Source: Aureimonas sp. AU4
GTDB lineage: Bacteria > Pseudomonadota > Alphaproteobacteria > Rhizobiales > Rhizobiaceae
Assembly (NCBI RefSeq): GCF_001463765.1
Contig: NZ_BBWK01000041.1
Span: 1 to 64,000, forward strand
Reading direction: 5' to 3'
Length of the DNA stretch: 64,000 bases
Positions 1-64,000 of the stretch are shown here, one piece after another. The notes under the pieces are model-generated. The model was not told the DNA's origin. It searched no databases and worked only from the letters and a program-made list of their open reading frames with translations. Every line of letters starts with the position of its first letter. The first letter of the stretch is position 1. The position numbers and the translations under genes were made by a program.

Positions 1-1
1 G

Positions 2-685
2 CGCTGGCGCGCGGCCAAGGCGGCCGGGCTCGCCGACGTGCCGGTGGTGGTGCGCGAGATCGACGACCGCCAGTCGTTCGAGATCGCGATCATCGAGAAT
101 GTCCAGCGCGCCGATCTCGACGCGGTGGAGGAGGCGCTCGGCTACGATCAGCTGATCCGCGAGCACGGCTACACGCAAGGGGAGCTGGCCGAGGTTCTCG
201 GCAAGAGCCGCTCCCACGTCGCCAACACGCTGCGCCTCCTGAAGCTGCCCGACAGCGTCAAGGCGATGGTCTCGGACGGGCGCCTGTCGGCCAGCGCCGC
301 GCGCACCGCCGTCACGCAGGACGACCCCGAGAGCTTCGCCCGTCGCATCGTCGAGGAAGGCCACTCGGTGCGCGCCGCCGAGACGATCGCACGCGGGGAG
401 ACGCCGACGCCGCCCCCCGCCCGCGCGCGACGCGCCGCCGGCGGCAAGGCCCCTGCCCCGGCCTCGCCCGCCCCCTCGCCGGACCCGAAGCCCCAAGACG
501 TCCGCGCGCTGGAAAGCCTCCTGTCGGAAACGCTCGGCTACCCCGTCTCGATCGAACTCAAGGCCGAGGGCGGTCGCCTCCAGCTCGACTTCCGCTCCCT
601 GTCGCAACTCGACGACCTCTGCCGCCGCCTCCAGGCCGCCCCGCGCCGCGACGAGGAGACAGGACCACGAGTGCGCTCGCTGTAG
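2..685 (+). CDS. parB: Chromosome partitioning protein ParB (3' part, cut by the window edge)
   Basis: The reading frame is open from base 2, so the gene begins before the window. ParB binds parS, spreads as a CTP-dependent clamp and works with ParA to separate replication origins. Visible are the end of the N-terminal domain (GxRRWRAAK-like start, then VVREIDDRQ and the conserved IIENVQRADLDAVEEA), the helix-turn-helix (TQGELAEVLGKSRSHVANTLRLL) and a C-terminal dimerisation domain after a Pro/Ala-rich linker. Four parS palindromes lie downstream in this window, as expected for its targets. ParA, presumably upstream, is not visible. The stop is followed by a short inverted repeat. Confidence 0.96.
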   Translation, partial: RWRAAKAAGLADVPVVVREIDDRQSFEIAIIENVQRADLDAVEEALGYDQLIREHGYTQGELAEVLGKSRSHVANTLRLLKLPDSVKAMVSDGRLSASAARTAVTQDDPESFARRIVEEGHSVRAAETIARGETPTPPPARARRAAGGKAPAPASPAPSPDPKPQDVRALESLLSETLGYPVSIELKAEGGRLQLDFRSLSQLDDLCRRLQAAPRRDEETGPRVRSL

Positions 686-691
686 TAGATT

Positions 692-723
692 AGCCGGCTT
701 ACCGAGCACGATTGGTGCCGGCT
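692..723. terminator. Inverted repeat between convergent parB and hydrolase genes
   Basis: AGCCGGC at 692-698 is repeated in inverse at 717-723. It sits just after the parB stop and before the end of the convergent hydrolase gene. There is no T-run, so a role in termination is only a guess from position. Confidence 0.3.
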
Positions 724-758
724 GACCCTTGGCTCACGGTGCCTGCGCGAACACGCTG

Positions 759-1769
759 TCACCCGTGCCGCAACTCGCACGGTGACCACCGCTCGCCGAT
801 GAAACGCGCCGTTTCCTGCGCGAGTTCTAGATCTTCTGGCGTGCGGCCGCCGAAGCCGCCATGCGGCATGCCTTCGAACACGTGCAGTTCCGCCGCGACG
901 CCGACGCGCCGCAGCGCACGGTGCAATCGCACGGCATTGGATAGAAAAAGGTCCCGTGTGCCGGATTGTACGAAGGTTGGAGGGAGTCCCGTCAGATCGC
1001 CGAAAAGCGGTGAGAGTTCGGGACAGGACAGTTCGGCGCCGTTCGCATGAAGCCGATTGGCCGCCCGCAGCGAGTGCGGCAGCACGACGTCCACAAGCCG
1101 GTTGACCTCGAAACTGTCGCCGGACTCTGTCAGGTCGACTTCCGGTGACAGGAGAACCAGCCCCGCCGGCAGGGGCAGACCCGCGGTCTTGGCACGAAGC
1201 ATGATCGCCAAGGCCAGGTTTCCGCCTGCCGAACGCCCGAAGACGACGACCTTGCCCGGGTCGTGCCGTTCCATGACGTAACGGTAGGCCGTCAGGCCAT
1301 CGTCCAGCGCTGCTGGATGAGGGTGTTGCGGCGGCAGGCGGTAGTCCACGCCGTAGCAGCGAACGCCGTGGCGGTCGGCCTGAATCTGCGCGCTCTGGCG
1401 GCAGGCGTCTCCACCGCCGAATACGAAGGCGCCGCCGTGCAGATCGATCAAGGCGCAGTCCGGTCGGTCGGGATCCGCGGGAACGGCGACGTGCAATCTC
1501 GCATCGCCGACCGCACGGGTTTCGACAGCGGCCCGTGGCGTATCCGCGAGCCCTCGGACGGCTTGCGCATACTGGGCATCCACGGCTGCCTGCATGGCTG
1601 TCCAGGCGGCATGGTCGTCCGGCGACGGCATGACGTGAAGCGCGTTGTGCGGTGTCCCGTCCTCGCGTACGAGCCGTTCGAGAGCGGTTCGCGCTTCCGG
1701 GCTGATCGAAGTCGGGAACGGGATGATGCGGGCCGGCACGGCAACGCCGCCGACATGGCGCTCTGTCAC
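759..1769 (-). CDS. Alpha/beta hydrolase, hormone-sensitive-lipase-like esterase
   Basis: This 336-residue protein carries the HGG oxyanion-hole motif of the HSL/acetyl-esterase family (HGGAFVFGGG), the nucleophile elbow GRSAGG, and a C-terminal Asp and His (SGTRDLF, GMPHGGFGG) that complete a Ser-Asp-His triad. It probably hydrolyses short-chain esters; the substrate is unknown. The GTG start at 1769 is preceded by a good AGGAAGGA ribosome binding site. It lies between parB and holA, which are normally adjacent in related genomes. About a quarter of its first 90 codons end in A or T, including ACA, GTA and AGA, unlike its neighbours. Recent acquisition is therefore likely. Confidence 0.88.
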   Translation of the reverse strand: MTERHVGGVAVPARIIPFPTSISPEARTALERLVREDGTPHNALHVMPSPDDHAAWTAMQAAVDAQYAQAVRGLADTPRAAVETRAVGDARLHVAVPADPDRPDCALIDLHGGAFVFGGGDACRQSAQIQADRHGVRCYGVDYRLPPQHPHPAALDDGLTAYRYVMERHDPGKVVVFGRSAGGNLALAIMLRAKTAGLPLPAGLVLLSPEVDLTESGDSFEVNRLVDVVLPHSLRAANRLHANGAELSCPELSPLFGDLTGLPPTFVQSGTRDLFLSNAVRLHRALRRVGVAAELHVFEGMPHGGFGGRTPEDLELAQETARFIGERWSPCELRHG

Positions 1770-1851
1770 GGGCTCATCCTTCCTGTTACGCCGGCTGCTC
1801 CCGCCACCGAGCGCAACCGGAGCGGTTCCGTCTTTGGAGGCGGCTTCGGAG

Positions 1852-2892
1852 TTACCGCCGCGCGCGGCGCCGCCGGGCGGCTTCCACGCCGATCTCGGTG
1901 AGCGTGCGGCGCATGATCGTGTCGGCGAGCGCGCTCTCTTTCCGCGACAGGAGGATGTCGGCCTCGATGCGCCGCAGGGCGCGCGCGATCCCCTCCCCGT
2001 CCCAGGCACCGAGCGCGGCCTCGAAGGCGCCCTTGCGGCGGAAGTGGACGCGGCGACGCTCGACGACGGCGCCGGCCGGCGTCCCGCGCTCGACCTCGGC
2101 GCGCATCGCCTGCAGGCCCTGGAAGTGGCGCAGGAGCGCGCTCTGAAGCTGGAAGACGCTGGTGCCGCCCGCCGTCAGGCGCTCGATCAGGCCCGGCAGG
2201 AGGCGCACCTCGCCGCTGGCAGCCGCATCCACGGTCTCGTCCACCGTATCGGCCGACACGTCGCCGACGATCGCCTCGACGTCCTCCTCGCTCACCGTTC
2301 GGCGGCCGAGCGCGTAGAGCGCGAGCTTCCTCACCTCGCCACGCGAGGCGAGCCGGTTGGCCCCGAGGCGCGCGCGCAAGGTCTCGCGCGTCGATCGGTC
2401 GATCGTGAGACCCGCCTCGCCGAGTTCCTCGTCGATCATCTTGTCGAGCGAGCGGCTTTCGTCCTGGTAGCAGGGCAGCGCCATGGCGCCGCGTCCGCGC
2501 TCGGCGTTGAGGCGCAGGCCTGCGCTCTTCTTGAGATCGCCCGCCTCGATCACGACGGTCGCGCCCTCGGGCGGGTTGTCGGCGAGGTCCGCCACGGCAT
2601 CCGAAAGGTTGCGCCCGTTGCCCGCGCCCTTGACTCGGATGAGGCGACGGCCGCCGAACATGGAGACCGTGCGCGCCTCGTCGAACAGGCGCCCGATGTC
2701 GCGCTCGAGCTCGTCGGCTTGCAGCGTGACCGACGAGAAGGGATCGGACGGGTCGACGCCCGACAGCTGCGCCACCTTGTCGGCGCGCTCCGACACGAGG
2801 CCGGGATCGGGCCCGTAGAGCAGCACCACGGGAAACGAGGTGTCGGGCCGCGACAGGAAGGCTTCCACCTCGCCCGCCTTGCGCTGGGCCAT
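1852..2892 (-). CDS. holA: DNA polymerase III subunit delta
   Basis: Delta subunit of the clamp-loader complex, 346 residues, the usual length. The N-terminus (AFLSRPDTSFPVVLLYGPDP, then GLVSERADKVA) is the HolA-type AAA+ fold without a functional P-loop. The C-terminal collar part contains the LLRHFQGLQAMR helix region. In the cell it opens the beta sliding clamp. It is the third gene of a leuS-lptE-holA run on the minus strand; lptE ends 14 bases upstream, so co-transcription is likely. The same order is common in Rhizobiales near parB. Confidence 0.93.
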   Translation of the reverse strand: MAQRKAGEVEAFLSRPDTSFPVVLLYGPDPGLVSERADKVAQLSGVDPSDPFSSVTLQADELERDIGRLFDEARTVSMFGGRRLIRVKGAGNGRNLSDAVADLADNPPEGATVVIEAGDLKKSAGLRLNAERGRGAMALPCYQDESRSLDKMIDEELGEAGLTIDRSTRETLRARLGANRLASRGEVRKLALYALGRRTVSEEDVEAIVGDVSADTVDETVDAAASGEVRLLPGLIERLTAGGTSVFQLQSALLRHFQGLQAMRAEVERGTPAGAVVERRRVHFRRKGAFEAALGAWDGEGIARALRRIEADILLSRKESALADTIMRRTLTEIGVEAARRRRARR

Positions 2893-2905
2893 GGGGCGGT
2901 GCCCC

Positions 2906-3478
2906 TTACGGCTTCACGGTCGCCGGAAGCGCTCCGCCCGCCATGGCGTCGCGCTGCAGCGTGGGGCCGATCGCGAAGAGGATGCGCCGCGCCACCGTTT
3001 CGCCCGCCTGGTTCTGCGCGTCCACAACGGCGCGCGTCGCGGCGAAGACCTGGTTGGTGCGGTCGTAGGGGATCATCGCGAAGCGCGAGCCCTTGGTGAC
3101 CGACTTGTTGTCGGACAGGCGCACGAGGTCGAAGGCGACCGTCATGCGGTAGAGGCTGGCGGTGGGAACGCCCGTGCCGGTTTCCAGCGAGGAGACCTGG
3201 TCGCTCGCCGTCACGGTGTAGCGCAGTTCGTAGAGCGCGCCGCGCACGGGCTCGGCGCCGTTCAGCTCGAACAGCATGGCGTTGCGGAAGATCTGCGCGG
3301 TGCGCGTGTCGGCCGACTGGACGCCGATGCGGCCGCGCAGATCGGTCAGCACCGAGGAGCGCGCGCCGGTCGCCGGGTCGACGTCGGTCGTCCCGTAGAG
3401 CGGGCCGCTGGTGCAGGCCGCGAGCCCGAGAAGCACCGAGGCGAGGGCGGCGGTCCGAAGGAAGTTAGACGACGACAT
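2906..3478 (-). CDS. lptE: LPS-assembly lipoprotein LptE
   Basis: A 190-residue lipoprotein with a signal peptide ending in the lipobox LAAC (Cys about residue 22). In known systems LptE plugs the LptD barrel and helps place lipopolysaccharide in the outer membrane. The body ([19 protein letters not shown], later [10 protein letters not shown] and [15 protein letters not shown]) resembles alphaproteobacterial LptE. The start codon lies inside the 3' end of leuS (14-base overlap), so translation is probably coupled. Position between leuS and holA supports the call, since LptE is poorly conserved in sequence. Confidence 0.85.
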
Positions 3479-6077
3479 TCACAATCCTTCCGGGCACGAC
3501 CACCAGACGCTTGGGCTCCGCGCCGCCGAGCGCCTCGACCACGAAGGGCAGGAGCCGCGTCAGCCGCTCCACCTCGCCCTTGTCGGCCTCGGCGGGCACG
3601 GTGACGTCGCCCCGCTTCTTGCCGTTGATCTGGACCGGCAGCGTGATCTCGTTGTCCACCAGGAGAGCCGGATCCACGGTCGGCCATCGGGCCGCGGCGC
3701 ACAAGCCCTCCTCGCCGAGCTTTGCCCAGCATTCCTCCGCCAGATGCGGCATCATCGGCGCGCTGAGGCGCACCAGCATCGACAGGCCCTCGCGCGCCGC
3801 CGCCCGCAGCGAGGCGTCCCGCTCCAGCGCGTCCGGGCTGAGGGTTGCCTGGAGCGCGTTGACGAGCTCGTAGAGGCGCGCGACCGCCTTGTTGAAGGCG
3901 AGGCGCTCGATGTCGTCGGTGACGCCGCTCGCGGCCCGGTGCGCGGCGCGGCGCACGAGAAGGGCGGCCTCGGACGCATCGCCGGCGGCCGTTTCGCCGC
4001 CGAAACGATCCAGCGCTTCCGCCGTGTCGCCGACGAGGCGCCACAGACGCTGCACGAAGCGGTGCGCGCCCTCGACGCCGGCTTCGGTCCAGATCACGTC
4101 ACGGTCGGGCGGCGAGTCCGACAGCATGAACCAGCGTGCCGTGTCGGCGCCGAAGGAGGCGATGATGTCGTCGGGATCGACGACGTTCCGCTTCGACTTC
4201 GACATCTTCTCGATCGAGCCGATAGCCACGGGTGCGCCCGTGGACAGACGCGTCGCCTGGCGGCTCGCGCCTTCCCCCGTGATGCGCACGTCGGCGGGCG
4301 GCACCCATTCGGTGCCCTCGCGATAGGTCTCGTGCACCACCATGCCCTGCGTGAACAGGCCCCGGAAGGGCTCGGCAAGGTCGAGATGGCCGGTGTCGCG
4401 CATCGCGCGCGTGAAGAAGCGCGAATAGAGGAGATGGAGGATCGCGTGCTCGATGCCGCCGATATACTGGTCGACCGGCAGCCAGCGGTTGGCGGCCTGG
4501 GGGTCGGTCGGCTCGTCGGCATGGGGCGCGGTGAAGCGCGCGAAGTACCAGGACGAGTCCACGAACGTGTCCATCGTGTCGGTCTCGCGCCGGGCGGGAC
4601 CGCCGCATTGCGGGCAGGTGGCCTGACGCCAGGTCGGATGGCGGTCGAGCGGGTTGCCGGGCTTGTCGAAGTCGATGTCCTCGGGCAGGCGCACGGGAAG
4701 GTTCTCGCGCTTCTCCGGCACCACGCCGCATGCCTCGCAGTGGAGGACGGGGATCGGGCAGCCCCAGTAGCGCTGGCGCGATACGCCCCAGTCGCGCAGG
4801 CGGAACTGCGTCTCGCGCCGTCCCCAGCCCGCCGCCTCGAACTGGGACAGCGAGCGGTCCATCGCTTCCTGGACGGTGAGAACCTCGCCGCTCGGTCCCG
4901 CCCAGCGCACGTAGCGCACGCGCTCCGTCTTGGGCGGCGAGAAGACGTCCGTCGTCACGCCGGCACCGGTATCCTCGGGCACGAAGACATCGAGGACGGG
5001 CAGGCCGTACTTGCGGGCGAACTCGAAGTCGCGGCTGTCATGGGCCGGGCAGCCGATGATGGCGCCCGTGCCGTAGTCCATCAGCACGAAGTTGGCGATG
5101 AAGAGCGGCAGTTCCCAGGCGGGGTCGGCCGGGTGCAGCGCCTTGATGCCGGTGTCGAAACCCAGCTTCTCGGCGGTGTCGATCTCGGCCTGTGACGTGC
5201 CGAGGCGGTGGCACTCCTCGATGAAGGCGGCGACCTTCGGATCGCTCTCGGCCAGGCGCCTGGCCAGCGGATGGTCGGGCGAGATCGCCGCGAAGGTCGG
5301 GCCGTACATCGTGTCGGCGCGCGTGGTGAAGACGGGGAGGCTGGTGAAGCCCTCCGGCGCGCCCTTCAGGCCGAAGGCAAAGGACAGGCCGTCGGAGCGG
5401 CCGATCCAGTTGCGCTGCATGACGCGCACCTTCTCGGGCCAGCCGGGCAGGTCGTCCAGCGCGGCCAGGAGATCGTCGGCGTATTTCGTGATGCGGAAGA
5501 ACCACTGCGTCAGCTCGCGCTGCTCGACGAGCGCGCCCGAGCGCCAGCCGCGCCCGTCGATCACCTGCTCGTTGGCGAGCACGGTCATGTCGACAGGGTC
5601 CCAGTTCACCTTGGCCGAGCGGCGATAGGCGAGGCCCTTGTCCAGCATGTCCAGGAACAGCATCTGCTGGCGGTGGTAGTATTCCACGTCGCAGGTCGCG
5701 AACTCCCTCGACCAGTCGAGCGACAGGCCCATGCTTTTCAGCTGCGCGCGCATGGCCGCGATGTTCTCGTAGGTCCACTTGGCGGGGTGGACCTTGTTCT
5801 GCATGGCCGCGTTCTCGGCCGGCATGCCGAAGGCGTCCCAGCCCATCGGATGGAGGACGTTCATCCCGCGCGCGCGCTTGAAGCGCGCCACGACATCCCC
5901 CATCGCGTAGTTGCGCACGTGCCCCATGTGGATGCGGCCCGAGGGGTAGGGGAACATCTCGAGAACGTAGTAGGTCTCGCCCGGCGCGGCGGTGTCGGCC
6001 TCGAAGAGCTTGGCCTGGTTCCAGGCCTCCTGCCAGCGGGGTTCGGCGGCCTTGGGGTTGTAGCGCTCGACGGGCAT
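3465..6077 (-). CDS. leuS: Leucyl-tRNA synthetase
   Basis: Class I aminoacyl-tRNA synthetase that charges tRNA-Leu, 870 residues as expected. The HIGH signature appears as [15 protein letters not shown] near residue 45. The editing domain (CP1) fills the centre, including the [12 protein letters not shown] segment. The KMSKS loop is [17 protein letters not shown] near residue 620. The anticodon-binding domain and a C-terminal extension follow. It heads the leuS-lptE-holA operon. A promoter-like TTGACT-N17-TTGATG lies about 80-105 bases upstream. I saw no T-box or leader peptide. Confidence 0.98.
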
Positions 6078-6154
6078 GGGCGGCGGACTTCGTGTTTACG
6101 AACGGGAAGGGCGGCCGCAGGGCATGCGCGGCGCAACCGGGAGGATCGATCCGG

Positions 6155-6183
6155 CATCAACCCCGTTCGGCGAAACAAGTCAA
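6155..6183 (-). promoter_or_regulatory. Putative sigma-70-type promoter of leuS-lptE-holA
   Basis: On the minus strand TTGACT (6183-6178) is followed by 17 bases and TTGATG (6160-6155). It lies in the only AT-richer patch between the exoD-like gene and leuS, about 80 bases before the leuS start. Pattern match only. Confidence 0.42.
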
Positions 6184-6198
6184 TTTCCGCGAGGCCCT

Positions 6199-6807
6199 TC
6201 AGGCCCCCGAGCCGGCGATCAGCCAGAGGCCGACGGCGCCTGCGAGCGTCGCGGCAAAGCCCAGCGCCATGAGGAGCCCGTCGCGCACCGTCATGGCGAG
6301 GCCGAAGACGATCACCACCGCCATCGGGATCGTGGAGGCGAAGGGCAGGAGCTCCAGAAACGGCACCAGCAGGCAGGCGAGGATCACGACCACCGCGGCC
6401 AGCTTCACGAAGGGCGCCGTGACAAGGGTTTCCAGCCGGCCGTGGAACCGGCGGTCGAGCCAGAGGGCGAGGGGGCGCAGCCTGGCCACGGCCTCCGCGA
6501 CGCGGCGCGCCGAAAGGGTGCGCTCCTTGATGAAGCGCGGCAGCCATAGCTGTTCGCGTCCCAGAAGTATCTGCACGGCGAACACGGCGATGATCAGGGC
6601 CAGCACCGTCGGCAGGCCGGGGATGCCGCCGATCGGAGAAATCTCGATCAGCGCCGGCAGAAGCAGGAAGGGCCCGAAGCCGCGTCCGCCGAAGCGGTCG
6701 GCGATCTCGCCGACGCGCACCGCGTCGGTTTCGCGCGCGGCGTCGGCCAGCTGGTCGAGGACGGCACCGACCCCCTCGGGCGTGCGGGAACGGCTGGTGT
6801 CGTTCAA
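6199..6807 (-). CDS. ExoD-family inner-membrane protein
   Basis: A 202-residue protein with an N-terminal cytoplasmic helix region and four to five hydrophobic segments (FLLLPALIEISPIGGIPGLP, TVLALIIAVFAVQILLG, LAAVVVILACLLVPFLELL, and two near the C-terminus). The PxxIxxSPIxGIPG core is typical of ExoD, named for exopolysaccharide synthesis in Sinorhizobium; the molecular function is unknown. The apparent start is TTG at 6807 with a GGGA-type site about 10 bases upstream. It ends just before the leuS promoter region and is probably its own unit. Confidence 0.85.
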   Translation of the reverse strand: MNDTSRSRTPEGVGAVLDQLADAARETDAVRVGEIADRFGGRGFGPFLLLPALIEISPIGGIPGLPTVLALIIAVFAVQILLGREQLWLPRFIKERTLSARRVAEAVARLRPLALWLDRRFHGRLETLVTAPFVKLAAVVVILACLLVPFLELLPFASTIPMAVVIVFGLAMTVRDGLLMALGFAATLAGAVGLWLIAGSGA

Positions 6808-6907
6808 GCGGCTCGGCTCCCGGCGCGGCGGACCAACGAACGGACCCGCGCGCCGGGATCCACGAGGATCCCCGTCCCGGGCCGCATGGCGCCGGGACGG
6901 GGAGGGA

Positions 6908-7780
6908 TCAGAGGATGCTCGAACCCGAGCTCGAAGACGAGCCCGTGGTCGTCTTCGCCGTGCCGAACAGGCTGTCGCCGTCGTTCTTGACGCGCAGGTT
7001 GTTCTGGACGTGGCTGACGCCCGAGATGCGTTCGGCCAGATCCTCGGCGCGGCGCTTCTGGTCGCGGTTGGCGACGTGGCCGCTCAAGGTGACCTCGCGG
7101 TCCTTGACGCTCACCTCGATGTCGGAGGCGTCGATGTAATGATCGTCGGTCAGGCGGTCGTTGACGTCGTCCTGGATGCGCGAGTCCGAGCGCGTGTAGT
7201 TCTTCGGGCCGCGACCGCCGTACTGGTGGTCGGCCTCGCGGCGTCGCTCGGCGTCGCGGTCGCCGAACCAGGACGAGATCTCGTCGCTCGCGCGGTCGAT
7301 GAAGGAGCGCTCGCCGGACTGCGAGTTGCCGTAGCCCGAGTTGGAGCCGTATCCGTAGCCGTCGTTGCGGCGGTCGTTGCCGTATCCGAACGCGTCGCGA
7401 TAGCGGTCGCCGCTCGTGCTGCCGCCGCTGTTGTAGCCGTAGCCCGGGCTGTTGGAGCCGTAGCCGCGGTCGTTGTAGCCGCGATCGGCGTTGTAGCCAC
7501 GGTCGAAGTCGCTGCCGCCGTAGGAGGAGCGGCCGTAGCCGCGCGTGGCGGACGACAGGTAGTCGCCCGAGGAGCCGCGGCCGTAGCCGGACTCGCCGCG
7601 CTCGGAATCGCGCGAGCCGTAGCGGCCCGTGTCGTCGCGGCCATAGGCGCCGGACTCGGAGCGGTAGCGGTCGTCGCCATAGGCGTCGCGGCGCGCGGTG
7701 CGCTCGTCGGTGCGGCCGAAGCGATCGTCGCGGTCTTCATTGTAGCGGCCGTAGCCGTTCGAGTTCCTGTAGTCGCTCAT
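6908..7780 (-). CDS. BON-domain protein with a long Gly/Tyr/Arg/Asp/Ser-rich N-terminal region
   Basis: 290 residues. Residues 1 to about 165 are low-complexity sequence built from RGYG, GYGS, DRGYN and YGYNSGG units. A short SWFGD(x)nERRREADHQYGGRGP segment follows. Residues about 205-275 form one BON domain (SRIQDDVNDRLTDDHYIDAS, then VTLSGHVANRDQKRRAEDLAE), and the tail is poly-Ser. BON domains bind lipids or envelope structures in OsmY-like proteins. The ATG at 7780 has an AGGGAGA site; no signal peptide is visible. The disordered half resembles phase-separating [G/S]Y[G/S] and RG proteins by composition only. It is divergent from yggS, and the intervening region holds a parS site. Confidence 0.82.
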   Translation of the reverse strand: MSDYRNSNGYGRYNEDRDDRFGRTDERTARRDAYGDDRYRSESGAYGRDDTGRYGSRDSERGESGYGRGSSGDYLSSATRGYGRSSYGGSDFDRGYNADRGYNDRGYGSNSPGYGYNSGGSTSGDRYRDAFGYGNDRRNDGYGYGSNSGYGNSQSGERSFIDRASDEISSWFGDRDAERRREADHQYGGRGPKNYTRSDSRIQDDVNDRLTDDHYIDASDIEVSVKDREVTLSGHVANRDQKRRAEDLAERISGVSHVQNNLRVKNDGDSLFGTAKTTTGSSSSSGSSIL

Positions 7781-7986
7781 CGGGTTCTCCCTGTGTCGCA
7801 TGCCGGGGCACCATGCTTCGCCGCCACCGGCCTGGTGCCAGCTAACGGGCGTCCGCCAAGGCCGTTCCCCGATTTCGCTCGCGCACGATAAAATGCCCGG
7901 CACCAGAGAGGGGCCGGCCGACGCGCGGCCGATCCGTCGCGGGGCCTCCCCAAACGGCGTCTCGCGCCCTAAGACCGGGGGCTTCG

Positions 7987-8002
7987 TGTTTCACGTGAAA
8001 TC
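7987..8002. promoter_or_regulatory. parS centromere-like site 1
   Basis: TGTTTCACGTGAAATC matches 14 of 16 positions of the widespread parS consensus TGTTTCACGTGAAACA, with the central TTTCACGTGAAA intact. It lies about 7.3 kb from parB and just upstream of yggS. Confidence 0.85.
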
Positions 8003-8012
8003 GGCAGGCCGC

Positions 8013-8696
8013 ATGACCACTTCCGACACCGCCGTCGAGCGCCTTCAGGACATCCGCGCGCGCATCCTCGCCGCCACGCGCGAGGCGGGCCGCCCGGCCG
8101 GATCGGTCGAGCTCGTCGCGGTGTCGAAGACCTTCGAGGCCGACGAGATCCGGCCCGTGCTGGAGGCCGGCCAGCGCCTCTTCGGCGAGAACCGCGTGCA
8201 GGAGGCGATGGGCAAGTGGCCGGCCTTGCGGGAAAGCTATCCCGGCATCGAGCTGCACCTCATCGGCCCGCTCCAGAGCAACAAGACCGCCGAGGCCGTC
8301 GCGCTGTTCGACGTGATCGAGACCGTGGACCGCGAGAAGATCGCAGCCGCCCTCGCCAAGGAGATGGCGCGGCAGAACCGGCGCCCGCGCCTCTACGTCC
8401 AGGTCGACATCGGCGAGGAGGCGCAGAAGGCCGGCATCGCGCCCACCGAGGCGGTGGATTTCGTGCGCCGCTGCCGCGAGGAGCACGGCCTCGCGATCGA
8501 GGGCCTCATGTGCATCCCGCCGGTGGACGAGGCGCCCGGTCCCTTCTTCGCGCTTCTCCAGAAGATCGCCGGCGAGGCGGGGGTGGAGAAGCTCTCCATG
8601 GGCATGTCGGGCGACTTCGAGCGCGCCATCCCCTTCGGCGCGACCAGCGTGCGCGTCGGCTCGGCGATCTTCGGCTCGCGCCCGCGCCCGGCCTGA
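8013..8696 (+). CDS. yggS: YggS/PLPBP-family pyridoxal phosphate homeostasis protein
   Basis: A 227-residue single-domain PLP carrier (COG0325) that keeps vitamin B6 and amino-acid pools balanced; it has no known catalytic activity. The PLP lysine lies in VELVAVSKTFEADEI. Other family motifs are FGENRVQEAMGKW, LHLIGPLQSNKTAEA, LYVQVDIGEEAQKAGI, LSMGMSGDFERAIPFGATSVRVGSAIFG. The ATG at 8013 gives the normal N-terminus; the frame stays open upstream but that part overlaps the parS site and is not family-like. Pyridoxal kinase pdxY lies elsewhere in this window. Confidence 0.94.
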   Translation: MTTSDTAVERLQDIRARILAATREAGRPAGSVELVAVSKTFEADEIRPVLEAGQRLFGENRVQEAMGKWPALRESYPGIELHLIGPLQSNKTAEAVALFDVIETVDREKIAAALAKEMARQNRRPRLYVQVDIGEEAQKAGIAPTEAVDFVRRCREEHGLAIEGLMCIPPVDEAPGPFFALLQKIAGEAGVEKLSMGMSGDFERAIPFGATSVRVGSAIFGSRPRPA

Positions 8697-8806
8697 GGCG
8701 TCCGCCCTTCGGCGCGCTCGCCCGTCGCCCGCTCGCCTTTCGGCGCGCCGGCTCGATATAGCGCCGGACCGCCTGCGGGCGGCACGCCGCAGCGGAGCCG
8801 AGCGCC

Positions 8807-9901
8807 ATGACCCTTTTCCAGCCGAGAGAGCCGCAGGCCGACCGGGGCGAGGGGTCGGCGCGGCTCGCGCGCCGCACGGTCCTCGTCACGGCGGTCGTCG
8901 GCGCCCTGGTGCTCCTGGCGCTCGTCGCCTACACCGCCGCCTCGGCGCTGCTCCTGATCTTCGCCGCGCTTCTGATCGCGGCGATCTTCTGCGGCGTGGC
9001 GCGCCTTCTCCAGCGTCTCGGCCTGCCGCGCTGGCTCTCGCTGCTCGTCGTCTACCTCCTCACCTTCGTGCTCCTGATCGCGCCGGTCGCCTGGGGCGGG
9101 GTCGCGCTGGTGCAGCAGTTCAGCGACCTCCTGACCGCCGTGCGCGACCAGGCCGGCTCGCTCCTCGCCAAGGCGGGCGACGCCGGGCTGCCGGTGGAGC
9201 GCCTGACGCAAGGGGGCTCGGAGGGCGAGGCGATCCAGAGCCTCCTGCCCAATTCCGGCGGCCTCGTCAGCCAGGCGGGAACCGCGCTGTTCGGGCTGCT
9301 CGGCGGCATCGGCAACGTCTTCGTGGTGCTGTTCCTGGCCGTCTTCATCTCCTGGCAGCCGGAGATCTACCGCAACGGCCTCGTCTCCCTCCTGCCCAAG
9401 GACAAGCGGCGGCGCGTGGCCGAGGTGCTCGACAAGAGCGCCCACTCGCTGATCCTCTGGGTGCTGGGCGACGCCATCTCCATGACGATCATCTTCGTCG
9501 TGTCCTGGATCGGCCTGTCGCTGATCGGCATGAACAACAGCTTCCTCTTGGCGCTCCAGGCGGGGCTTCTCGCCTTCATCCCGACGCTCGGGCCGTTCGT
9601 GGCGGGCGTCATCATCGTGCTGGCGGGTCTTGCGCAAGGGCCCGAGATGGCGCTCTGGGCGCTCGGGGTCTACCTCCTGATCCAGGGCGTGGAGTCCAAC
9701 GTCGCCCAGCCCATCGCCCAGCGCTGGACCTCCTCGCTGCCGCCGGCCCTCACGCTCAGCGTCCAGATCGTGTTCGGCATCCTGTTCGGCGTGCTCGGCT
9801 TCGTGCTGGCCGTTCCGATCGTCGCGGTGGTCGTGACGCTGGTGCGCGAGCTCTACGTCGAGGACGTGCTCGGCGGCCCGGTCGAGACGCAAGCGACGTA
9901 A
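8807..9901 (+). CDS. AI-2E-type (PerM/TqsA-like) membrane permease
   Basis: 364 residues with about eight hydrophobic segments: two near the N-terminus (VLVTAVVGALVLLALVAYTA, LLLIFAALLIAAIFCG), a central soluble part, and a run of helices to the C-terminus. The FIPTLGPFVAGVIIVLAGL and ESNVAQPIAQRW segments are family hallmarks. Members export autoinducer-2 or other small solutes or act as ion antiporters, so the substrate cannot be named. Start at 8807 gives a short charged cytoplasmic N-terminus. It is followed by a dyad and then acs. Confidence 0.88.
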   Translation: MTLFQPREPQADRGEGSARLARRTVLVTAVVGALVLLALVAYTAASALLLIFAALLIAAIFCGVARLLQRLGLPRWLSLLVVYLLTFVLLIAPVAWGGVALVQQFSDLLTAVRDQAGSLLAKAGDAGLPVERLTQGGSEGEAIQSLLPNSGGLVSQAGTALFGLLGGIGNVFVVLFLAVFISWQPEIYRNGLVSLLPKDKRRRVAEVLDKSAHSLILWVLGDAISMTIIFVVSWIGLSLIGMNNSFLLALQAGLLAFIPTLGPFVAGVIIVLAGLAQGPEMALWALGVYLLIQGVESNVAQPIAQRWTSSLPPALTLSVQIVFGILFGVLGFVLAVPIVAVVVTLVRELYVEDVLGGPVETQAT

Positions 9902-9961
9902 TTCATCGCGCGATACATGAATTTGGCCGTCAAGCGGGCGCCCGCTCTGTCCAAGGCGCCC

Positions 9962-9979
9962 GCCAAGCCTTAGCTTGGC
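9962..9979. terminator. Perfect 7-bp dyad between the permease and acs
   Basis: GCCAAGC-CTTA-GCTTGGC followed by TTT. It may end the permease transcript or act as an operator for acs; the sequence does not decide. Confidence 0.35.
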
Positions 9980-10034
9980 TTTCCGCCGCCTCGGGAGGGC
10001 GGAACCGCAGCCGCATCGGGAGGAACGCGCCGCC

Positions 10035-11993
10035 ATGACCATCGTACCCGTCAAGGACAGCTGGAAGAACGGCACGCTTCTGACGCGCGAGCGCTATCTC
10101 GACTGGTATCGCCGCTCGGTCGAGGACGTGGAGGGCTTCTGGCGCGAGCACGGCCGCCGGATCAGCTGGATCAAGCCCTATACGGTGGTCAAGAACACCT
10201 CGTTCGCGCCCGGCGCCGTGTCGATCAAGTGGTTCGAGGACGGCACGCTCAACCTCTCGGCCAACTGCCTCGACCGGCATCTGGCGACGCGCGGCGACCA
10301 GACCGCGATCATCTGGGAAGGCGACGACCCCAAGGACTCGCGCCGCATCACCTATCGCGAGCTCCACGCCGACGTCTGCCGCATGGCCAACGTCTACCGC
10401 TCGCTCGGCGTGGGGCGCGGCGACCGCATCTCGATCTACATGCCCATGATCCCGGAAGCGGCGGTGGCGATGCTGGCCTCGGCCCGCATCGGCGCGATCC
10501 ATTCCGTGGTGTTCGGCGGCTTCTCGCCGGATGCGCTCGCGGGCCGCATGGAGGGCTCGACCTCGAAGCTGCTGGTCACCGCCGACGAGGGCCTGCGCGC
10601 CGGCCGGGCGGTTCCGTTGAAAAGCAACGCCGACCGCGCGATCGAGATTTCGGCCAAGGCCGGACACCAGGTGGAAAAGGTCCTCGTCGTGCGCCGCACG
10701 GGCGCCGACGTTTCCATGACGGAGGGGCGCGACCACTGGTGGCACGAGGAGCGCGAGCGCGTGTCGGCCGACAACGAGCCGGAGGAGATGGGCGCCGAGG
10801 ACCCGCTCTTCATCCTCTACACGTCGGGCTCCACCGGCAAGCCGAAGGGCGTCCTCCACACCACCGGCGGCTACCTCGTCTGGGCCTCGATGACCCACCA
10901 GTACGTCTTCGACTACCGCGAGGGCGAGGTCTTCTGGTGCACGGCGGACGTCGGCTGGGTGACGGGCCACACCTATTCCGTCTACGGGCCGCTGGCCAAC
11001 GGCGGCACGACCGTGATGTTCGAGGGCGTGCCGAACTATCCCGACGCCGGCCGCATGTGGGAGGTCGTCGACAAGCACGCCGTCAACATCTTCTACACCG
11101 CGCCTACCGCTATCCGTGCCCTGATGGGGGCGGGCGACGCCTTCGTGTCGCGTGCATCCCGCAAGTCCCTGCGGCTTCTGGGCTCGGTCGGCGAGCCAAT
11201 CAACCCGGAAGCCTGGAACTGGTACTACCGCGTGGTGGGCGAGGAGCGCCTTCCCATCGTCGACACGTGGTGGCAGACCGAGACCGGCGGCGTCCTGATG
11301 ACGCCGCTGCCGGGCGCGACCGACCTCAAGCCCGGCTCCGCCGCCATTCCCTTCTTCTCGGTGAAGCCCGAACTCGTCGACAACGAGGGCAAGGTCCTCT
11401 ACGGCGCGGCCGACGGGAACCTGTGCATCACCGACTCGTGGCCGGGTCAGATGCGCACGGTCTACGGCGACCACGAGCGCTTCGAGCAGACCTACTTCTC
11501 GACCTATCCCGGCAAGTACTTCACGGGCGACGGCGCGCGGCGCGACGAGGACGGCTACTGGTGGATCACGGGCCGCGTCGACGACGTGATCAACGTGTCG
11601 GGCCACCGCATGGGCACGGCCGAGGTGGAATCGGCGCTGGTCTCGCATCCCAAGGTCTCCGAGGCCGCCGTGGTCGGCTATCCGCACGAGGTGAAGGGGC
11701 AGGGGATCTACTGCTACGTCACGCTCATGAGCGGCGAGGAGCCGACCGACGATCTGCGCCGCGAGCTCGTCCAGCACGTGCGATCCGAGATCGGCCCGAT
11801 CGCCTCGCCCGACAAGATCCAGTGGGCGCCGGGCCTGCCCAAGACGCGGTCGGGCAAGATCATGCGCCGCATCCTGCGCAAGATCGCCGAGGACGACTTC
11901 GGCGCGCTCGGCGACACCTCGACGCTGGCCGACCCGGCGGTGGTCGACGACCTCGTGGAGAACCGCCAGAACCGGAAGGTCCCAGCCGCCTGA
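10035..11993 (+). CDS. acs: Acetyl-CoA synthetase (AMP-forming)
   Basis: 652 residues, the standard length. It converts acetate, ATP and CoA to acetyl-CoA in the cytosol. Visible motifs: the P-loop-like [15 protein letters not shown] near residue 265, WWQTETGG near 415, the hinge [18 protein letters not shown] near 515, and the C-terminal [16 protein letters not shown], whose Lys is the acetylation site in characterised enzymes. ATG at 10035 is preceded by GGGAGGA; an upstream in-frame ATG at 9975 would add a non-homologous extension. It feeds the TCA genes found further along. Confidence 0.97.
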
Positions 11994-12009
11994 GGCGCGG
12001 CCGGAACGC

Positions 12010-13236
12010 CTAGAGAACCAGCCAGCCGAGCGCGCCCGCGCCCAGCACCACGAGCGGGGCGGGCGCGCGGGCCAGAAGCAGCGCGAGGCTGGCGAGCGCC
12101 ACGAGCGCGGTGGCTCCGGACGTCACGCCGGCCGGCAGGACGGGGTCGAGAAAGGCCGCGCCGAGCAGCCCGACCACCGCCGCGTTGACGCCGCCGAGCG
12201 CCCGCCGCGCTTGCGGCAGCGCGCGCAGGCGCGACCAGAAGGGCAGGGCGCCCGCGACGAGCAGGCCCGCCGGCAGGAAGATCGCGCCGGTCGCCAGAAG
12301 GGCGCCGCCCCATCCGCCGGGCGGGGCCAGCGCGCCGAGATAGGTCGCGAAGGTGAAGAGCGGCCCGGGCACGGCTTGGGCGAGGCCGTAGCCCGCGAGG
12401 AATGCCGTTTCCCGCACGAGCCCGCGCCCCACCGTCTCGGCCTCGAGCAGCGGCAGGACGACGTGCCCGCCGCCGAAGACGAGGGCGCCCGCGCGCGCGA
12501 AGCGGCCCGCGAGATTTAGCGCCGGCAGATCGAGCAGCGCGGCGAGCGGCGTGGGCAGCACGAGCACCAGGGCGAGGATCGCGAGAAGCGCGAGGCCGGT
12601 GCGCCGCCGCGGCGCGGGCAGGGGGCTGCGGGGCGCGAGCGCGCTCTCCTCCGGCTCGGCGAGAAGGCCGGCGAGGGCGCCTAGGGCGATCGCGCCGAGC
12701 TGTCCGGCGGGTCCGGACACGAAAAAGGCGAGCGCGCCGCAAACGAGAGCGATCGACGCCCGCCGGGCGCCGCTCGCCAGATTCGACGCCATGGCGGCGA
12801 GCGCCTGCGCCACCACGGCCACCGCCGCCGCCTTGAGCCCGGCCAGGAGCCCGGCCGCCTCGGGCCCCATGAACGCCGACAGGCCGAGCGCTGCCCCCGC
12901 CATCAGGAGCGCGGAGGGCAGCGTGAAGCCGACGAAGGCGGCCAGAAGCCCCGCCCAGCCCGCCCGTATCCAGCCGACGCCCATGCCGACCTGGCTGGAA
13001 GCGGGGCCGGGAAGGAACTGGGCGAGCGCCACGAGGTCGGCATAGGTTTCTTCGGTGAGCCAGCGGCGGCGCGCCACGAAGCTGTCCCGGAAGTAGGAGA
13101 GATGGGCCGTCGGCCCGCCGAAGCTCGTGCAGCCGAGAACGAGAAAGGCGCGGAACACCTCGCCCGCGCCGCCGGGCGGCCGCGCCGGGGCCTGCGTCTC
13201 GGGGTCGGCGATCGCGGGGGTACCGTCTGCGGCCAT
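12010..13236 (-). CDS. chrA: Chromate transporter, ChrA family
   Basis: A 408-residue protein of the CHR superfamily, which exports chromate by proton motive force. It has two homologous halves, each starting with the family segment: FLVLGCTSFGGPTAHLSYFRDSFVARRRW near residue 35 and FARAGALVFGGGHVVLPLLEAE in the second half. The motif QFLPGPASSQVGMGVG and its counterpart QAVPGPLFTFATYLG match the PGP signatures. About 10-12 membrane segments. The ATG at 13236 gives the usual N-terminus; an ATG at 13296 is possible but overlaps the leader of the divergent 25-codon gene. Confidence 0.92.
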   Translation of the reverse strand: MAADGTPAIADPETQAPARPPGGAGEVFRAFLVLGCTSFGGPTAHLSYFRDSFVARRRWLTEETYADLVALAQFLPGPASSQVGMGVGWIRAGWAGLLAAFVGFTLPSALLMAGAALGLSAFMGPEAAGLLAGLKAAAVAVVAQALAAMASNLASGARRASIALVCGALAFFVSGPAGQLGAIALGALAGLLAEPEESALAPRSPLPAPRRRTGLALLAILALVLVLPTPLAALLDLPALNLAGRFARAGALVFGGGHVVLPLLEAETVGRGLVRETAFLAGYGLAQAVPGPLFTFATYLGALAPPGGWGGALLATGAIFLPAGLLVAGALPFWSRLRALPQARRALGGVNAAVVGLLGAAFLDPVLPAGVTSGATALVALASLALLLARAPAPLVVLGAGALGWLVL

Positions 13237-13258
13237 CGGACACGGGGCTCGGTTCGGG

Positions 13259-13288
13259 GTTGCGTCGCCCTCACCCCAAGCCCATATT
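13259..13288 (+). promoter_or_regulatory. Possible promoter of the 25-codon gene
   Basis: TTGCGT (13259-13264) is followed after 18 bases by CATATT (13283-13288), an AT-richer hexamer in a GC-rich context about 35 bases before an ideal ribosome binding site. Pattern match only. Confidence 0.3.
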
Positions 13289-13324
13289 CCTGTCATGTTC
13301 AACGAAACGAAAGGAGGTGATCCA

Positions 13325-13402
13325 ATGTCGAGTGATTATCTGATGCCGGTTGGGTCCATGCATCTTACGGGCGCGAAGGGGCAGCCTCTTTCGTTCGCTT
13401 AA
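13325..13402 (+). CDS. Unrecognised 25-residue small protein with an ideal ribosome binding site
   Basis: The peptide starts MSSDYLMPVGSM and ends QPLSFA; I do not recognise it. AAAGGAGGTGAT, nearly a full complement of the 16S rRNA tail, ends about 3 bases before the ATG, with the GGAGG core about 7-8 bases away. The stop codon is followed about 55 bases later by a perfect 12-bp hairpin with a T5 run. A candidate promoter precedes it. Nine of 24 codons end in T, unlike neighbouring genes. It lies between the divergent chrA and the convergent GGDEF-EAL gene, so it is not a leader for either. It could be a small regulatory or membrane-associated peptide; no hydrophobic helix or double-glycine leader is visible. 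Confidence 0.6.
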   Translation: MSSDYLMPVGSMHLTGAKGQPLSFA

Positions 13403-13457
13403 AGGATGAGTCGATCCGGGATCGTTTCGACGACCTCCGGCACCGATGACATCACGG

Positions 13458-13490
13458 GGCCGCCTTCCCAACCGGGAAGGCGGCCTTTTT
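13458..13490 (+). terminator. Strong intrinsic terminator
   Basis: A perfect 12-bp stem (13458-13469 with 13474-13485), AACC loop and TTTTT. The T-run exists only on the plus strand, so it serves the 25-codon gene rather than the minus-strand GGDEF-EAL gene. Confidence 0.9.
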
Positions 13491-13689
13491 CATGCGCGGA
13501 TGCCAGGCATTCCGGCCGCCGCGTCCGGACGCCGAGCCCTGTCGTGTCCATGCGGTCGCTCGCGGTCCGGCGCTGAGCCCTTGTCTCTCGTCCGCGCTCG
13601 TCCGCCGACGATCGCCTTTCCCTCCCTTCTCGCCGAAGCCGTCTCCGAGGCGCTCGCAAAAGGGGTTCGGGAACCGTCGCGCAGGGCTC

Positions 13690-15621
13690 TCAGGCCGTCC
13701 GTCGTTCGCCCGCGCGCCGCGATCCCTCCCAGGCGACGAGATCGGCGACCGGCATGGGCCGCGCCAGGAGATATCCCTGAAACGCGTCGCAGCCGATCGA
13801 GGCCAGGAAGCCCAGCTGCTCCTCGTCCTCGACCCCTTCCGCGATGCAGGTCATGCGCATCGACCGGCAGAAGGCGACCACCGCCGACAGGAGTTCCCGG
13901 CCCTTGGCGTCGCCCGCGCCCGAAAGGAAGCTGCGGTCGATCTTCACCTCGTCGATCGGCAGCCGGCTGAGATAGCTGAGGCTCGACTGTCCGGTGCCGA
14001 AGTCGTCGAGGGCGATCTTGACCCCGAGCGCGCGAAAAAGGCGCATCGAGGCTTCCGCCGCCTCGAAGTCGCGCAGCACCGCCGTTTCCGTCAGTTCCAG
14101 CACGAGGCGCGAGGGGGCGATGCCGGAGCGGCGGATCAGCGAGACCACCGCCACGACGGTGTCGCGACAGGTGATGTCGTGGGCCGAAAGGTTGAAGGCG
14201 AGCCGCACCTCCTCCGGCAGCCGCTCCAGGCAGAGGAGCGCCTTGCCGAGAAGCGTCAGGGTGAGGCGGTGCATGATGCCCGCCCGCTCCGCCAGGGGGA
14301 TGAAGAGGTCGGGCCCGACGGGCCCGAGCTGCGGGCTGGTCCAGCGGGCGAGCGCCTCGACCGTGAGCGTTGCCTGGTCGCGAACCCGGGCGATCGGCTG
14401 AAGGTAGACCTCCATCTCGGCGTCGAGCCGGGCGGTCTGGAGCGCGGCTTCGACCGCGTGTTCGGAACGGATGCGCCGCTCGTGCTCGGGCGAGTAGAGG
14501 GTCGCGAACCCCCGGGCGCCGCTCTTGGCCTTGTAGAGCGCGTAGTCGGCACCGTCGTAGAGCGCGCGCGCCGAGCCGCCGATCTCGCGCGTCGTGGCGA
14601 CGCCGCAGGAGGCGCCGATCGAGACCGCGATCTCGCCGAGCTGGAACGGCTCGGCGAGGACGTGGCAGGCCTGGTTCGCCAGCTTCACGGCGGCTTTGGC
14701 GTGGCGTCCCTCGGTGATGAAGGCGAACTCGTCGCCGCCCAGGCGCGCCACGAGACCGTTGTTCTGGAAGACCGTGGCCAGCCGCGTTCCCACCGCCGCC
14801 AGGAGCTCGTCGCCCAGAAGGTGGCCGAACGTGTCGTTGGCGGCCTTGAAGCGGTCGAGGTCGATCACCCCGAAGGCCATGTCCCATCCCAATGCCCGGC
14901 AGCGGGCGAGCGCCTCCTCGGCCTCGGCGAAGAAGAGGCGCCGGTTCGGCAGGCCGGTGAGCATGTCGGTATGGGCCAGCTTGGTGATCTCGCGGTTCAG
15001 CCGCTCGGTCTCGGTCTGCGTTCGGATCAGCGCGACGAACCCCTCGAAGCTGTTGAGGAGAGCCCGGATCATGACGAGCGTGACGAGGAGGATGTTGAGC
15101 CCGATCGCGGTGTAGACCGCGTCGCCCGGCGACACGTAGAAGGCGAGGTAGGGCACCGTGGCGATGGCGGTGACGGCCAGCGCCGCCTGCGGCAGGTGCA
15201 TCAGGCAGGAGATGCAGCCGATCACCGTAATGGCGATGAAGATCGCGACATGCGCCTTCTGGTGGTCGTCGCCGTATCGCGCCAGCGCCAGGGCCCACAG
15301 GATGTAGCCCAGCGTGATGGCCGCCCCGAGGGCCGTGGTCAGCCGGAGGCGGCGGACGATCGCCGCCTCGCTGAGCGACCCCGTGCCGGACCCCCGCATC
15401 CATTGCACGAGGCGCAGGAGGCTGACCCCCACCAGCACGGCCGGCACCCAGACCGTCATCCAGTCGGGCGCCGCATCGTAGTGGGTGTAGGAAACGGCGA
15501 CGGAGTTCACGCTGAGAAGGGCGTAGAGAAGCGGGACCTGCCGCTGCAGTTCGCCGAATTGCGCGCGTGCCAGGGCGGGCTCGACCGACCGGAGCGTCAG
15601 CCAGTCCAGGAACGTCCTCAT
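13690..15621 (-). CDS. Membrane-anchored GGDEF-EAL cyclic di-GMP enzyme
   Basis: 643 residues. About six hydrophobic segments occupy residues 30-210, then a short coiled linker (TQTETERLNREITKLAHTD) leads to a GGDEF domain with the intact motif RLGGDEF and DLDRFKAANDTFGH. The C-terminal EAL domain has the catalytic set VEALARW, NLSAHD, ELTET, DDFGTGQSSL, KIDRSFL, EGVED and QGYLLARP. Both active sites look intact, so it could make and break cyclic di-GMP, with the membrane part sensing a signal. It appears to be a single-gene unit. ATG at 15621 starts an amphipathic N-terminus. Confidence 0.95.
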   Translation of the reverse strand: MRTFLDWLTLRSVEPALARAQFGELQRQVPLLYALLSVNSVAVSYTHYDAAPDWMTVWVPAVLVGVSLLRLVQWMRGSGTGSLSEAAIVRRLRLTTALGAAITLGYILWALALARYGDDHQKAHVAIFIAITVIGCISCLMHLPQAALAVTAIATVPYLAFYVSPGDAVYTAIGLNILLVTLVMIRALLNSFEGFVALIRTQTETERLNREITKLAHTDMLTGLPNRRLFFAEAEEALARCRALGWDMAFGVIDLDRFKAANDTFGHLLGDELLAAVGTRLATVFQNNGLVARLGGDEFAFITEGRHAKAAVKLANQACHVLAEPFQLGEIAVSIGASCGVATTREIGGSARALYDGADYALYKAKSGARGFATLYSPEHERRIRSEHAVEAALQTARLDAEMEVYLQPIARVRDQATLTVEALARWTSPQLGPVGPDLFIPLAERAGIMHRLTLTLLGKALLCLERLPEEVRLAFNLSAHDITCRDTVVAVVSLIRRSGIAPSRLVLELTETAVLRDFEAAEASMRLFRALGVKIALDDFGTGQSSLSYLSRLPIDEVKIDRSFLSGAGDAKGRELLSAVVAFCRSMRMTCIAEGVEDEEQLGFLASIGCDAFQGYLLARPMPVADLVAWEGSRRAGERRTA

Positions 15622-15768
15622 CAGCCCAGCATCCCGCCACTTGCGCTGCGGGCAGCCTTACGGCGACCAGGTAAAATCGGCGTTATCCGGGCCTCTATCC
15701 TTCTCCGGAGCCGGCTACCTACGTATCCGACGCCGTGGCCGGCATGGCCGGATCGAAACCGTCGCGCC

Positions 15769-16482
15769 TCAGCCGCCCGCCGACCAGCCGCCGTCGACAT
15801 GAAGGATCTCGCCGGTCACGAAGGGGGAGTCCTCGAGGTAGAGAACGGCGCGCACGACGTCGGCGACCTGGCCGATGCGGCCGAGCGGATGGGTTCGGGC
15901 GAGGGCCGCGTGCGTCTCGGGCGCGTGCATCGGCGTATCGATGACGCCCGGCGACACGGCGTTGGCGCGGATGTTCCGCCCGGCATACTCGATCGCGAGG
16001 CTGCGCGTGGCCGCGTTCAGCCCGCCCTTGGTCATCGCGGCGAGAACGCAGGGGAAGGCCGAGTTCGCCTGCTCGGCGAGCGTCGTCGAGATCTGCACGA
16101 CGTGGCCGCCCCGCCCCTGCCGCTCCATGGCCTCCACGGCGGGCTGCGTCGCATGAAAGAAGCCGTCGAGATTGGTGGCGACCAGCGTGCGGTACTGGTC
16201 GGGCGTATGATCCGTGAAGGCGCCGCCGATGAAGACGCCGGCATTGTTGACCAGCGTGTCGAGACGCCCGAAGCGGTCCATCGCCGCCTCCACGAGGCGC
16301 CGACCCGTCTCGGGCTCCGCGATGTCGCCGCGCAGGGCGAGAAGGTTCGGATCGTCCGAGGGCTCGATGCGGCGCGAGGTGGCGACGACGCGCCAGCCGC
16401 GCGCGAGAAACCCCCTGGCGATACCCTCGCCCAGCCCCTGCGAGGCACCCGTGACGATCACGACCTTCGATTCTTCCGGCAT
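15769..16482 (-). CDS. Short-chain dehydrogenase/reductase-like protein lacking the catalytic tyrosine
   Basis: 237 residues with a classical SDR fold: the cofactor loop TGASQGLGEG, the NNAG motif at NNAGVFIGG, a Ser in VVQISTT and the C-terminal LHVDGG. At the YxxxK position the sequence reads VLAAMTKGGLNAATRSL: the Lys is present but the Tyr is replaced by Ala. Ordinary SDR oxidoreduction therefore seems unlikely or altered; a binding or regulatory role is possible. ATG at 16482 has an AGAAGGA site. A tautomerase gene lies 41 bases upstream on the same strand, suggesting a two-gene operon. Confidence 0.85.
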   Translation of the reverse strand: MPEESKVVIVTGASQGLGEGIARGFLARGWRVVATSRRIEPSDDPNLLALRGDIAEPETGRRLVEAAMDRFGRLDTLVNNAGVFIGGAFTDHTPDQYRTLVATNLDGFFHATQPAVEAMERQGRGGHVVQISTTLAEQANSAFPCVLAAMTKGGLNAATRSLAIEYAGRNIRANAVSPGVIDTPMHAPETHAALARTHPLGRIGQVADVVRAVLYLEDSPFVTGEILHVDGGWSAGG

Positions 16483-16523
16483 GGTGGTCCTTCTTCCGGG
16501 AGTGCGGTGAATTGGGATGAAGC

Positions 16524-16910
16524 TCAGACCTCGATCGCGAAGCCGAGATCGACCTCGCTCGCCGGGCGGCCCGAGACGCCCCAGTTCTGGGCGGGCGGCT
16601 CGATCAGGATGACGCGCACGTCGCGCGGCTCGACGCCGAACGCAGCCATCTCGCGCACCAGCGCCGCATAAAGGCGGCGCTTGGCCTCCAGCGTGCGCCC
16701 GGCGATCAGCGTCACCTCGATCGACAGGAAGCCTTCGCCCGCGTCGGGCGGCACGAGGAAGCAGTCCTTCTCGTATTCCACGAGGCGGATGTTGCGGTCG
16801 TCCTCGGGGATGCGGATGCCCTCCACCAGCGCGCGCTGCACGGCCTGCAGAAGCTCTGCGCGACGCGCGCCGACCCAGCCGCGGCGTGTCTCGATGCGGG
16901 TGGCGGGCAT
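16524..16910 (-). CDS. Tautomerase-superfamily protein
   Basis: 128 residues, starting MPATRIE, so Pro-1 is exposed after Met removal as in 4-oxalocrotonate tautomerase and malonate semialdehyde decarboxylase relatives. Two beta-alpha-beta halves are visible: a helix RAELLQAVQRALVEGIRIP, the strand NIRLVEYEKDCFLVPP, then VTLIAGRTLEAKRRLYAALV and DVRVILIEPPAQNWGVSGRPASE. The length suits the fused-dimer members. Substrate unknown. GAGGAG precedes the ATG. The downstream SDR-like gene is likely co-transcribed. Confidence 0.82.
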   Translation of the reverse strand: MPATRIETRRGWVGARRAELLQAVQRALVEGIRIPEDDRNIRLVEYEKDCFLVPPDAGEGFLSIEVTLIAGRTLEAKRRLYAALVREMAAFGVEPRDVRVILIEPPAQNWGVSGRPASEVDLGFAIEV

Positions 16911-17179
16911 GGAACGGCGCTCCTCGTGTCGTACAGGGCACCAAGGCGTGGCACGGTTCGCCGGTTCCCGCCCCCGGCCACCCGCTTGATGCCGGGGCGG
17001 CGATCGGCTAGAGCCCACGCAGCATCCAGAGTCGGGCCGACGCCCGACGCCAACCTGCCCGTCCGGGCAAGGTGGCGTCCCGAAAGGGAGATGTGGCCGA
17101 CCCGGCAACCAAGCGGACCCGCCACCTCGCCCTATCGGAAAAAGCGTTCGCTCGGCCTCCTTCCGACCGGAGCCGACGC

Positions 17180-17488
17180 ATGATCGCCGTTTTGCCGCCC
17201 CCTCCCGCCTCGCTTCTGGTTCGTCCCGGCGACCGCGCGATGCGCATGGGATGGGTGGGCGAGGCGTCCGGCCGGCCGCCACGCGATCGCGGCGAGGTCT
17301 GGATCGTCTGCCACGCGGCCGGCAACGGCGAGCGCTGGACGCATCTCTACCGGATCGATCCGCGCGATCCGCGCACCGTGTACCTGGAGCGCGCGGCGCC
17401 GGGCGAGAGCGTCGCCGCGCTCCGGCGCTGGGCGCTCCGCCACCTCGGCTTGGCACAAGGAGCGGGTCTGGTTCCGCTCGCGGCCTGA
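17180..17488 (+). CDS. Hypothetical protein, 102 residues
   Basis: Not recognised. The protein has an N-terminal strand (MIAVLPPPPASLLVRPGDRA), a central GRPPRDRGEVWIVCHAAGNGERWTHLYRIDP and a C-terminal helix (VAALRRWALRHLGLAQG). No signal peptide or membrane segment. The ATG at 17180 is preceded by a weak purine stretch; the frame stays open upstream to 17072, so the start is uncertain. It is convergent with the emrB-like gene, leaving seven bases between stops. Confidence 0.55.
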   Translation: MIAVLPPPPASLLVRPGDRAMRMGWVGEASGRPPRDRGEVWIVCHAAGNGERWTHLYRIDPRDPRTVYLERAAPGESVAALRRWALRHLGLAQGAGLVPLAA

Positions 17489-17495
17489 CCGGAGG

Positions 17496-19100
17496 TCAGT
17501 GGGCGCCCGCCGGCGCCCCGCCGCCCGTCTTCACCTTGCGCAGGATCAGCGCCAGCGGCACCGCCGAGAGCGAGATCAGCATCAGGACGTGGAAGACGTC
17601 GATATAGGCGAGATAGCCGACCTGCTTCTGCAGGGTCTGGCCGATCACGGCGATCGCGCCCTGTTCCGCCTGCGCGGCGGACATGCCGCGCGCCTTCAGC
17701 ATGGCGACGGTCGTCTCCAGCGTGTGGTGGTAGGCGGGGCTGGTGGGCGTGATGTGTTCCACCAGCCGGCTCTGGTGGAACTGCTCGCGGAAGGCCAGCG
17801 TGTTCTGCGCGATCGACACGCCGATCGAGCCGCCGACGTTGCGCGCGACGTTGATTAGCGCCGAGGCCTGGTCAGTCTTGTTCTTCGGGATGCCGTCGTA
17901 GGAGGCGGTGGTGATGGGGATGAAGATCAGCGGCAGGCCGAGGCCGACGAAGATGCGCGACCACACGAAGTAGCCGAAGTTGACGTCGGGCGAGAGGCGC
18001 GTGAGGTCCCACATCGCGCCGGCCACGATCGCCGCGCCCAGCGCGATCAGGTATTTCGGCTGCACCACGCTCGTGACGCGCCCGACCACGAACATCATGG
18101 TCATGGTGACGAGGCCGCCCGGCGAGAGCGCGAGGCCCGCCCAGGTCGCGGTGTAGCCGTAGAAGGTCTGCAGGAGTTCGGGCAGGAACTGCGTGGTCGC
18201 GATCAGGATCGCGCCGGTCGCCATCATCACGAGGAAGCAGGAGCCGAACTGCCGGCTCCAGATCATGCGAAGGTCCACCACCGGGTTCTCGTGTTTGAGC
18301 TCCCACGGGATCATGAACAGGAAGGCGAGCAGGCAGACGGTCGCGGACACGATGATGAAGTTGGATCCGAACCAGTCCTCGGTCTGGCCGCGGTCGAGAA
18401 CCAGCTCCAGCGCCCCGAGGAAGGTCGCGACGCTGAGGAAACCCACGAGGTCGAAGCGCACGCCCCGGCGCTTGATCTGCTCGCGCTCGCGCTTCGCCTC
18501 CTCGGACTCCGTGACGAGAAACCAGACCAGCGCGAAGGCGAGCACGCCTACCGGCCCGTTGATCAGGAAGCACCAGTGCCAGGACACATTGTCCGACAGC
18601 CAGCCACCGAGCGTCGGGCCGACGACCGGCGCGACCACCACCGCCACGCCGAACAGCGCGAAGGCCTGGCCGCGCTTCTCGGGCGGAAAGCTGTCGGCGA
18701 GGATCGACTGCGAGATCGGCACCATGCCGCCGCCCGCGAACCCCTGCAGGATGCGGAAGAAGATCAACGACTCGATGTTCCAGGCGAACCCGCACAGGAC
18801 CGACGAGAGCGTGAACAGCGCCAGGCAGGCGAGATAGAAGCGCTTGCGCCCGTAGCGCTTGGCGATGAACGAGGAGGCCGTCAGCGTGATGGCGTTGGAG
18901 ACGAGATAGGTCGTCACCACCCAAGACGCCTCGTCCGAGGAGACGCCGAGGCCGCCCGAGATGTAGCGCAGCGCGACGTTGGCGATCGTGGTGTCGAGCA
19001 CCTCCATGAAGGTCGCGATCGACACCACGATCGCGATCACCCACGGGTTGGACGCGCCCGAGCGCCGGGCCGGGGCGGCCGAGGCGGCCACAGTGGACAT
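17496..19100 (-). CDS. emrB: EmrB/QacA-family (DHA2) multidrug MFS transporter
   Basis: 534 residues with about 14 membrane segments. The first loop has FMEVLDTTIANVALRYI and TTYLVSNAITL, hallmarks of the DHA2 family, and KRYGRKRFYL is the MFS loop 2-3 motif. LQGFAGGGMVPISQSILADSFPPEKRGQAFALFG is motif C/B-like. Drug/proton antiport across the inner membrane, with the EmrA-like adaptor encoded four bases upstream. Hydrophobic compounds or acids are usual substrates. No local regulator gene is visible. Confidence 0.93.
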   Translation of the reverse strand: MSTVAASAAPARRSGASNPWVIAIVVSIATFMEVLDTTIANVALRYISGGLGVSSDEASWVVTTYLVSNAITLTASSFIAKRYGRKRFYLACLALFTLSSVLCGFAWNIESLIFFRILQGFAGGGMVPISQSILADSFPPEKRGQAFALFGVAVVVAPVVGPTLGGWLSDNVSWHWCFLINGPVGVLAFALVWFLVTESEEAKREREQIKRRGVRFDLVGFLSVATFLGALELVLDRGQTEDWFGSNFIIVSATVCLLAFLFMIPWELKHENPVVDLRMIWSRQFGSCFLVMMATGAILIATTQFLPELLQTFYGYTATWAGLALSPGGLVTMTMMFVVGRVTSVVQPKYLIALGAAIVAGAMWDLTRLSPDVNFGYFVWSRIFVGLGLPLIFIPITTASYDGIPKNKTDQASALINVARNVGGSIGVSIAQNTLAFREQFHQSRLVEHITPTSPAYHHTLETTVAMLKARGMSAAQAEQGAIAVIGQTLQKQVGYLAYIDVFHVLMLISLSAVPLALILRKVKTGGGAPAGAH

Positions 19101-19104
19101 GGGC

Positions 19105-20391
19105 TTAGCTCTTCGGGCGGACGGTGACGGTCGGCACGACCGACATGCCGGGGCCGATCGAGACGTCGCGCGGCCAGCTATCGGCGACGATCTTCACCGG
19201 CACGCGCTGGACGACCTTCACGTAGTTGCCGGTGGCGTTCTCGGCCGGCAGCAGCGAGAAGGCGGTGCCCGAGCCCGGCTGGACGGAATCGACGTGGCCC
19301 TTGATCTCGTGGTCGGGATAGGCGTCGATGCGGATGTCGACGGCCTGGCCGGGACGCATGTCGGTGATCTGCGTTTCCTTGAAGTTGGCGGTCACCCAGA
19401 TGTCGTCGGGCACGAACATGGCGACGCTCTGCCCGGCCTGGACGTACTGGCCGACGGCGCCCGTCAGCTGCACGACGCGGCCCGACTGGGCGGCGGTGAT
19501 GGTGACGTAGGACAGGTTGAGCCGGGCCTGCGCGGCCTGCGCGTTGGCCTCGCGAAGATCGGCCACCGAGGTCGCGCGCTGCGCCTGGAGCGAGCCGACC
19601 TGCTTCTGGGCCGCGGTGACGGCGGCGCGCGAGCGGTTCAGCTCGGCCTCGGCCTGACGCAGGGCCGAGGTTTGCTGCTGCGCGGTCTGCACCGTGCCGG
19701 CGCCAGAGCGCGCCAGCGTCTGGGCTCTGGCGGCCTCCTCCTGCGCGAACTGGACGCTCGCCTCGTTCTGCGTGACGGCGGCCTGCGCCTCGGCGACCTG
19801 CGCGCCCTGCGCGGCGATCTGGGCGTCGGCGCCGTTGATCGCGGCCTGGGCGGCGGCGACGCGCGCGTCCGCCTCGTCGACGGCGGCCTGGTAGTCGCGC
19901 GGATCGATGCGAAGGATCACCTCGCCCGCGTTCACGTGCTGGTTGTCGGAGACGAGCACCTCCGACACGTAGCCCGCCACCTGGGGCGAGACGGCGAACT
20001 GGCGCGAATCCACGAAGGCGTCGTCGGTCGACTCGTAGGGGTGGATCGCGGCGAGCCAGTAGAAGTAGCCGCCCACGCCCGCCGCCACGATGGCGACCAG
20101 CACCAGAAGGACGATGAACGGATGGCGGCGCAGGATCGAGGGGCGCTTTTCCTTGCCCTCGCCCTTCCCGTCGTCCTTGCCCTCGGCGTCGGACGTGTCC
20201 TCGCCCCCGCCCTCGGTGCGGCCCTTCACGGGCTCCTCGCGGCGCGGCTCGGGCTTGCTCTCGCGCGCTTCCGGCTCGCTCCGTTTCTCGCGGGCCTCGG
20301 CGTCGCTCTCGCCCGAGCGGGCTTCGGGGTCGATCGTGACGGTGCCGTCGGCATCGCCGTGGGTCCAGGGAAAGCGGGATTCTTCGAGCAT
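19105..20391 (-). CDS. emrA: EmrA/HlyD-type periplasmic adaptor of the multidrug pump
   Basis: 428 residues. Residues 1-85 are an unusually long, highly charged cytoplasmic tail rich in Glu, Arg, Lys and Asp (for example EAREKRSEPEARESKPEPRR). One membrane helix follows (PFIVLLVLVAIVAAGVGGYFYWL). Then comes the HlyD pattern: DDAFVDSRQFAVSPQVAGYVSEVLVSDNQHVNAGEVILRID as the lipoyl half, a long Ala/Gln-rich coiled coil, and the second half ending VKIVADS. It links EmrB to an outer-membrane channel. ATG at 20391. Transcribed first in the emrA-emrB pair. Confidence 0.92.
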   Translation of the reverse strand: MLEESRFPWTHGDADGTVTIDPEARSGESDAEAREKRSEPEARESKPEPRREEPVKGRTEGGGEDTSDAEGKDDGKGEGKEKRPSILRRHPFIVLLVLVAIVAAGVGGYFYWLAAIHPYESTDDAFVDSRQFAVSPQVAGYVSEVLVSDNQHVNAGEVILRIDPRDYQAAVDEADARVAAAQAAINGADAQIAAQGAQVAEAQAAVTQNEASVQFAQEEAARAQTLARSGAGTVQTAQQQTSALRQAEAELNRSRAAVTAAQKQVGSLQAQRATSVADLREANAQAAQARLNLSYVTITAAQSGRVVQLTGAVGQYVQAGQSVAMFVPDDIWVTANFKETQITDMRPGQAVDIRIDAYPDHEIKGHVDSVQPGSGTAFSLLPAENATGNYVKVVQRVPVKIVADSWPRDVSIGPGMSVVPTVTVRPKS

Positions 20392-20508
20392 GGCGCGTGA
20401 TCCGGACAGCCGGGCATCGCTGCCCGAGAGGTGCCGATCAAACGGGGCGCACGGAATTGTGTTCCGCGCTGCGGCAAGAGGGTCCGTTCAGCGAACGGGA
20501 ACGATGCC

Positions 20509-21789
20509 CTACCGGTAGAGGTCGGCGCGCGTCGGCGGCAGGCCGGAAGGGCCCTTGTCGCGCTTCGAGGCGAGCGTCTGGTTGATCATCACCGTGCCGC
20601 GCTCGAAGGCCAGCGCGCAGCCGGCCAGGTACAGGAGCCAGAGCCGGGCGCGCGGCTCGCCGACCTGCGCCACGGCCGCGTCCATGTTGGCGCGCAGCCG
20701 CTCGGCCCAGAGCCGGCAGGTGCGGCCGTAATGCTCGCGCCAGTTCTCGACGTCGTGCACCTCGAAGCGGTTCGCCTCGAGCTTCTGGAGCGAGTGGCCG
20801 ATATAGTCGAGCTCGCCGCCGGGGAAGATGTAGCGCGTGATGGCGCGGTATTCCGAGCCGCCGCGCATGAAGGCCTTCAGCGACGTCTTGGCGGGGCGCG
20901 CGATCGTATGGTGAAGGTAGAGGCCGCGCGGGCGCAGCAGACGCTTCACGGTCGCGAAATACGCGTCGTGGTTGGCAAAGCCCACATGCTCGAACATGCC
21001 GATCGAGGAGATCTTGTCGAAGGTCCCGGTCAGCTCCTGAAAGGGCTTCAGCTCGATCGTGATCCGGTCCCCGAGCCCGGCCCGGGCGATGCGCTCCTGC
21101 GCGAGGTCGAACTGGGCCTGGCTCAGCGTCACGCCGTGGCCGGTGACGCCGTGGTGGGTCGCGGCGTGGATCAGGAGCGCGCCCCAGCCGCAGCCGATGT
21201 CGAGCATCCGGTCGCCCGACTGGAGCCGCAGCTTGCGGCAGATCATCTCCAGCTTGTCGGCCTGCGCGCGGTCGATGTCGTCGTGCCACTCGGCGAAATA
21301 GGCGCAGGAATAGACCATGCGCTCGTCCAGGAAGAGCCGGTAGAAATCGTTCGACACGTCGTAGTGGAACTGGATCGCAGCCTTGGTGGAGCCGCTGGCC
21401 CCGGCGTCCGAACCGGTCTCGGCCAGCGCCTCGCGCTTGGCCGCGCGGCAGATGCGCCAGAGCGCCGGCAGCGCCGCCGCCACGCGCCGCTTGCCCAGGG
21501 CGCGCAGGGCGTCCTTCGGCTTCACGTGGGAGCGCTTGTCGGCGATGTCGAAGATCGAGCCGTCCTCGATGTCGAGGCGACCGCTCGTCCAGAGCTGCAC
21601 GGCGGTGTCGATGCGGGGCGCGAGAGCGAGTTCGGCCAGCGCCGCCACGTCGCGGATGGCGATGGCCGGACCCTCCTGCGGCCCCAGCCGCTCGCCGGTC
21701 CACAGCCGCACGCCGATCTCGGGCCGGAAGGCGTCCACCGCCTTGCGCACGAGCGTTTCGATGCGGGCGGCGTCGGAGGGCGAGGGCAT
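20509..21789 (-). CDS. cfa: Cyclopropane-fatty-acyl-phospholipid synthase family methyltransferase
   Basis: 426 residues. It transfers a methylene from S-adenosylmethionine to unsaturated acyl chains of membrane lipids. Motif I is MLDIGCGWGALLIHAA; SSIGMFEHVGFANHDAYF and ARLWLLYLAGCALAFERGT with NQTLASK match the CFA family. The N-terminal lipid-binding domain (residues 1-120) is present. ATG at 21789 lacks a clear ribosome site. A GTG at 21810 lies inside the parS palindrome and is an alternative start that would add seven residues. A MITE-like repeat lies directly upstream. Confidence 0.93.
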   Translation of the reverse strand: MPSPSDAARIETLVRKAVDAFRPEIGVRLWTGERLGPQEGPAIAIRDVAALAELALAPRIDTAVQLWTSGRLDIEDGSIFDIADKRSHVKPKDALRALGKRRVAAALPALWRICRAAKREALAETGSDAGASGSTKAAIQFHYDVSNDFYRLFLDERMVYSCAYFAEWHDDIDRAQADKLEMICRKLRLQSGDRMLDIGCGWGALLIHAATHHGVTGHGVTLSQAQFDLAQERIARAGLGDRITIELKPFQELTGTFDKISSIGMFEHVGFANHDAYFATVKRLLRPRGLYLHHTIARPAKTSLKAFMRGGSEYRAITRYIFPGGELDYIGHSLQKLEANRFEVHDVENWREHYGRTCRLWAERLRANMDAAVAQVGEPRARLWLLYLAGCALAFERGTVMINQTLASKRDKGPSGLPPTRADLYR

Positions 21790-21802
21790 GGGGCGGGCGT
21801 CC

Positions 21803-21818
21803 GGTTTCACGTGAAACG
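21803..21818. promoter_or_regulatory. parS centromere-like site 2
   Basis: GGTTTCACGTGAAACG keeps the 14-bp core GTTTCACGTGAAAC perfectly (14 of 16 consensus positions). It overlaps the 5' end of the cfa gene region. Confidence 0.88.
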
Positions 21819-21824
21819 CTTCTA

Positions 21825-22017
21825 GAGGCTGTCATGAACCAGGAACAGGGGCTGTATCGGGTCAGCCAGAGATAGCCGCGAGGAGGATCAAGCGGCCCGA
21901 ACCGCCGGGGGGCGTCACCGGGCTGGGCCGTAGCCCCGCTACGACCTGCCCCCGGCTCCTACCCGGCGGATCGGGTCGGACGGTACGATCCCTGTTCCTG
22001 GTTCATAACAACCGCTC
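21825..22017. mobile_element. MITE-like inverted-repeat element, copy 1 (193 bp)
   Basis: The left end begins GAGGCTGTCATGAACCAGG and the right end runs CCCTGTTCCTGGTTCATAAC onward. The two ends are inverted copies (19 of 20 bases over the inner part), and the outermost right bases have drifted. The interior closely matches the second copy at 56845-57112 but lacks a 75-base hairpin-rich block present there. No open reading frame of interest. It lies between cfa and sugE. No target duplication is obvious. Confidence 0.75.
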
Positions 22018-22055
22018 GCCGCCACGCTTCCCCTGCGCCACCCGGTGCGACGACC

Positions 22056-22376
22056 TCAGCCCGGCGAGGCGACCTTCATCAGGACGATGCCCGACAGGAT
22101 CAGCGCGGCGGCGAGGAGCCGCAGCGGATCGGCCGACTCGCCCAGAGCGAGGATTCCGACCGCGAACGCGCCGAGCGCGCCGATGCCGGTCCACACCGCG
22201 TAGGCCGTGCCGAGCGGCAGCGTGCGCATGGCGATCGCGAGGAGCGCGAAGCTGCCGCCCATCAGGACGAAGGTGACGAGGCTCGGCCAAAGCCGCGTGA
22301 AACCGGCGGAGCTCTTCAGCGAGAAGGCCCAGCCGACCTCGAGGAGGCCCGCGACGAGGAGAATGAGCCAGGGCAT
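22056..22376 (-). CDS. sugE: SMR-family guanidinium exporter SugE/Gdx
   Basis: 106 residues with four membrane helices. The first helix [21 protein letters not shown] carries the essential Glu of SMR transporters, and [18 protein letters not shown], with [11 protein letters not shown], is the SugE/Gdx rather than EmrE pattern. Known members exchange guanidinium for protons at the inner membrane. The call is strengthened by a guanidine-II riboswitch in its leader, directly upstream on the same strand. Confidence 0.95.
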
Positions 22377-22414
22377 GGGATGCGTCTTCCGACAGGCCGC
22401 AAGGGAGCGGAGAA

Positions 22415-22463
22415 CCGGGTCGTCCCGGCGGGTTGGCGGAAAAAGGCGCGGGGGTCGTCCCCC
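22415..22463 (-). ncRNA. Guanidine-II (mini-ykkC) riboswitch
   Basis: Read on the minus strand there are two short hairpins with identical tetraloops: GGGGG-ACGA-CCCCC (22463-22450) and CCGGG-ACGA-CCCGG (22428-22415), separated by a 21-base linker. Two stem-loops with ACGR loops are the defining feature of the mini-ykkC/guanidine-II class, which binds guanidinium. They sit 38-87 bases before the ATG of sugE, the usual target gene. A promoter-like pair lies just upstream, so the RNA would start almost at the first hairpin. Confidence 0.9.
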
Positions 22464-22472
22464 ATGGGCCGG

Positions 22473-22500
22473 AAGATGGGACCGCCCGTCCCCGGTTCAA
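22473..22500 (-). promoter_or_regulatory. Putative promoter of the riboswitch-sugE transcript
   Basis: TTGAAC (22500-22495), 16 bases, CATCTT (22478-22473) on the minus strand. A start about seven bases further on would coincide with the beginning of the guanidine-II hairpins. It lies in the 46-base gap behind the upstream nuclease gene. Confidence 0.42.
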
Positions 22501-22509
22501 GCCATGGGT

Positions 22510-23043
22510 TCAGCCGCGCCAGAAGAGGCCCGGCTGCGGGGCGGCGGCGGGGCGCTGCTGCGCCTTCGGCCGCTCGGGCAGCGAGGCGCCGACCGTGTTG
22601 CACCAGTCGCGCCGGCGCCCGCCGTCATAGGCGTCCACCATCCCCTCGCGCAGGAGAACGGCGGCGATGTCGGGCGTGTCCTTGGTGCCGAGGCGCGCCA
22701 GGACGCGGCCGAAATACTTGTCGCCCGAGATCTGCGTGAGGAAGACCGGGCCCGTGCCCACCAGCTGGCGGAAGCGCTCGCGCGCGGCCTCGGCGGACTT
22801 GCGTTCGGAATCGCACTGGGCGCGTAGTTCCGGCGCATCGACGTTGCGCAGGCGCACCGCTACCGACACGCTCTGCATCGGCCAGACGAAGGCCTCGACC
22901 TCCACCGTGTCGCCGTCGCGCACCTTCACCACGCGCGCCTGGACGGGACCCGCGATCTCGCGCGGCGGGTCCTGGTCCTCGGCGGCCCGGGCGGCGGGCA
23001 GGGCAAGGGGAACGAGGGCGAGGGCGAGGAGAAGGCGGCGCAT
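22510..23043 (-). CDS. Secreted thermonuclease (SNase)-like protein
   Basis: 177 residues with an N-terminal signal peptide (MRRLLLALALVPLALPAARA). The SNase fold shows the motifs VRDGDTVEVEAF, VRLRNVDAPEL, then SGDKYFGRVLARL, the segments that carry the Ca and catalytic residues in staphylococcal nuclease. Probably a periplasmic or secreted phosphodiesterase; the physiological role is unclear. It lies just downstream of the DUF1674 gene (21-base gap) and may share its transcript. Confidence 0.87.
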   Translation of the reverse strand: MRRLLLALALVPLALPAARAAEDQDPPREIAGPVQARVVKVRDGDTVEVEAFVWPMQSVSVAVRLRNVDAPELRAQCDSERKSAEAARERFRQLVGTGPVFLTQISGDKYFGRVLARLGTKDTPDIAAVLLREGMVDAYDGGRRRDWCNTVGASLPERPKAQQRPAAAPQPGLFWRG

Positions 23044-23064
23044 GGCTCCGGTTCCGGTGACGGG

Positions 23065-23292
23065 TCAGAAGTCGCTGATGATCCCGTTCTTCTCCCAGTC
23101 GCCGAAGCGCACGGGTTCGGGTCCCTTGCGACCGTTCACCTCGGGCGGCATCCGGTCGGGATCGACGGCGACGTCGCGACCCGCCGCGCGCCGCGCCTCG
23201 GCCTCGGCCAGCGCACGCTGCGCAGCGGGCGACAGCGCGCGCCGGGGCTCCTCGGCCGGAGCGGGCACGGTGGGCTCGGGCGTCTCGGTCAT
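23065..23292 (-). CDS. DUF1674 / SdhAF4-like succinate dehydrogenase assembly factor
   Basis: 75 residues. The C-terminus GRKGPEPVRFGDWEKNGIISDF is the DUF1674 signature shared with mitochondrial SdhAF4, which helps flavinylation and assembly of succinate dehydrogenase. The N-terminus is Pro/Glu/Ala-rich and probably disordered. It is divergent from htpX. Short genes of this kind sit beside htpX-rsmB in many Rhizobiales, which supports the call. Confidence 0.88.
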   Translation of the reverse strand: MTETPEPTVPAPAEEPRRALSPAAQRALAEAEARRAAGRDVAVDPDRMPPEVNGRKGPEPVRFGDWEKNGIISDF

Positions 23293-23446
23293 CGGGTGGG
23301 CCTTTCGCGATCGTGATGCGGGGCGGCACGTCTCTCAACCGTGGCTCGGTTGAAGCGTTCCACACCTGTTCCCAAATCTGAAGCCTGAAGAGCGGAACGC
23401 GGATGCAGGTCCGCAAGAACACCGGAACGTGCGAGGTCGAACACCC

Positions 23447-24430
23447 ATGAACACCGTCAAGACCGCCATGCTGATCGCCGGCATGACCGCCTTGTTCATG
23501 GGCGTCGGGCTTCTGATCGGCGGCCCGCGCGGCATGATGGTGGCGCTGGCCATCGCCGTCGCCACCAATCTGTTCGCCTACTGGAACGCCGACAAGATGG
23601 TGCTGCGCATGCACCACGCGCGCGAGGTCGACGCCGCGAGCGCGCCGGACTTCCACCGCCTCGTCGCCGACCTCGCCTCGCGCGCCGGCCTGCCCATGCC
23701 GCGCGTCTTCGTCATCGACAACGACCAGCCGAACGCGTTCGCCACGGGCCGCAACCCCGAGAACGCGGCGGTGGCGGCCACCACCGGTCTTCTTTCGCGG
23801 CTCAGCCGCGACGAGATCGCGGGCGTGATGGCGCACGAGCTCGCCCACGTCCAGAACCGCGACACGCTGACCATGACCGTCACCGCGACGCTGGCCGGCG
23901 CGATCTCGATGCTCGGCAACTTCGCCTTCTTCTTCGGCGGCTCGTCGAGCGACAACCGCAACCCGCTCGGATTCGTCGGCGTGCTTCTGGCGATGATCGT
24001 CGCCCCGCTCGCCGCTATGATCGTGCAGATGGCCGTGTCGCGCACGCGCGAATACTCGGCCGACCGGCGCGGCGCCGAGATCTGCGGGAACCCCCGCGCG
24101 CTGGCCTCGGCGCTCGCCAGGATCGCCGAGAGCGCGGGCCGCACGGTGAACTACGACGCGGAGCGCAACCCCGCGACCGCGCACATGTTCATCATCAACC
24201 CGCTCAGCGGCCAGCGCATGGACGGGCTCTTCTCGACCCACCCCGACACGCAGAACCGCATCGACGCGCTTCTCGCCATGGAGGCGGGCACGGGTGGGGG
24301 CTTTTCCGCCGCGCCGCGCTCGGCCTTCGGCGCGGGCCTCGACCACGCGGCCGGCACGCGGGGCCTGCGCCGTCCCGGCGGCTCGGTTCCCGCCAGCCGT
24401 CCGCGCTCGCGCCGCGGCCCTTGGGGCTGA
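23447..24430 (+). CDS. htpX: HtpX-type membrane zinc metalloprotease
   Basis: 327 residues. Two N-terminal membrane segments ([37 protein letters not shown]), then the zinc site [10 protein letters not shown] (HExxH) near residue 130, two further membrane segments ([33 protein letters not shown]) and the third ligand region [11 protein letters not shown]. It degrades misfolded inner-membrane proteins. The C-terminal tail (residues 285-327) is Ala/Gly/Arg-rich. ATG at 23447 has a GAGG site; a GTG at 23429 is an unlikely alternative. Confidence 0.94.
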
Positions 24431-24478
24431 TCCGCTTCCGCCCTTGCCGCCCGGTCCCGGGGGGACCATAGGAACGGG

Positions 24479-25897
24479 ATGGATCGTCCCCCCTCCTCTC
24501 CGCAGCGCCCCCGGCGCCCCGCCCCATCCAGGACGGCTCCCGCCGCCGAGCGCCCGAGCCTGGCCGACGACGCGCAGCGGCCGGGCCTCGGCGCCCGGCG
24601 CGTCGCGTCGCGTCTGCTGGCCGCCGTCGTCGACGCGCGCACCTCGCTCGACGGGCTGACGGATCGCGGCAACGGGCACCCCGAGTTCCGCAAGCTGGAG
24701 GGTCGCGACCAGGCGCTGGTGCGCGCGATCCTGCTCGCCGCGCTGCGCCGGCGCGGCACGATCGAGGCGATCCTCGGCGACTGCCTGGAAAAGGCACTGC
24801 CGCCGGGCGCGAGCGCGCTGCGCCACATCCTCCACGTCGCCTCGGCGCAGATCCTGTTTCTGGACGTGCCGGACTCGGCGGCGGTGGATCTGGCGGTCGC
24901 GAGCGCGCAAGCGGATCCGCGCTCGGCGCGCTTTGCCAACCTCACCAACGCCGTCCTGCGCCGCATCGCGCGCGACAAGGAGGCCTTTCTCGCCCGCTTC
25001 GACGATCCCGCTCTCGACGCGCCGCGCTGGCTGCTCGACCGGCTCGAGGCGGCCTACGGCGCGAACGGGGCGCGTGCCATCCTCCACGCCCAGCGCGTGC
25101 CCGCGCCCCTCGACCTCAGCTGCCGCGAGGACCCAGCGCTCTGGGCCGAGCGGCTCGGCGGAACGCTCCTGCCCACCGGCACGGTGCGCCTGGGCGCGCG
25201 CGAGACCGGTGCGGTCGACCAGATGCCGGGCTTTGCGGAAGGGGCATGGTGGGTGCAGGACGCCGCCGCCGCCCTTCCCGCGCACCTCTTCGGCGACATG
25301 GCGGGGCTACGCGCGCTGGACGCCTGCGCCGCGCCCGGCGGCAAGACCGCGCAGCTCGCGGTGGCCGGGGCCCGCGTCACCGCGCTCGACATCTCCGCCT
25401 CGCGCCTCCGGCGCCTGCGGGGCAACCTCGCGCGGCTCGGCCTCGAGGCCGAGACGCACGAGGGCTCGATCGAGAGCTTCACGGACGAAGAGGGCTTCGA
25501 CGCCGTGCTGCTCGACGCGCCCTGCTCCTCCACCGGCACGATCCGCCGCCACCCGGACGTGCCCTTCACCAAGACGGCGGACGAGGTCGAGAAGCTGGCC
25601 GGCGTGCAGGAGCGCCTTCTGCGCGCCGCGGCCGGACTCGTGCGTCCGGGCGGGCTCCTCGTCTTTTCCAACTGCTCGCTCGATCCGCGCGAGGGCGAGG
25701 AGACGGCGCGGCGCTTCCTGGCCGAGCGCGGCGAGTTCCAGCTCGTGCCGGTCGTCCCTGCCGAGGTGCCTGATATCGAGGAGGCGGTGACGGCGGAGGG
25801 CTTCCTGCGCACGACGCCCGCCATGCTGCGCAAGGACACCGCGGAACTGTCCGGCCTCGACGGGTTCTTCGCCGCCCGCTTCCGTCGCGTCACGTGA
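24479..25897 (+). CDS. rsmB: 16S rRNA m5C967 methyltransferase RsmB (Fmu/Sun)
   Basis: 472 residues. An N-terminal NusB-like RNA-binding domain (residues 40-180) precedes a SAM methyltransferase domain with DACAAPGGKTAQLAV, ALDISASRLRRLRGNL, then motif IV LLDAPCSSTGTIRRHPD and motif VI FSNCSLDPREGEE; the two Cys of the m5C mechanism are both present. The first 40 residues are Pro/Arg-rich and not conserved. It follows htpX by 48 bases and precedes the heparinase-like gene, an order typical of Rhizobiales. Confidence 0.94.
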   Translation: MDRPPSSPQRPRRPAPSRTAPAAERPSLADDAQRPGLGARRVASRLLAAVVDARTSLDGLTDRGNGHPEFRKLEGRDQALVRAILLAALRRRGTIEAILGDCLEKALPPGASALRHILHVASAQILFLDVPDSAAVDLAVASAQADPRSARFANLTNAVLRRIARDKEAFLARFDDPALDAPRWLLDRLEAAYGANGARAILHAQRVPAPLDLSCREDPALWAERLGGTLLPTGTVRLGARETGAVDQMPGFAEGAWWVQDAAAALPAHLFGDMAGLRALDACAAPGGKTAQLAVAGARVTALDISASRLRRLRGNLARLGLEAETHEGSIESFTDEEGFDAVLLDAPCSSTGTIRRHPDVPFTKTADEVEKLAGVQERLLRAAAGLVRPGGLLVFSNCSLDPREGEETARRFLAERGEFQLVPVVPAEVPDIEEAVTAEGFLRTTPAMLRKDTAELSGLDGFFAARFRRVT

Positions 25898-25911
25898 AGA
25901 ACAACAGCCAC

Positions 25912-25928
25912 TTAAGCTTCCGTTAACC
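25912..25928. promoter_or_regulatory. Full CtrA-type box upstream of the heparinase-like gene
   Basis: TTAAGCTTCCGTTAACC fits the CtrA consensus TTAA-N7-TTAAC exactly. It lies in the 147-base gap after rsmB, 117 bases before the next start. AT-rich full boxes are unexpected by chance in such GC-rich DNA, but function is not shown. Confidence 0.45.
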
Positions 25929-26044
25929 CTGATCGACGAAAGTCCTCGTCGGGGCAGACAAGGATTCAAGACTTCGCTTCACGCCCCGGCGACGGCCGGC
26001 CCGCCTCGAAGGGGCCAGGGCCGCCGATGGAGGGTTTGGGCGGC

Positions 26045-27721
26045 ATGACCACGGGCTTTGTGGACGAACCCCGCCTTGCGGGGTTGATGCTACGCGAGAC
26101 GGCGCGCCGCGCGATGGCGGGCCTGCGCGCCCTCGTCCGCATGCCCGCCACCGCCGAACCGCTGATGGCGGGACCGCGCGACTACCGCCGCGCCGACGCC
26201 TCGGTCGCCCGCGCCTTCTATGTCGGCCACATCGCCCTCGGCGGCCATGTCGTGGAGCTGCACGGCCGCCCCCTGTTCCAGAACAGCGACGAGCCGGCCA
26301 ACTGGCTCGCCGAACTCCATTCCTTCGCCTGGCTGCGCCACTTCAGCCAGAGCGGCGACGCGCTCTCCTCCGAACACGCCCGGGCGCTGATCGCCGACTG
26401 GCTCGCCCTGCCGCGCCGACGCCGGGCGCGCGTCTCGCGCGACCACGAGACGACGGCGCGCCGCGCCATCTCCTGGATGAGCCACGCGCCGGTCATCCTG
26501 TCGGGCGCCGACAGCGCCTTTTCGCGCCGCTTCTCGCAGGCGCTCGCCGCCGAGCTGCGCTGGCTGCGGCGCACCGCGCGGTCCGCGCCCGACGGCCTGC
26601 CGCGCCTTCGCGCCGCGATCGCCGTGGCGCTCGGCGCCGTGTGCCAGCCCGAGCGGCGCGCCTCGGTGCGCCAGGCGACCGCGCGCCTCGCCGAGGAGCT
26701 CGACCGCCAGATCCATCCCGACGGCGGCCACGTCTCGCGCAATCCCGGCGTCCTGGTCGCGATCCTCGCCGACCTGCTGCCGCTCGTGCAGCTTCTCCAG
26801 GCGCGCAACCAGATCGTGCCGCGCGGGGTCTTCTCGGCGCTCGACCGCATGCTGCCGGCGCTGCGCTTCTTCCGCCACGCCGACGGGGCGCTCGCCCTGT
26901 TCAACGGGGCGGGAGCGCCCGACAACCACCTCGTCGCCGCCATCCTGCGCCACGACGAGAGCCTCGGCGAGCCGCTCAGCCAGATGCGCCAGACCGGCTA
27001 CCAGCGCCTCGCCGCCGGGCGCTCCGTGCTGCTCGCCGACACGGGCCTGCCGCCCGAGCCCGGCGTCTCCTCCGAGGCTCATGCCGGGACCCTGTCCTTC
27101 GAGTTCTCCTCGGCGGGCCGGCGCCTCATCGTCAACTGCGGAGCGCCCCAGCGCCTCGACGGGGGCTGGCGGCGCCTATCGCGCACCACGGCCGCCCATT
27201 CGACGCTGACGCTGAACGACCATTCCTCCTCGCGCTTCTCGCGCTCCGAGGCGCTGGACCGCTTCCTCGGCGGTCCGCTCCTGCCCGGCCCGACGCGCGT
27301 GCCGCTCACGCGCGACGACGGCACGCACGGCCAGACCCTGGTCGCCGCCCATGACGGCTACCGCGCCGCCTTCGGCTTCGTCCACGAGCGGCAGATGACG
27401 CTCTCGGAAGGGGGCACGGTGCTGGACGGGGTGGACCGGCTCTTTCCCTCGGCCGGGCGCGGCGCCAAGCTCGAGGCGCAGGAGCCCATCGGTCTCGTTC
27501 GCTTTCACGTCCATCCCGATGTCCGGGTCGAGCGGATCGGCGAGGCGGTGCGGCTGGCGGCGGGCGAGGAGGTCTGGTGGTTCACCGCCGACACGACCCC
27601 GGAGATCGAGGACTCGATCTTCTTCGCCGATGCGGGCGGCATGCGCCGCACGCGCCAGATCACCGTGGCGCTCGACTGCCTGGAGCAGCCCGAGCTCGCC
27701 TGGCGCCTGGAGCGCGGCTAA
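26045..27721 (+). CDS. Heparinase II/III-family protein
   Basis: 558 residues with an all-alpha N-terminal toroid (residues 1-330; for example YVGHIALGGHVVELHGRPLF, ANWLAELHSFAWLRHFSQ, DGGHVSRNPGVLVAILADLLPL) and a C-terminal beta-sandwich with the heparinase II/III motif (HAGTLSFEFSSAGRRLIVNCG, TTAAHSTLTLNDHSSS). Family members are polysaccharide lyases. In Rhizobiales this gene lies conserved between rsmB and purH, and its real substrate is not established. ATG at 26045 after GGAGGG. A CtrA-type box lies upstream. Confidence 0.88.
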   Translation: MTTGFVDEPRLAGLMLRETARRAMAGLRALVRMPATAEPLMAGPRDYRRADASVARAFYVGHIALGGHVVELHGRPLFQNSDEPANWLAELHSFAWLRHFSQSGDALSSEHARALIADWLALPRRRRARVSRDHETTARRAISWMSHAPVILSGADSAFSRRFSQALAAELRWLRRTARSAPDGLPRLRAAIAVALGAVCQPERRASVRQATARLAEELDRQIHPDGGHVSRNPGVLVAILADLLPLVQLLQARNQIVPRGVFSALDRMLPALRFFRHADGALALFNGAGAPDNHLVAAILRHDESLGEPLSQMRQTGYQRLAAGRSVLLADTGLPPEPGVSSEAHAGTLSFEFSSAGRRLIVNCGAPQRLDGGWRRLSRTTAAHSTLTLNDHSSSRFSRSEALDRFLGGPLLPGPTRVPLTRDDGTHGQTLVAAHDGYRAAFGFVHERQMTLSEGGTVLDGVDRLFPSAGRGAKLEAQEPIGLVRFHVHPDVRVERIGEAVRLAAGEEVWWFTADTTPEIEDSIFFADAGGMRRTRQITVALDCLEQPELAWRLERG

Positions 27722-27786
27722 GGGTTCCGCCGCTCGCTTCGCGATCCCGCCGCCTTATCTGGCGGCCGAACGGATCGGAGCGCGAC

Positions 27787-27972
27787 ATGACGACGGCACG
27801 GCTTCTCGGCGCACTCGCGCTTCTTCTGGCCCTGTCGGGCTGCGGCGGCATGAACCGCGCGGTGGGCGTCCTGCCCAACACGCTCGACAACCTCCGGCGC
27901 GACACCGCCCCCTTGCGCGGCGCCGAGCAGCCGGGCGACCGGGCGCTGCGCGACACCAACCGGCCGCTCTGA
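27787..27972 (+). CDS. Small lipoprotein, 61 residues
   Basis: MTTARLLGALALLLALSGCGG is a lipoprotein signal peptide with lipobox LSGC, so the mature protein is only about 43 residues and anchored to a membrane. The rest (VLPNTLDNLRRDTAPL, RGAEQPGDRALRDTNRPL) is polar, of unknown function. It lies between the heparinase-like gene and purH, on the same strand. Confidence 0.7.
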   Translation: MTTARLLGALALLLALSGCGGMNRAVGVLPNTLDNLRRDTAPLRGAEQPGDRALRDTNRPL

Positions 27973-28056
27973 AGGCGTCCGCCTTTGTTGTCTCGGTGAG
28001 GCGACGCGGCTAAGGGGAGGGCGATTTTCCAGCCCGACCCGAGGAAGGCTCCGCCC

Positions 28057-29667
28057 ATGGCCGTCGCCGCCAACACCACGCCCGTTCCCGACCGCGTGCC
28101 GCTGCGCCGCGCGCTTCTGTCCGTCTTCGACAAGACCGGCATCGTGGATCTGGCGCGCGCGCTCCACGAGCGTGGCGTGGAGCTCGTCTCGACGGGGGGC
28201 ACGCACCGCGCCCTCGCCGAGGCCGGCCTGCCGGTGCGCGACGTCGGCGAGCTGACCGGCTTTCCCGAGATCATGGACGGGCGCGTCAAGACGCTCCACC
28301 CGCTGGTGCATGGCGGGTTGCTGGGCATCCGCGACGACGCGGCCCATGCGCAGGCGATGTGCGAGCACGGGATCGGCGCGATCGACCTTCTCGTCGTGAA
28401 CCTCTACCCGTTCAGCGAGACGCGGCGTTCGGGCGCGCCGTTCGCCACGATCCTCGAGAACATCGACATCGGTGGCCCGGCCATGATCCGCGCGGGTGCC
28501 AAGAACCATGCCTATGTCAGCGTCCTGACCGATCCGGCGGACTATACCGCGCTCCTCGACGAGCTCGATCGGAACGGGGGCGAAACGACGCTCCACGCCC
28601 GCCGCCGCTGGGCGGGCGCCGCGTTCGCCCAGACCGCCGCCTACGACAGCGCCGTCTCCGCCTGGTTCGCGGAAGGCGAGGAGAGCATCCCGAAGCGCCT
28701 CGCGGTCACCGGCGTCTCGGCCGGATCGCTGCGCTACGGCGAGAACCCGCACCAGCGCGCGAGCTTCTACCTCGACGGCAGCCATCGCTTCGGCGTCGCG
28801 ACCGCGCGCCAGGTGCAGGGCAAGGAGCTCTCCTACAACAACATCAACGACACCGACGCCGCCTTCGAGCTCGTCGCCGAGTTCGATCCCGAGCGCACGG
28901 CGGCGGTCGCCATCATCAAGCACGCCAACCCCTGCGGCGTGGCGGAAGGCGCCTCGCTGATCGAGGCCTACGGCCGCGCGCTCGCCTGCGACCCCGTCTC
29001 GGCCTTCGGCGGCATCGTCGCCCTGAACCGTCGGCTCGACGCCGTGTCGGCCCGGGCGATCACCGAGGTCTTCACCGAGGTCATCATCGCCCCCGACGCC
29101 GACGAGGAGGCGGTTCGTATCGTCGCCGCTAAGAAGAACCTGCGCCTGCTTCTCACCGGCGGCCTGCCGGACCCGCGCACCGGCGGCACCGTGATCCGAT
29201 CGGTCGCGGGCGGCTTCCTCGCGCAGACGCGCGACAACGGCGTGGTCGACGACCTCGACCTTCGCGTCGTCACCAAGCGACAGCCGAGCGCGGCCGAGAT
29301 GGCGGACCTGCGCTTTGCCTTCCGCGTCGCCAAGCACGTGAAGTCGAACGCCATCGTCTATGCCCGGGATCTCGCCACGGTCGGCATCGGCGCGGGTCAG
29401 ATGAGCCGCGTGGACTCGGCGCGCATCGCCGCGCGCAAGGCCGAGGACGCCGCCAAGGTGGCGGGCGGCGAGGTGCTGACGCGCGGCTCGGCGGTCGCCT
29501 CGGACGCCTTCTTCCCGTTCGCCGACGGTCTTCTTTCGGCGGTCGAGGCGGGCGCCACGGCGGTGATCCAGCCGGGCGGCTCGATGCGCGACAACGAGGT
29601 GATCGAGGCGGCGGACGCCAACGGCATCGCCATGGTCTTCACGGGGATGCGCCACTTCCGGCACTAG
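28057..29667 (+). CDS. purH: Bifunctional AICAR transformylase / IMP cyclohydrolase
   Basis: 536 residues, full length. It performs the last two steps of IMP synthesis. The N-terminal cyclohydrolase domain (residues 1-205) shows [46 protein letters not shown] and LYPF. The C-terminal transformylase domain has [32 protein letters not shown] and the catalytic [11 protein letters not shown], ending in [36 protein letters not shown] precedes the ATG. No purine riboswitch was seen in the short upstream gap. Confidence 0.97.
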
Positions 29668-29738
29668 CGCGGAACCGCTTGCGGCGCGGCGGGCGCGGGC
29701 GCAGATTGCGCCCGCAACGATCTCCAGGGAGAAGACCG

Positions 29739-29873
29739 ATGGCCAAGGGCCAGATGCGTTCGAACAAGGAAACCCGCAAGCCCAAGGCCGACAAGAAGGT
29801 CAAGGTCGACGCGGGCGCCCAGACCGTGCCCGGCAAGTTCGCCGCGCCCCAAAAGGACGCCGGCAAGAAGTAA
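29739..29873 (+). CDS. Small basic protein, 44 residues
   Basis: A Lys-rich peptide (MAKGQMRSNKETRKPKADKK start, QKDAGKK end) with a CAGGGAGA ribosome site and a terminator-like hairpin right after its stop. Short proteins beginning MAKGQ(x)RSNKE are, from memory, common in alphaproteobacteria, without known function. The composition suggests nucleic acid binding, but this is inference. Confidence 0.7.
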   Translation: MAKGQMRSNKETRKPKADKKVKVDAGAQTVPGKFAAPQKDAGKK

Positions 29874-29880
29874 CGAAGAA

Positions 29881-29907
29881 GGGGCGGCCGGATCGGTCGC
29901 CCCTTTC
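29881..29907 (+). terminator. Intrinsic terminator-like hairpin after purH and the 44-residue gene
   Basis: GGGGCGGCC pairs with GGTCGCCCC (8 of 9 Watson-Crick, one G.T) around a GGATC loop, followed by TTT. It lies seven bases beyond the stop. Confidence 0.65.
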
Positions 29908-29918
29908 GCGTTCTGCCC

Positions 29919-29981
29919 GGCCGAGCGTGCGCTTCGACCTAGCTGAGCAGACGCTTCAGCCTAGCCGAGCGTGCGCTTCAG
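29919..29981. repeat. Three tandem 20-22-bp copies of the aminotransferase 3' end
   Basis: Copies at 29961-29981 (the last codons and stop of the gene), 29939-29960 and 29919-29938 (partly degraded). On the minus strand the unit reads CTGAAGCGCACGCTCGGCTA plus G; the second copy also carries a TAG. Because one unit is 22 bases, the copies are in different frames. Confidence 0.7.
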
Positions 29982-31178
29982 GAGCGCGCCGAGGCGCGGG
30001 ACGCCCTCCGTCACCGCGCGCTCGTCGGCCAGCGTGAAGGACAGGCGCAGCGTGTTGGTGCCCGAGCCGTCGGCATGGAAGGCGCCGCCCGGCACGAAGG
30101 CGACGCGCGCCTCGGCCACCGAGCGGGCGAGAAGCGCGGCTGCGTCGACGCCGTCCGGCAGCGTCACCCAGACGAACATGCCGCCCTCCGGCCGGCTCCA
30201 GGTGACGCCCGCCGGCATGTGCGCCTCCAGCGCCGCGAGCAGCGCGTCGCGCCGGGCGCCGTAGGCCGCCTTCAAGCGCTCGACCTGCGCATCGTAGCTC
30301 GCCTGCGCGACGTCGAGGATCGCCATCTGGTTGATCGAGGGGCTGTGGAGGTCGGAAGCCTGCTTGGCGAGAACCAGCTTCTCGATCAGGGGCTTCGCCG
30401 CGCAGATCCAGCCAACCCGCAGGCCCGGCGCCAGGATTTTGGAGAAGGAGCCGCAGTAGATCGTGCGCGTCGCCTCGATGCCGCCCGAACGCGCGCAGTC
30501 GAGCGCCAGGATCGGCGGCACGTCCCGGCCCTCGTAGCGCAGCGCCCGGTAGGCGGCGTCCTCGATCACCGCGCAGTCGAGCTCCGTGGCAAGGTCGAGC
30601 ACGCCGTTGCGCGCCGCCTCGTCCAGCGTCTCGCCGGTCGGGTTGGCGAAATCCGGCACGAGATAGCTGAACTTCACGCGACCGCCGTTGCTGGCCGCCG
30701 CCGCCCGGTAGGCGTCCGGCGTCGTGTTGCCGCCGACCGGCGTCAGGCGGTCGTAGCGCGGCTCGTAGGCGTTGAAGGCCTGCAGCGCGCCGAGATAGGT
30801 CGGCCAGGTGACGAGCGCCGTGTCGCCGGGCGACAGGAAGAGCTTGCCGAGATAGTCGAGCCCCTGCTGCGAGCCCGAGGTGATGAAGATGTTGGTCTCG
30901 TCGCAGGGCACGCCGAGCTTGCCCATCTCGCCGGCCAGCCACTGGCGCAGCGGCCGGTAGCCCTCGCTCACCTGGTACTGCAGCGCCTGGTTCGAGGTGG
31001 CCGGCGACAGGACGCGCCCGTAGGCCTCGCGGAAGGCCTCGTGCGGGAAGAGCGCGGGGTCCGGGATGCCGCCGGCGAAGCTCACGATGTCGGGCTGGTC
31101 GAGAAGCTTCAGGAGCTCCCGGATCTCGGACGCGCGCATGCGCGAGGATCGGGTGGCGAAGAGTTCGGTCATGTCCAT
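29961..31178 (-). CDS. PLP-dependent class I/II aminotransferase (2-aminoadipate/LysN-type)
   Basis: 405 residues, fold type I. The N-terminus (RSSRMRASEIRELLKLLDQPDIVSFAGGIPDPALFP) is typical of the LysN/2-aminoadipate and aromatic aminotransferase group related to MocR C-terminal domains. Other landmarks: TSGSQQGLDYLGKLF, PDFANPTGETL, and the PLP lysine in YCGSFSKILAPGLRVGW, then GGMFVWVTLP. The exact amino donor cannot be read from sequence. ATG at 31178 follows CCGGAGGA. The 3' end is tandemly repeated downstream. Confidence 0.9.
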   Translation of the reverse strand: MDMTELFATRSSRMRASEIRELLKLLDQPDIVSFAGGIPDPALFPHEAFREAYGRVLSPATSNQALQYQVSEGYRPLRQWLAGEMGKLGVPCDETNIFITSGSQQGLDYLGKLFLSPGDTALVTWPTYLGALQAFNAYEPRYDRLTPVGGNTTPDAYRAAAASNGGRVKFSYLVPDFANPTGETLDEAARNGVLDLATELDCAVIEDAAYRALRYEGRDVPPILALDCARSGGIEATRTIYCGSFSKILAPGLRVGWICAAKPLIEKLVLAKQASDLHSPSINQMAILDVAQASYDAQVERLKAAYGARRDALLAALEAHMPAGVTWSRPEGGMFVWVTLPDGVDAAALLARSVAEARVAFVPGGAFHADGSGTNTLRLSFTLADERAVTEGVPRLGALLKRTLG

Positions 31179-31300
31179 GGATGGTTCCTCCGGCGGCAAG
31201 CTGTGGAGCATGACCGAAATTATGTCAACAATGCTGACCTATTTCATAAGGTCGACATTCGATCGCGGGCCGGAGGGCGCGACCCCTCCGGCCGGCGCGA

Positions 31301-34300
31301 TCAGGGCGCGACGTCCTGCAGGAGGCCGGCGGCGAGCGTCAGGCGCGCGACGCTGGTCTCGCCCGTGCCGGCCAGCTGGCCGAGCCGCTCGGCCGCGCGG
31401 GCGAGCGCGGGCCCGTGTTCTGCCTGGAAGCTGTCGGCGGCGTGCTCCGCGTCGCTCGCGCCCTGGAGCGCCTTGGCGACGAGGCGGCGGCGCTCGCGCA
31501 GGATCTGGCTTGCCGCCCGCTCCAGCGCCAGCGTCTCGTAGTAGTCGGTCGGCCGCAGCTGGGCGATCGCACCTTCCAGCCGGCCGATGCGCAGCATCTG
31601 CGTGACCGCGAAGAAGGCGCGCACCGTTTCCTCGATCGCCGTTCCGGTTTCACGTGAAACACGCTCGATGTCGGGCAGGAGCGCCAGAAGCGGCAGGAGG
31701 GCGAGGTCGCTCGCTAGATCCTCGTCCAGGCCGCGCTCCTGCCACTGCGCCTCGCGTGCCTGGAACTCGGCGCGTGCCCGCTCGCTGACGAGGCTGGGCA
31801 GGACGGGTCGCAACTCCTCGGCGCGCGAGCGAAGGCGGGGCACGACCTCGGCGAGCGGCTCGGCCGGCAGGCGCAGGAGGATCGCCGTCGCGGCCTGAAG
31901 GAACTCGGAGATCGCGGCATAGAGCTCGTTCTGCCGGTCGCCCGGCAGCGCCGCGTCGAGCGCGTCGACGCGGGCCACGAGGTCGCCGATGCGGAAGCCG
32001 TCATAGGCGGCGAGGAAGCGTGCCGCCACGTCCTCGGCCGGACGCCCGGTCGCGTCAATGAGCGTCGTGGCGTAGGAGGGGCCGAGCCGGTTGACGAACT
32101 CGTTGGCGACCGCCGTCGCCACGATCTCGCGCCGCAGCCGGTGGGCCGTGATCGCACCGGCATAGCTCTGGCGCATGGCCGGCGGGAAGTAGCCGGACAG
32201 GCGTCCTGCCAGATACGGGTCGTCCGGCAGCGCGCTCGCCGCCAGATGGTTGAAGAGGTCGATCTTCGCATAGGCGAGGAGCACGGCGAGCTCGGGGCGC
32301 GTCAGGCCCCGGTCCTTGGCGCGAAGGTCCGCGATCTGCGCGTCGCCCGGCAGGAACTCGACCTCGCGGTCGAGCGCGCCTTGCGCTTCCAGAGCCTGCA
32401 TGAAGCGCTGCTGGAGCGACAGGCGCGAGGCGCCCGCGCGCTCCTCCAGCGACAGGGCGAGCGTCTGGTCGTAGTTGTTGCGCAGCACGAGCCGGGCCAC
32501 GTCCGGCGTCATCTCGGCGAGCAGCTTGTCGCGCTCCGCCATCGGGAGCGAGCCGGCGCGCAGGGGACCGCTCAGCGCGATCTTGATGTTGACCTCGACG
32601 TCCGACGTGTTGACGCCGGCCGAGTTGTCGATCGCGTCCGTGTTGAGGCGCACGCCCGCGCGGGCCGCCTCGATGCGGGCGCGCTGGGTCAGGCCGAGAT
32701 TGGCGCCCTCGCCGACGACCCTGGCGCGGATCTGGCGGCCGGTGATGCGAAGCGCGTCGTTGGCGCGGTCGCCGACGTCCGCGTTGGTCTCGACGCTCGC
32801 CCGCACGTAGGTGCCGATGCCGCCGAACCACAGGAGGTCCACCGGCGCCTGGAGGATCGCGGTGATGATCTCGGCCGGCGTGCCGGTCCGCTTGTCCCAG
32901 CCGATGGCGGCGGCCGCCTCCTCGGACAGGGTGACGCGCTTTTCCGAGCGGCTGACGACGGTGCCGCCGCGCGACAGGCGCGAGGCGTCGTAGTCGCGCC
33001 AGGAGGAGCGGGGCAGCTTGAACAAACGCTCGCGCTCGGCGAAGGCCACGGCCGGGTCAGGATCGGGATCCAGGAAGATGTCGCGGTGGTCGAAGGCGGC
33101 GACGAGCCGCGTCTGGCGCGACAGGAGCATGCCGTTGCCGAAGACGTCGCCCGACATGTCGCCGCAGCCCACACACGTGAAGGGCTCCGACTGGATGTCG
33201 AGCGCCCGCCCGTCGCGGCCCATCTCGCGGAAGTGGCGCTTCACCGCCTCCCAGGCGCCGCGCGCGGTGATGCCCATGGCCTTGTGGTCGTAGCCCGCCG
33301 ATCCGCCGGAGGCGAAGGCGTCGCCCAGCCAGAAGCCGCGCGCCAGCGCCACCGCGTTGGCGGTGTCGGAGAAGGTCGCCGTGCCCTTGTCGGCGGCCAC
33401 CACGAAATAGGGGTCCTCGCCGTCGAAGCGCACGAGGCCGTCCGGCGTCACGGTGCGGCCTTCGGCGTCCACGTTGTCGGTAAGCGACAGGAGCGAGGCG
33501 ATGAAGACGACATAGGCCGAGCGGCCCGCCTCGAACCAGCTCTCGCGACCGGCGGCCGGATCGGGCAGGCGCTTGGGGAAGAAGCCGCCCTTGGAGCCGA
33601 CCGGCACGATCACGGCGTTCTTGACCTGCTGCGCCTTAACGAGGCCGAGCACTTCCGTGCGGTAGTCCTGCGAGCGGTCCGACCAGCGCAGGCCCCCGCG
33701 CGCCACCGGGCCGAAGCGCAGGTGGACGCCCTCGACGCGCGCGTCGAACACGAAGATCTCGCGATACGGGACGGGCGCGGGCAGGCCCTCGATCCGATGG
33801 GGGTCGAACTTGAAGGCGAGCGCGGGCTCGACCGCTCGCGGCGTCGAGCCCGAAGCGGCCGAGACCGCGGGCACGGTGAAGTAGTTGGTGCGCAGCGTCG
33901 CCAGGATCTCCGCCAGGAAGCGGCGCAGGACGCGGTCCTCCTCCAGGCTCGCCACCTTGTCGAGCGCCTCGAGGATGCGCCGCGCGGGCGCGGTGACGCC
34001 TCGCTCGGCCGCCTGCTGCAGCGCCGGGTCTTCGGTCGTCTCGGCCCGGCGCTCGCGCGCGGGGTCGAAGCTTTCGCGAAACAGCGCGAAGAGGTCGGCG
34101 GCGATGCGCGGATGGCGCTCCAGCACCTCGGCCGCGAAATCGGTCGCCGCGCCCACGCTCTGGCGCATGTGGCGGGCATAGGCGCGCAGGACGTTCGCCT
34201 CGCGCCAGTCGAGCCCGGCGCCCAGCACCAGCGCGTTGAAGCGGTCGTTCTCGATCCGCCCGTCGGTGACCGCCGAGAAGAGCTGCTCCAGCGCCACGCC

Positions 34301-36160
34301 CTCGTCGCTCAGGTGCCCGCCGTCGGCACGCCGGAGCGTCATGTCGTGGAGGAACACGGCCGTCCCGTCCGGCCGCGCCAGGCGGAAGGTGCGCTCGGCC
34401 ACCGCAGAGAGGCCCATGTTCTCGAGGATCGGTACGCGCCGCGACAGCGGCAGCGCTTCCCCGAGGTTCAGGACCTTGAGGCGCAGCGTGCCCGCCTCGT
34501 CGCCCTCGCGCCGGTAGAAGTCGACATGGATCGGCCGCGTCTCGTCCAGCGCCAGCGCGCGCCAGCCGTCGGCGACCGCCTCTTCCGGCTCGACGGCCTC
34601 CTGGTAGCTCGTGGGAAAGCCGGCGCCCATGGCGAGCATTTCGCTGTGCGAGCCGGTGCCCCCGATCGCCGCCTCGAAGGCCTGGCCCCAGTCGCGCGCG
34701 ATGCGGGCGACCTCCGCCTCGATGGCGGCGACGTCCGGCTGCGGGGTCGCGCCGCCCCGCCGCCCGATGATGAAGTGGATGGTGGCGAGCGAGCCTTCCG
34801 GGAAGGCGGGATAATAGGCCGAGACGTGGCCGTCGTAGCGCTCGGCGAGCAGGCGCCCGATCTCGTCGCGCATGCGCGCGTCGTAGCTCTCGCGCGGCAC
34901 GAAGACGAGCACGGAGACGAAGCGGTCGAACCGGTCGACGCGCGGCAGGACGCGCACGCGCGGTCGCTCGCCGAGCTCCACCACCACGCCGACGTAGCGC
35001 TCCAGGAGATCGAGATCGATCTGGAACATCTCGTCGCGCGAGTAGGTCTCCAGCGCGACCGTCAGCGCCTTGTCGGCATGGGATCGCGGCGGGAAGCCGA
35101 AGCGCTCCCGCACGCTCTCCGCCTTGCGCCGAAGATAGGGAATGGAGGCGAGCGGGCGCGTATAGGCCGAGGAGGTGAAGAGGCCGACGATACGCGTCTC
35201 GCCCACGAGGCGCCCCGCCTCGTCGCGGTGCTTGACGCCCACATAGTCCATGTAGACGCGGCGGTGGACGCGCGAGCGGCTGTTGGCCTTGGCGACGATG
35301 AGGGGCGCGGGCTCCAGGAGGAAGCGCCGGATGGCGTCGGGCGTCTCGCCGTCGTCGTCGCGGCGCAGGACGCGCACGCCGGGATCGCGCAGGATGCCGA
35401 GTTCCGAGCCCTCGACGCGGCGCAGCGCCTCGCCGTCCTCGTGGTAGGTGAAGCGCCGCAGACCGAGGAAGATGAAGTTGTCCTCGGCCAGCCAGCGCAG
35501 GAGCTCGGCCCCTTCCGCCTTTTCGGCGCGAAGGTCGCCGTCGCCCTCCCGCGCGCCTTCCGTCAGCAGCGCGTCGGCCAGCCGGTTCGCCTCGGCGCGC
35601 ATGGCCGAGAAGTCGCGGTTGGCGAGCGTCACCTCGCGCAGGATGCCCCGGATCGCCTGCTCGAGCCGCGCGTCGGCGTCGGGATCGGGCAGGGCGGTGA
35701 TCACGGCCTGGATCACCGACAGGCGCGCGTCCGCATCGCCGCCCGCCCCCTTCGGGCCGGCGGCCTCGAAGCGGCGGATGCGTCCCTCGCCGTCGCGCTC
35801 CACGTGCAGGATCGGATGGCTGATCGCATGGATGGCGGGCGCGCGGTCCGCGATCTCGGCGATCGTGGAATCGAACAGGAAGCTCATGTCGTCGTGGACG
35901 ATCGTGATCAGCGCGAGCGTGCCGAGCCCCTCGTCCTCGACGCGGCGCACGTCCACGGGCGAGGCGCCGGGCCTCTGCTCGGCGAGAAGGCCGGCCGCCG
36001 TCTCGCAGGCCCGCGCCAGCGTCTCGGCCGACAGCGCCCGGAGATCCTCGGCGGGCGGGCGGGCGAGAAGCAGGGGCGCCAGGGCCGAGGCCTCGGGCAA
36101 GGGCCCCAGATGCTCGCGGACCTGCCTCAGGATGGCTGCCTTGAACCCGTCTTCGATCAT
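31301..36160 (-). CDS. gdhB: NAD-specific glutamate dehydrogenase, large 180-kDa class
   Basis: 1619 residues, as expected for the L-GDH180 family, which deaminates glutamate to 2-oxoglutarate. The long N-terminal part contains ACT-like regulatory segments (TIVHDDMSFLFDSTIAEIADRAP at about residue 85). The catalytic part near residues 760-1150 includes GPVARGGLRWSDRSQDYRTEVLGLVKAQQVKNAVIVPVGSKGG split by the substrate lysines, then TFSDTANAVA and GMGITARGAWE-like DHKAMGITARGAWEAVK. The start at 36160 has a GAGGGAG site. The codons near 31650 contain parS site 3. The usual symbol is gdh/gdhB in related genomes. Confidence 0.95.
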   Translation of the reverse strand: MIEDGFKAAILRQVREHLGPLPEASALAPLLLARPPAEDLRALSAETLARACETAAGLLAEQRPGASPVDVRRVEDEGLGTLALITIVHDDMSFLFDSTIAEIADRAPAIHAISHPILHVERDGEGRIRRFEAAGPKGAGGDADARLSVIQAVITALPDPDADARLEQAIRGILREVTLANRDFSAMRAEANRLADALLTEGAREGDGDLRAEKAEGAELLRWLAEDNFIFLGLRRFTYHEDGEALRRVEGSELGILRDPGVRVLRRDDDGETPDAIRRFLLEPAPLIVAKANSRSRVHRRVYMDYVGVKHRDEAGRLVGETRIVGLFTSSAYTRPLASIPYLRRKAESVRERFGFPPRSHADKALTVALETYSRDEMFQIDLDLLERYVGVVVELGERPRVRVLPRVDRFDRFVSVLVFVPRESYDARMRDEIGRLLAERYDGHVSAYYPAFPEGSLATIHFIIGRRGGATPQPDVAAIEAEVARIARDWGQAFEAAIGGTGSHSEMLAMGAGFPTSYQEAVEPEEAVADGWRALALDETRPIHVDFYRREGDEAGTLRLKVLNLGEALPLSRRVPILENMGLSAVAERTFRLARPDGTAVFLHDMTLRRADGGHLSDEGVALEQLFSAVTDGRIENDRFNALVLGAGLDWREANVLRAYARHMRQSVGAATDFAAEVLERHPRIAADLFALFRESFDPARERRAETTEDPALQQAAERGVTAPARRILEALDKVASLEEDRVLRRFLAEILATLRTNYFTVPAVSAASGSTPRAVEPALAFKFDPHRIEGLPAPVPYREIFVFDARVEGVHLRFGPVARGGLRWSDRSQDYRTEVLGLVKAQQVKNAVIVPVGSKGGFFPKRLPDPAAGRESWFEAGRSAYVVFIASLLSLTDNVDAEGRTVTPDGLVRFDGEDPYFVVAADKGTATFSDTANAVALARGFWLGDAFASGGSAGYDHKAMGITARGAWEAVKRHFREMGRDGRALDIQSEPFTCVGCGDMSGDVFGNGMLLSRQTRLVAAFDHRDIFLDPDPDPAVAFAERERLFKLPRSSWRDYDASRLSRGGTVVSRSEKRVTLSEEAAAAIGWDKRTGTPAEIITAILQAPVDLLWFGGIGTYVRASVETNADVGDRANDALRITGRQIRARVVGEGANLGLTQRARIEAARAGVRLNTDAIDNSAGVNTSDVEVNIKIALSGPLRAGSLPMAERDKLLAEMTPDVARLVLRNNYDQTLALSLEERAGASRLSLQQRFMQALEAQGALDREVEFLPGDAQIADLRAKDRGLTRPELAVLLAYAKIDLFNHLAASALPDDPYLAGRLSGYFPPAMRQSYAGAITAHRLRREIVATAVANEFVNRLGPSYATTLIDATGRPAEDVAARFLAAYDGFRIGDLVARVDALDAALPGDRQNELYAAISEFLQAATAILLRLPAEPLAEVVPRLRSRAEELRPVLPSLVSERARAEFQAREAQWQERGLDEDLASDLALLPLLALLPDIERVSRETGTAIEETVRAFFAVTQMLRIGRLEGAIAQLRPTDYYETLALERAASQILRERRRLVAKALQGASDAEHAADSFQAEHGPALARAAERLGQLAGTGETSVARLTLAAGLLQDVAP
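31646..31661. promoter_or_regulatory. parS centromere-like site 3 (inside the GDH gene)
   Basis: GGTTTCACGTGAAACA matches 15 of 16 consensus positions. It is fully inside coding sequence and is read there as V-S-R-E-T in the glutamate dehydrogenase C-terminal region. Confidence 0.92.
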
Positions 36161-36328
36161 CGTTCCCGTCTCCCTCGGCCGTTGACGGCCCTTGGCGGCG
36201 CCCGCTCCCAAGTGGCGCCGCCCCGTGTCATGTCCACGGGACGAGGGGAGCCGCAACCCCTTTTTGCATCCGACGCCAGGGCTGTGCGCCGTTGCCTTCG
36301 GCACGCTTTTGGCGCAGGGTTCGCGCCG

Positions 36329-36604
36329 ATGACGACGCCCCATCGCACCCCTTCCGGTCCCCTTCCGGCGGACGCCGACCGCCGGCGCGAGGCGGACGCG
36401 ATCCTGCGCCGCGTCGGGCAGGAGACCGATCCGCAGACCGGCGTGATGGCAAGGGCGATGACGGCGGGCGCCTGGCGCCACCTCACCGGCGGGGATGCCG
36501 ATCCGGCCGACCGCGCCGAGGTCTGGGGCCGGCGCGTCGGTCGCCTCGGCGGCCTCGTCGCCTTCGTGGTCTTGGCCGCCCTTCTCGTCCTGCAACTGGC
36601 CTGA
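36329..36604 (+). CDS. Small single-span membrane protein, 91 residues
   Basis: Not recognised. Residues 1-65 are polar (RREADAILRRVGQETDP, TGGDADPADRAEVWGRR) and the C-terminus is one hydrophobic helix (LGGLVAFVVLAALLVLQLA), so it is probably tail-anchored in the inner membrane. It lies three bases upstream of pdxY and is probably co-transcribed with it. It is divergent from the glutamate dehydrogenase gene. Confidence 0.7.
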   Translation: MTTPHRTPSGPLPADADRRREADAILRRVGQETDPQTGVMARAMTAGAWRHLTGGDADPADRAEVWGRRVGRLGGLVAFVVLAALLVLQLA

Positions 36605-36607
36605 TCC

Positions 36608-37534
36608 ATGCTGTCCGCCGTTCCTCCGCCCGAGCCCCCGCGCGCGGGCGACAAGCCCGCCGTGATCTCCATCTCCTCGCATGTCGCGCGCGGCACGGTG
36701 GGGAACCGCGCCGTGGTGTTCGCGCTGGAATCGCTCGGCCACCCGGTCTGGAGCGTGCCCACCGTCACCCTGCCTTGGCATCCCGGGCACGGACCCTCGA
36801 CGCGTCTCGTGCCCGATGAAGCCGGCTTCGCAAGCTTCGTGTCGGACCTGTGCGAGGCGCCCTGGCTCGGCGAGGTCGGGGCGGTAATCACCGGCTATTT
36901 CGGCGCTCCCTCGCAGGTGCCCCACGCCGCACGGCTCGTGGACGCCGTGAAGCGACGCAACCCGGCCGCCCTGTTTCTTTGCGATCCGGTCGTGGGCGAC
37001 GGCGCGGCGGGCGGCGAGGGCGCCGCGCGCCTCTACCAGCCCGAGGCGACGCTCCACGCGATCCGCGACGAGCTGATCGGGCGTGCCGACATCGCGACGC
37101 CCAACCGCTTCGAGCTGGAGCTCCTGACCGGGCTGGAATTTTCCGACAACCGCCACCTCGTCGAGGTGGCGAGCGCCCTCGGCCCCGCGCGCGTCGTCGT
37201 CACCTCCGCCTTTCCGCTTCTTCGCGGAGGCATCGGCAACCTCCTCGTCGACGGCGAGACGGCGCTTCTGGCCGAGCACCGCCGCATCGAGCGCGTGCCG
37301 CACGGGCTGGGCGACCTGACGGGCGCCGTGTTCCTCGCGCGTCTCCTGGCCGGAGCGCCGGCGGAGAAGGCACTGCAGTCGACCACGGCCGCCGTGTTCG
37401 AGATCCTGGCGCGCACCACCAAGCGGGGCGCCGACGAGTTGACGCTGGAAACCGACGCCGACGTCCTGCGCTCGCCGCTCGCCATGGTGCAGATGCGGCG
37501 GCTCGCGCCCGCCGGCGGCGGGTTCCGCGCCTGA
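36608..37534 (+). CDS. pdxY: Pyridoxal kinase PdxY
   Basis: 308 residues, ribokinase fold. It phosphorylates pyridoxal in the B6 salvage pathway. Landmarks: VISISSHVARGTVGNRAVVFALE, the peptide switch VPTVTLPWHPGHG, VITGYFG, LFLCDPVVGD and ATPNRFELELLTG. The anion-hole motif reads HGLGDLTGAVFLA where most relatives have GTGD; the catalytic Asp is kept. yggS, also in this window, belongs to the same B6 homeostasis. The stop overlaps the presumed start of the DUF429 gene. Confidence 0.92.
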   Translation: MLSAVPPPEPPRAGDKPAVISISSHVARGTVGNRAVVFALESLGHPVWSVPTVTLPWHPGHGPSTRLVPDEAGFASFVSDLCEAPWLGEVGAVITGYFGAPSQVPHAARLVDAVKRRNPAALFLCDPVVGDGAAGGEGAARLYQPEATLHAIRDELIGRADIATPNRFELELLTGLEFSDNRHLVEVASALGPARVVVTSAFPLLRGGIGNLLVDGETALLAEHRRIERVPHGLGDLTGAVFLARLLAGAPAEKALQSTTAAVFEILARTTKRGADELTLETDADVLRSPLAMVQMRRLAPAGGGFRA

Positions 37535-38277
37535 GCCAGCGGGCGCTTGCGGGCGTCGACGGCTGCCGGGGCGGCTGGATCGCCGCGATTCAAGAGGCCG
37601 ACGGCCGCTGCGAACTTCGGCTCTTTGCCGGCTTCACGGCGCTTCTAGAAGCGCTCGACCCCGATGCCCTCGTTCTCGTCGACATGCCGATCGGCCTGCC
37701 GGAGCGCATCCGGGGACCGGGCCGGGCCGCCGAGCAGGCCGCGCGGCCGCATCTGGGCGCGCGGCGCGGCTCGATCTTCTCGATTCCAGCCCGCGCTGCC
37801 GTCGAGGCGGGGCGGGGGCCGTTCCGGGACGGCGCGGCGCGGCGCGGGGCCTATGCCGAAAGCTGCCGCCTCGCGCGCGAGCTGTCGGAGCCGCCGAGCG
37901 CGGTGTCGATCCAGGGCTTCGGCCTGTTTCCGAAGATCCTCGAGATCGACGATCGCCTGAGGGCCGAGCCCGAGCTGGCGGCGCGCGTTCTCGAAAGCCA
38001 TCCCGAACTCGTCTTCGCCGGCCTGACCGGCGCACCCTGCCGCTACGCCAAGACGGGGGCGGCGGGCGCGGCGGAGCGGCGGGCGATTCTTCTTGCGCAC
38101 GGCCTGCCCGCCGCGCTCCTCGATGCGGCCCGGCCAAGCGGCGCGGCCGAGGACGACCGGCTCGACGCCTGCGCCCTTCTTCTCGCCGCCCGCCGCCGGC
38201 GGGATGGCTTGACCCGCCGGTTTCCCGAGCCGCCGGAGCACGACGCGCACGGTTTGCCGATCACGATCCACGCCTGA
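37531..38277 (+). CDS. DUF429 (RNase H-fold) protein with an apparent CTG start
   Basis: About 248 residues. Family segments: GVDGCRGGW near the N-terminus, VLVDMPIGLPE, SHPELVFAGLTG and DDRLDACALLLAARR, with conserved acidic residues of an RNase H-like fold; the function is unknown. No ATG, GTG or TTG exists in frame at the family-like N-terminus. The only candidate near it is CTG at 37531, inside the CTGA that also contains the pdxY stop, giving MSQRALAGVDGC. Translation is therefore probably coupled to pdxY. Confidence 0.8.
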   Translation: MSQRALAGVDGCRGGWIAAIQEADGRCELRLFAGFTALLEALDPDALVLVDMPIGLPERIRGPGRAAEQAARPHLGARRGSIFSIPARAAVEAGRGPFRDGAARRGAYAESCRLARELSEPPSAVSIQGFGLFPKILEIDDRLRAEPELAARVLESHPELVFAGLTGAPCRYAKTGAAGAAERRAILLAHGLPAALLDAARPSGAAEDDRLDACALLLAARRRRDGLTRRFPEPPEHDAHGLPITIHA

Positions 38278-38278
38278 A

Positions 38279-38307
38279 TTGTGTGCAACTGCAAAACTCC
38301 GCTAGAA
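38279..38307 (+). promoter_or_regulatory. Putative promoter of the carbonic anhydrase gene
   Basis: TTGTGT (38279-38284), 17 bases, CTAGAA (38302-38307), 30 bases before the ATG and directly after the DUF429 stop. A GGAGG site follows. Confidence 0.48.
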
Positions 38308-38336
38308 GCTGACCAAATCACGTCGGAGGTCTCGCC

Positions 38337-39002
38337 ATGTCGCTTCTTCCCGAACAGCTCCTCACCGGCTACCGCCGCTTCATCGAGGGGCGCTACCTGC
38401 AGGAAACCCAGACCTATCGGCAACTGGCCCGCGACGGCCAGACGCCGGAGACCATGGTGATCGCCTGCTGCGACTCGAGGGCGGCGCCCGAGACCATCTT
38501 CGGCGCGGGCGCGGGCGAGCTCTTCGTGGTGCGCAACGTCGCCAACCTCGTGCCGCCCTACAATCCCGACGGCGACTTCCACGGCACCTCGGCGGCGCTG
38601 GAGTTCGGCGTGCAGGCGCTGAAGGTCCGGCACGTCGTGGTGATGGGCCACGGGCGCTGCGGCGGCATCAAGGCGGCGCTCTCGCCCGATGCCGAGCCGC
38701 TCTCGCCGGGCGACTTCATCGGCAAGTGGATGTCGATGGTGGAGCCGGTGGCCAAGGGCGTGGCCGCCAACGAGCTGATGACGCCGGGCGAGCGCCAGAC
38801 CGCGCTGGAGCGCATCTCGATCCGCCACTCCATCGCGAACCTGCGCTCCTTTCCCTATGTCGCCGAGCGCGAGCGGGCGGGCGAGCTCACGCTGCACGGC
38901 GCCTGGTTCGACATCTCGACCGGCGAGCTGTGGGCGATGGACGGCGAAACCGGCGACTTCCAGCGCCCGCTGGTGGACTTCGACGAGCCGAGCCTCGCCT
39001 GA
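38337..39002 (+). CDS. can: Beta-class carbonic anhydrase
   Basis: 221 residues. It interconverts CO2 and bicarbonate. Zinc ligands are in ACCDSRAAPE (Cys, with the Asp-Arg dyad) and VVMGHGRCGGIKAAL (His and Cys). The FVVRNVANLVPPYNPDGDFHGTSAALEF segment is typical of bacterial CAs. No signal peptide, so it is cytoplasmic. It has a clear GGAGG site and its own promoter-like sequence. Confidence 0.96.
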   Translation: MSLLPEQLLTGYRRFIEGRYLQETQTYRQLARDGQTPETMVIACCDSRAAPETIFGAGAGELFVVRNVANLVPPYNPDGDFHGTSAALEFGVQALKVRHVVVMGHGRCGGIKAALSPDAEPLSPGDFIGKWMSMVEPVAKGVAANELMTPGERQTALERISIRHSIANLRSFPYVAERERAGELTLHGAWFDISTGELWAMDGETGDFQRPLVDFDEPSLA

Positions 39003-39132
39003 TCCGCGTGGCGCGGCGAGCACAATCGGGGCCTGCGTCGGGGAAAAGCGCGGGCCGCGCCTTGCCCAAACGCCATCGCTTGCATTTTAACCATTCCACG
39101 ACAGCGCCTGCGGCACGAAAAGGACCCGCCCG

Positions 39133-39684
39133 ATGACGAACTGGACCCGAAGCGGTGCGGCTCTCCTGACACTGGGGCTCCTGGCCGGCTGCACCTCCGC
39201 CGGGCCGAACCTGTCGGGCGGCGGGGGCGGCATCGCGCCGCTGACGCCCGCGCCGACCGGGCAGGTCTACTCCAACCGCCTGCCGCCCCCGCCCCCGCCG
39301 CCGGCCGCGCCCGTCACCCAGACGCCCGCCCCCACGACCGACACGGCGGCCGCCACGCCCGCTCCCGGCGCCGCCAGCGCTCCGGTCCAGACCGCCTCGG
39401 CCTCGCCGGTGACGCGCGAGAGCCTGGTGGGCGCCTGGCGCGTCTCGTCGGGCGGCGGCAACTGCCAGATCTTCATGGCGCTGACCCAGTGGACGGGCGG
39501 CTACCGCGCCGCCTCGCGCGGCTGCCCCGGCCAGGTCGCCGACGTGTCGGCCTGGGACGTGTCGGGCAGCCAGGTCGTCCTGAAGGACTCGGGCGGCTCC
39601 ACGGTCGCCACGCTCTCCAACGCGGGCGGCACGCGCTACGAGGGCACGACGGCGGGCGGCCAGCAGGTCAGCCTCTACCGCTAG
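39133..39684 (+). CDS. Omp19/Inh-type protease-inhibitor lipoprotein
   Basis: 183 residues. Lipoprotein signal with lipobox LAGC (Cys about residue 21), a Pro/Thr/Ala-rich linker (PPPPPPPAAP, TPAPTTDTAAATPAPG), and a C-terminal beta-barrel Inh-like domain (SLVGAWRVSSGGGNCQIFMALTQW, RAASRGCPGQVADVSAWDVSG) with the family's Cys pair. Brucella Omp19, the best-known relative, is an outer-membrane lipoprotein that inhibits proteases. A TTAACCAT half-site resembling a CtrA half-box occurs about 45 bases before the ATG. Confidence 0.85.
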   Translation: MTNWTRSGAALLTLGLLAGCTSAGPNLSGGGGGIAPLTPAPTGQVYSNRLPPPPPPPAAPVTQTPAPTTDTAAATPAPGAASAPVQTASASPVTRESLVGAWRVSSGGGNCQIFMALTQWTGGYRAASRGCPGQVADVSAWDVSGSQVVLKDSGGSTVATLSNAGGTRYEGTTAGGQQVSLYR

Positions 39685-39722
39685 GCTCCGAGGCGCAGCA
39701 TCAGCAACGGATCCGTCTCGCC

Positions 39723-40907
39723 TTGACGCCGCCCCTCGAAGGCTACGGCACGGTCGGTGCCGAGCGCGGGCCCGTGCGCGCCGAGATCGACCGGCGCGTG
39801 GCGGCCGGGCTCCTGCAGCCCGACCCGCTCCAGCGCCGGCTCGCCGACCGGCTCGACGCGCTCGGCCGCCGGTTGCGCGAAAGCCGCCTGCCGGCCAAGT
39901 CCAGCGCGCTCGGGTGGCTGTTCGGGCGCGCCAAGCCGGCCGAGGCCCCGCGCGGCCTCTACGTCCATGGCGGCGTCGGGCGCGGCAAGTCCATGCTGAT
40001 GGACCTCTTCTTCGAGCTCGCGCCCGAGCCCCTCAAGCGGCGCACGCACTTTCACGCCTTCATGGGCGAGATCCAGGGGCGCATCAATGAGCAGCGTCGT
40101 CTCATGCGCGACGGGAAGGGCGAGGGCGACGACCCGATCGCGCCGGTGGCGGCGGCTGTCGCCGCCGAGACGCGCCTCCTGTGCTTCGACGAGTTCACGG
40201 TCACCGACATCGCGGACGCGATGATCCTGTCGCGCCTGTTCGAGGCCCTGTTCCGGCACGGGATCGTGCTGGTCGCCACCTCCAACGTCGCGCCGCGCGA
40301 CCTCTACCGCGACGGCCTCAACCGCCCGCTCTTCCTGCCCTTCGTGGACCTTCTGGAAGCGCGCTGCGACGTCTTCTTCCTGGACGCCCCGACCGACTAC
40401 CGCCTCGAGGGCGAGGAGGAGGACGCGGTGGTGATCGCCCCGCTCGGCCCGGAAGCGGAGCGGCGCATGGATGCGGCCTGGGCGCGAACGCTGGGGGGAC
40501 GGAGCGAGGCGTCCGAGCGCATCGAGCATCGCGGCCGGGCGCTGGAGGTTCCGCGCGCCGGCAACGGCGCGGCGCGCTTTCCCGCCTCGGCGCTTCTCGA
40601 CGCGCCGCTGGGCGCCGCCGACTTCCTCGCGATCGCCGAGCGCTACGGCACGGTGCTGATCGACGGCGTGCGGGTGATGGGCGAGGGCGAGCGCAACGCG
40701 GCCAAGCGCTTCATCCTTCTCGTCGACACGCTCTACGAGCAGCGCCGCCGGCTGGTGATGACGGCCGAGCGCCCGGCCGAGGCGCTCTACGAGGGGCAGC
40801 GCGGCACCGAACGCTTCGAGTTCGCGCGCGCCCTGTCGCGTCTCACCGAGATGGGATCGCAGGACTACCTTGCCGAGACGAGGGCGCGAGAGGCGGCGGC
40901 GGTCTAG
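39723..40907 (+). CDS. zapE: ZapE/AFG1-like P-loop ATPase
   Basis: 394 residues from a TTG start that gives MTPPLEGYG. Walker A is YVHGGVGRGKSMLMDLFF, Walker B LLCFDEFTVTDIADA, and SNVAPRDLYRDGLNRPLFLPF is strongly conserved in the AFG1 family. ZapE associates with the division ring in E. coli; mitochondrial AFG1 helps respiratory-chain quality control. In related genomes this gene is followed by mdh and sucCDAB; here the next gene is a minus-strand diguanylate cyclase. No strong ribosome site is visible, so the start is tentative. Confidence 0.9.
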   Translation: MTPPLEGYGTVGAERGPVRAEIDRRVAAGLLQPDPLQRRLADRLDALGRRLRESRLPAKSSALGWLFGRAKPAEAPRGLYVHGGVGRGKSMLMDLFFELAPEPLKRRTHFHAFMGEIQGRINEQRRLMRDGKGEGDDPIAPVAAAVAAETRLLCFDEFTVTDIADAMILSRLFEALFRHGIVLVATSNVAPRDLYRDGLNRPLFLPFVDLLEARCDVFFLDAPTDYRLEGEEEDAVVIAPLGPEAERRMDAAWARTLGGRSEASERIEHRGRALEVPRAGNGAARFPASALLDAPLGAADFLAIAERYGTVLIDGVRVMGEGERNAAKRFILLVDTLYEQRRRLVMTAERPAEALYEGQRGTERFEFARALSRLTEMGSQDYLAETRAREAAAV

Positions 40908-40923
40908 CGTCGCGCGGCCGCGA

Positions 40924-42066
40924 TCAGGCCGGAACGAGGTGTCCGGCCGCCAGGGTCGCCGGTATCTGGCCGTCCAGCGGATAGAGGATGCTGCGGTTGC
41001 GGCCCGCCGCCTTGGCCCGGTAGAGGGCGGTATCGGCCTTCTGGAAGAGTTCGGCGAGCGACGTGCGCCCGTCGCCGCAGGCCGCGATGCCGATCGAGAC
41101 CGTGGCGCGGATGGGGTCGCCGGCCGCGCGCGGCGTTTCCAGCCGCTCGATCGCCGCGCGGATCGCCTCGGCGCGCCGGAGGGCGGCGTCGGTTCCCGAA
41201 CGCGGCAGGAGAACCGCGAACTCCTCGCCGCCATGGCGCGAGCAGCGCTCGAAGCGTCCCGCATCGGCCTGGAGCCGGTCCGCGACCGTCTGGAGCACGT
41301 CGTCGCCCACGTCGTGGCCGAAGCGGTCGTTCACCGACTTGAAATGGTCGATGTCGATCAGGAGCAGCGAAAGCGGCGCGTCCTGGTCGAGCCCGCGCGC
41401 CTCCACGAAGGCCGCCTCGAAGCCGCGGCGGTTGAGAAGGTTGGTGAGCGGGTCGTGCAGCGCCTCGCGAACCAGAAGCCGCTCCTGCGCGATCTGCTTC
41501 ATCTCGCGCTCCACGAGCTTGCCGAAGGCGACCGCGCCCGCGAGCGAGGCGAAGAGGAGCGTGGAAAGCGTCGGCACCAGCGTCTGGGCGTTCCACGTGG
41601 CGGGAACGAACAGAAGCGGCAGGGGATGAAGCGCGATCAGGCCGCCGAGCACGAGAAGGTGCCGCAGGCGGGTCGCGCGCTCGTGCCGGGTGCGCCAGCG
41701 CCAGGCGAGGCCGAGGATCGCCACGAACACGATCGAGGCGCAGCCCGCGACGTAGATCCCGCCGAGATGGATGCGGTAGAGGCAGGTGGCGAGTGCCGTC
41801 GCGAGCGCCGCCGGCCAGCCGCCGAAGGCGCCGGCAAGGCCCGTGATGACGGCGCGCAGGTCCACCACCACGCCGTTGTCGAAGCGCGCCGGCTCGGACA
41901 TGGCGATCAGGCCGCAGATCGCGAACAGCGTGCTCGTCAGCGCGGCCTGCAGGAGCGGCGGGCTGCGGTGGCGCTGCAGCGTGCCGAACAGGATGGCGAT
42001 CACGGCAAGCTGGCCGACGCCGTTGCTCAGCATGATCGCGAAGGCCAGGACCTCGGCCATGGGCAT
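40924..42066 (-). CDS. Diguanylate cyclase with an N-terminal membrane sensor
   Basis: 380 residues. About six hydrophobic segments (residues 5-195) with the PAALATALATCLYRIHLGGIYVAGCA region resembling the 5TMR-LYT sensor module, then a GGDEF domain: HDPLTNLLNRRGFEAAF, DIDHFKSVNDRFGHDVGDD and the active-site variant HGGEEFAVLLPRSG. The catalytic residues are intact, so it should make cyclic di-GMP. It is convergent with zapE and divergent from sucC, standing where many Rhizobiales carry mdh. Confidence 0.92.
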   Translation of the reverse strand: MPMAEVLAFAIMLSNGVGQLAVIAILFGTLQRHRSPPLLQAALTSTLFAICGLIAMSEPARFDNGVVVDLRAVITGLAGAFGGWPAALATALATCLYRIHLGGIYVAGCASIVFVAILGLAWRWRTRHERATRLRHLLVLGGLIALHPLPLLFVPATWNAQTLVPTLSTLLFASLAGAVAFGKLVEREMKQIAQERLLVREALHDPLTNLLNRRGFEAAFVEARGLDQDAPLSLLLIDIDHFKSVNDRFGHDVGDDVLQTVADRLQADAGRFERCSRHGGEEFAVLLPRSGTDAALRRAEAIRAAIERLETPRAAGDPIRATVSIGIAACGDGRTSLAELFQKADTALYRAKAAGRNRSILYPLDGQIPATLAAGHLVPA

Positions 42067-42502
42067 TCCATTCTCGGGTCGTCTTCGTCCGTGCGCGAAC
42101 TATGGCGCTGCGGTGTTAACGTTGCCTTGGCATCGACCTGCAAAGGCGAGGGGATGCGAGAAAAGTTTCGCCCGGTCGCGGATGGCGCCACGACCTTGTT
42201 TTCGCACCGCAATGCGATTGACGCTTACGTAAGCCCCACGGGTTCTAACCGTTTGATGTTGCTGGACCGATCGCCGCTCGGTTGAATTCGACAGCGGGGA
42301 AGGCTATGCCCTGCGCCACGAGCGGCCCAGGCGGACCATCGGCCGATCGCTCGGGCGGCGGGACCGTGACGGTCGCGCCCGTCGGTCCATCTAACCGCCT
42401 CCCCGCCGTCCGGAGCCTCGCCGCGCTCGAAACCGACATCCCCCGAGCCGACCGACCCCGGACCTCGCCGCTCCGCCGTTTTTCCTCAACCGAGACGATC
42501 CG
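42067..42502. promoter_or_regulatory. 436-bp control region between the cyclase gene and sucC
   Basis: A gene-free, AT-richer stretch. TTGACG at 42218-42223 followed by a TTCTAA hexamer at 42243 (19-base spacer) could be the sucC promoter. A perfect 10-bp palindrome CTTACGTAAG (42224-42233) lies between the two, in operator-like position. A 74-codon open frame from 42282 overlaps the sucC start but lacks gene-like composition. Confidence 0.35.
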
Positions 42503-43693
<1,191 letters not shown>

Positions 43694-43760
43694 TCCCCGG
43701 CGATCAGCTGATCCCTCCGCGCGCCGCCCTTCACCTCCTCTTCCAGGTTTCACTCATCCC

Positions 43761-44663
43761 ATGTCCATCCTCGTCGACAAGAACACCAAGGTTATCGTCC
43801 AGGGCCTGACCGGCAAGACCGGCTCGTTCCACACGAACCAGGCCAACGCGTACCACCCCGGCACGATGGTGGCCGGCATCCATCCCAAGAAGGGCGGCGA
43901 GAGCTGGCAGGGCGAGGGTGGCGAGACGCTGCCGATCTTCGCGACCGTCGCCGAGGCCAAGGAGCGGACCGGCGCCAACGCCTCCGTGATCTACGTGCCC
44001 CCGGCGGGTGCGGCGGATGCCATCATCGAGGCGATCGACGCCGAGATCCCCTTCATCACCTGCATCACGGAAGGCATCCCGGTGCTCGACATGGTGCGCG
44101 TGAAGGGGCGCCTCGAAAAGTCGAAGTCGCGTCTGCTCGGCCCCAACTGCCCCGGCATCATGACGCCGGACGAGTGCAAGATCGGCATCATGCCGGGCTC
44201 GATCTTCCGCAAGGGCAATGTCGGCATCGTGTCGCGCTCGGGCACCCTGACCTATGAGGCCGTGTTCCAGACCACCAACGAGGGCCTTGGCCAGACGACG
44301 GCGGTCGGCATCGGCGGCGATCCGGTGAAGGGCACCGAGTTCATCGACGTCCTGGAGATGTTCCTGGCCGACGACGCCACCCAGTCGATCATCATGATCG
44401 GCGAGATCGGCGGCGCGGCGGAGGAGGATGCCGCGCAGTTCCTGATCGACGAGGCGAAGCGCGGTCGCAAGAAGCCCATGGCCGGCTTCATCGCGGGCCG
44501 CACGGCGCCCAAGGGCCGCACCATGGGCCACGCGGGCGCCGTGGTCTCGGGCGGCAAGGGCGACGCCGAGTCCAAGATCGCGGCCATGGAGGCGGCGGGC
44601 ATCCGCGTGTCGCCGTCCCCGGCGCGCCTCGGCAAGACGCTGGTCGAGGTCCTCAAGGGCTGA
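43761..44663 (+). CDS. sucD: Succinyl-CoA synthetase alpha subunit
   Basis: 300 residues. CoA-binding Rossmann domain ([38 protein letters not shown]), the phosphohistidine loop [17 protein letters not shown] near residue 255, and [20 protein letters not shown], all as in active enzymes. It carries the phosphorylated His of the complex. Followed by a 253-base gap before sucA that contains a hairpin. Confidence 0.98.
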
Positions 44664-44672
44664 CGATACCGG

Positions 44673-44698
44673 GGCGGCGCTCGCAAACGGGCGCCGCC
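44673..44698 (+). other. GC hairpin after sucD
   Basis: GGCGGCGC (44673-44680) pairs with GCGCCGCC (44691-44698). No T-run. It may attenuate or stabilise the sucCD message ahead of sucA. The rest of the 253-base gap shows nothing I can name. Confidence 0.4.
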
Positions 44699-44916
44699 GT
44701 CGCTATCTCGCCACGAAACCATGCCCTTGCCCTGCAGCGCCGCCCGCCCGCGTCGCAGGCTTCCCGCAAGGGGAGGGTGATCAAGGGGCGGGCGAAGGCG
44801 TCTCCTCGCGGGGCGCAGGTGTTGGAGTGAACGACGGACGGCTCCTCGGGGTCCTTCGTCATCTCGAAGATTCTTCAGGGAGACGGCGCCCCCACGAAGG
44901 CGTCGCGACGGAACCC

Positions 44917-47900
44917 ATGGCACGCAATCCGGCGAACGAGACCTTCGCTCAGACCTCCTTCCTCTACGGCGGCAACGCCGACTACATCGACGAGCTGGCC
45001 GCCGCCTACGAGCGCGACCCCGGTTCCGTCAACGAGGAGTGGCGCGGCTTCTTCCAGTCGCTGGGCGAGGACAGGACGACGGTCGAGCGGAACGCCGACG
45101 GCCCGTCCTGGTCGCGCCGCAACTGGCCGATCCAGGCGAACGGCGAGCTGGTCTCGGCGCTGGACGGCAACTGGGGCGAGGCCGAGATCCGGGTCGAGAA
45201 GAAAATCCGCGACAAGGCCGCCGCCGCCCCCGCGAACGGCAAGGCGCCGCCGAGCGAGGCCGACATCCTTCAGGCGACGCGCGACTCGGTGCGCGCGCTC
45301 ATGCTGATCCGCGCCTATCGCGTGCGCGGCCATCTTCACGCCAAGCTCGACCCCCTGGGCATCGCCAAGCCCGAGGAGGACTACAACGAGCTCTCCCCCG
45401 AGAACTACGGCTTCACGCCCGCCGACTACGATCGTCCGATCTTCCTCGACAAGGTGCTCGGCCGCGAGTTCGGCACGATCCGCCAGATCGTCGAGATCCT
45501 CGAGCGCACCTATTGCGGCACGCTCGGCGTCGAGTTCATGCACATCTCGAACCCCGTCGAGAAGCAGTGGATCCAGGAGCGCATCGAGGGCGAGGGCAAG
45601 GGCGCCGACTTCACCGAGCAGGGCAAGCGCGCCATCCTCAACAAGCTGATCGAGGCCGAGGGCTTCGAGAAGTTCATCGACGTCAAGTACAAGGGCACCA
45701 AGCGCTTCGGCCTCGACGGCGGCGAGTCGCTCATCCCGGCGCTCGAGCAGATCATCAAGCGCGGCGGCCAGCTCGGCCTGCAGGAGATCGTTCTCGGCAT
45801 GGCCCATCGCGGCCGCCTGAACGTCCTGTCCCAGGTCATGGGCAAGCCGCACCGCGCCATCTTCCACGAGTTCAAGGGCGGCTCCTACAAGCCCGAGGAC
45901 GTCGACGGCTCGGGCGACGTGAAGTACCACCTCGGCGCCTCGGCGGACCGCGAGTTCGACGGCAACAACGTCCACCTGTCGCTGACCGCCAACCCCTCGC
46001 ATCTCGAGATCGTCAACCCGGTCGTGATGGGCAAGGCGCGCGCCAAGCAGGACCAGATCGGCGGCGGGCGCACGCGCACCGAGCCGGTCGCGATCGAGGA
46101 CCGCAATCGCGTCCTGCCGCTGCTGATCCACGGCGACGCGGCGTTCGCCGGCCAGGGCGTGGTGGCGGAGTGCTTCGGCCTGTCGGGCCTCAAGGGCCAC
46201 CGCGTCGGTGGCACGCTGCACTTCATCATCAACAACCAGATCGGCTTCACCACCAACCCGCGCTTCTCGCGCTCCTCGCCCTATCCGTCGGACGTGGCGA
46301 AGATGGTGGAGGCGCCGATCTTCCACGTGAACGGCGACGACCCCGAGGCCGTCACCTTCGCGGCCAAGATCGCCATCGAGTACCGCCAGACCTTCCACAA
46401 GCCGGTCGTGGTGGACATGTTCTGCTACCGCCGCTTCGGCCATAACGAGGGCGACGAGCCGGGCTTCACGCAGCCCCTCATGTACCGCAAGATCCGCGAG
46501 CAGAAGACGACGCTCGAGATCTACGCGGCCAAGCTCGTGGAAGGCGGCGTGCTCGCGCAGGGCGACGTCGACGCGCGGCGCGCCGAGTGGCGCGAGACAC
46601 TCGACGCCGAGTACGAGGCCGGGCAGAGCTACCAGCCCAACAAGGCCGACTGGCTGGACGGCGCGTGGTCGGGCCTGCGCCGGGCCGACGACGAGGACGA
46701 GCAGCGCCGCGGGGCGACGGGCGTGCCGCTGAAGACGCTGCGCGAGCTCGGTCAGAAGCTGACCGAGGTGCCGCAGGGCTTCGAGGTCCACAAGACCATC
46801 GGCCGCTTCCTCGACAACCGCTCCAAGGCGATCGAAAGCGGCGAGAACATCGACTGGGCGACCGGCGAGGCGCTGGCCTTCGGCTCGCTTCTGACGGAAG
46901 GCACGCCGATCCGCCTGTCGGGCCAGGATTCCGAGCGCGGCACGTTCAGCCAACGTCATTCGGTGCTCTACGACCAGCAGACCGAGAACCGCTACATCCC
47001 GCTCCAGAACCTCGCCAAGGGCCAGGCGACCTACGAGGTCATCAATTCGATGCTCTCGGAGGAAGCCGTCCTCGGCTTCGAGTACGGCTACACGCTGGCC
47101 GAGCCCAACGCGCTGACGCTCTGGGAAGCGCAGTTCGGCGACTTCGCCAACGGCGCGCAGGTCGTGGTGGACCAGTTCATCTCGTCGGGCGAGGCCAAGT
47201 GGCTGCGCATGTCGGGCCTCGTGATGCTGCTTCCGCACGGCTACGAGGGCCAGGGCCCCGAGCACTCCTCGGCGCGCCTCGAGCGCTACCTCCAGTCCTG
47301 CGCGCAGGACAACATGCAGGTCGCCAACGTCACGACGCCGGCGAACTACTTCCATATCCTGCGCCGCCAGATGAAGCGCGACTTCCGCAAGCCTCTGATC
47401 CTGATGACGCCCAAGTCCTTGCTGCGCCACAAGCGCGCCGTGTCGGACCTCTCCGAGATGGCGGGCGAGACCTCGTTCCACCGTCTCCTGTGGGACGACG
47501 CGGAGATGAAGCCGGCCACCGTCACGGTGAAGCTTCGCAAGGACAAGGAAATTCGCCGCGTCGTGCTGTGCACCGGCAAGGTCTATTACGACCTTCTGGA
47601 GGAGCGCGAGAAGCGCGGGATCGACGACATCTACCTCCTGCGCGTCGAGCAGCTCTATCCCTTCCCGGCCAAGGCGCTGATCAACGAGCTCGGCCGCTTC
47701 GGCCAGGCCGAGATCGTGTGGTGCCAGGAAGAGCCCAAGAACATGGGCGCCTGGAGCTTCATCGAGCCCTACCTCGAGTGGGTGCTCGACCGCATCGGCG
47801 GGGAGAAGCGCCGCGCCCGCTACGCGGGACGCCAGGCGGCCGCCTCGCCGGCCGTGGGCACCATGTCGAAGCACCTCTCCCAGCTCGAGGCCTTCCTGGA

Positions 47901-47931
47901 GGAGGCGCTGGGCGACGGGCAGAAGTCCTAA
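44917..47931 (+). CDS. sucA: 2-oxoglutarate dehydrogenase E1 component
   Basis: 1004 residues, thiamine-diphosphate dependent decarboxylase of the TCA cycle. The N-terminal FLYGGNADYIDELAAAYERDPGSVNEEWRGFF is the peripheral E2-binding segment. Landmarks: GMAHRGRLNVLSQVMGKPH, HLGASADREFDG, ANPSHLEIVNPVVMGKARAKQD, LIHGDAAFAGQGVVAE, FIINNQIGFTTNP, and the C-terminal HGYEGQGPEHSSARLER and EEPKNMGAWSFI. The ATG at 44917 gives the family N-terminus; a longer frame from 44827 is unlikely. Confidence 0.98.
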   Translation: MARNPANETFAQTSFLYGGNADYIDELAAAYERDPGSVNEEWRGFFQSLGEDRTTVERNADGPSWSRRNWPIQANGELVSALDGNWGEAEIRVEKKIRDKAAAAPANGKAPPSEADILQATRDSVRALMLIRAYRVRGHLHAKLDPLGIAKPEEDYNELSPENYGFTPADYDRPIFLDKVLGREFGTIRQIVEILERTYCGTLGVEFMHISNPVEKQWIQERIEGEGKGADFTEQGKRAILNKLIEAEGFEKFIDVKYKGTKRFGLDGGESLIPALEQIIKRGGQLGLQEIVLGMAHRGRLNVLSQVMGKPHRAIFHEFKGGSYKPEDVDGSGDVKYHLGASADREFDGNNVHLSLTANPSHLEIVNPVVMGKARAKQDQIGGGRTRTEPVAIEDRNRVLPLLIHGDAAFAGQGVVAECFGLSGLKGHRVGGTLHFIINNQIGFTTNPRFSRSSPYPSDVAKMVEAPIFHVNGDDPEAVTFAAKIAIEYRQTFHKPVVVDMFCYRRFGHNEGDEPGFTQPLMYRKIREQKTTLEIYAAKLVEGGVLAQGDVDARRAEWRETLDAEYEAGQSYQPNKADWLDGAWSGLRRADDEDEQRRGATGVPLKTLRELGQKLTEVPQGFEVHKTIGRFLDNRSKAIESGENIDWATGEALAFGSLLTEGTPIRLSGQDSERGTFSQRHSVLYDQQTENRYIPLQNLAKGQATYEVINSMLSEEAVLGFEYGYTLAEPNALTLWEAQFGDFANGAQVVVDQFISSGEAKWLRMSGLVMLLPHGYEGQGPEHSSARLERYLQSCAQDNMQVANVTTPANYFHILRRQMKRDFRKPLILMTPKSLLRHKRAVSDLSEMAGETSFHRLLWDDAEMKPATVTVKLRKDKEIRRVVLCTGKVYYDLLEEREKRGIDDIYLLRVEQLYPFPAKALINELGRFGQAEIVWCQEEPKNMGAWSFIEPYLEWVLDRIGGEKRRARYAGRQAAASPAVGTMSKHLSQLEAFLEEALGDGQKS

Positions 47932-47985
47932 ACGCCCGCGCCCCTCCATCCCGCACCCGACCATCCCGAACGCGAAAGCCGATCC

Positions 47986-49311
47986 ATGAGCACCGAAGTC
48001 AAAGTCCCGACGCTGGGCGAGTCCGTCACCGAGGCCACGATCGGCCAGTGGTTCAAGAAGGCCGGCGACACGGTCCAGGCGGACGAGACCATCGCCGAGC
48101 TCGAGACCGACAAGGTGACGGTCGAGGTGCCGGCGCCGGCGTCCGGCGTGCTCTCCGAGATCCTCGTCAAGGAAGGCGAGACGGTCGAGGTCGGCGCGCT
48201 GATCGCGATGATCGGCGCGGCGGGCGAGGGCGCCGCGCCCAAGGCCGCCGAGCCGGCCAAGACGACGGATGCCCCGAAGGCGGACGCCAAGGCGCCCGCG
48301 ACGCCGGGACCGGCCTCGGGCGCGACCGAGGGCTACGGCAACGCCTCGCCCGCCCCGTCGGGCTCCGACACCTCGCTGCCCTCGGCCTCGTCGTCCGGCA
48401 TGAACGGCGGCCAGATGCCCGCCGCCCCTTCCGCGCAGAAGCTCCTCGCCGAGCGCGGGCTGCAGGCCGCGGACGTCGAGGGCTCGGGCAAGCGCGGACA
48501 GGTGCTGAAGGGCGACGTCCTCGACGCCATCGCCAAGGGCGTGTCGTCGCCGGCCTCCGCGTCCGCGCCGGCGCCCGCCCAGGCCCGCGCGCCCTCGACC
48601 GGCGACGACGCGTCGGGCGAGGAGCGGGTCAAGATGACCCGCCTGCGCCAGACCATCGCCAAGCGCCTCAAGGACGCGCAGAACACGGCGGCCATGCTCA
48701 CCACCTTCAACGAGGTGGACATGACGGCGGTGATGGCGCTTCGCAACCGCTACAAGGACGTGTTCGAGAAGAAGCACGGCGTGAAGCTCGGCTTCATGGG
48801 CTTCTTCACCAAGGCGGTGACGCATGCCCTCAAGGAGATCCCGGCGGTGAACGCCGAGATCGACGGCACCGACATCATCTACAAGAACTACTGCCACGTC
48901 GGCATGGCGGTGGGCACCGACAAGGGCCTCGTGGTCCCGGTAATCCGCAACGCCGACGAGCGCTCAATCGCGGGCGTCGAGAAGGAGCTCGGCCGCATGG
49001 CCAAGCTCGCGCGCGACGGCCAGCTCGCCATGTCGGACATGCAGGGCGGCACGTTCACGATCACGAACGGCGGCGTCTACGGCTCGCTGATGTCGACGCC
49101 GATCCTGAACGCGCCGCAGTCGGGCATCCTGGGCATGCACAAGATCCAGGAGCGGCCGATGGCGATCGGCGGCAAGGTCGAGATCCGGCCGATGATGTAC
49201 CTCGCGCTCAGCTACGATCACCGCATCGTGGACGGCAAGGAGGCCGTGACCTTCCTCGTGCGCGTCAAGGAGAGCCTCGAGGATCCCGAGCGCCTGGTGC
49301 TCGACCTCTAA
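47986..49311 (+). CDS. sucB: Dihydrolipoyllysine succinyltransferase (E2 of 2-oxoglutarate dehydrogenase)
   Basis: 441 residues. One lipoyl domain (residues 1-78, lipoyl Lys in [17 protein letters not shown]), an Ala/Pro-rich linker, the E1/E3-binding domain ([20 protein letters not shown], near residue 145) and the catalytic domain ending in [21 protein letters not shown] with the active His and Asp. It forms the core of the complex with SucA and LpdA. 54 bases after sucA; a GC hairpin follows. Confidence 0.98.
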
Positions 49312-49322
49312 GGAAGCCGACA

Positions 49323-49342
49323 GGGGCGGGTCCGCCCGCCCC
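49323..49342 (+). terminator. GC hairpin after sucB
   Basis: GGGGCGGG-TCCG-CCCGCCCC, a perfect 8-bp stem 11 bases after the sucB stop, followed by TCCTGTTCC rather than a T-run. It may partly end the sucCDAB transcript. Confidence 0.45.
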
Positions 49343-49380
49343 TCCTGTTCCCGCGATCGCCGGAAGAAGGATCTCCACCG

Positions 49381-50142
49381 ATGAGCGATCGCGGCGTCCT
49401 GATCGTCACCGGCGGCTCGCGCGGCATCGGCGCGGCCACCGCCCGCCTTGCGGGCCAGGCGGGCTACGCGGTTCTCGTGAACTACGCCGAGAACGCGGCC
49501 GCCGCCGAGGCCGTGGCGGATGCCATCCGCATCCATGGCGGCAGGGCCGAGACGGCGCGCGGCGACGTCGGATTGGAAGCCGGCATCGCCGCGATCTTCG
49601 AGGCCGCCGACCGGATGGGGCGCCTCGCCGTCCTCGTCAACAACGCGGGCGTCGTCGACCAGCCCGCCCGCGTCGCCGACATGAGCTGGGCGCGGCTCGA
49701 TCGCATGTTCCGCATCAACACGCTGGGATCGATCGCCTGTGCCCGCGAGGCGGTGCGCCGCATGTCCACCGCGCGCGGCGGCCTGGGCGGGGCGATCGTC
49801 AACGTGTCGTCGGCCGCCGCCAAGCTCGGCTCGCCCGACCAGTATGTCGACTACGCCAGCGCCAAGGGCGCGATCGACACGTTCACTGTCGGCCTCGCCA
49901 AGGAGGTCGCGGCCGAGGGCGTGCGCGTCTGCGCCGTGCGGCCCGGCATCATCGACACCGAGATCCACGCCTCCGGTGGTCTGCCGGACCGGGTGCGCGA
50001 CATGACGCCGGCGCTCCCGATGCGCCGACCCGGTACCGCCGAGGAGGTGGCGCGCGCCATCCTGTGGCTCGCCTCCGACGAGGCCGGCTATTCCACCGGC
50101 GCCATTCTCGACGTGTCCGGCGCGCGGGCGGTGCTGCCGTGA
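49381..50142 (+). CDS. Short-chain dehydrogenase/reductase between sucB and lpdA
   Basis: 253 residues, classical SDR. Cofactor loop TGGSRGIGAA, NNAGVVDQPARV, catalytic Ser in IVNVSSAAAKLGSP and the YASAKGA Tyr-Lys pair, both intact; PGIIDTEIHASGG follows. Substrate unknown; the ARDNA-type tail suggests NADP(H) but is not decisive. An SDR in this slot is conserved in Rhizobiales 2-oxoglutarate dehydrogenase clusters, from memory. Its stop overlaps the GTG start of the next gene. Confidence 0.92.
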   Translation: MSDRGVLIVTGGSRGIGAATARLAGQAGYAVLVNYAENAAAAEAVADAIRIHGGRAETARGDVGLEAGIAAIFEAADRMGRLAVLVNNAGVVDQPARVADMSWARLDRMFRINTLGSIACAREAVRRMSTARGGLGGAIVNVSSAAAKLGSPDQYVDYASAKGAIDTFTVGLAKEVAAEGVRVCAVRPGIIDTEIHASGGLPDRVRDMTPALPMRRPGTAEEVARAILWLASDEAGYSTGAILDVSGARAVLP

Positions 50143-50627
50143 GGGCCGCCGTCCTTCTGGTTCCGACCTTGCTGGGAACAAGCGTCGCGCAGGCGGCCGA
50201 GCCCGCGCCCTATCTCGACGACCGCTCGACGCCGGAAGCCGTGCTGCGCTCCTTGTACAATGCCGTCGACCGCCACGAGATCGTCCGGGCCTGGAGCTAC
50301 TTCCGCGACACGCCCGAGCGCCCCTCCTTCGACAGCTTCCGGCGCGGCTACGAGAAGACCGCCGCCGTGCGCGTCGCGATCGGCGCCCCGGCGGCGGAAG
50401 GGGGCATGAGCCAGATCCACTGGCGCGTTCCGGTCGCGATCGAGGCGAGCGACGAGACGGGCGCGCGCACCGTCTTTTCCGGCTGCTACACGCTGCACCA
50501 GACGCAGCCCGAGGTGCAGGCCGAGCCGCCCTTCCAGCCGATCGAGATCCTGGGCGGCGAGCTTCGGCCCAGCGACCGACCCTTCGAGACCGCGACGGGT
50601 GCCTGCCCCGCCGTGGGTTCGCCGTGA
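50139..50627 (+). CDS. Hypothetical secreted protein, 162 residues
   Basis: Starts with GTG inside GTGA that ends the SDR gene, so translation is coupled. The N-terminus is a signal peptide (MRAAVLLVPTLLGTSVAQAAEP). The mature part contains DRSTPEAVLRSLYNAVDRHEIVRAWSYF and SQIHWRVPVAIEASDETGARTVFSGCYTLHQTQPEVQ, resembling an NTF2-like or uptake-associated alpha+beta fold. Function unknown. Related proteins are annotated only as hypothetical in my memory. Confidence 0.78.
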   Translation: MRAAVLLVPTLLGTSVAQAAEPAPYLDDRSTPEAVLRSLYNAVDRHEIVRAWSYFRDTPERPSFDSFRRGYEKTAAVRVAIGAPAAEGGMSQIHWRVPVAIEASDETGARTVFSGCYTLHQTQPEVQAEPPFQPIEILGGELRPSDRPFETATGACPAVGSP

Positions 50628-50697
50628 TCCCGATGGTTTCCTTCCGGCGCGGCCGAGCCAGATGGTGCGGACCCGTCCCCGCACACGGAGCCTCCTG

Positions 50698-51105
50698 ATG
50701 GCCAGCCTGCCCCACGAACTTGTCGTCCTCGTTCTCGCCCTCGTCCTGTTCTTCGTGCAGCTCGGCCTTCAGGGCATGCTGGCGACGCGCGAGCTCGGCT
50801 CAGCCTGGAATGCCGGCCCGCGCGACGGCGACCGCAAACCCGCCGGCGTCCATGCCGGCCGCGCCCAGCGCGCCCTCGACAACTTCAAGGAAACCTTCCC
50901 GGTCTTCCTGGCGCTGGCCCTTGCGCTGGTCACGACCGACCGCGACGGCGGTCTCGGCAGCGTCGGCGCCTGGATCTGGCTTCTCGCCCGCATCGCCTAC
51001 GTGCCGCTCTATCTCGCCGGCATTCCCTATATCCGCAGCCTCGTCTGGCTAGGCTCGATCGTGGGCCTCGGCCTGATGGGCCTGCGGCTTCTTCTTCTCG
51101 TCTAG
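50698..51105 (+). CDS. MAPEG-family membrane protein
   Basis: 135 residues with four membrane helices (LVVLVLALVLFFVQLGLQGM, TFPVFLALALALVTTD, WIWLLARIAYVPLYLAGI, LVWLGSIVGLGLMGLRLLLL). The RAQRALDNFKETFPVF and ARIAYVPLYLAGIPYIRSL motifs are those of the MAPEG (eicosanoid and glutathione metabolism) superfamily. A GGAG site precedes ATG. It lies immediately before lpdA, as in several Rhizobiales; its role there is unknown. Confidence 0.88.
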   Translation: MASLPHELVVLVLALVLFFVQLGLQGMLATRELGSAWNAGPRDGDRKPAGVHAGRAQRALDNFKETFPVFLALALALVTTDRDGGLGSVGAWIWLLARIAYVPLYLAGIPYIRSLVWLGSIVGLGLMGLRLLLLV

Positions 51106-51133
51106 ACCATCAACCATCAGAAGCGTTCTCCCG

Positions 51134-52552
51134 ATGTCCGAAACCGCCTCCTCCTTCGATCTCGTCGTCATCGGCTCCGGCCCGGGCGGCTACGTCTGCG
51201 CCATCAAGGCCGCCCAGCTCGGCTTGCGTGTCGCCGTGGTCGAGAAGCGCTCGACCTTCGGGGGCACCTGCCTCAACATCGGCTGCATCCCCTCCAAGGC
51301 GCTGCTCCACGCCTCGGAGATGTATGCCGAGGCGAACCATTCCTTCGCCGAACTCGGCATCAAGGTCGCGCCCGAGCTCGACCTGCCGACCATGCTCGGC
51401 CACAAGGACAAGACCGTGAAGGCGAACGTCGACGGCGTCGCCTTCCTGTTCCGCAAGAACAAGATCACGCCGGTCACCGGTACGGGCCGCATCGTGCGGG
51501 CCGGCGAGGTCGAGGTGACGGCCGAGGATGGCGCGAAGCAGACGCTCCGGACGAAGTCGATCGTGATCGCGACCGGCTCGGCGGTCGCCGGCATTCCCGG
51601 CCTCGACGTGCCCCTCGCCGAGACGACGATCGTCTCCTCCGACAATGCCATCGCCCTTCAGAAGGTGCCGGCGACCATGGTCGTGGTGGGCGGCGGCGTG
51701 ATCGGGCTGGAGCTCGGCTCGGTCTGGTCGCGGCTCGGAGCCCGCGTCACGGTGGTCGAGTATCTCGACAAGATCCTCGGACCCATGGACGGCGAGGTGT
51801 CCTCGCAGTTCCAGAAGATCCTGGTCAAGCAGGGCTTCCACTTCAAGCTCGGCGCCAAGGTGACGGCGATCGCGAAGACCGGCTCGGGCGCCTCGGTCAC
51901 GTTCGAGCCGGCCAAGGGCGGCGCGCCCGAGACGCTGGAGGCCGAGGTCGTTCTGGTGGCGACGGGCCGCAAGCCCTTCACGGCCGGTCTCGGGCTGGAG
52001 GAGGCGGGCGTCGCGCTGGACCGCGCGGGCCGCGTCGAGATCGACGCGCACTACCGCACCAACGTCGAGGGCATCTATGCGATCGGCGACGTGGTGAAGG
52101 GTCCGATGCTCGCCCACAAGGCCGAGGACGAGGGCATCGCGCTGGCCGAGCAGCTCGCGGGCCAGGCGGGCCACGTGAACTACGGCGTCATCCCCTCGGT
52201 GGTCTACACCTCGCCGGAGGTCGCCTCCGTCGGCCACACCGAGGAGGAGCTGAAGAGCAAGGGCGTCGAGTACCGCGTCGGCAAGTTCCCCTTCACCGCC
52301 AACGGTCGCGGCCGTGCCATGTTGCACACCGACGGCTTCGTGAAGTTCCTCGCCGACGCCAAGACCGACCGCGTGCTCGGCGTCCACATCGTCGGCCACA
52401 GCGCGGGCGACATGATCGCCGAGGCCTCGGTGCTGATGGAGTTCGGCGGCTCGTCCGAGGATCTGGCGCGCACGTGCCACGCCCACCCGACACTCTCGGA
52501 AGCCGTGCGCGAGGCGGCCTTCGCGGCGTTCGCAAAGCCGATCCACGTCTGA
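51134..52552 (+). CDS. lpdA: Dihydrolipoyl dehydrogenase (E3)
   Basis: 472 residues. FAD site GSGPGGYVCAIKAAQLG, redox disulfide CLNIGCIPSK, NAD site VVGGGVIGLELGSVWSRLGA, second FAD motif YAIGDVVKGPMLAHKAEDEG and the catalytic His-Glu in CHAHPTLSEAVREA. It reoxidises the lipoyl groups of SucB and other E2 proteins. Last gene of the 2-oxoglutarate dehydrogenase region; parS site 4 lies 13 bases after its stop. Confidence 0.98.
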   Translation: MSETASSFDLVVIGSGPGGYVCAIKAAQLGLRVAVVEKRSTFGGTCLNIGCIPSKALLHASEMYAEANHSFAELGIKVAPELDLPTMLGHKDKTVKANVDGVAFLFRKNKITPVTGTGRIVRAGEVEVTAEDGAKQTLRTKSIVIATGSAVAGIPGLDVPLAETTIVSSDNAIALQKVPATMVVVGGGVIGLELGSVWSRLGARVTVVEYLDKILGPMDGEVSSQFQKILVKQGFHFKLGAKVTAIAKTGSGASVTFEPAKGGAPETLEAEVVLVATGRKPFTAGLGLEEAGVALDRAGRVEIDAHYRTNVEGIYAIGDVVKGPMLAHKAEDEGIALAEQLAGQAGHVNYGVIPSVVYTSPEVASVGHTEEELKSKGVEYRVGKFPFTANGRGRAMLHTDGFVKFLADAKTDRVLGVHIVGHSAGDMIAEASVLMEFGGSSEDLARTCHAHPTLSEAVREAAFAAFAKPIHV

Positions 52553-52564
52553 GGTCGGCGAACC

Positions 52565-52580
52565 GGTTTCACGTGAAACA
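52565..52580. promoter_or_regulatory. parS centromere-like site 4
   Basis: GGTTTCACGTGAAACA matches 15 of 16 positions of the parS consensus. It lies directly behind lpdA and about 25 bases before a promoter-like sequence for a probable small RNA. Confidence 0.92.
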
Positions 52581-52605
52581 GCCAGCCTGCGGCGGGCATC
52601 GCCCC

Positions 52606-52634
52606 TTGCAGGCTGGCGCAAGCCTCACCATATA
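52606..52634 (+). promoter_or_regulatory. Putative promoter of the small RNA
   Basis: TTGCAG (52606-52611), exactly 17 bases, CATATA (52629-52634). The CATATACG patch is one of the most AT-rich hexamers in the neighbourhood, and no coding sequence follows. Confidence 0.5.
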
Positions 52635-52640
52635 CGGTGC

Positions 52641-52806
52641 AGGCCAAGCGATGGAGGCGGTCGAAAGACAAAGCCGCCGCTGGCTGGAAGATGGGTTTTC
52701 GGGCGCCTGGCCCGACCACGGATGTACTGGCGACGCCACAGAGGTCGCCCGAAAGCCCGCGCTTCCCGAACGAGAACCGCCACGAGACCTCTCGCGGCGG
52801 TTTTTT
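52641..52806 (+). ncRNA. Probable small regulatory RNA gene behind lpdA (about 165 nt)
   Basis: Three hairpins follow the promoter-like pair. The first pairs GGCGGT (52656-52661) with GCCGCC. The second is a long rod in which GGAAG and GGGTTTTCGGGCG (52686-52705) pair with CGCCCGAAAGCCC and CTTCC (52746-52766), including one G.T pair. The third is a perfect intrinsic terminator. Alternative outer pairing of CCGCCGC (52674-52680) with GCGGCGG (52794-52800) would give a 6S-RNA-like rod. No ribosome site plus open frame is seen. Identity is not known: it could be 6S RNA or one of the alphaproteobacterial trans-acting families. Confidence 0.52.
52777..52806 (+). terminator. Intrinsic terminator of the small RNA
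   Basis: CCGCC-A-CGAG-ACCT-CTCG-C-GGCGG followed by TTTTTT. It lies 225 bases beyond lpdA, so it may also end any read-through from lpdA. Confidence 0.85.
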
Positions 52807-52860
52807 CGTATCCGGCGTTCGCTCGCGGTGGCGCGAGTGTGCCGGCGGTTCCGCGATCCT

Positions 52861-53091
52861 TCAGTGCGCCCAGAACTCCGGCGTCAGCGCGACGCGCGCG
52901 ACCTCGCGCTTCTCGGCGTCGAGAACGCGGGCATGGTCGCCCCAGTCGGGCGTGAAGCCGCCCTCGGCAAGAACCGGGCGCACCGCCTCGACGGCCTGGG
53001 CGACGCTGGCCGCGTTCACCGCGTCGTGGAAGGGGCCGGGCCTGAACTCGTCACCGCTGACCGTGCCGGTCTCGATCCTGTATCGCGACAT
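52861..53091 (-). CDS. Hypothetical small protein, 76 residues
   Basis: Not recognised. Sequence begins MSRYRIETGTVSGDEFRPGP and ends EVARVALTPEFWAH; it looks like a small alpha+beta protein without signal or membrane segment. The ATG at 53091 has a strong GGGAGGAGAG site, which supports it as a real gene and decides the start over 53136. Confidence 0.68.
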   Translation of the reverse strand: MSRYRIETGTVSGDEFRPGPFHDAVNAASVAQAVEAVRPVLAEGGFTPDWGDHARVLDAEKREVARVALTPEFWAH

Positions 53092-53166
53092 GCTGTTTCT
53101 CTCCTCCCGTTGCAGAGAAGGGGAGACTGCGCCCAAGCGCGGCGCTTGTGAAGCGCCCCGAGGCGG

Positions 53167-53445
53167 TCAGTTGAGCCGGCCGGCCCGGCAGCGCGCGAGC
53201 GCCTGGCGGCCGTCCGCCTCCGCGCGCTGGCGCTGGATGGCGTTCACGCCGAAACCGTCGGAATCGTCGGTGTAGTTCTCGTAGGAGTTGCGATAGGTCT
53301 GGTCCGCGTAGTTCTCGCACGTCCGCGTCACGGGCTTTCGGTAGAAGGACGGCGCAAGGCCGGCCTCGGGCACGAAGGGACGGTCGGCAGCGGCCGTGCA
53401 GCCGGTCAGGAGACCGGCGAGGAGAAGGGGTGTCAGGCGGCGCAT
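53167..53445 (-). CDS. Small lipoprotein, 92 residues
   Basis: Lipoprotein signal MRRLTPLLLAGLLTGC with lipobox LTGC. The mature part has a Tyr/Asn/Asp-rich stretch (CENYADQTYRNSYENYTDDS, one further Cys) and a Gln/Arg/Ala helix (INRQRAEA-like AIQRQRAEADGRQALARCRAG). Function unknown. ATG at 53445 chosen because the upstream extension to 53487 would bury the signal peptide. Confidence 0.68.
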   Translation of the reverse strand: MRRLTPLLLAGLLTGCTAAADRPFVPEAGLAPSFYRKPVTRTCENYADQTYRNSYENYTDDSDGFGVNAIQRQRAEADGRQALARCRAGRLN

Positions 53446-53566
53446 GGGGTGGGCTCCGAAACCGGACGGGCGGCGGAAATTCCGCAAGGCGCGTCCCTCG
53501 CCGTGGAACGCCGCGCCGCTGCCGGTGTTCCGGAGCCCGATGCGACAGATTGGTGGCCGGCTCGTC

Positions 53567-53818
53567 CTACTGGAGATCTGTGTTGGCGGAGCGGTCGTGG
53601 ATCGTCGCCGCGCCCGTCAGGCTTCCCGCCTCTTCCGAGAGGTCGAGAAGCCGGTTGGCCAGATCCTCCATCCGCTCGCTCTCGGCCTCCATCGAAACGC
53701 CACGGGCTCGCGCAGCCGTCACCAGGGCACCCAGCGCCGCGACCGCGAAGGCCATCTCGTCGAGAAGGTGGCGGGCCGCCTCACCCTGGCTGACCTTTTT
53801 CGACTGCGCACGCGTCAT
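53567..53818 (-). CDS. Hypothetical small helical protein, 83 residues
   Basis: Not recognised. Mostly helical: SQGEAARHLLDEMAFAVAAL, VSMEAESERMEDLANRLLDL. No signal peptide. It is divergent from the tandem winged-helix regulator 28 bases away, so the two could share a control region; it might be a partner of that regulator, but nothing in the sequence proves this. Confidence 0.55.
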   Translation of the reverse strand: MTRAQSKKVSQGEAARHLLDEMAFAVAALGALVTAARARGVSMEAESERMEDLANRLLDLSEEAGSLTGAATIHDRSANTDLQ

Positions 53819-53846
53819 TGCAAAACTCTCGGGTAATCGGGCCGGC

Positions 53847-54773
53847 ATGCTTCATAACGACGAGTTGGTTCGGGAGGATGGTCATAAGCGGTCCTCAACT
53901 CTTATGGATAAGGCGACCGCGGGACCGGCCGCATACGAGGCGCGGTTCCGACGCCATCCCGCGCTCCACGAGGCCGTCGACCGCTATACCGGCGCGATTC
54001 TTGAGGTGCGCGAAGGGGTCGCCTACGCCTTCAAGCTCCTGTCCAAGGAGGAGCGTTACCGCGCCTTCATGATCTTCGCCCTCATGTCGGCGATGGACGA
54101 GGACCGCGAGGGCCTGCCCAACAGCCTTTACTCGGGCTACTGCGAGGCGGCGGCGGGCATCTCGAAGCGTACCGCGCAGACCATGCTGCAACTCCTCGTC
54201 CATTACGGCTTCGCGCAGATGCGGATCGACCCGGCCGACCGGCGCAGCCGGCTCTACCGGGCCGAGCCCAAGATCGTGCAGTTCCTGAGCGACTGGATCG
54301 AGGCTTCTCTCAAGGCCCTGCGGCTGCTCGACGTCCCGGCCGCGCACGAGGCGACGCCGCGCCAGCTGATGCCCGCGCTCACCGTTTCGGGCAGCGACGC
54401 CTACGCCCAGGACGGCTACGTCTTCTTTCCCGACCCGGACTTCCGTCACCTCTTCGCCGAGATCGAGGGCGGGAGCCTCGTGGTGATGGCCGTGATGGCG
54501 AAGGCGCGGGAGGGCGGTCCGGGGCCGACGCGGGGCGAGCTCGCCCGGCGCTTCCACATGAGCCGGGCGCAGGTGACGCGCATCGTGGCGGTGGGCCGCG
54601 AGAGCGGGCTCTTCGGCTCCGACGAGGCGGGAACTCCCACCGTCACCCCTCGGCTCGAGGAGACCTATCTCGACTGCATCCTGAAGGCCTTGAGCTTTCT
54701 CGCCTTCCACTACGAGAACGGCTTGCGGCTGGGCGGCGGTCCGAAGAAACTGCCGGGCGAGGACGACGGCTGA
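53847..54773 (+). CDS. Tandem winged-helix (MarR-like) DNA-binding regulator
   Basis: 308 residues (289 if ATG at 53904 is used; neither start has a convincing ribosome site). First winged helix near residues 85-150: YSGYCEAAAGISKRTAQTML with wing MRIDPADRRSRLY. Second near 235-275: TRGELARRFHMSRAQVTRIV. A helical region, SDWIEASLKALRLLDVP, lies between them. It resembles no single named family I can recall. Target genes are unknown; the HupE-like operon starts 161 bases downstream on the same strand. Confidence 0.75.
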   Translation: MLHNDELVREDGHKRSSTLMDKATAGPAAYEARFRRHPALHEAVDRYTGAILEVREGVAYAFKLLSKEERYRAFMIFALMSAMDEDREGLPNSLYSGYCEAAAGISKRTAQTMLQLLVHYGFAQMRIDPADRRSRLYRAEPKIVQFLSDWIEASLKALRLLDVPAAHEATPRQLMPALTVSGSDAYAQDGYVFFPDPDFRHLFAEIEGGSLVVMAVMAKAREGGPGPTRGELARRFHMSRAQVTRIVAVGRESGLFGSDEAGTPTVTPRLEETYLDCILKALSFLAFHYENGLRLGGGPKKLPGEDDG

Positions 54774-54934
54774 GAGCGGGCCCCTGGCCGTCGCGGGGCT
54801 GGCGCCGGCGCGGCGGGCGGCGGCCCTCGGGCGATCCGCCCTTATTTCGCCGCGCTTCGGGCGACTGTCGCGCGGAACGCCCGGCCGCTCGGCCCGTATC
54901 GCGAAACGCCACCAGGAAGGAGGCCGGTCCGCCT

Positions 54935-55525
54935 ATGCGCCCCCCGATCCGCCCCGCCGCCGCGCTCGCGGCGCTCGCGCTTCTTCTGTCCGGCTCGCCC
55001 GCCTCGGCCCACATCCTGCAGGACGCCGGGGGGTTCGGCAGCGGGCTCGCCCATCCGCTCACCGGCCCCGACCACTTCCTCGCCATGTTCGCGGTGGGCC
55101 TTTGGGGCGCGCAGATCGGCGGGCGGTCGGTCTGGACGCTGCCCGCCACCTTTCCGCTCGTGATGGCGGCGGCCGCGCTGGCCGGGATGGCCGGCCTGCC
55201 GCTCGGCCATGTCGAAACCGGCATCGCGCTCTCGATCCTGGCGCTCGGCCTCCTGATCGCCCTGCGCCTGCCGCTGCCCGAGGCGCTCGCGCTCCTGGTG
55301 GTCGGGACCTTCGCGATCTTCCACGGCTACGCGCACGGGGTCGAGCTGCCGCTCAGCGCCGATCCCGCGCTCTACGCGGTGGGCTTCGTGCTGGCGACCG
55401 GGGCGATCCATCTCGTCGGGATCGCGGTCGGGCTCCTGATCGGGCGGCCCTTCGGCGGGCGTCTCGCCCAAGGGCTGGGCGGCGCGATCGCGCTGGCCGG
55501 CGTCGGCTTCCTTGTGGTGGCCTGA
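54935..55525 (+). CDS. HupE/UreJ-family putative nickel/cobalt permease
   Basis: 196 residues. Signal-like first helix (MRPPIRPAAALAALALLLSG), then AHILQDAGGFGSGLAHPLTGPDHFLAMFAVGLWG, where HPLTGxDHxLAM is the metal-binding signature of the family, and FAIFHGYAHGVELP with further His residues. About six membrane segments. Family members take up Ni2+ or Co2+. No hydrogenase or urease genes are in this window. GAAGGAGG precedes the ATG. It starts a three-gene run. Confidence 0.9.
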   Translation: MRPPIRPAAALAALALLLSGSPASAHILQDAGGFGSGLAHPLTGPDHFLAMFAVGLWGAQIGGRSVWTLPATFPLVMAAAALAGMAGLPLGHVETGIALSILALGLLIALRLPLPEALALLVVGTFAIFHGYAHGVELPLSADPALYAVGFVLATGAIHLVGIAVGLLIGRPFGGRLAQGLGGAIALAGVGFLVVA

Positions 55526-55527
55526 GG

Positions 55528-56229
55528 GTGAGCCGCGCGGCGCCCGGGCTGCGCTCGGCCCGCGCGCCGCTGGGCGCGGGCATCGCGCTCGTGCTTCTGG
55601 GCACGGGGCTGTGGAGCCTTTCGACGGGGGCCGGCGTCAACTGGGGCCTGCTCGCGGGCCGGCTGGCGGGCGAGATGCTCCTGCCGGTGCTCGGCCTCGG
55701 CTTCGCGACGGGACTGCGGGGCGGGTCGGTCGCGCCGGTCGGCCTCGCGCTCGCGGTCGGCGCGGGGCTCGGCACGCTCGCCCGCGCGCCGTTCCTCGCC
55801 GCCATGGCGCTCCTGCCCAACGCCTCGACCCATGCCTTCCTGACCGGGCCGCTGGCGGGACTGTGCGTCGGCCTCGCGCTGTTTGCGCAAGGAACGCGCC
55901 TCGCCGCGCCGCTTCTGGCGCTCGCCGCGCTGGCGACCGGGGCGATGGGCGCGATCGCGGTGCGGCTTCTCGATCCGAGCTTCCACGATCCCCTCGTGCC
56001 GGTTCTCGCCGGCCTCGCGCTTCTGGCGCTGGGCTGCGCGGCCTGCGCGCTGGCGCGCGCCCTGCCGCCCGGTGCGCGGCGCCTGGCCGCCCGCATCCTC
56101 GGCGCCTGGGTCCTGGCGGTCGCGCTTCTCTACGGCGGGGCGACGCTCGCCTTTCGCGGGCGGGCGGTCCTGCCGAGCGCGGCGGGGCGCATGGGCCCGG
56201 CCGAGTCCACCCCGTTTCCCGAGTTCTGA
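55528..56229 (+). CDS. Hypothetical polytopic membrane protein of the HupE operon
   Basis: 233 residues starting with GTG, two bases after the hupE-like stop. About seven hydrophobic segments rich in Ala, Gly and Leu (IALVLLGTGLWSLSTG, AGEMLLPVLGLGFATGLRGG, PLVPVLAGLALLALGCAACALA). Apart from HAFLTGPLAGL it has few His residues, so it is not an obvious metal permease. Unrecognised. Position suggests a membrane partner of the HupE-like permease and the DUF1007 protein. Confidence 0.72.
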   Translation: MSRAAPGLRSARAPLGAGIALVLLGTGLWSLSTGAGVNWGLLAGRLAGEMLLPVLGLGFATGLRGGSVAPVGLALAVGAGLGTLARAPFLAAMALLPNASTHAFLTGPLAGLCVGLALFAQGTRLAAPLLALAALATGAMGAIAVRLLDPSFHDPLVPVLAGLALLALGCAACALARALPPGARRLAARILGAWVLAVALLYGGATLAFRGRAVLPSAAGRMGPAESTPFPEF

Positions 56230-56230
56230 C

Positions 56231-56845
56231 GTGGCTCTCCAGCGACACACGCGCCTCCTCGCCGCCGCCCTCGCGCTCGCCCTTCCGGCCTGCCCCGCCG
56301 AGGCCCATCCCGACATCTCGATGGAGTGCCGCGTCCTGTTCAACATGGACGGGGGCAAGCTCACCGGCTTCGGCGAGGCGTGGACCTTCGACGAAGCCTT
56401 CAGCGCGCAGCTCGTCTTCGACTACGACGAGAACCACGACGGCCGCTTCGACGAGCGCGAGGCCAAGGCGATGGAGACCGAGGTTCTCGGCCGTCTGGCG
56501 GAGATCCACTACTACACGTACCTGACGGTCGGCGGCACGGAGCGCGAGACGCTCCAGCCCTTCGGCTTCCGGGCGAGCCTCGACAACGGCGCGGTGACCT
56601 TCGCCTTCGGCTTCCGCTTCCCCGAGCCGATCGACCCGATCGCGACCAAGGTCGCGGTGGAGCTGAAGGACCCCGACTTCGCGGTCTATGCCGCCTTGAC
56701 GCAGGACCAGCCGGCGGTGCTGCGCGGCGACACGGAGGGGCGCTGCGCGGCCACCGTGCGCGACGACGCCGAGCATCCCTATTTCGACGGCACGATCATC
56801 CCCCAGGAGATCAGCCTGACCTGCCGGCCGGCGCCCTACCGCTAG
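56231..56845 (+). CDS. DUF1007 periplasmic protein
   Basis: 204 residues from a GTG start one base after the previous gene. Signal peptide MALQRHTRLLAAALALALPA (written with Met), then AHPDISMECRVLFNMDGGKLTGFGEAWTFDE, the DUF1007 N-terminus. An EF-hand-like loop DYDENHDGRFDE occurs near residue 70. DUF1007 proteins are usually found with metal permeases of the nickel/cobalt or zinc type. The TAG stop shares its last base with the left end of MITE-like copy 2. Confidence 0.86.
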   Translation: MALQRHTRLLAAALALALPACPAEAHPDISMECRVLFNMDGGKLTGFGEAWTFDEAFSAQLVFDYDENHDGRFDEREAKAMETEVLGRLAEIHYYTYLTVGGTERETLQPFGFRASLDNGAVTFAFGFRFPEPIDPIATKVAVELKDPDFAVYAALTQDQPAVLRGDTEGRCAATVRDDAEHPYFDGTIIPQEISLTCRPAPYR

Positions 56846-57112
56846 AGGCTGTTATGAACCGGGAACAGGGGTTGTATCGGGTCAGCCAGGGGATAGCCGC
56901 GAGGAGGATCGAGCGGCCCGGACTGGCGGTCCGGGCCGCTCGGGCCGACAGGGCGGATGCCCTTGGCTCACCCGACCCTTCGGGCCGTCCGCCCCGAACC
57001 GCCGGAGGGCGCCGCCGGGCTGGGCCGTAGCCCCGCTGCGACCTGCCCCCGGCTCCTACCCGGCGGATCGGGTCGGACGGTACAAACCCTGTTCCCGGTT
57101 CATAACAGCCTC
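56845..57112. mobile_element. MITE-like inverted-repeat element, copy 2 (268 bp)
   Basis: Perfect 26-bp terminal inverted repeats (56845-56870 and 57087-57112; left end begins GAGGCTGTTATGAACCGGG). The interior matches copy 1 at 21825-22017, plus a 75-base block that itself contains hairpins (GAGCGGCCCGGAC with its inverse; GGGCGGA with TCCGCCC). At one TIR position this copy has G paired with C where copy 1 has A paired with T. No coding capacity. Confidence 0.82.
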
Positions 57113-57118
57113 TCGCGC

Positions 57119-58189
57119 TCAAGTTTCCGGCGTCACCTGCCAGCCGGCGCGGCGCAGCGATTCCACGACGCCCTCGCGGCCCGGCAGGTGGAGCGCGCCC
57201 ACCGCCACGAAGCGGCCCCCCTTCTCAAGGAGCGGCTGCAGGCGCTCGCTCATCAGCCGGTTGCGCGCCGTGATGACGCGCTCCTCGAAGGCCTGCGTGA
57301 CTTGGAGTGCGCTCGCCTCGTCGGTGCCGTTCGGCGCCATCGCCTCGATCACCGGACCGATCAGCGCGATGCGGCCCTGGAGGTAGAGGTCGGTCATGGT
57401 CTCCAGGACGGCGGGCAGTCGGTCCAGCGTTTCCACCGTCGCCACGAGATTGGTGGCCTGCGCCTCCAGCGGCAGCGAGGCCAGCGCTGCCATCTGCTCG
57501 GCCGCGGTCTCCAGGCCCTCCACGGGCTTGCCCGCCGCCTTGGCGCGCGCCGCGAGATCGACGTCGAGCACCTTGGCCCCGTCCCGCAGCCGCTCGGCCT
57601 CGCACGGGGTGAGCACCAGCGCGGTCGCCAGGAACCAGGGCTGCAGCGTTTCCACCGAGGCCGGCGGCATGGCGCGGGCCGACAGGGCCAGCCGGACACG
57701 GTCGAGCTCGCGCGGCGGCAGGAGGTCGGCGAGCTTGCGGCCGGCGGGCAGCGTCGTGAGGTCGGGCCGCAGGAGGAGGGCCTGGCCGGTCGCGGCCGGA
57801 TCGAGGATGTCGGTGGTCTCGATCACCAGCGCCGACGCGCCGGCGAGCGCCCGGTCGGCGGCGGGCGGGAGCTGGAGAAGGCGCGGGTCGGACAGGTGCA
57901 TCGTTCCCAGGAGGAACGAGGGGGCGAGGCCGGGCCGCTCGATCCGGTAGAAGCGGCCCTCGCCGTTGGGCTCGGCCGCCGCCTCGCGCTCAAGCGCCGC
58001 CAGCCGGCCCTCGGCCCGAAGCATCGGCACCGCGCTCTCGGCCGGACGGCACTCTCCCGGCGGCGCCTCCTGCGCGGGGGCCGCATAGACGCCGAACAGG
58101 AGAAGCCCGCACAGGGCGAGCGGCAGCGCCTGCGCGGCCCCCAGCGCGAGGCGGGCGAGACGGCGCGGCCGGAAGGGTATCGGCGTCAT
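57119..58189 (-). CDS. TraB/GumN-family protein
   Basis: 356 residues. N-terminal hydrophobic signal (ALGAAQALPLALCGLLLFGVYA). Two GxxH-type motifs in SFLLGTMHLSDPR and VAVGALHLPGREGV mark the TraB/GumN (TIKI-like metalloprotease) fold, with conserved Glu in VIETTDIL. Periplasmic or membrane-anchored; actual peptidase activity in bacteria is little documented. It lies six bases beyond MITE-like copy 2 and downstream of xerC on the same strand. Confidence 0.88.
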   Translation of the reverse strand: MTPIPFRPRRLARLALGAAQALPLALCGLLLFGVYAAPAQEAPPGECRPAESAVPMLRAEGRLAALEREAAAEPNGEGRFYRIERPGLAPSFLLGTMHLSDPRLLQLPPAADRALAGASALVIETTDILDPAATGQALLLRPDLTTLPAGRKLADLLPPRELDRVRLALSARAMPPASVETLQPWFLATALVLTPCEAERLRDGAKVLDVDLAARAKAAGKPVEGLETAAEQMAALASLPLEAQATNLVATVETLDRLPAVLETMTDLYLQGRIALIGPVIEAMAPNGTDEASALQVTQAFEERVITARNRLMSERLQPLLEKGGRFVAVGALHLPGREGVVESLRRAGWQVTPET

Positions 58190-58298
58190 GCGGCGGGGCT
58201 CCGGTGGGGACGGGCGGCGGGAGCCCGGACGGCGAAGGCGAGGTGGCGAGCCTCGCACGGGCGTGCCCACCAAAGGCTGAACGAGATCCATCGGCTTT

Positions 58299-59270
58299 TC
58301 ACGAACCGCGCGCGGCGCGGCGCGCGCGGGGATGGGCGCTGTCGTAGACGCCGACAAGCCGCGCCGCATCCACCGCCGTGTAGCCCTGCGTCGTCGAGAG
58401 CGAGGCGTGGCCGAGAAGGTCCTGGATCGCGCGCAGGTCGCCGCCGCGCGCCAGGAGATGCGTCGCGAAGGAATGGCGCAGCGCGTGCGGCGTCGCCGAG
58501 TCCGGCAGGCCGAGAAGCCCGCGCAGGCGCTGCATCTCGCCCTGCACGATCTGGGGCCGCAGCGGGCCGCCCCGCGCGCCGCGAAACAAGGGCTCCTCGG
58601 GAGAAAGCGCGAAGGGCACGAGGCGGCGATATTCCGCCGCCGCCTCCAGAACCGCCGGCAGCAGCGGCACGAGCCGTTCCTTGCGCCCCTTGCCGAGAAT
58701 GCGCATCGAGCGCGCCTGCGGGTCGGCCAGCGCATCGCCCGGCAGCGCCAGCGCCTCGCCGATGCGAAGCCCGCAGCCGTAGAGAAGCGTCAGCACCGCC
58801 GTGTTGCGCGCTGCGATCCAAGGCTCGGACGCCATGGCGCCCGCTTCTTCCGTCACGAGCCGGGCATCGGGCACGCTCAAGGGGCGGGGCAGGGTCTTGG
58901 GAACCTTGGGCGCGCGCATCGCGCCCGGCCCCGCCGCGGAGGCCAAGCCCTCGCGCTCCAGGTGCCGCACGAAGGAGCGCACGCCCGACAGGTTGCGGTT
59001 GAGCGAGCGCGCGCCCGCGCCCTCGCGGCGCCGCTCCGCCAGAAAGGCGCGCAGGTCCGCCGGCCTGAGGTCGGCCATGTCGTCGGTCTCGGCCGGGCGG
59101 CCGTGGTAGCGCGCGAGGAACTGGAGGAACTGGCGCAGGTCCCGCTCGTAGGCCTCCACGGTCTTGGGCCCGAGCGCCCGCTCGCCGCCCAGCCGCTCCA
59201 GCCATGCCGCCTTCAGGGCCAGAAGCCGGGGCGTCGCGAAGACGAGAAGCGGGGCGGGGGCGTCGGACAT
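58299..59270 (-). CDS. xerC: Site-specific tyrosine recombinase XerC
   Basis: 323 residues. SAM-like core-binding domain (TVEAYERDLRQFLQFLARYHG, RSLNRNLSGVRSFVRHLEREG) and catalytic domain with Arg in YGCGLRIGEALAL, Lys in GKGRKERLVPLLP, HALRHSFATHLL (His-xx-Arg), LGHASLSTTQGYT (His and nucleophile Tyr). With XerD it resolves chromosome dimers at dif. ATG at 59270 gives the family N-terminus. No associated integron or phage genes, so this is the housekeeping recombinase. Confidence 0.95.
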   Translation of the reverse strand: MSDAPAPLLVFATPRLLALKAAWLERLGGERALGPKTVEAYERDLRQFLQFLARYHGRPAETDDMADLRPADLRAFLAERRREGAGARSLNRNLSGVRSFVRHLEREGLASAAGPGAMRAPKVPKTLPRPLSVPDARLVTEEAGAMASEPWIAARNTAVLTLLYGCGLRIGEALALPGDALADPQARSMRILGKGRKERLVPLLPAVLEAAAEYRRLVPFALSPEEPLFRGARGGPLRPQIVQGEMQRLRGLLGLPDSATPHALRHSFATHLLARGGDLRAIQDLLGHASLSTTQGYTAVDAARLVGVYDSAHPRARRAARGS

Positions 59271-59500
59271 GGAAGGCGAACCGGCTGGAAGGGCGGACCG
59301 GCCCATCCTAAGCCCCGCTTCGCGGCAAAGTTTTAACGGCGCGCACCGCGCTGGACCCGGCGCCCGCGCCTGCCATCTATGGGCGCGCTGCTCTCGGGCG
59401 ATCGGATCGCGCGACAGGCGTTCCGACGCAACCCCTTGCGCTGCACCGCGTTGCCCGAACCCGGCCGCTCGGCCGAACAGACACGAAGGGATGCCTCATC

Positions 59501-59935
59501 ATGAAACGTCACGCGACCGCCATCTGGAACGGAGCCCTCGGCGACGGCAAGGGAACCGTCACCACCCAGTCCGGCGCGCTCGACGCGCACGGCTACTCCT
59601 TCAAGTCGCGCTTCGAGGACGAGTCCGGCCGCTCGGGCACCAACCCGGAGGAACTGCTCGCCGCCGCCCATGCCGGCTGCTTCGCCATGCAGCTCTCCCA
59701 CTTCCTCGCCGAGAACGGCACCCCCGCCGACGAGCTCAAGGCCCGCGCCGTGGTCTCCGTCGAGCAGGCCGGCGGCGGCTTCGAGGTGAAGTCCAGCGCC
59801 ATCACCCTGGAAGGCAAGGTGCCCGGCATCGACGACGCCAAGTTCCAGGAACTCGCCACCAAGGCTAAGGAAGGCTGCCCCATCTCGAAGGCGCTCGGCG
59901 CCATCCAGGTCTCGCTCGACGCCAAGCTGGTCTGA
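59501..59935 (+). CDS. osmC: OsmC-family peroxiredoxin
   Basis: 144 residues. The two catalytic Cys are in AAAHAGCFAMQLSHFLAE and AKEGCPISKALGAI, as in OsmC rather than the Ohr pattern. It reduces organic hydroperoxides, often with lipoyl-protein reductant, which would come from LpdA-dependent complexes. The 230-base gap from xerC holds its control region; no clear motif recognised there. It is convergent with the Fur/Mur gene. Confidence 0.94.
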   Translation: MKRHATAIWNGALGDGKGTVTTQSGALDAHGYSFKSRFEDESGRSGTNPEELLAAAHAGCFAMQLSHFLAENGTPADELKARAVVSVEQAGGGFEVKSSAITLEGKVPGIDDAKFQELATKAKEGCPISKALGAIQVSLDAKLV

Positions 59936-59945
59936 GCGGGCACTG

Positions 59946-60111
59946 GGGGTCGAGGCGGGGGCTTCGCCCCTCGACCCCACCAGGGGAAATGATTTCCCCT
60001 GGACCCCTCGTCATTTGAAGAGTGTTCCCAGCCGGGACGGGCCAACGACCCGCCTCGGCTGGGAAAAGACCGTTCAAACGAAAAGAAGGGTCCGGGAATT
60101 CCTTCCCGGAC
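59946..60111. repeat. Field of nested palindromes between osmC and the Fur/Mur gene
   Basis: GGGGTCGAGG with its inverse (59946-59978). A perfect 23-bp palindrome CCAGGGGAAAT-G-inverse (59980-60002). TTCCCAGCC with GGCTGGGAA (60025-60065), itself enclosed by TTTGAA/TTCAAA (60014-60078) and GGACCC/GGGTCC (60001-60093). GTCCGGGAA with its inverse (60090-60111). No open frame. It could be a bidirectional terminator or an extragenic repeat family. Confidence 0.75.
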
Positions 60112-60153
60112 GGGGCCCCGGGGCGGTAGCCCCGCCATGACCCGAGCCCCGCC

Positions 60154-60594
60154 TCAGGCCGGCCGGCGCTTGCGGCCGTAGATTTCGAGGCGGTGGGAGA
60201 CGATGTCGTAGCCGAGTTCGCGGGCGATCTCGGTCTGGAGGGCTTCGATGCGTTCGGAGCTGAACTCGACGACCTCGCCGGACTCGATGTCGATCAGGTG
60301 GTCGTGGTGGTCGCCGTCGGCGGTCTCGAAGCGCGAGGGGCCGTCGCCGAAGGCGTGGCGGTGGATGGCGCCCATTTCCTCGAGAAGCCGCATGGTGCGG
60401 TAGACGGTGGACAGCGAGATGGCGGGATCGACGGCGCTGGCGCGGCGGAATATCTCGAGCGCGTCGGGGTGGCCGGGCTGGGCGGCGAGGATGCCGAGAA
60501 TGGTGCGGCGCGGGCGCGTGATGCGCACGCCGCTCTCGCGCAGGAGCGTCTCGTAGTCGGGCTTGTCGTGCGGCGGGGGGGCGGGCCTCGTCAT
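60154..60594 (-). CDS. Fur-family metalloregulator, probably Mur
   Basis: 146 residues. N-terminal winged helix ([37 protein letters not shown]) and dimerisation domain with the metal site [19 protein letters not shown], then [27 protein letters not shown]. It lacks the C-terminal CxxC structural zinc motif and the His-rich haem motif of Irr. In Rhizobiales the Fur homologue of this type usually acts as Mur, repressing mntH under manganese sufficiency. mntH lies 3 kb away here with suitable dyads upstream. Confidence 0.92.
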
Positions 60595-60679
60595 CCGCCC
60601 TGTCTATCAAATTTCGGCCCGCCGCCTAGGGGCTGCTCCCCGGCGAAAAAGGGGCAGCCGAGAGGGATGCGACCCCGGT

Positions 60680-61333
60680 TCAGCCCTGGCGCAGGACCTG
60701 CAACGTGTTCTTGACGACCTCGCTCTGGAGGGCGGGCTGCTTGTCGATATTGAAGTGGCCGACGTCGCGGTATCCCGCGAAGTCGCGGTTCTCGAGGCGG
60801 CCGCGGAAGCGCGGCCCGGGAACCAGCGGCCGTCCCCAGCCGCCTTCCGAGAAGTAGAAGTTGACGACGCGGTCGATGTTGCCGGGCAAGGGGTCGGGCG
60901 CGGTGGCGGCGAAGCTTGCGAGGTAGCGCACGTCGACGCGTTCGTGCTCCAGGACCTCGGCCACCGAGATCACGGCGTTGGCGCCGAGCGAGTGGCCGAT
61001 CAGGACGACCGGACCGTCCTCGCCCGCCGCATGGCGCTCCAGGATCGTGTCGGCCACCGAATGCCAGCCGAGATGGCTGCCGATGTGGCTGCGGATGCCC
61101 GAGGCGCGCAACGCCTCGTCGATCTGGTCGATGCCGGTGGAGAAGACGCCCGCGAACCCGCGAAGGAGGTAGACCGAGGGAGGCTGGGCCGTCCGGGGGG
61201 GCGCCTTGGCCGCCGAGGCCGGGCCGGCGGCGAGCGTCGGGCCGGCGAGGCCCGAGAGGGCCAGGCCGAGGCCGAGGGTCAGGAACGAGCGGCGGGTCGG
61301 GCCGGCCGGCGCCTCGTTTGCGGAATCGATCAT
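60680..61333 (-). CDS. Tat-exported alpha/beta-fold hydrolase
   Basis: 217 residues. The N-terminus carries a twin-arginine signal (TRRSFLTLGLGLALSG). The mature protein has LLRGFAGVFSTGIDQIDEAL, a nucleophile elbow VVLIGHSLGANAVISV and a late Asp/His (NRDFAGYRDVGHFNID). Probably a periplasmic esterase or lipase-like enzyme; substrate unknown. It starts two bases after the stop of the methyltransferase gene, so the three minus-strand genes form an operon. Confidence 0.82.
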   Translation of the reverse strand: MIDSANEAPAGPTRRSFLTLGLGLALSGLAGPTLAAGPASAAKAPPRTAQPPSVYLLRGFAGVFSTGIDQIDEALRASGIRSHIGSHLGWHSVADTILERHAAGEDGPVVLIGHSLGANAVISVAEVLEHERVDVRYLASFAATAPDPLPGNIDRVVNFYFSEGGWGRPLVPGPRFRGRLENRDFAGYRDVGHFNIDKQPALQSEVVKNTLQVLRQG

Positions 61334-61334
61334 C

Positions 61335-61919
61335 TCACCAGACCTTGGGGACGACGCGGCCCGTGCGCCGGGCATAGGCATCGTAGGCCCCGTTGAACGC
61401 CTCACGCATCATGCGCTCCTCGGGGCCGACCCTCGTCCAGTAGAGGAGGGCGACGCCGACGAGTCCGCTCAGGCCCGCGACGCCGTTCTGCACGAGGCAG
61501 GCCTGCGCGAGGGCCCAGAGCCAGAAGGAGGAGTACATGGGATGGCGGACGTAGCGGTAAAGCCCGTCCGTCACGAGCGTGTGCTCGCGGCGGATCTCGA
61601 GCGAGACCGACCAGTTCTTCCCGAGCGCCCGGTGGCTGGCGGTGAAGAGGGCAAGGAACGCGACGGCGACCGCCGCGCCGATCCAGGCGAGCCAGGGCTG
61701 GAAGGGGTAGTCCGCGAAGCGGAAGAGGCCGGTCGCCGCATGGAGGCCGGGGATCACCGCGAGGCCGACGGTCGCCGCGCCGAGCGCCAGGCGGTCCGGA
61801 AGGGTCCGGGCGTCGCGCGAGACGCCGATGCGTCGCGCGCGACGCTGGTAGGGCAGGCGGATCACGACCCAGGCGACGAGGCAGGCGACCCAGATGACGG
61901 TGGACAGGGCCGGCGTCAT
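61335..61919 (-). CDS. Isoprenylcysteine-carboxyl-methyltransferase-like (ICMT/PEMT fold) membrane enzyme
   Basis: 194 residues with about five membrane segments. The SAM-binding end LVTDGLYRYVRHPMYSSFWLW followed by GPEERMMREAFNGAYDAYARRTGR is the classic ICMT/PEMT signature (HPMY, EE, Y..Y..R). Bacterial members methylate lipids or unidentified small substrates. Its ATG overlaps the TGA of the upstream gene. It lies between two alpha/beta hydrolases, suggesting shared action on a membrane ester or lipid. Confidence 0.88.
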   Translation of the reverse strand: MTPALSTVIWVACLVAWVVIRLPYQRRARRIGVSRDARTLPDRLALGAATVGLAVIPGLHAATGLFRFADYPFQPWLAWIGAAVAVAFLALFTASHRALGKNWSVSLEIRREHTLVTDGLYRYVRHPMYSSFWLWALAQACLVQNGVAGLSGLVGVALLYWTRVGPEERMMREAFNGAYDAYARRTGRVVPKVW

Positions 61920-63097
61920 GGGGCGAGCGCCGGCACGGACGGGCTGCCGACCAGCGCGCGCTCGGTCCGCTCCACGAGCGGGACCGGCCCGCAGACGATC
62001 TGGAAGAAGTCGTACCAGTAGGGCTTCGTGTTGGCGAAAACGTACTGGTAGTGGACCCGGAACAGGCGGCGGCGGATGCGCCGGTAGGTGTCGGCCTGGA
62101 GCATGGATCGGATCTTGATGGTTCGCACGATGGGGAAGGGTTCCGTCCGGTTCGACCCGAGGCCCATCTCGGCGACGGGATCGGTCTTGTAGAAGTTGAT
62201 GACGTCGGTGAGGCACTGGATCTCGACCCAGGCGAGGCGCCGGTCCTCGATGAGGCGGCGGACGCGCTCGCGAAAGCGCCGTGCGGCAGGATGGTAGCCC
62301 GCCTTGAGCGCCGTCGAGCCGAGCGTCAGCACCACGACGTTCTCCGGCCCCTGGGGCGATTTCCCCGCCAGCTCGCTGTAGAGCGCGGCCACCTCCAGCA
62401 TGATCATGCCGCCGGTGCTGTGGCCGACGAGAAGGACCTCGTCGTAGCGCTCGGCGGCGACCCGGTCGCGGATCACCCCGGAAAAGCGCCGCATCAGTGC
62501 CTCCGCCTCGGGCCGTTGCCCGCGCATGTGCTCGCGCGAGAAGCTCCAGAGATCCATGAGATGGGCGATCGACCAGCGTCGGCCGGCCAGATCCAGCGCG
62601 AGCGCGAAGACGAGAAGGCCGGGCGCAAGGCCAAATAAACCCAGCCAGCGCGAGGCGACGGCCGCAGCGAGGCCTCCCAGAAGCGCGCAGGCCGCGATCA
62701 CCGCGAACGGGTAGAGGAAGTAGAGGCCGAAGCGCCAGGCGTGCGCGAAGAAGCGTCCGGCCGTGCCGCTCGCCACGAAGTCGGCGAAGGCCACGAGGTA
62801 GCGCCAGAGCCGGAGGGGGAGCGGGCGCGCGAAGTCGGCGAGCACGATGCCGTCGAGCGAGAAGAAGGTGAAGTCGGTGCGCGTTTCCCAGCTTCCGTCC
62901 GCCGGGGTGGTGCGGATGGCGAGCGTGCCCGCCTCGCGCAGCGCGTCGCCGTCCACGCGTTCGGTGGTGGAGGCGAGGTTCCAGAGCTTGTCGGAGCGGC
63001 TGAGTTCGCGTTGAAATCGCTCGAAAAAGGCATCGGGTGTCTTGGGATCGTACCCTCCGATGAAGAATACGGCCCGCTTCCGAACGGTTTCAGCCAT
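61916..63097 (-). CDS. Membrane-bound alpha/beta-hydrolase-like protein, 393 residues
   Basis: Begins MAETVRKRAVFFIGGYDPKTP. Two hydrophobic segments near residues 125-180 (FFAHAWRFGLYFLYPFAVIAACALLGG; LFGLAPGLLVFALALDLAG) interrupt a hydrolase-like fold. The nucleophile elbow is VLLVGHSTGGMIMLEVAALY near residue 225. The C-terminal half (DVINFYKTDPVAEMG, VHYQYVFANTKPYWYDFF) has a possible Asp and His. No family name recalled. First gene of the three-gene operon; function unknown. Confidence 0.78.
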   Translation of the reverse strand: MAETVRKRAVFFIGGYDPKTPDAFFERFQRELSRSDKLWNLASTTERVDGDALREAGTLAIRTTPADGSWETRTDFTFFSLDGIVLADFARPLPLRLWRYLVAFADFVASGTAGRFFAHAWRFGLYFLYPFAVIAACALLGGLAAAVASRWLGLFGLAPGLLVFALALDLAGRRWSIAHLMDLWSFSREHMRGQRPEAEALMRRFSGVIRDRVAAERYDEVLLVGHSTGGMIMLEVAALYSELAGKSPQGPENVVVLTLGSTALKAGYHPAARRFRERVRRLIEDRRLAWVEIQCLTDVINFYKTDPVAEMGLGSNRTEPFPIVRTIKIRSMLQADTYRRIRRRLFRVHYQYVFANTKPYWYDFFQIVCGPVPLVERTERALVGSPSVPALAP

Positions 63098-63308
63098 GCC
63101 CGACGTTTAGTGGCAGAGCGGTGCGGTGTCGAGCGTCGCGGACGCGGCCACGGTGCCTCGTTGCCTGCCGCATGGCGTGCGGTGGCTTGGCGGCGGCGGG
63201 CTGGGGCGGCGTTCGAGCGTCGGGCTGGATCGGGCGGATCGGGTTGGGACGCGCGACGGGCTTCGAGTGTTTCCCTCGGGTATCGGGAGCCACCGCATTG
63301 CCGCGCTC

Positions 63309-63342
63309 GCGAACGGTTTGTTGCAAACCATTCGCATTTGCA
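63309..63342. promoter_or_regulatory. Two overlapping dyads upstream of mntH, candidate Mur/Fur operators
   Basis: GCGAACGGTTTG-TTG-CAAACCATTCGC (arms 11 of 12 complementary, 63309-63335, given here as two 12-base arms) overlaps TGCAAA-N9-TTTGCA (63322-63342). They end exactly where the -35 hexamer of mntH begins. AT-rich dyads with TGCAAA arms resemble the Mur-responsive sequences reported for rhizobial mntH. Confidence 0.62.
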
Positions 63343-63371
63343 TTGACCTTCGCCCGGCACCGACCTAGCTT
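63343..63371 (+). promoter_or_regulatory. Promoter of mntH
   Basis: TTGACC (63343-63348), 17 bases, TAGCTT (63366-63371), 30 bases before the ATG. Dyads abut the -35. The spacing is ideal for the alphaproteobacterial housekeeping sigma factor. Confidence 0.62.
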
Positions 63372-63401
63372 GCGTTCAGCCCCTCCTGCCGGACCGACCC
63401 C

Positions 63402-64000
63402 ATGCCGCCGCCTTCCGAAGCCGCCGCCCTCGATCCGCCCGTGCGCCAGCCGGACGGTTTCCATTCCGCGCGAGAGGAGGGCTCGCTCACCGCCTCCTAC
63501 CGCACCGTGCCGATCCGCGAGGGTGGAACCTTCTGGCGGCGCTTCCTCGCCTTTCTCGGGCCGGGCTATCTGGTGGCGGTGGGGTACATGGACCCGGGCA
63601 ACTGGGCGACCTCGCTCGCGGGCGGCTCGCAGTTCGGCTACACGCTGCTGTTCGCGGTTCTCCTTTCCTCGCTGATGGCGATCGTTCTCCAGGCGCTCTG
63701 CGCGCGGCTCGCCATCGCCACGGGGCGCGACCTCGCGCAGGCCTGCCGCGACACCTACTCGCGCCCGACCTCGTTCGCGCTCTGGCTCCTGGCCGAGCTC
63801 GCCATCGTCGCGACGGACCTGGCGGAGGTGATCGGCACCGCGATCGCGCTGAAGCTCCTGTTCGGCCTGCCGCTCGAATGGGGGGTTCTCGTCACCGCGC
63901 TCGACGTCTTCGTGATCCTGTGGCTCCAGTCGCGCGGCTTCCGGCGCCTGGAAGCCTTCGTCGCAACCATGATCCTGGTGATCGCGCTGTGCTTCGTCGG
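63402..64000 (+). CDS. mntH: Nramp-family manganese transporter MntH (5' part, cut by the window edge)
   Basis: 199 codons are visible and the frame is open at the right edge. After about 55 polar residues the first helix carries [23 protein letters not shown] with the DPGN metal-binding motif of Nramp proteins. Helices [43 protein letters not shown] (AExxxxATDxAE pattern of TM3-4) and [16 protein letters not shown] follow. It imports Mn2+ with protons at the inner membrane. The upstream dyads and the nearby Fur/Mur gene suggest manganese-dependent repression. Confidence 0.96.

Follow-up and report, generated by a model that had tools for sequence, protein, structure and literature searches.

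A Guanidine-II riboswitch as a predicted translational switch of gdx in Aureimonas sp. AU4, and a possible CCACGU-loop variant of it in other Alphaproteobacteria

Is the pair of small hairpins that precedes an exporter gene in Aureimonas sp. AU4 a guanidine riboswitch, and if so, how might it control that gene? The locus lies in a 64-kb stretch of DNA that was analyzed as a whole (the window; features in Table 1). A sequence-only reading had proposed two tandem 5-bp hairpins with ACGA loops and had placed them in the Guanidine-II (mini-ykkC) class; the hairpins were confirmed, and the class assignment is supported. P1 and P2 each have five Watson-Crick pairs with a single G-U pair on the outside, and both loops are closed by G-C (GGG-ACGA-CCC). 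With a strict definition of the tandem (at least five pairs, GG-ACGR-CC, both strands of the 64 kb), P1/P2 is the only one in the window, and no such tandem was found in 100 simulated order-1 Markov windows. The Rfam covariance model RF01068, which that reading had named as the check and which was run with cmscan, matches at 22466-22415 on the minus strand with 39.7 bits against a gathering score of 32 (E 2e-4 for the 64-kb window), which establishes the aptamer match. The linker between P1 and P2 (22448-22430) is 19 nt long and falls inside the range of 7-40 nt given for the class in the available text of PMC7544219.

The whole genome (G000) holds one RF01068 match and no Guanidine-I match, and cmscan with Rfam detected no other guanidine riboswitch family at the P1/P2 site. 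Guanidine-I, -III, and -IV riboswitches are also guanidine sensors that stand before sugE/gdx genes; their folds differ from that of the window element. With the Guanidine-II riboswitches known from E. coli sugE and from Gloeobacter violaceus, in contrast, the element shares the pair of G+C-rich ACGR-loop hairpins, the short linker, and the placement before sugE/gdx, and we see no essential difference from RF01068. It is real and ordinary, a representative of a known class before the gene typical of it. Above the gathering score, Rfam yields only one further match in the window, a SAM-I/IV riboswitch (17017-17122, plus strand, 53.3 bits), which precedes a small ORF (ATG at 17180, 102 aa) that is convergent with an MFS gene (17496-19100); the product of this ORF had no Pfam match at E values up to 1.

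Table 1 Features of the gdx leader region in the window.
Feature	Position	Strand	Basis
-35-like TTGAAC	22495-22500	minus	CTTGA kept 5' of P1 (17 of 21 genus leaders)
-10-like CATCTT, poor match, 16-nt spacer	22473-22478	minus	sequence
UCUUCCG, alternative anti-Shine-Dalgarno if transcripts start upstream	22470-22476	minus	fold of a longer leader; absent in L101
Guanidine-II riboswitch aptamer (RF01068)	22415-22466	minus	cmscan 39.7 bits, model 1-48 of 48
Hairpin P1, UGGGGG-ACGA-CCCCCG, loop ACGA	22449-22464	minus	sequence and Rfam model
Linker stretch UUUUUCCG, candidate anti-Shine-Dalgarno	22437-22444	minus	fold predictions; similar UUUCCG in L101
Hairpin P2, GCCGGG-ACGA-CCCGGU, loop ACGA	22414-22429	minus	sequence and Rfam model
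Shine-Dalgarno-like CGGAAGA, 8 nt before ATG	22385-22391	minus	same letters in L101
gdx/sugE-type SMR exporter gene, 106 aa	22056-22376	minus	PF00893, NCBIfam, PDB comparison

The gene itself (22376-22056) starts 37 nt 3' of P2, and its product had been read as a SugE-type exporter. This holds as well: the protein matches PF00893 with 93.9 bits (cut-off 23.7), and SugE (NF008512) is the top of 21 NCBIfam models with 119.4 bits, although the curated equivalog cut-off of 126 is missed by 6.6 bits. The best solved structure is 6wk5, which we take to be Gdx-Clo, with 97.4 bits versus 47.8 bits for EmrE; by sequence comparison, the protein is nearer to Gdx than to EmrE. Guanidine sensing and export at this locus would follow from membership in these families. 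Right after gdx lies a repeat with inverted ends (AUGAACCAGGAACAGGG ... CCCCUGUUCCUGGUUCAU; 21838-22012), with a second, interrupted copy on the same strand (56858-57107) and partial copies in contigs C15 and C17 and in genome G008. Its fold is far better than those of shuffled sequences (z -4.7), and it had no Rfam match above the cut-off.

The association between hairpins and gene is kept in the genus. A homolog of the exporter is encoded in 20 of 21 genus genomes, including the one studied here, and the 28 matches comprise 21 close gdx copies, again including our own (63-100% identical, L100-L120), and 7 distant SMR paralogs (34-45% identical, L121-L127). At least one ACGR hairpin of at least four pairs precedes every one of the 21 close copies; both hairpins are intact in 17, and one of the pair is weakened or altered in 4 (L107, L108, L110, and L118). 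None of the seven SMR paralogs is preceded by G-ACGR-C hairpins (L123 has a single ACGG loop outside that pattern); the riboswitch-gdx association is thus absent from the paralogs. The 12-nt core of P2 lies at -51 from the start codon in the window and in its nearest relative, L101, whereas it lies at -27 to -37 in most of the genus relatives. At the closer of the two gdx copies of genome G017 (L102), Guanidine-II-type hairpins stand about 90 nt apart, beyond the published range, with a linker that seems able to pair with itself; RF01068 was not reported at this locus. Our literature search returned no title related to Aureimonas and guanidine.

The position of the RNA start bears on how the switch could work. 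The sequence-only reading had also pointed to a promoter-like pair and had placed the start at the first hairpin. The pair exists, and its -35 half is conserved: CTTGA was found in the 55 nt 5' of hairpin 1 in 17 of the 21 genus leaders (L120 is among the four without it); across 2000 mononucleotide shuffles, the count averaged 0.54 and never exceeded 4. The -10 half did not fare as well. It is a poor match, although CATCT can be seen by eye at the corresponding place in several genus leaders, and a strict sigma-70 scan of 22000-22900 gave no site. The -35 motif precedes the P1 core by 39-45 nt in the window and in most of the CTTGA-bearing genus leaders; since this distance is about 40 nt in the window, the start would fall at P1. 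The spacing is 59-67 nt in five leaders (L108, L110, L111, L112, and L116), and the start therefore need not be at P1 across the genus. A start at the first hairpin is plausible from these sequence data, and the CTTGA motif lends the earlier placement moderate support.

We consider it very likely that the Guanidine-II riboswitch acts as a translational ON switch for the guanidinium exporter gene gdx. The transcript would probably start at or just before P1. In the absence of guanidine, the linker stretch UUUUUCCG would pair with the Shine-Dalgarno sequence CGGAAGA, P2 would be largely melted, and gdx would be poorly translated. By analogy with the published family, guanidinium would be the ligand, bound at the kissing loops of P1 and P2; binding would hold both hairpins, stretch the linker, and free the Shine-Dalgarno sequence, so that the pump, presumed to export guanidinium, is turned on. 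A linker anti-Shine-Dalgarno, with hairpins that kiss upon guanidine binding, is indeed what has been proposed for the class in the portions of PMC9094411 and PMC9300104 at hand, and the predicted fold of the window element would fit that proposal.

The competing fold is predicted in the window. The linker stretch is complementary to CGGAA(GA), and the minimum-energy fold of the 122-nt leader keeps P1 intact, dissolves P2, and holds the Shine-Dalgarno sequence by the linker. The predicted probability that the Shine-Dalgarno sequence is unpaired is 0.00 with the real linker and averages 0.53 with shuffled linkers, of which 1 in 60 gave a value as low. In L101, the corresponding figures are 0.04 and 0.35 (2 in 60 as low), with 0.50 in the open state. 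If both hairpins are enforced and the linker is kept open, the value rises to 0.74 in the window; this figure is partly a product of the constraint, since the linker re-pairs unless it is held open. Indeed, the Shine-Dalgarno sequence is still predicted to pair with the linker when P1 and P2 are enforced and the linker is left free, and opening the linker in addition to enforcing both hairpins costs 7.8 kcal/mol over the free ensemble. The force that the P1 and P2 fold alone lacks would be supplied by the published stretching of the linker through guanidine-driven kissing, as described in the accessible sections of PMC5486947, PMC9094411, and PMC9300104. It should be noted that the pairing of CGGAA to 16S is weak (-3.5 kcal/mol), and that the leader as a whole shows no gain in stability over shuffles (z -0.47).

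This arrangement was not supported across the family. Over a panel of 61 leaders, which includes one duplicate locus (L021, from Aureimonas sp. ME7, with a Gdx 76% identical, has the same leader as L115), real linkers were no better than shuffled linkers at masking the Shine-Dalgarno sequence (p 0.32), and the linker anti-Shine-Dalgarno lacks support as a family-wide rule. The enforced open state raised exposure in 37 of the 61 leaders and lowered it in 24 (means from 0.30 to 0.39, p 0.012). Given the null result over the panel, the linker device is particular to the window genome and L101 in these data.

Three other readings of the window element were weighed. According to the first, which we judge improbable, the riboswitch is of the same class, and the main transcripts come from upstream, either by read-through of the nuclease-like gene at 23043-22510 or from an earlier promoter; the segment UCUUCCG (22476-22470) would then mask the Shine-Dalgarno sequence in the presence of both hairpins, and switching would be different or poor. 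The nuclease-like gene does share the strand of gdx, with its end 44 nt 5' of P1, the strict promoter scan is without a site, and in the fold of a 104-nt leader both hairpins are preserved and the upstream segment pairs with the Shine-Dalgarno sequence. However, this segment is missing in L101, the nearest relative, and overlaps the -10-like hexamer, while the -35 motif is kept in 17 of 21 leaders. Control at the level of transcription, with P1 and the U-run that follows it as an intrinsic terminator, is very unlikely: a terminator-like call was made at P1 (UGGGGGACGACCCCCG then CGCCUUUUUC), but one call against 0.5 expected is barely above chance, the U-run is broken in L101 (CGCGCCUUUCC), P1 belongs to the aptamer, and the class is published as translational in the part of PMC12186494 available to us. 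Least credible of all is a decaying or non-responsive relic, or an exporter with another substrate. In its favor, P1 or P2 is weakened in four genus leaders (L107, L108, L110, and L118) and the SugE cut-off is missed narrowly; against it, both loops and stems are intact in the window, where the aptamer exceeds its cut-off by 7.7 bits.

The translational switch before gdx thus remains the preferred reading, and the wider family was followed through RF01068 and through the gdx gene. With strict filters, 18 of 61 relatives gave an RF01068 match, 15 of them above the cut-off; some of the family therefore escapes the curated model. Two or more hairpins were found with a plain rule in 62 of the 108 loci examined. 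Among the leaders missed by RF01068 are those of the genus in which the linker is long or a hairpin is weakened, and those of an alphaproteobacterial form whose first loop is rebuilt. The Gdx leader at L188 (G580) has two hairpins with the loops GCGA and UCUG instead of ACGR, which are either degenerate or another variant.

The first gene 3' of the 19 RF01068 matches reads as Gdx in 11 cases (8 loci also found by the genus homolog search and 3 called by eye), a PACE-family transporter of the chlorhexidine-efflux type in 5 (L005, L008, L011, L015, and L017, each directly after the match), and the urea-amidolyase-associated protein UAAP1 in 2 (L003 and L010); no downstream gene was found for the remaining one (L014). 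The PACE proteins may export guanidine-like compounds. By title, no paper on a link between PACE proteins and this riboswitch was found in our literature search.

The alphaproteobacterial form was found in numerous gdx leaders from Caulobacterales and from some other Alphaproteobacteria. In these leaders, hairpin 1 has the loop CCACGU in place of ACGR (at L020, at L023, and at L027 from Brevundimonas aveniformis, for instance, hairpin 1 is swapped for one with this loop), and hairpin 2 is kept in its canonical form (CCGGG-ACGG-CCCGG), with a conserved AAGUCC on its 5' side. Hairpin 2 is invariant in 37 distinct variant leaders. The variant loci are L020, L023, L027, L069, L128, L129, L134-L161 except L145 and L149, which were chance pattern matches dropped before alignment, 18 of L162-L191, L199, and L200. 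A search for the exact pattern found it in 1 of the 385 genomes sampled from the class; the order of G440 gave 2 out of 36, and that of Brevundimonas aveniformis 35 out of 398 (5 of these 35 matches lie outside the examined loci, and the one in G876 among them looks like chance). gdx lies directly 3' in 32 of the 34 distinct pattern loci examined. Sampling by protein in the latter order, limited to the 30 top-ranking Gdx loci among 120 genomes, gave 18 variant leaders, 10 canonical ones, and 2 that were neither; 16 of the 18 carry the exact pattern, L172 has CCACGA, and L184 has an A-U closing pair.

No Rfam family was detected by cmscan at E values up to 1 in 14 variant loci. From 33 of the variant leaders we built a covariance model. 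Two of the leaders used to build it scored 67.6 and 65.2 bits; canonical leaders reached 31.2 bits at the highest, and the window, where hairpin 2 alone was matched, 11.8 bits. In the 385 class genomes, the model recovered G440 again and added G072 (47.0 bits) and G385 (39.4 bits), both with the match directly before a Gdx-like gene. On a tree of Gdx (148 rows, few columns, and unsettled bootstrap values), the variant (35 rows) needs 7 changes versus 31.9 in shuffles, and at least 3 of the 7 are forced by well-supported branches. As judged from this sequence tree, the variant is clustered yet mixed with canonical leaders.

The evidence for hairpin 1 of the variant is of several kinds. Its stem is paired in 93.2% of the cells in the 37 leaders, and its covariation score was reached by 1 of 500 shuffles. 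Both-sided changes occur at 2 of the 4 pairs, in 3 cells only, and structures slid by one column reach an equal score with far fewer paired cells (61-65% versus 97%); with so few changed cells and with slid structures at an equal score, the covariation is thin. The RNAalifold consensus of the 37 leaders is without hairpin 1, the GCCA of which pairs with UGGC at the start codon, and as a prediction this speaks against the hairpin as drawn. We give this pairing little weight, since UGGC follows from the start codon and a common second codon of Gdx. A possible cross-pairing between hairpins 1 and 2 (GGCC-AC-GUCC with GGAC-GGCC) was set aside, as the hairpin 1 stem shows some covariation and L184 weakens the cross-pairing.

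A third hairpin of at least six pairs, which begins at the end of hairpin 2 and holds the Shine-Dalgarno sequence, can be drawn in 22 of the 37 leaders (mean 4.4 and maximum 11 in shuffles). It shares the last GG of hairpin 2. Its 5' strand comes in 7 versions, and many of the 22 leaders are closely related to one another; at a threshold of at least four pairs, the hairpin is found in 32 of 37, inside the shuffle range (mean 24.3, maximum 34). In L184 and L199, AAGACC accompanies a hairpin 1 that is closed by an A-U pair; a link between the AAGUCC base and this closing pair, seen in two sequences, is only a lead.

Whether the CCACGU leaders are a remodelled Guanidine-II riboswitch is, in our estimate, evenly balanced. 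Loops 1 and 2 would then kiss through CGU and ACG, by three pairs rather than two, which would alter affinity, cooperativity, or the ligand, and the ligand would open the third hairpin. The form may be an undescribed Guanidine-II variant. We found no description of it in the portions of the literature that were searchable, where GGAM-5 (PMC7736828) is known to us by description only, and our search found no paper on Guanidine-II in Caulobacter. In the available description (PMC7736828), GGAM-5 is an unvalidated candidate RNA of Alpha- and Betaproteobacteria that stands most often before sugE and is said to precede varied genes. Compared by that partial description only, the two are possibly related, although GGAM-5 is described before varied genes and the variant nearly always precedes gdx.

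For the window, the analysis gives a probable trigger, guanidine, together with a mode of control, to a gene that annotation would name a multidrug exporter. The main interest lies in the uncatalogued CCACGU variant, which was found by following the gdx family; if real, this form would be a natural experiment on changing the two-loop guanidine pocket.
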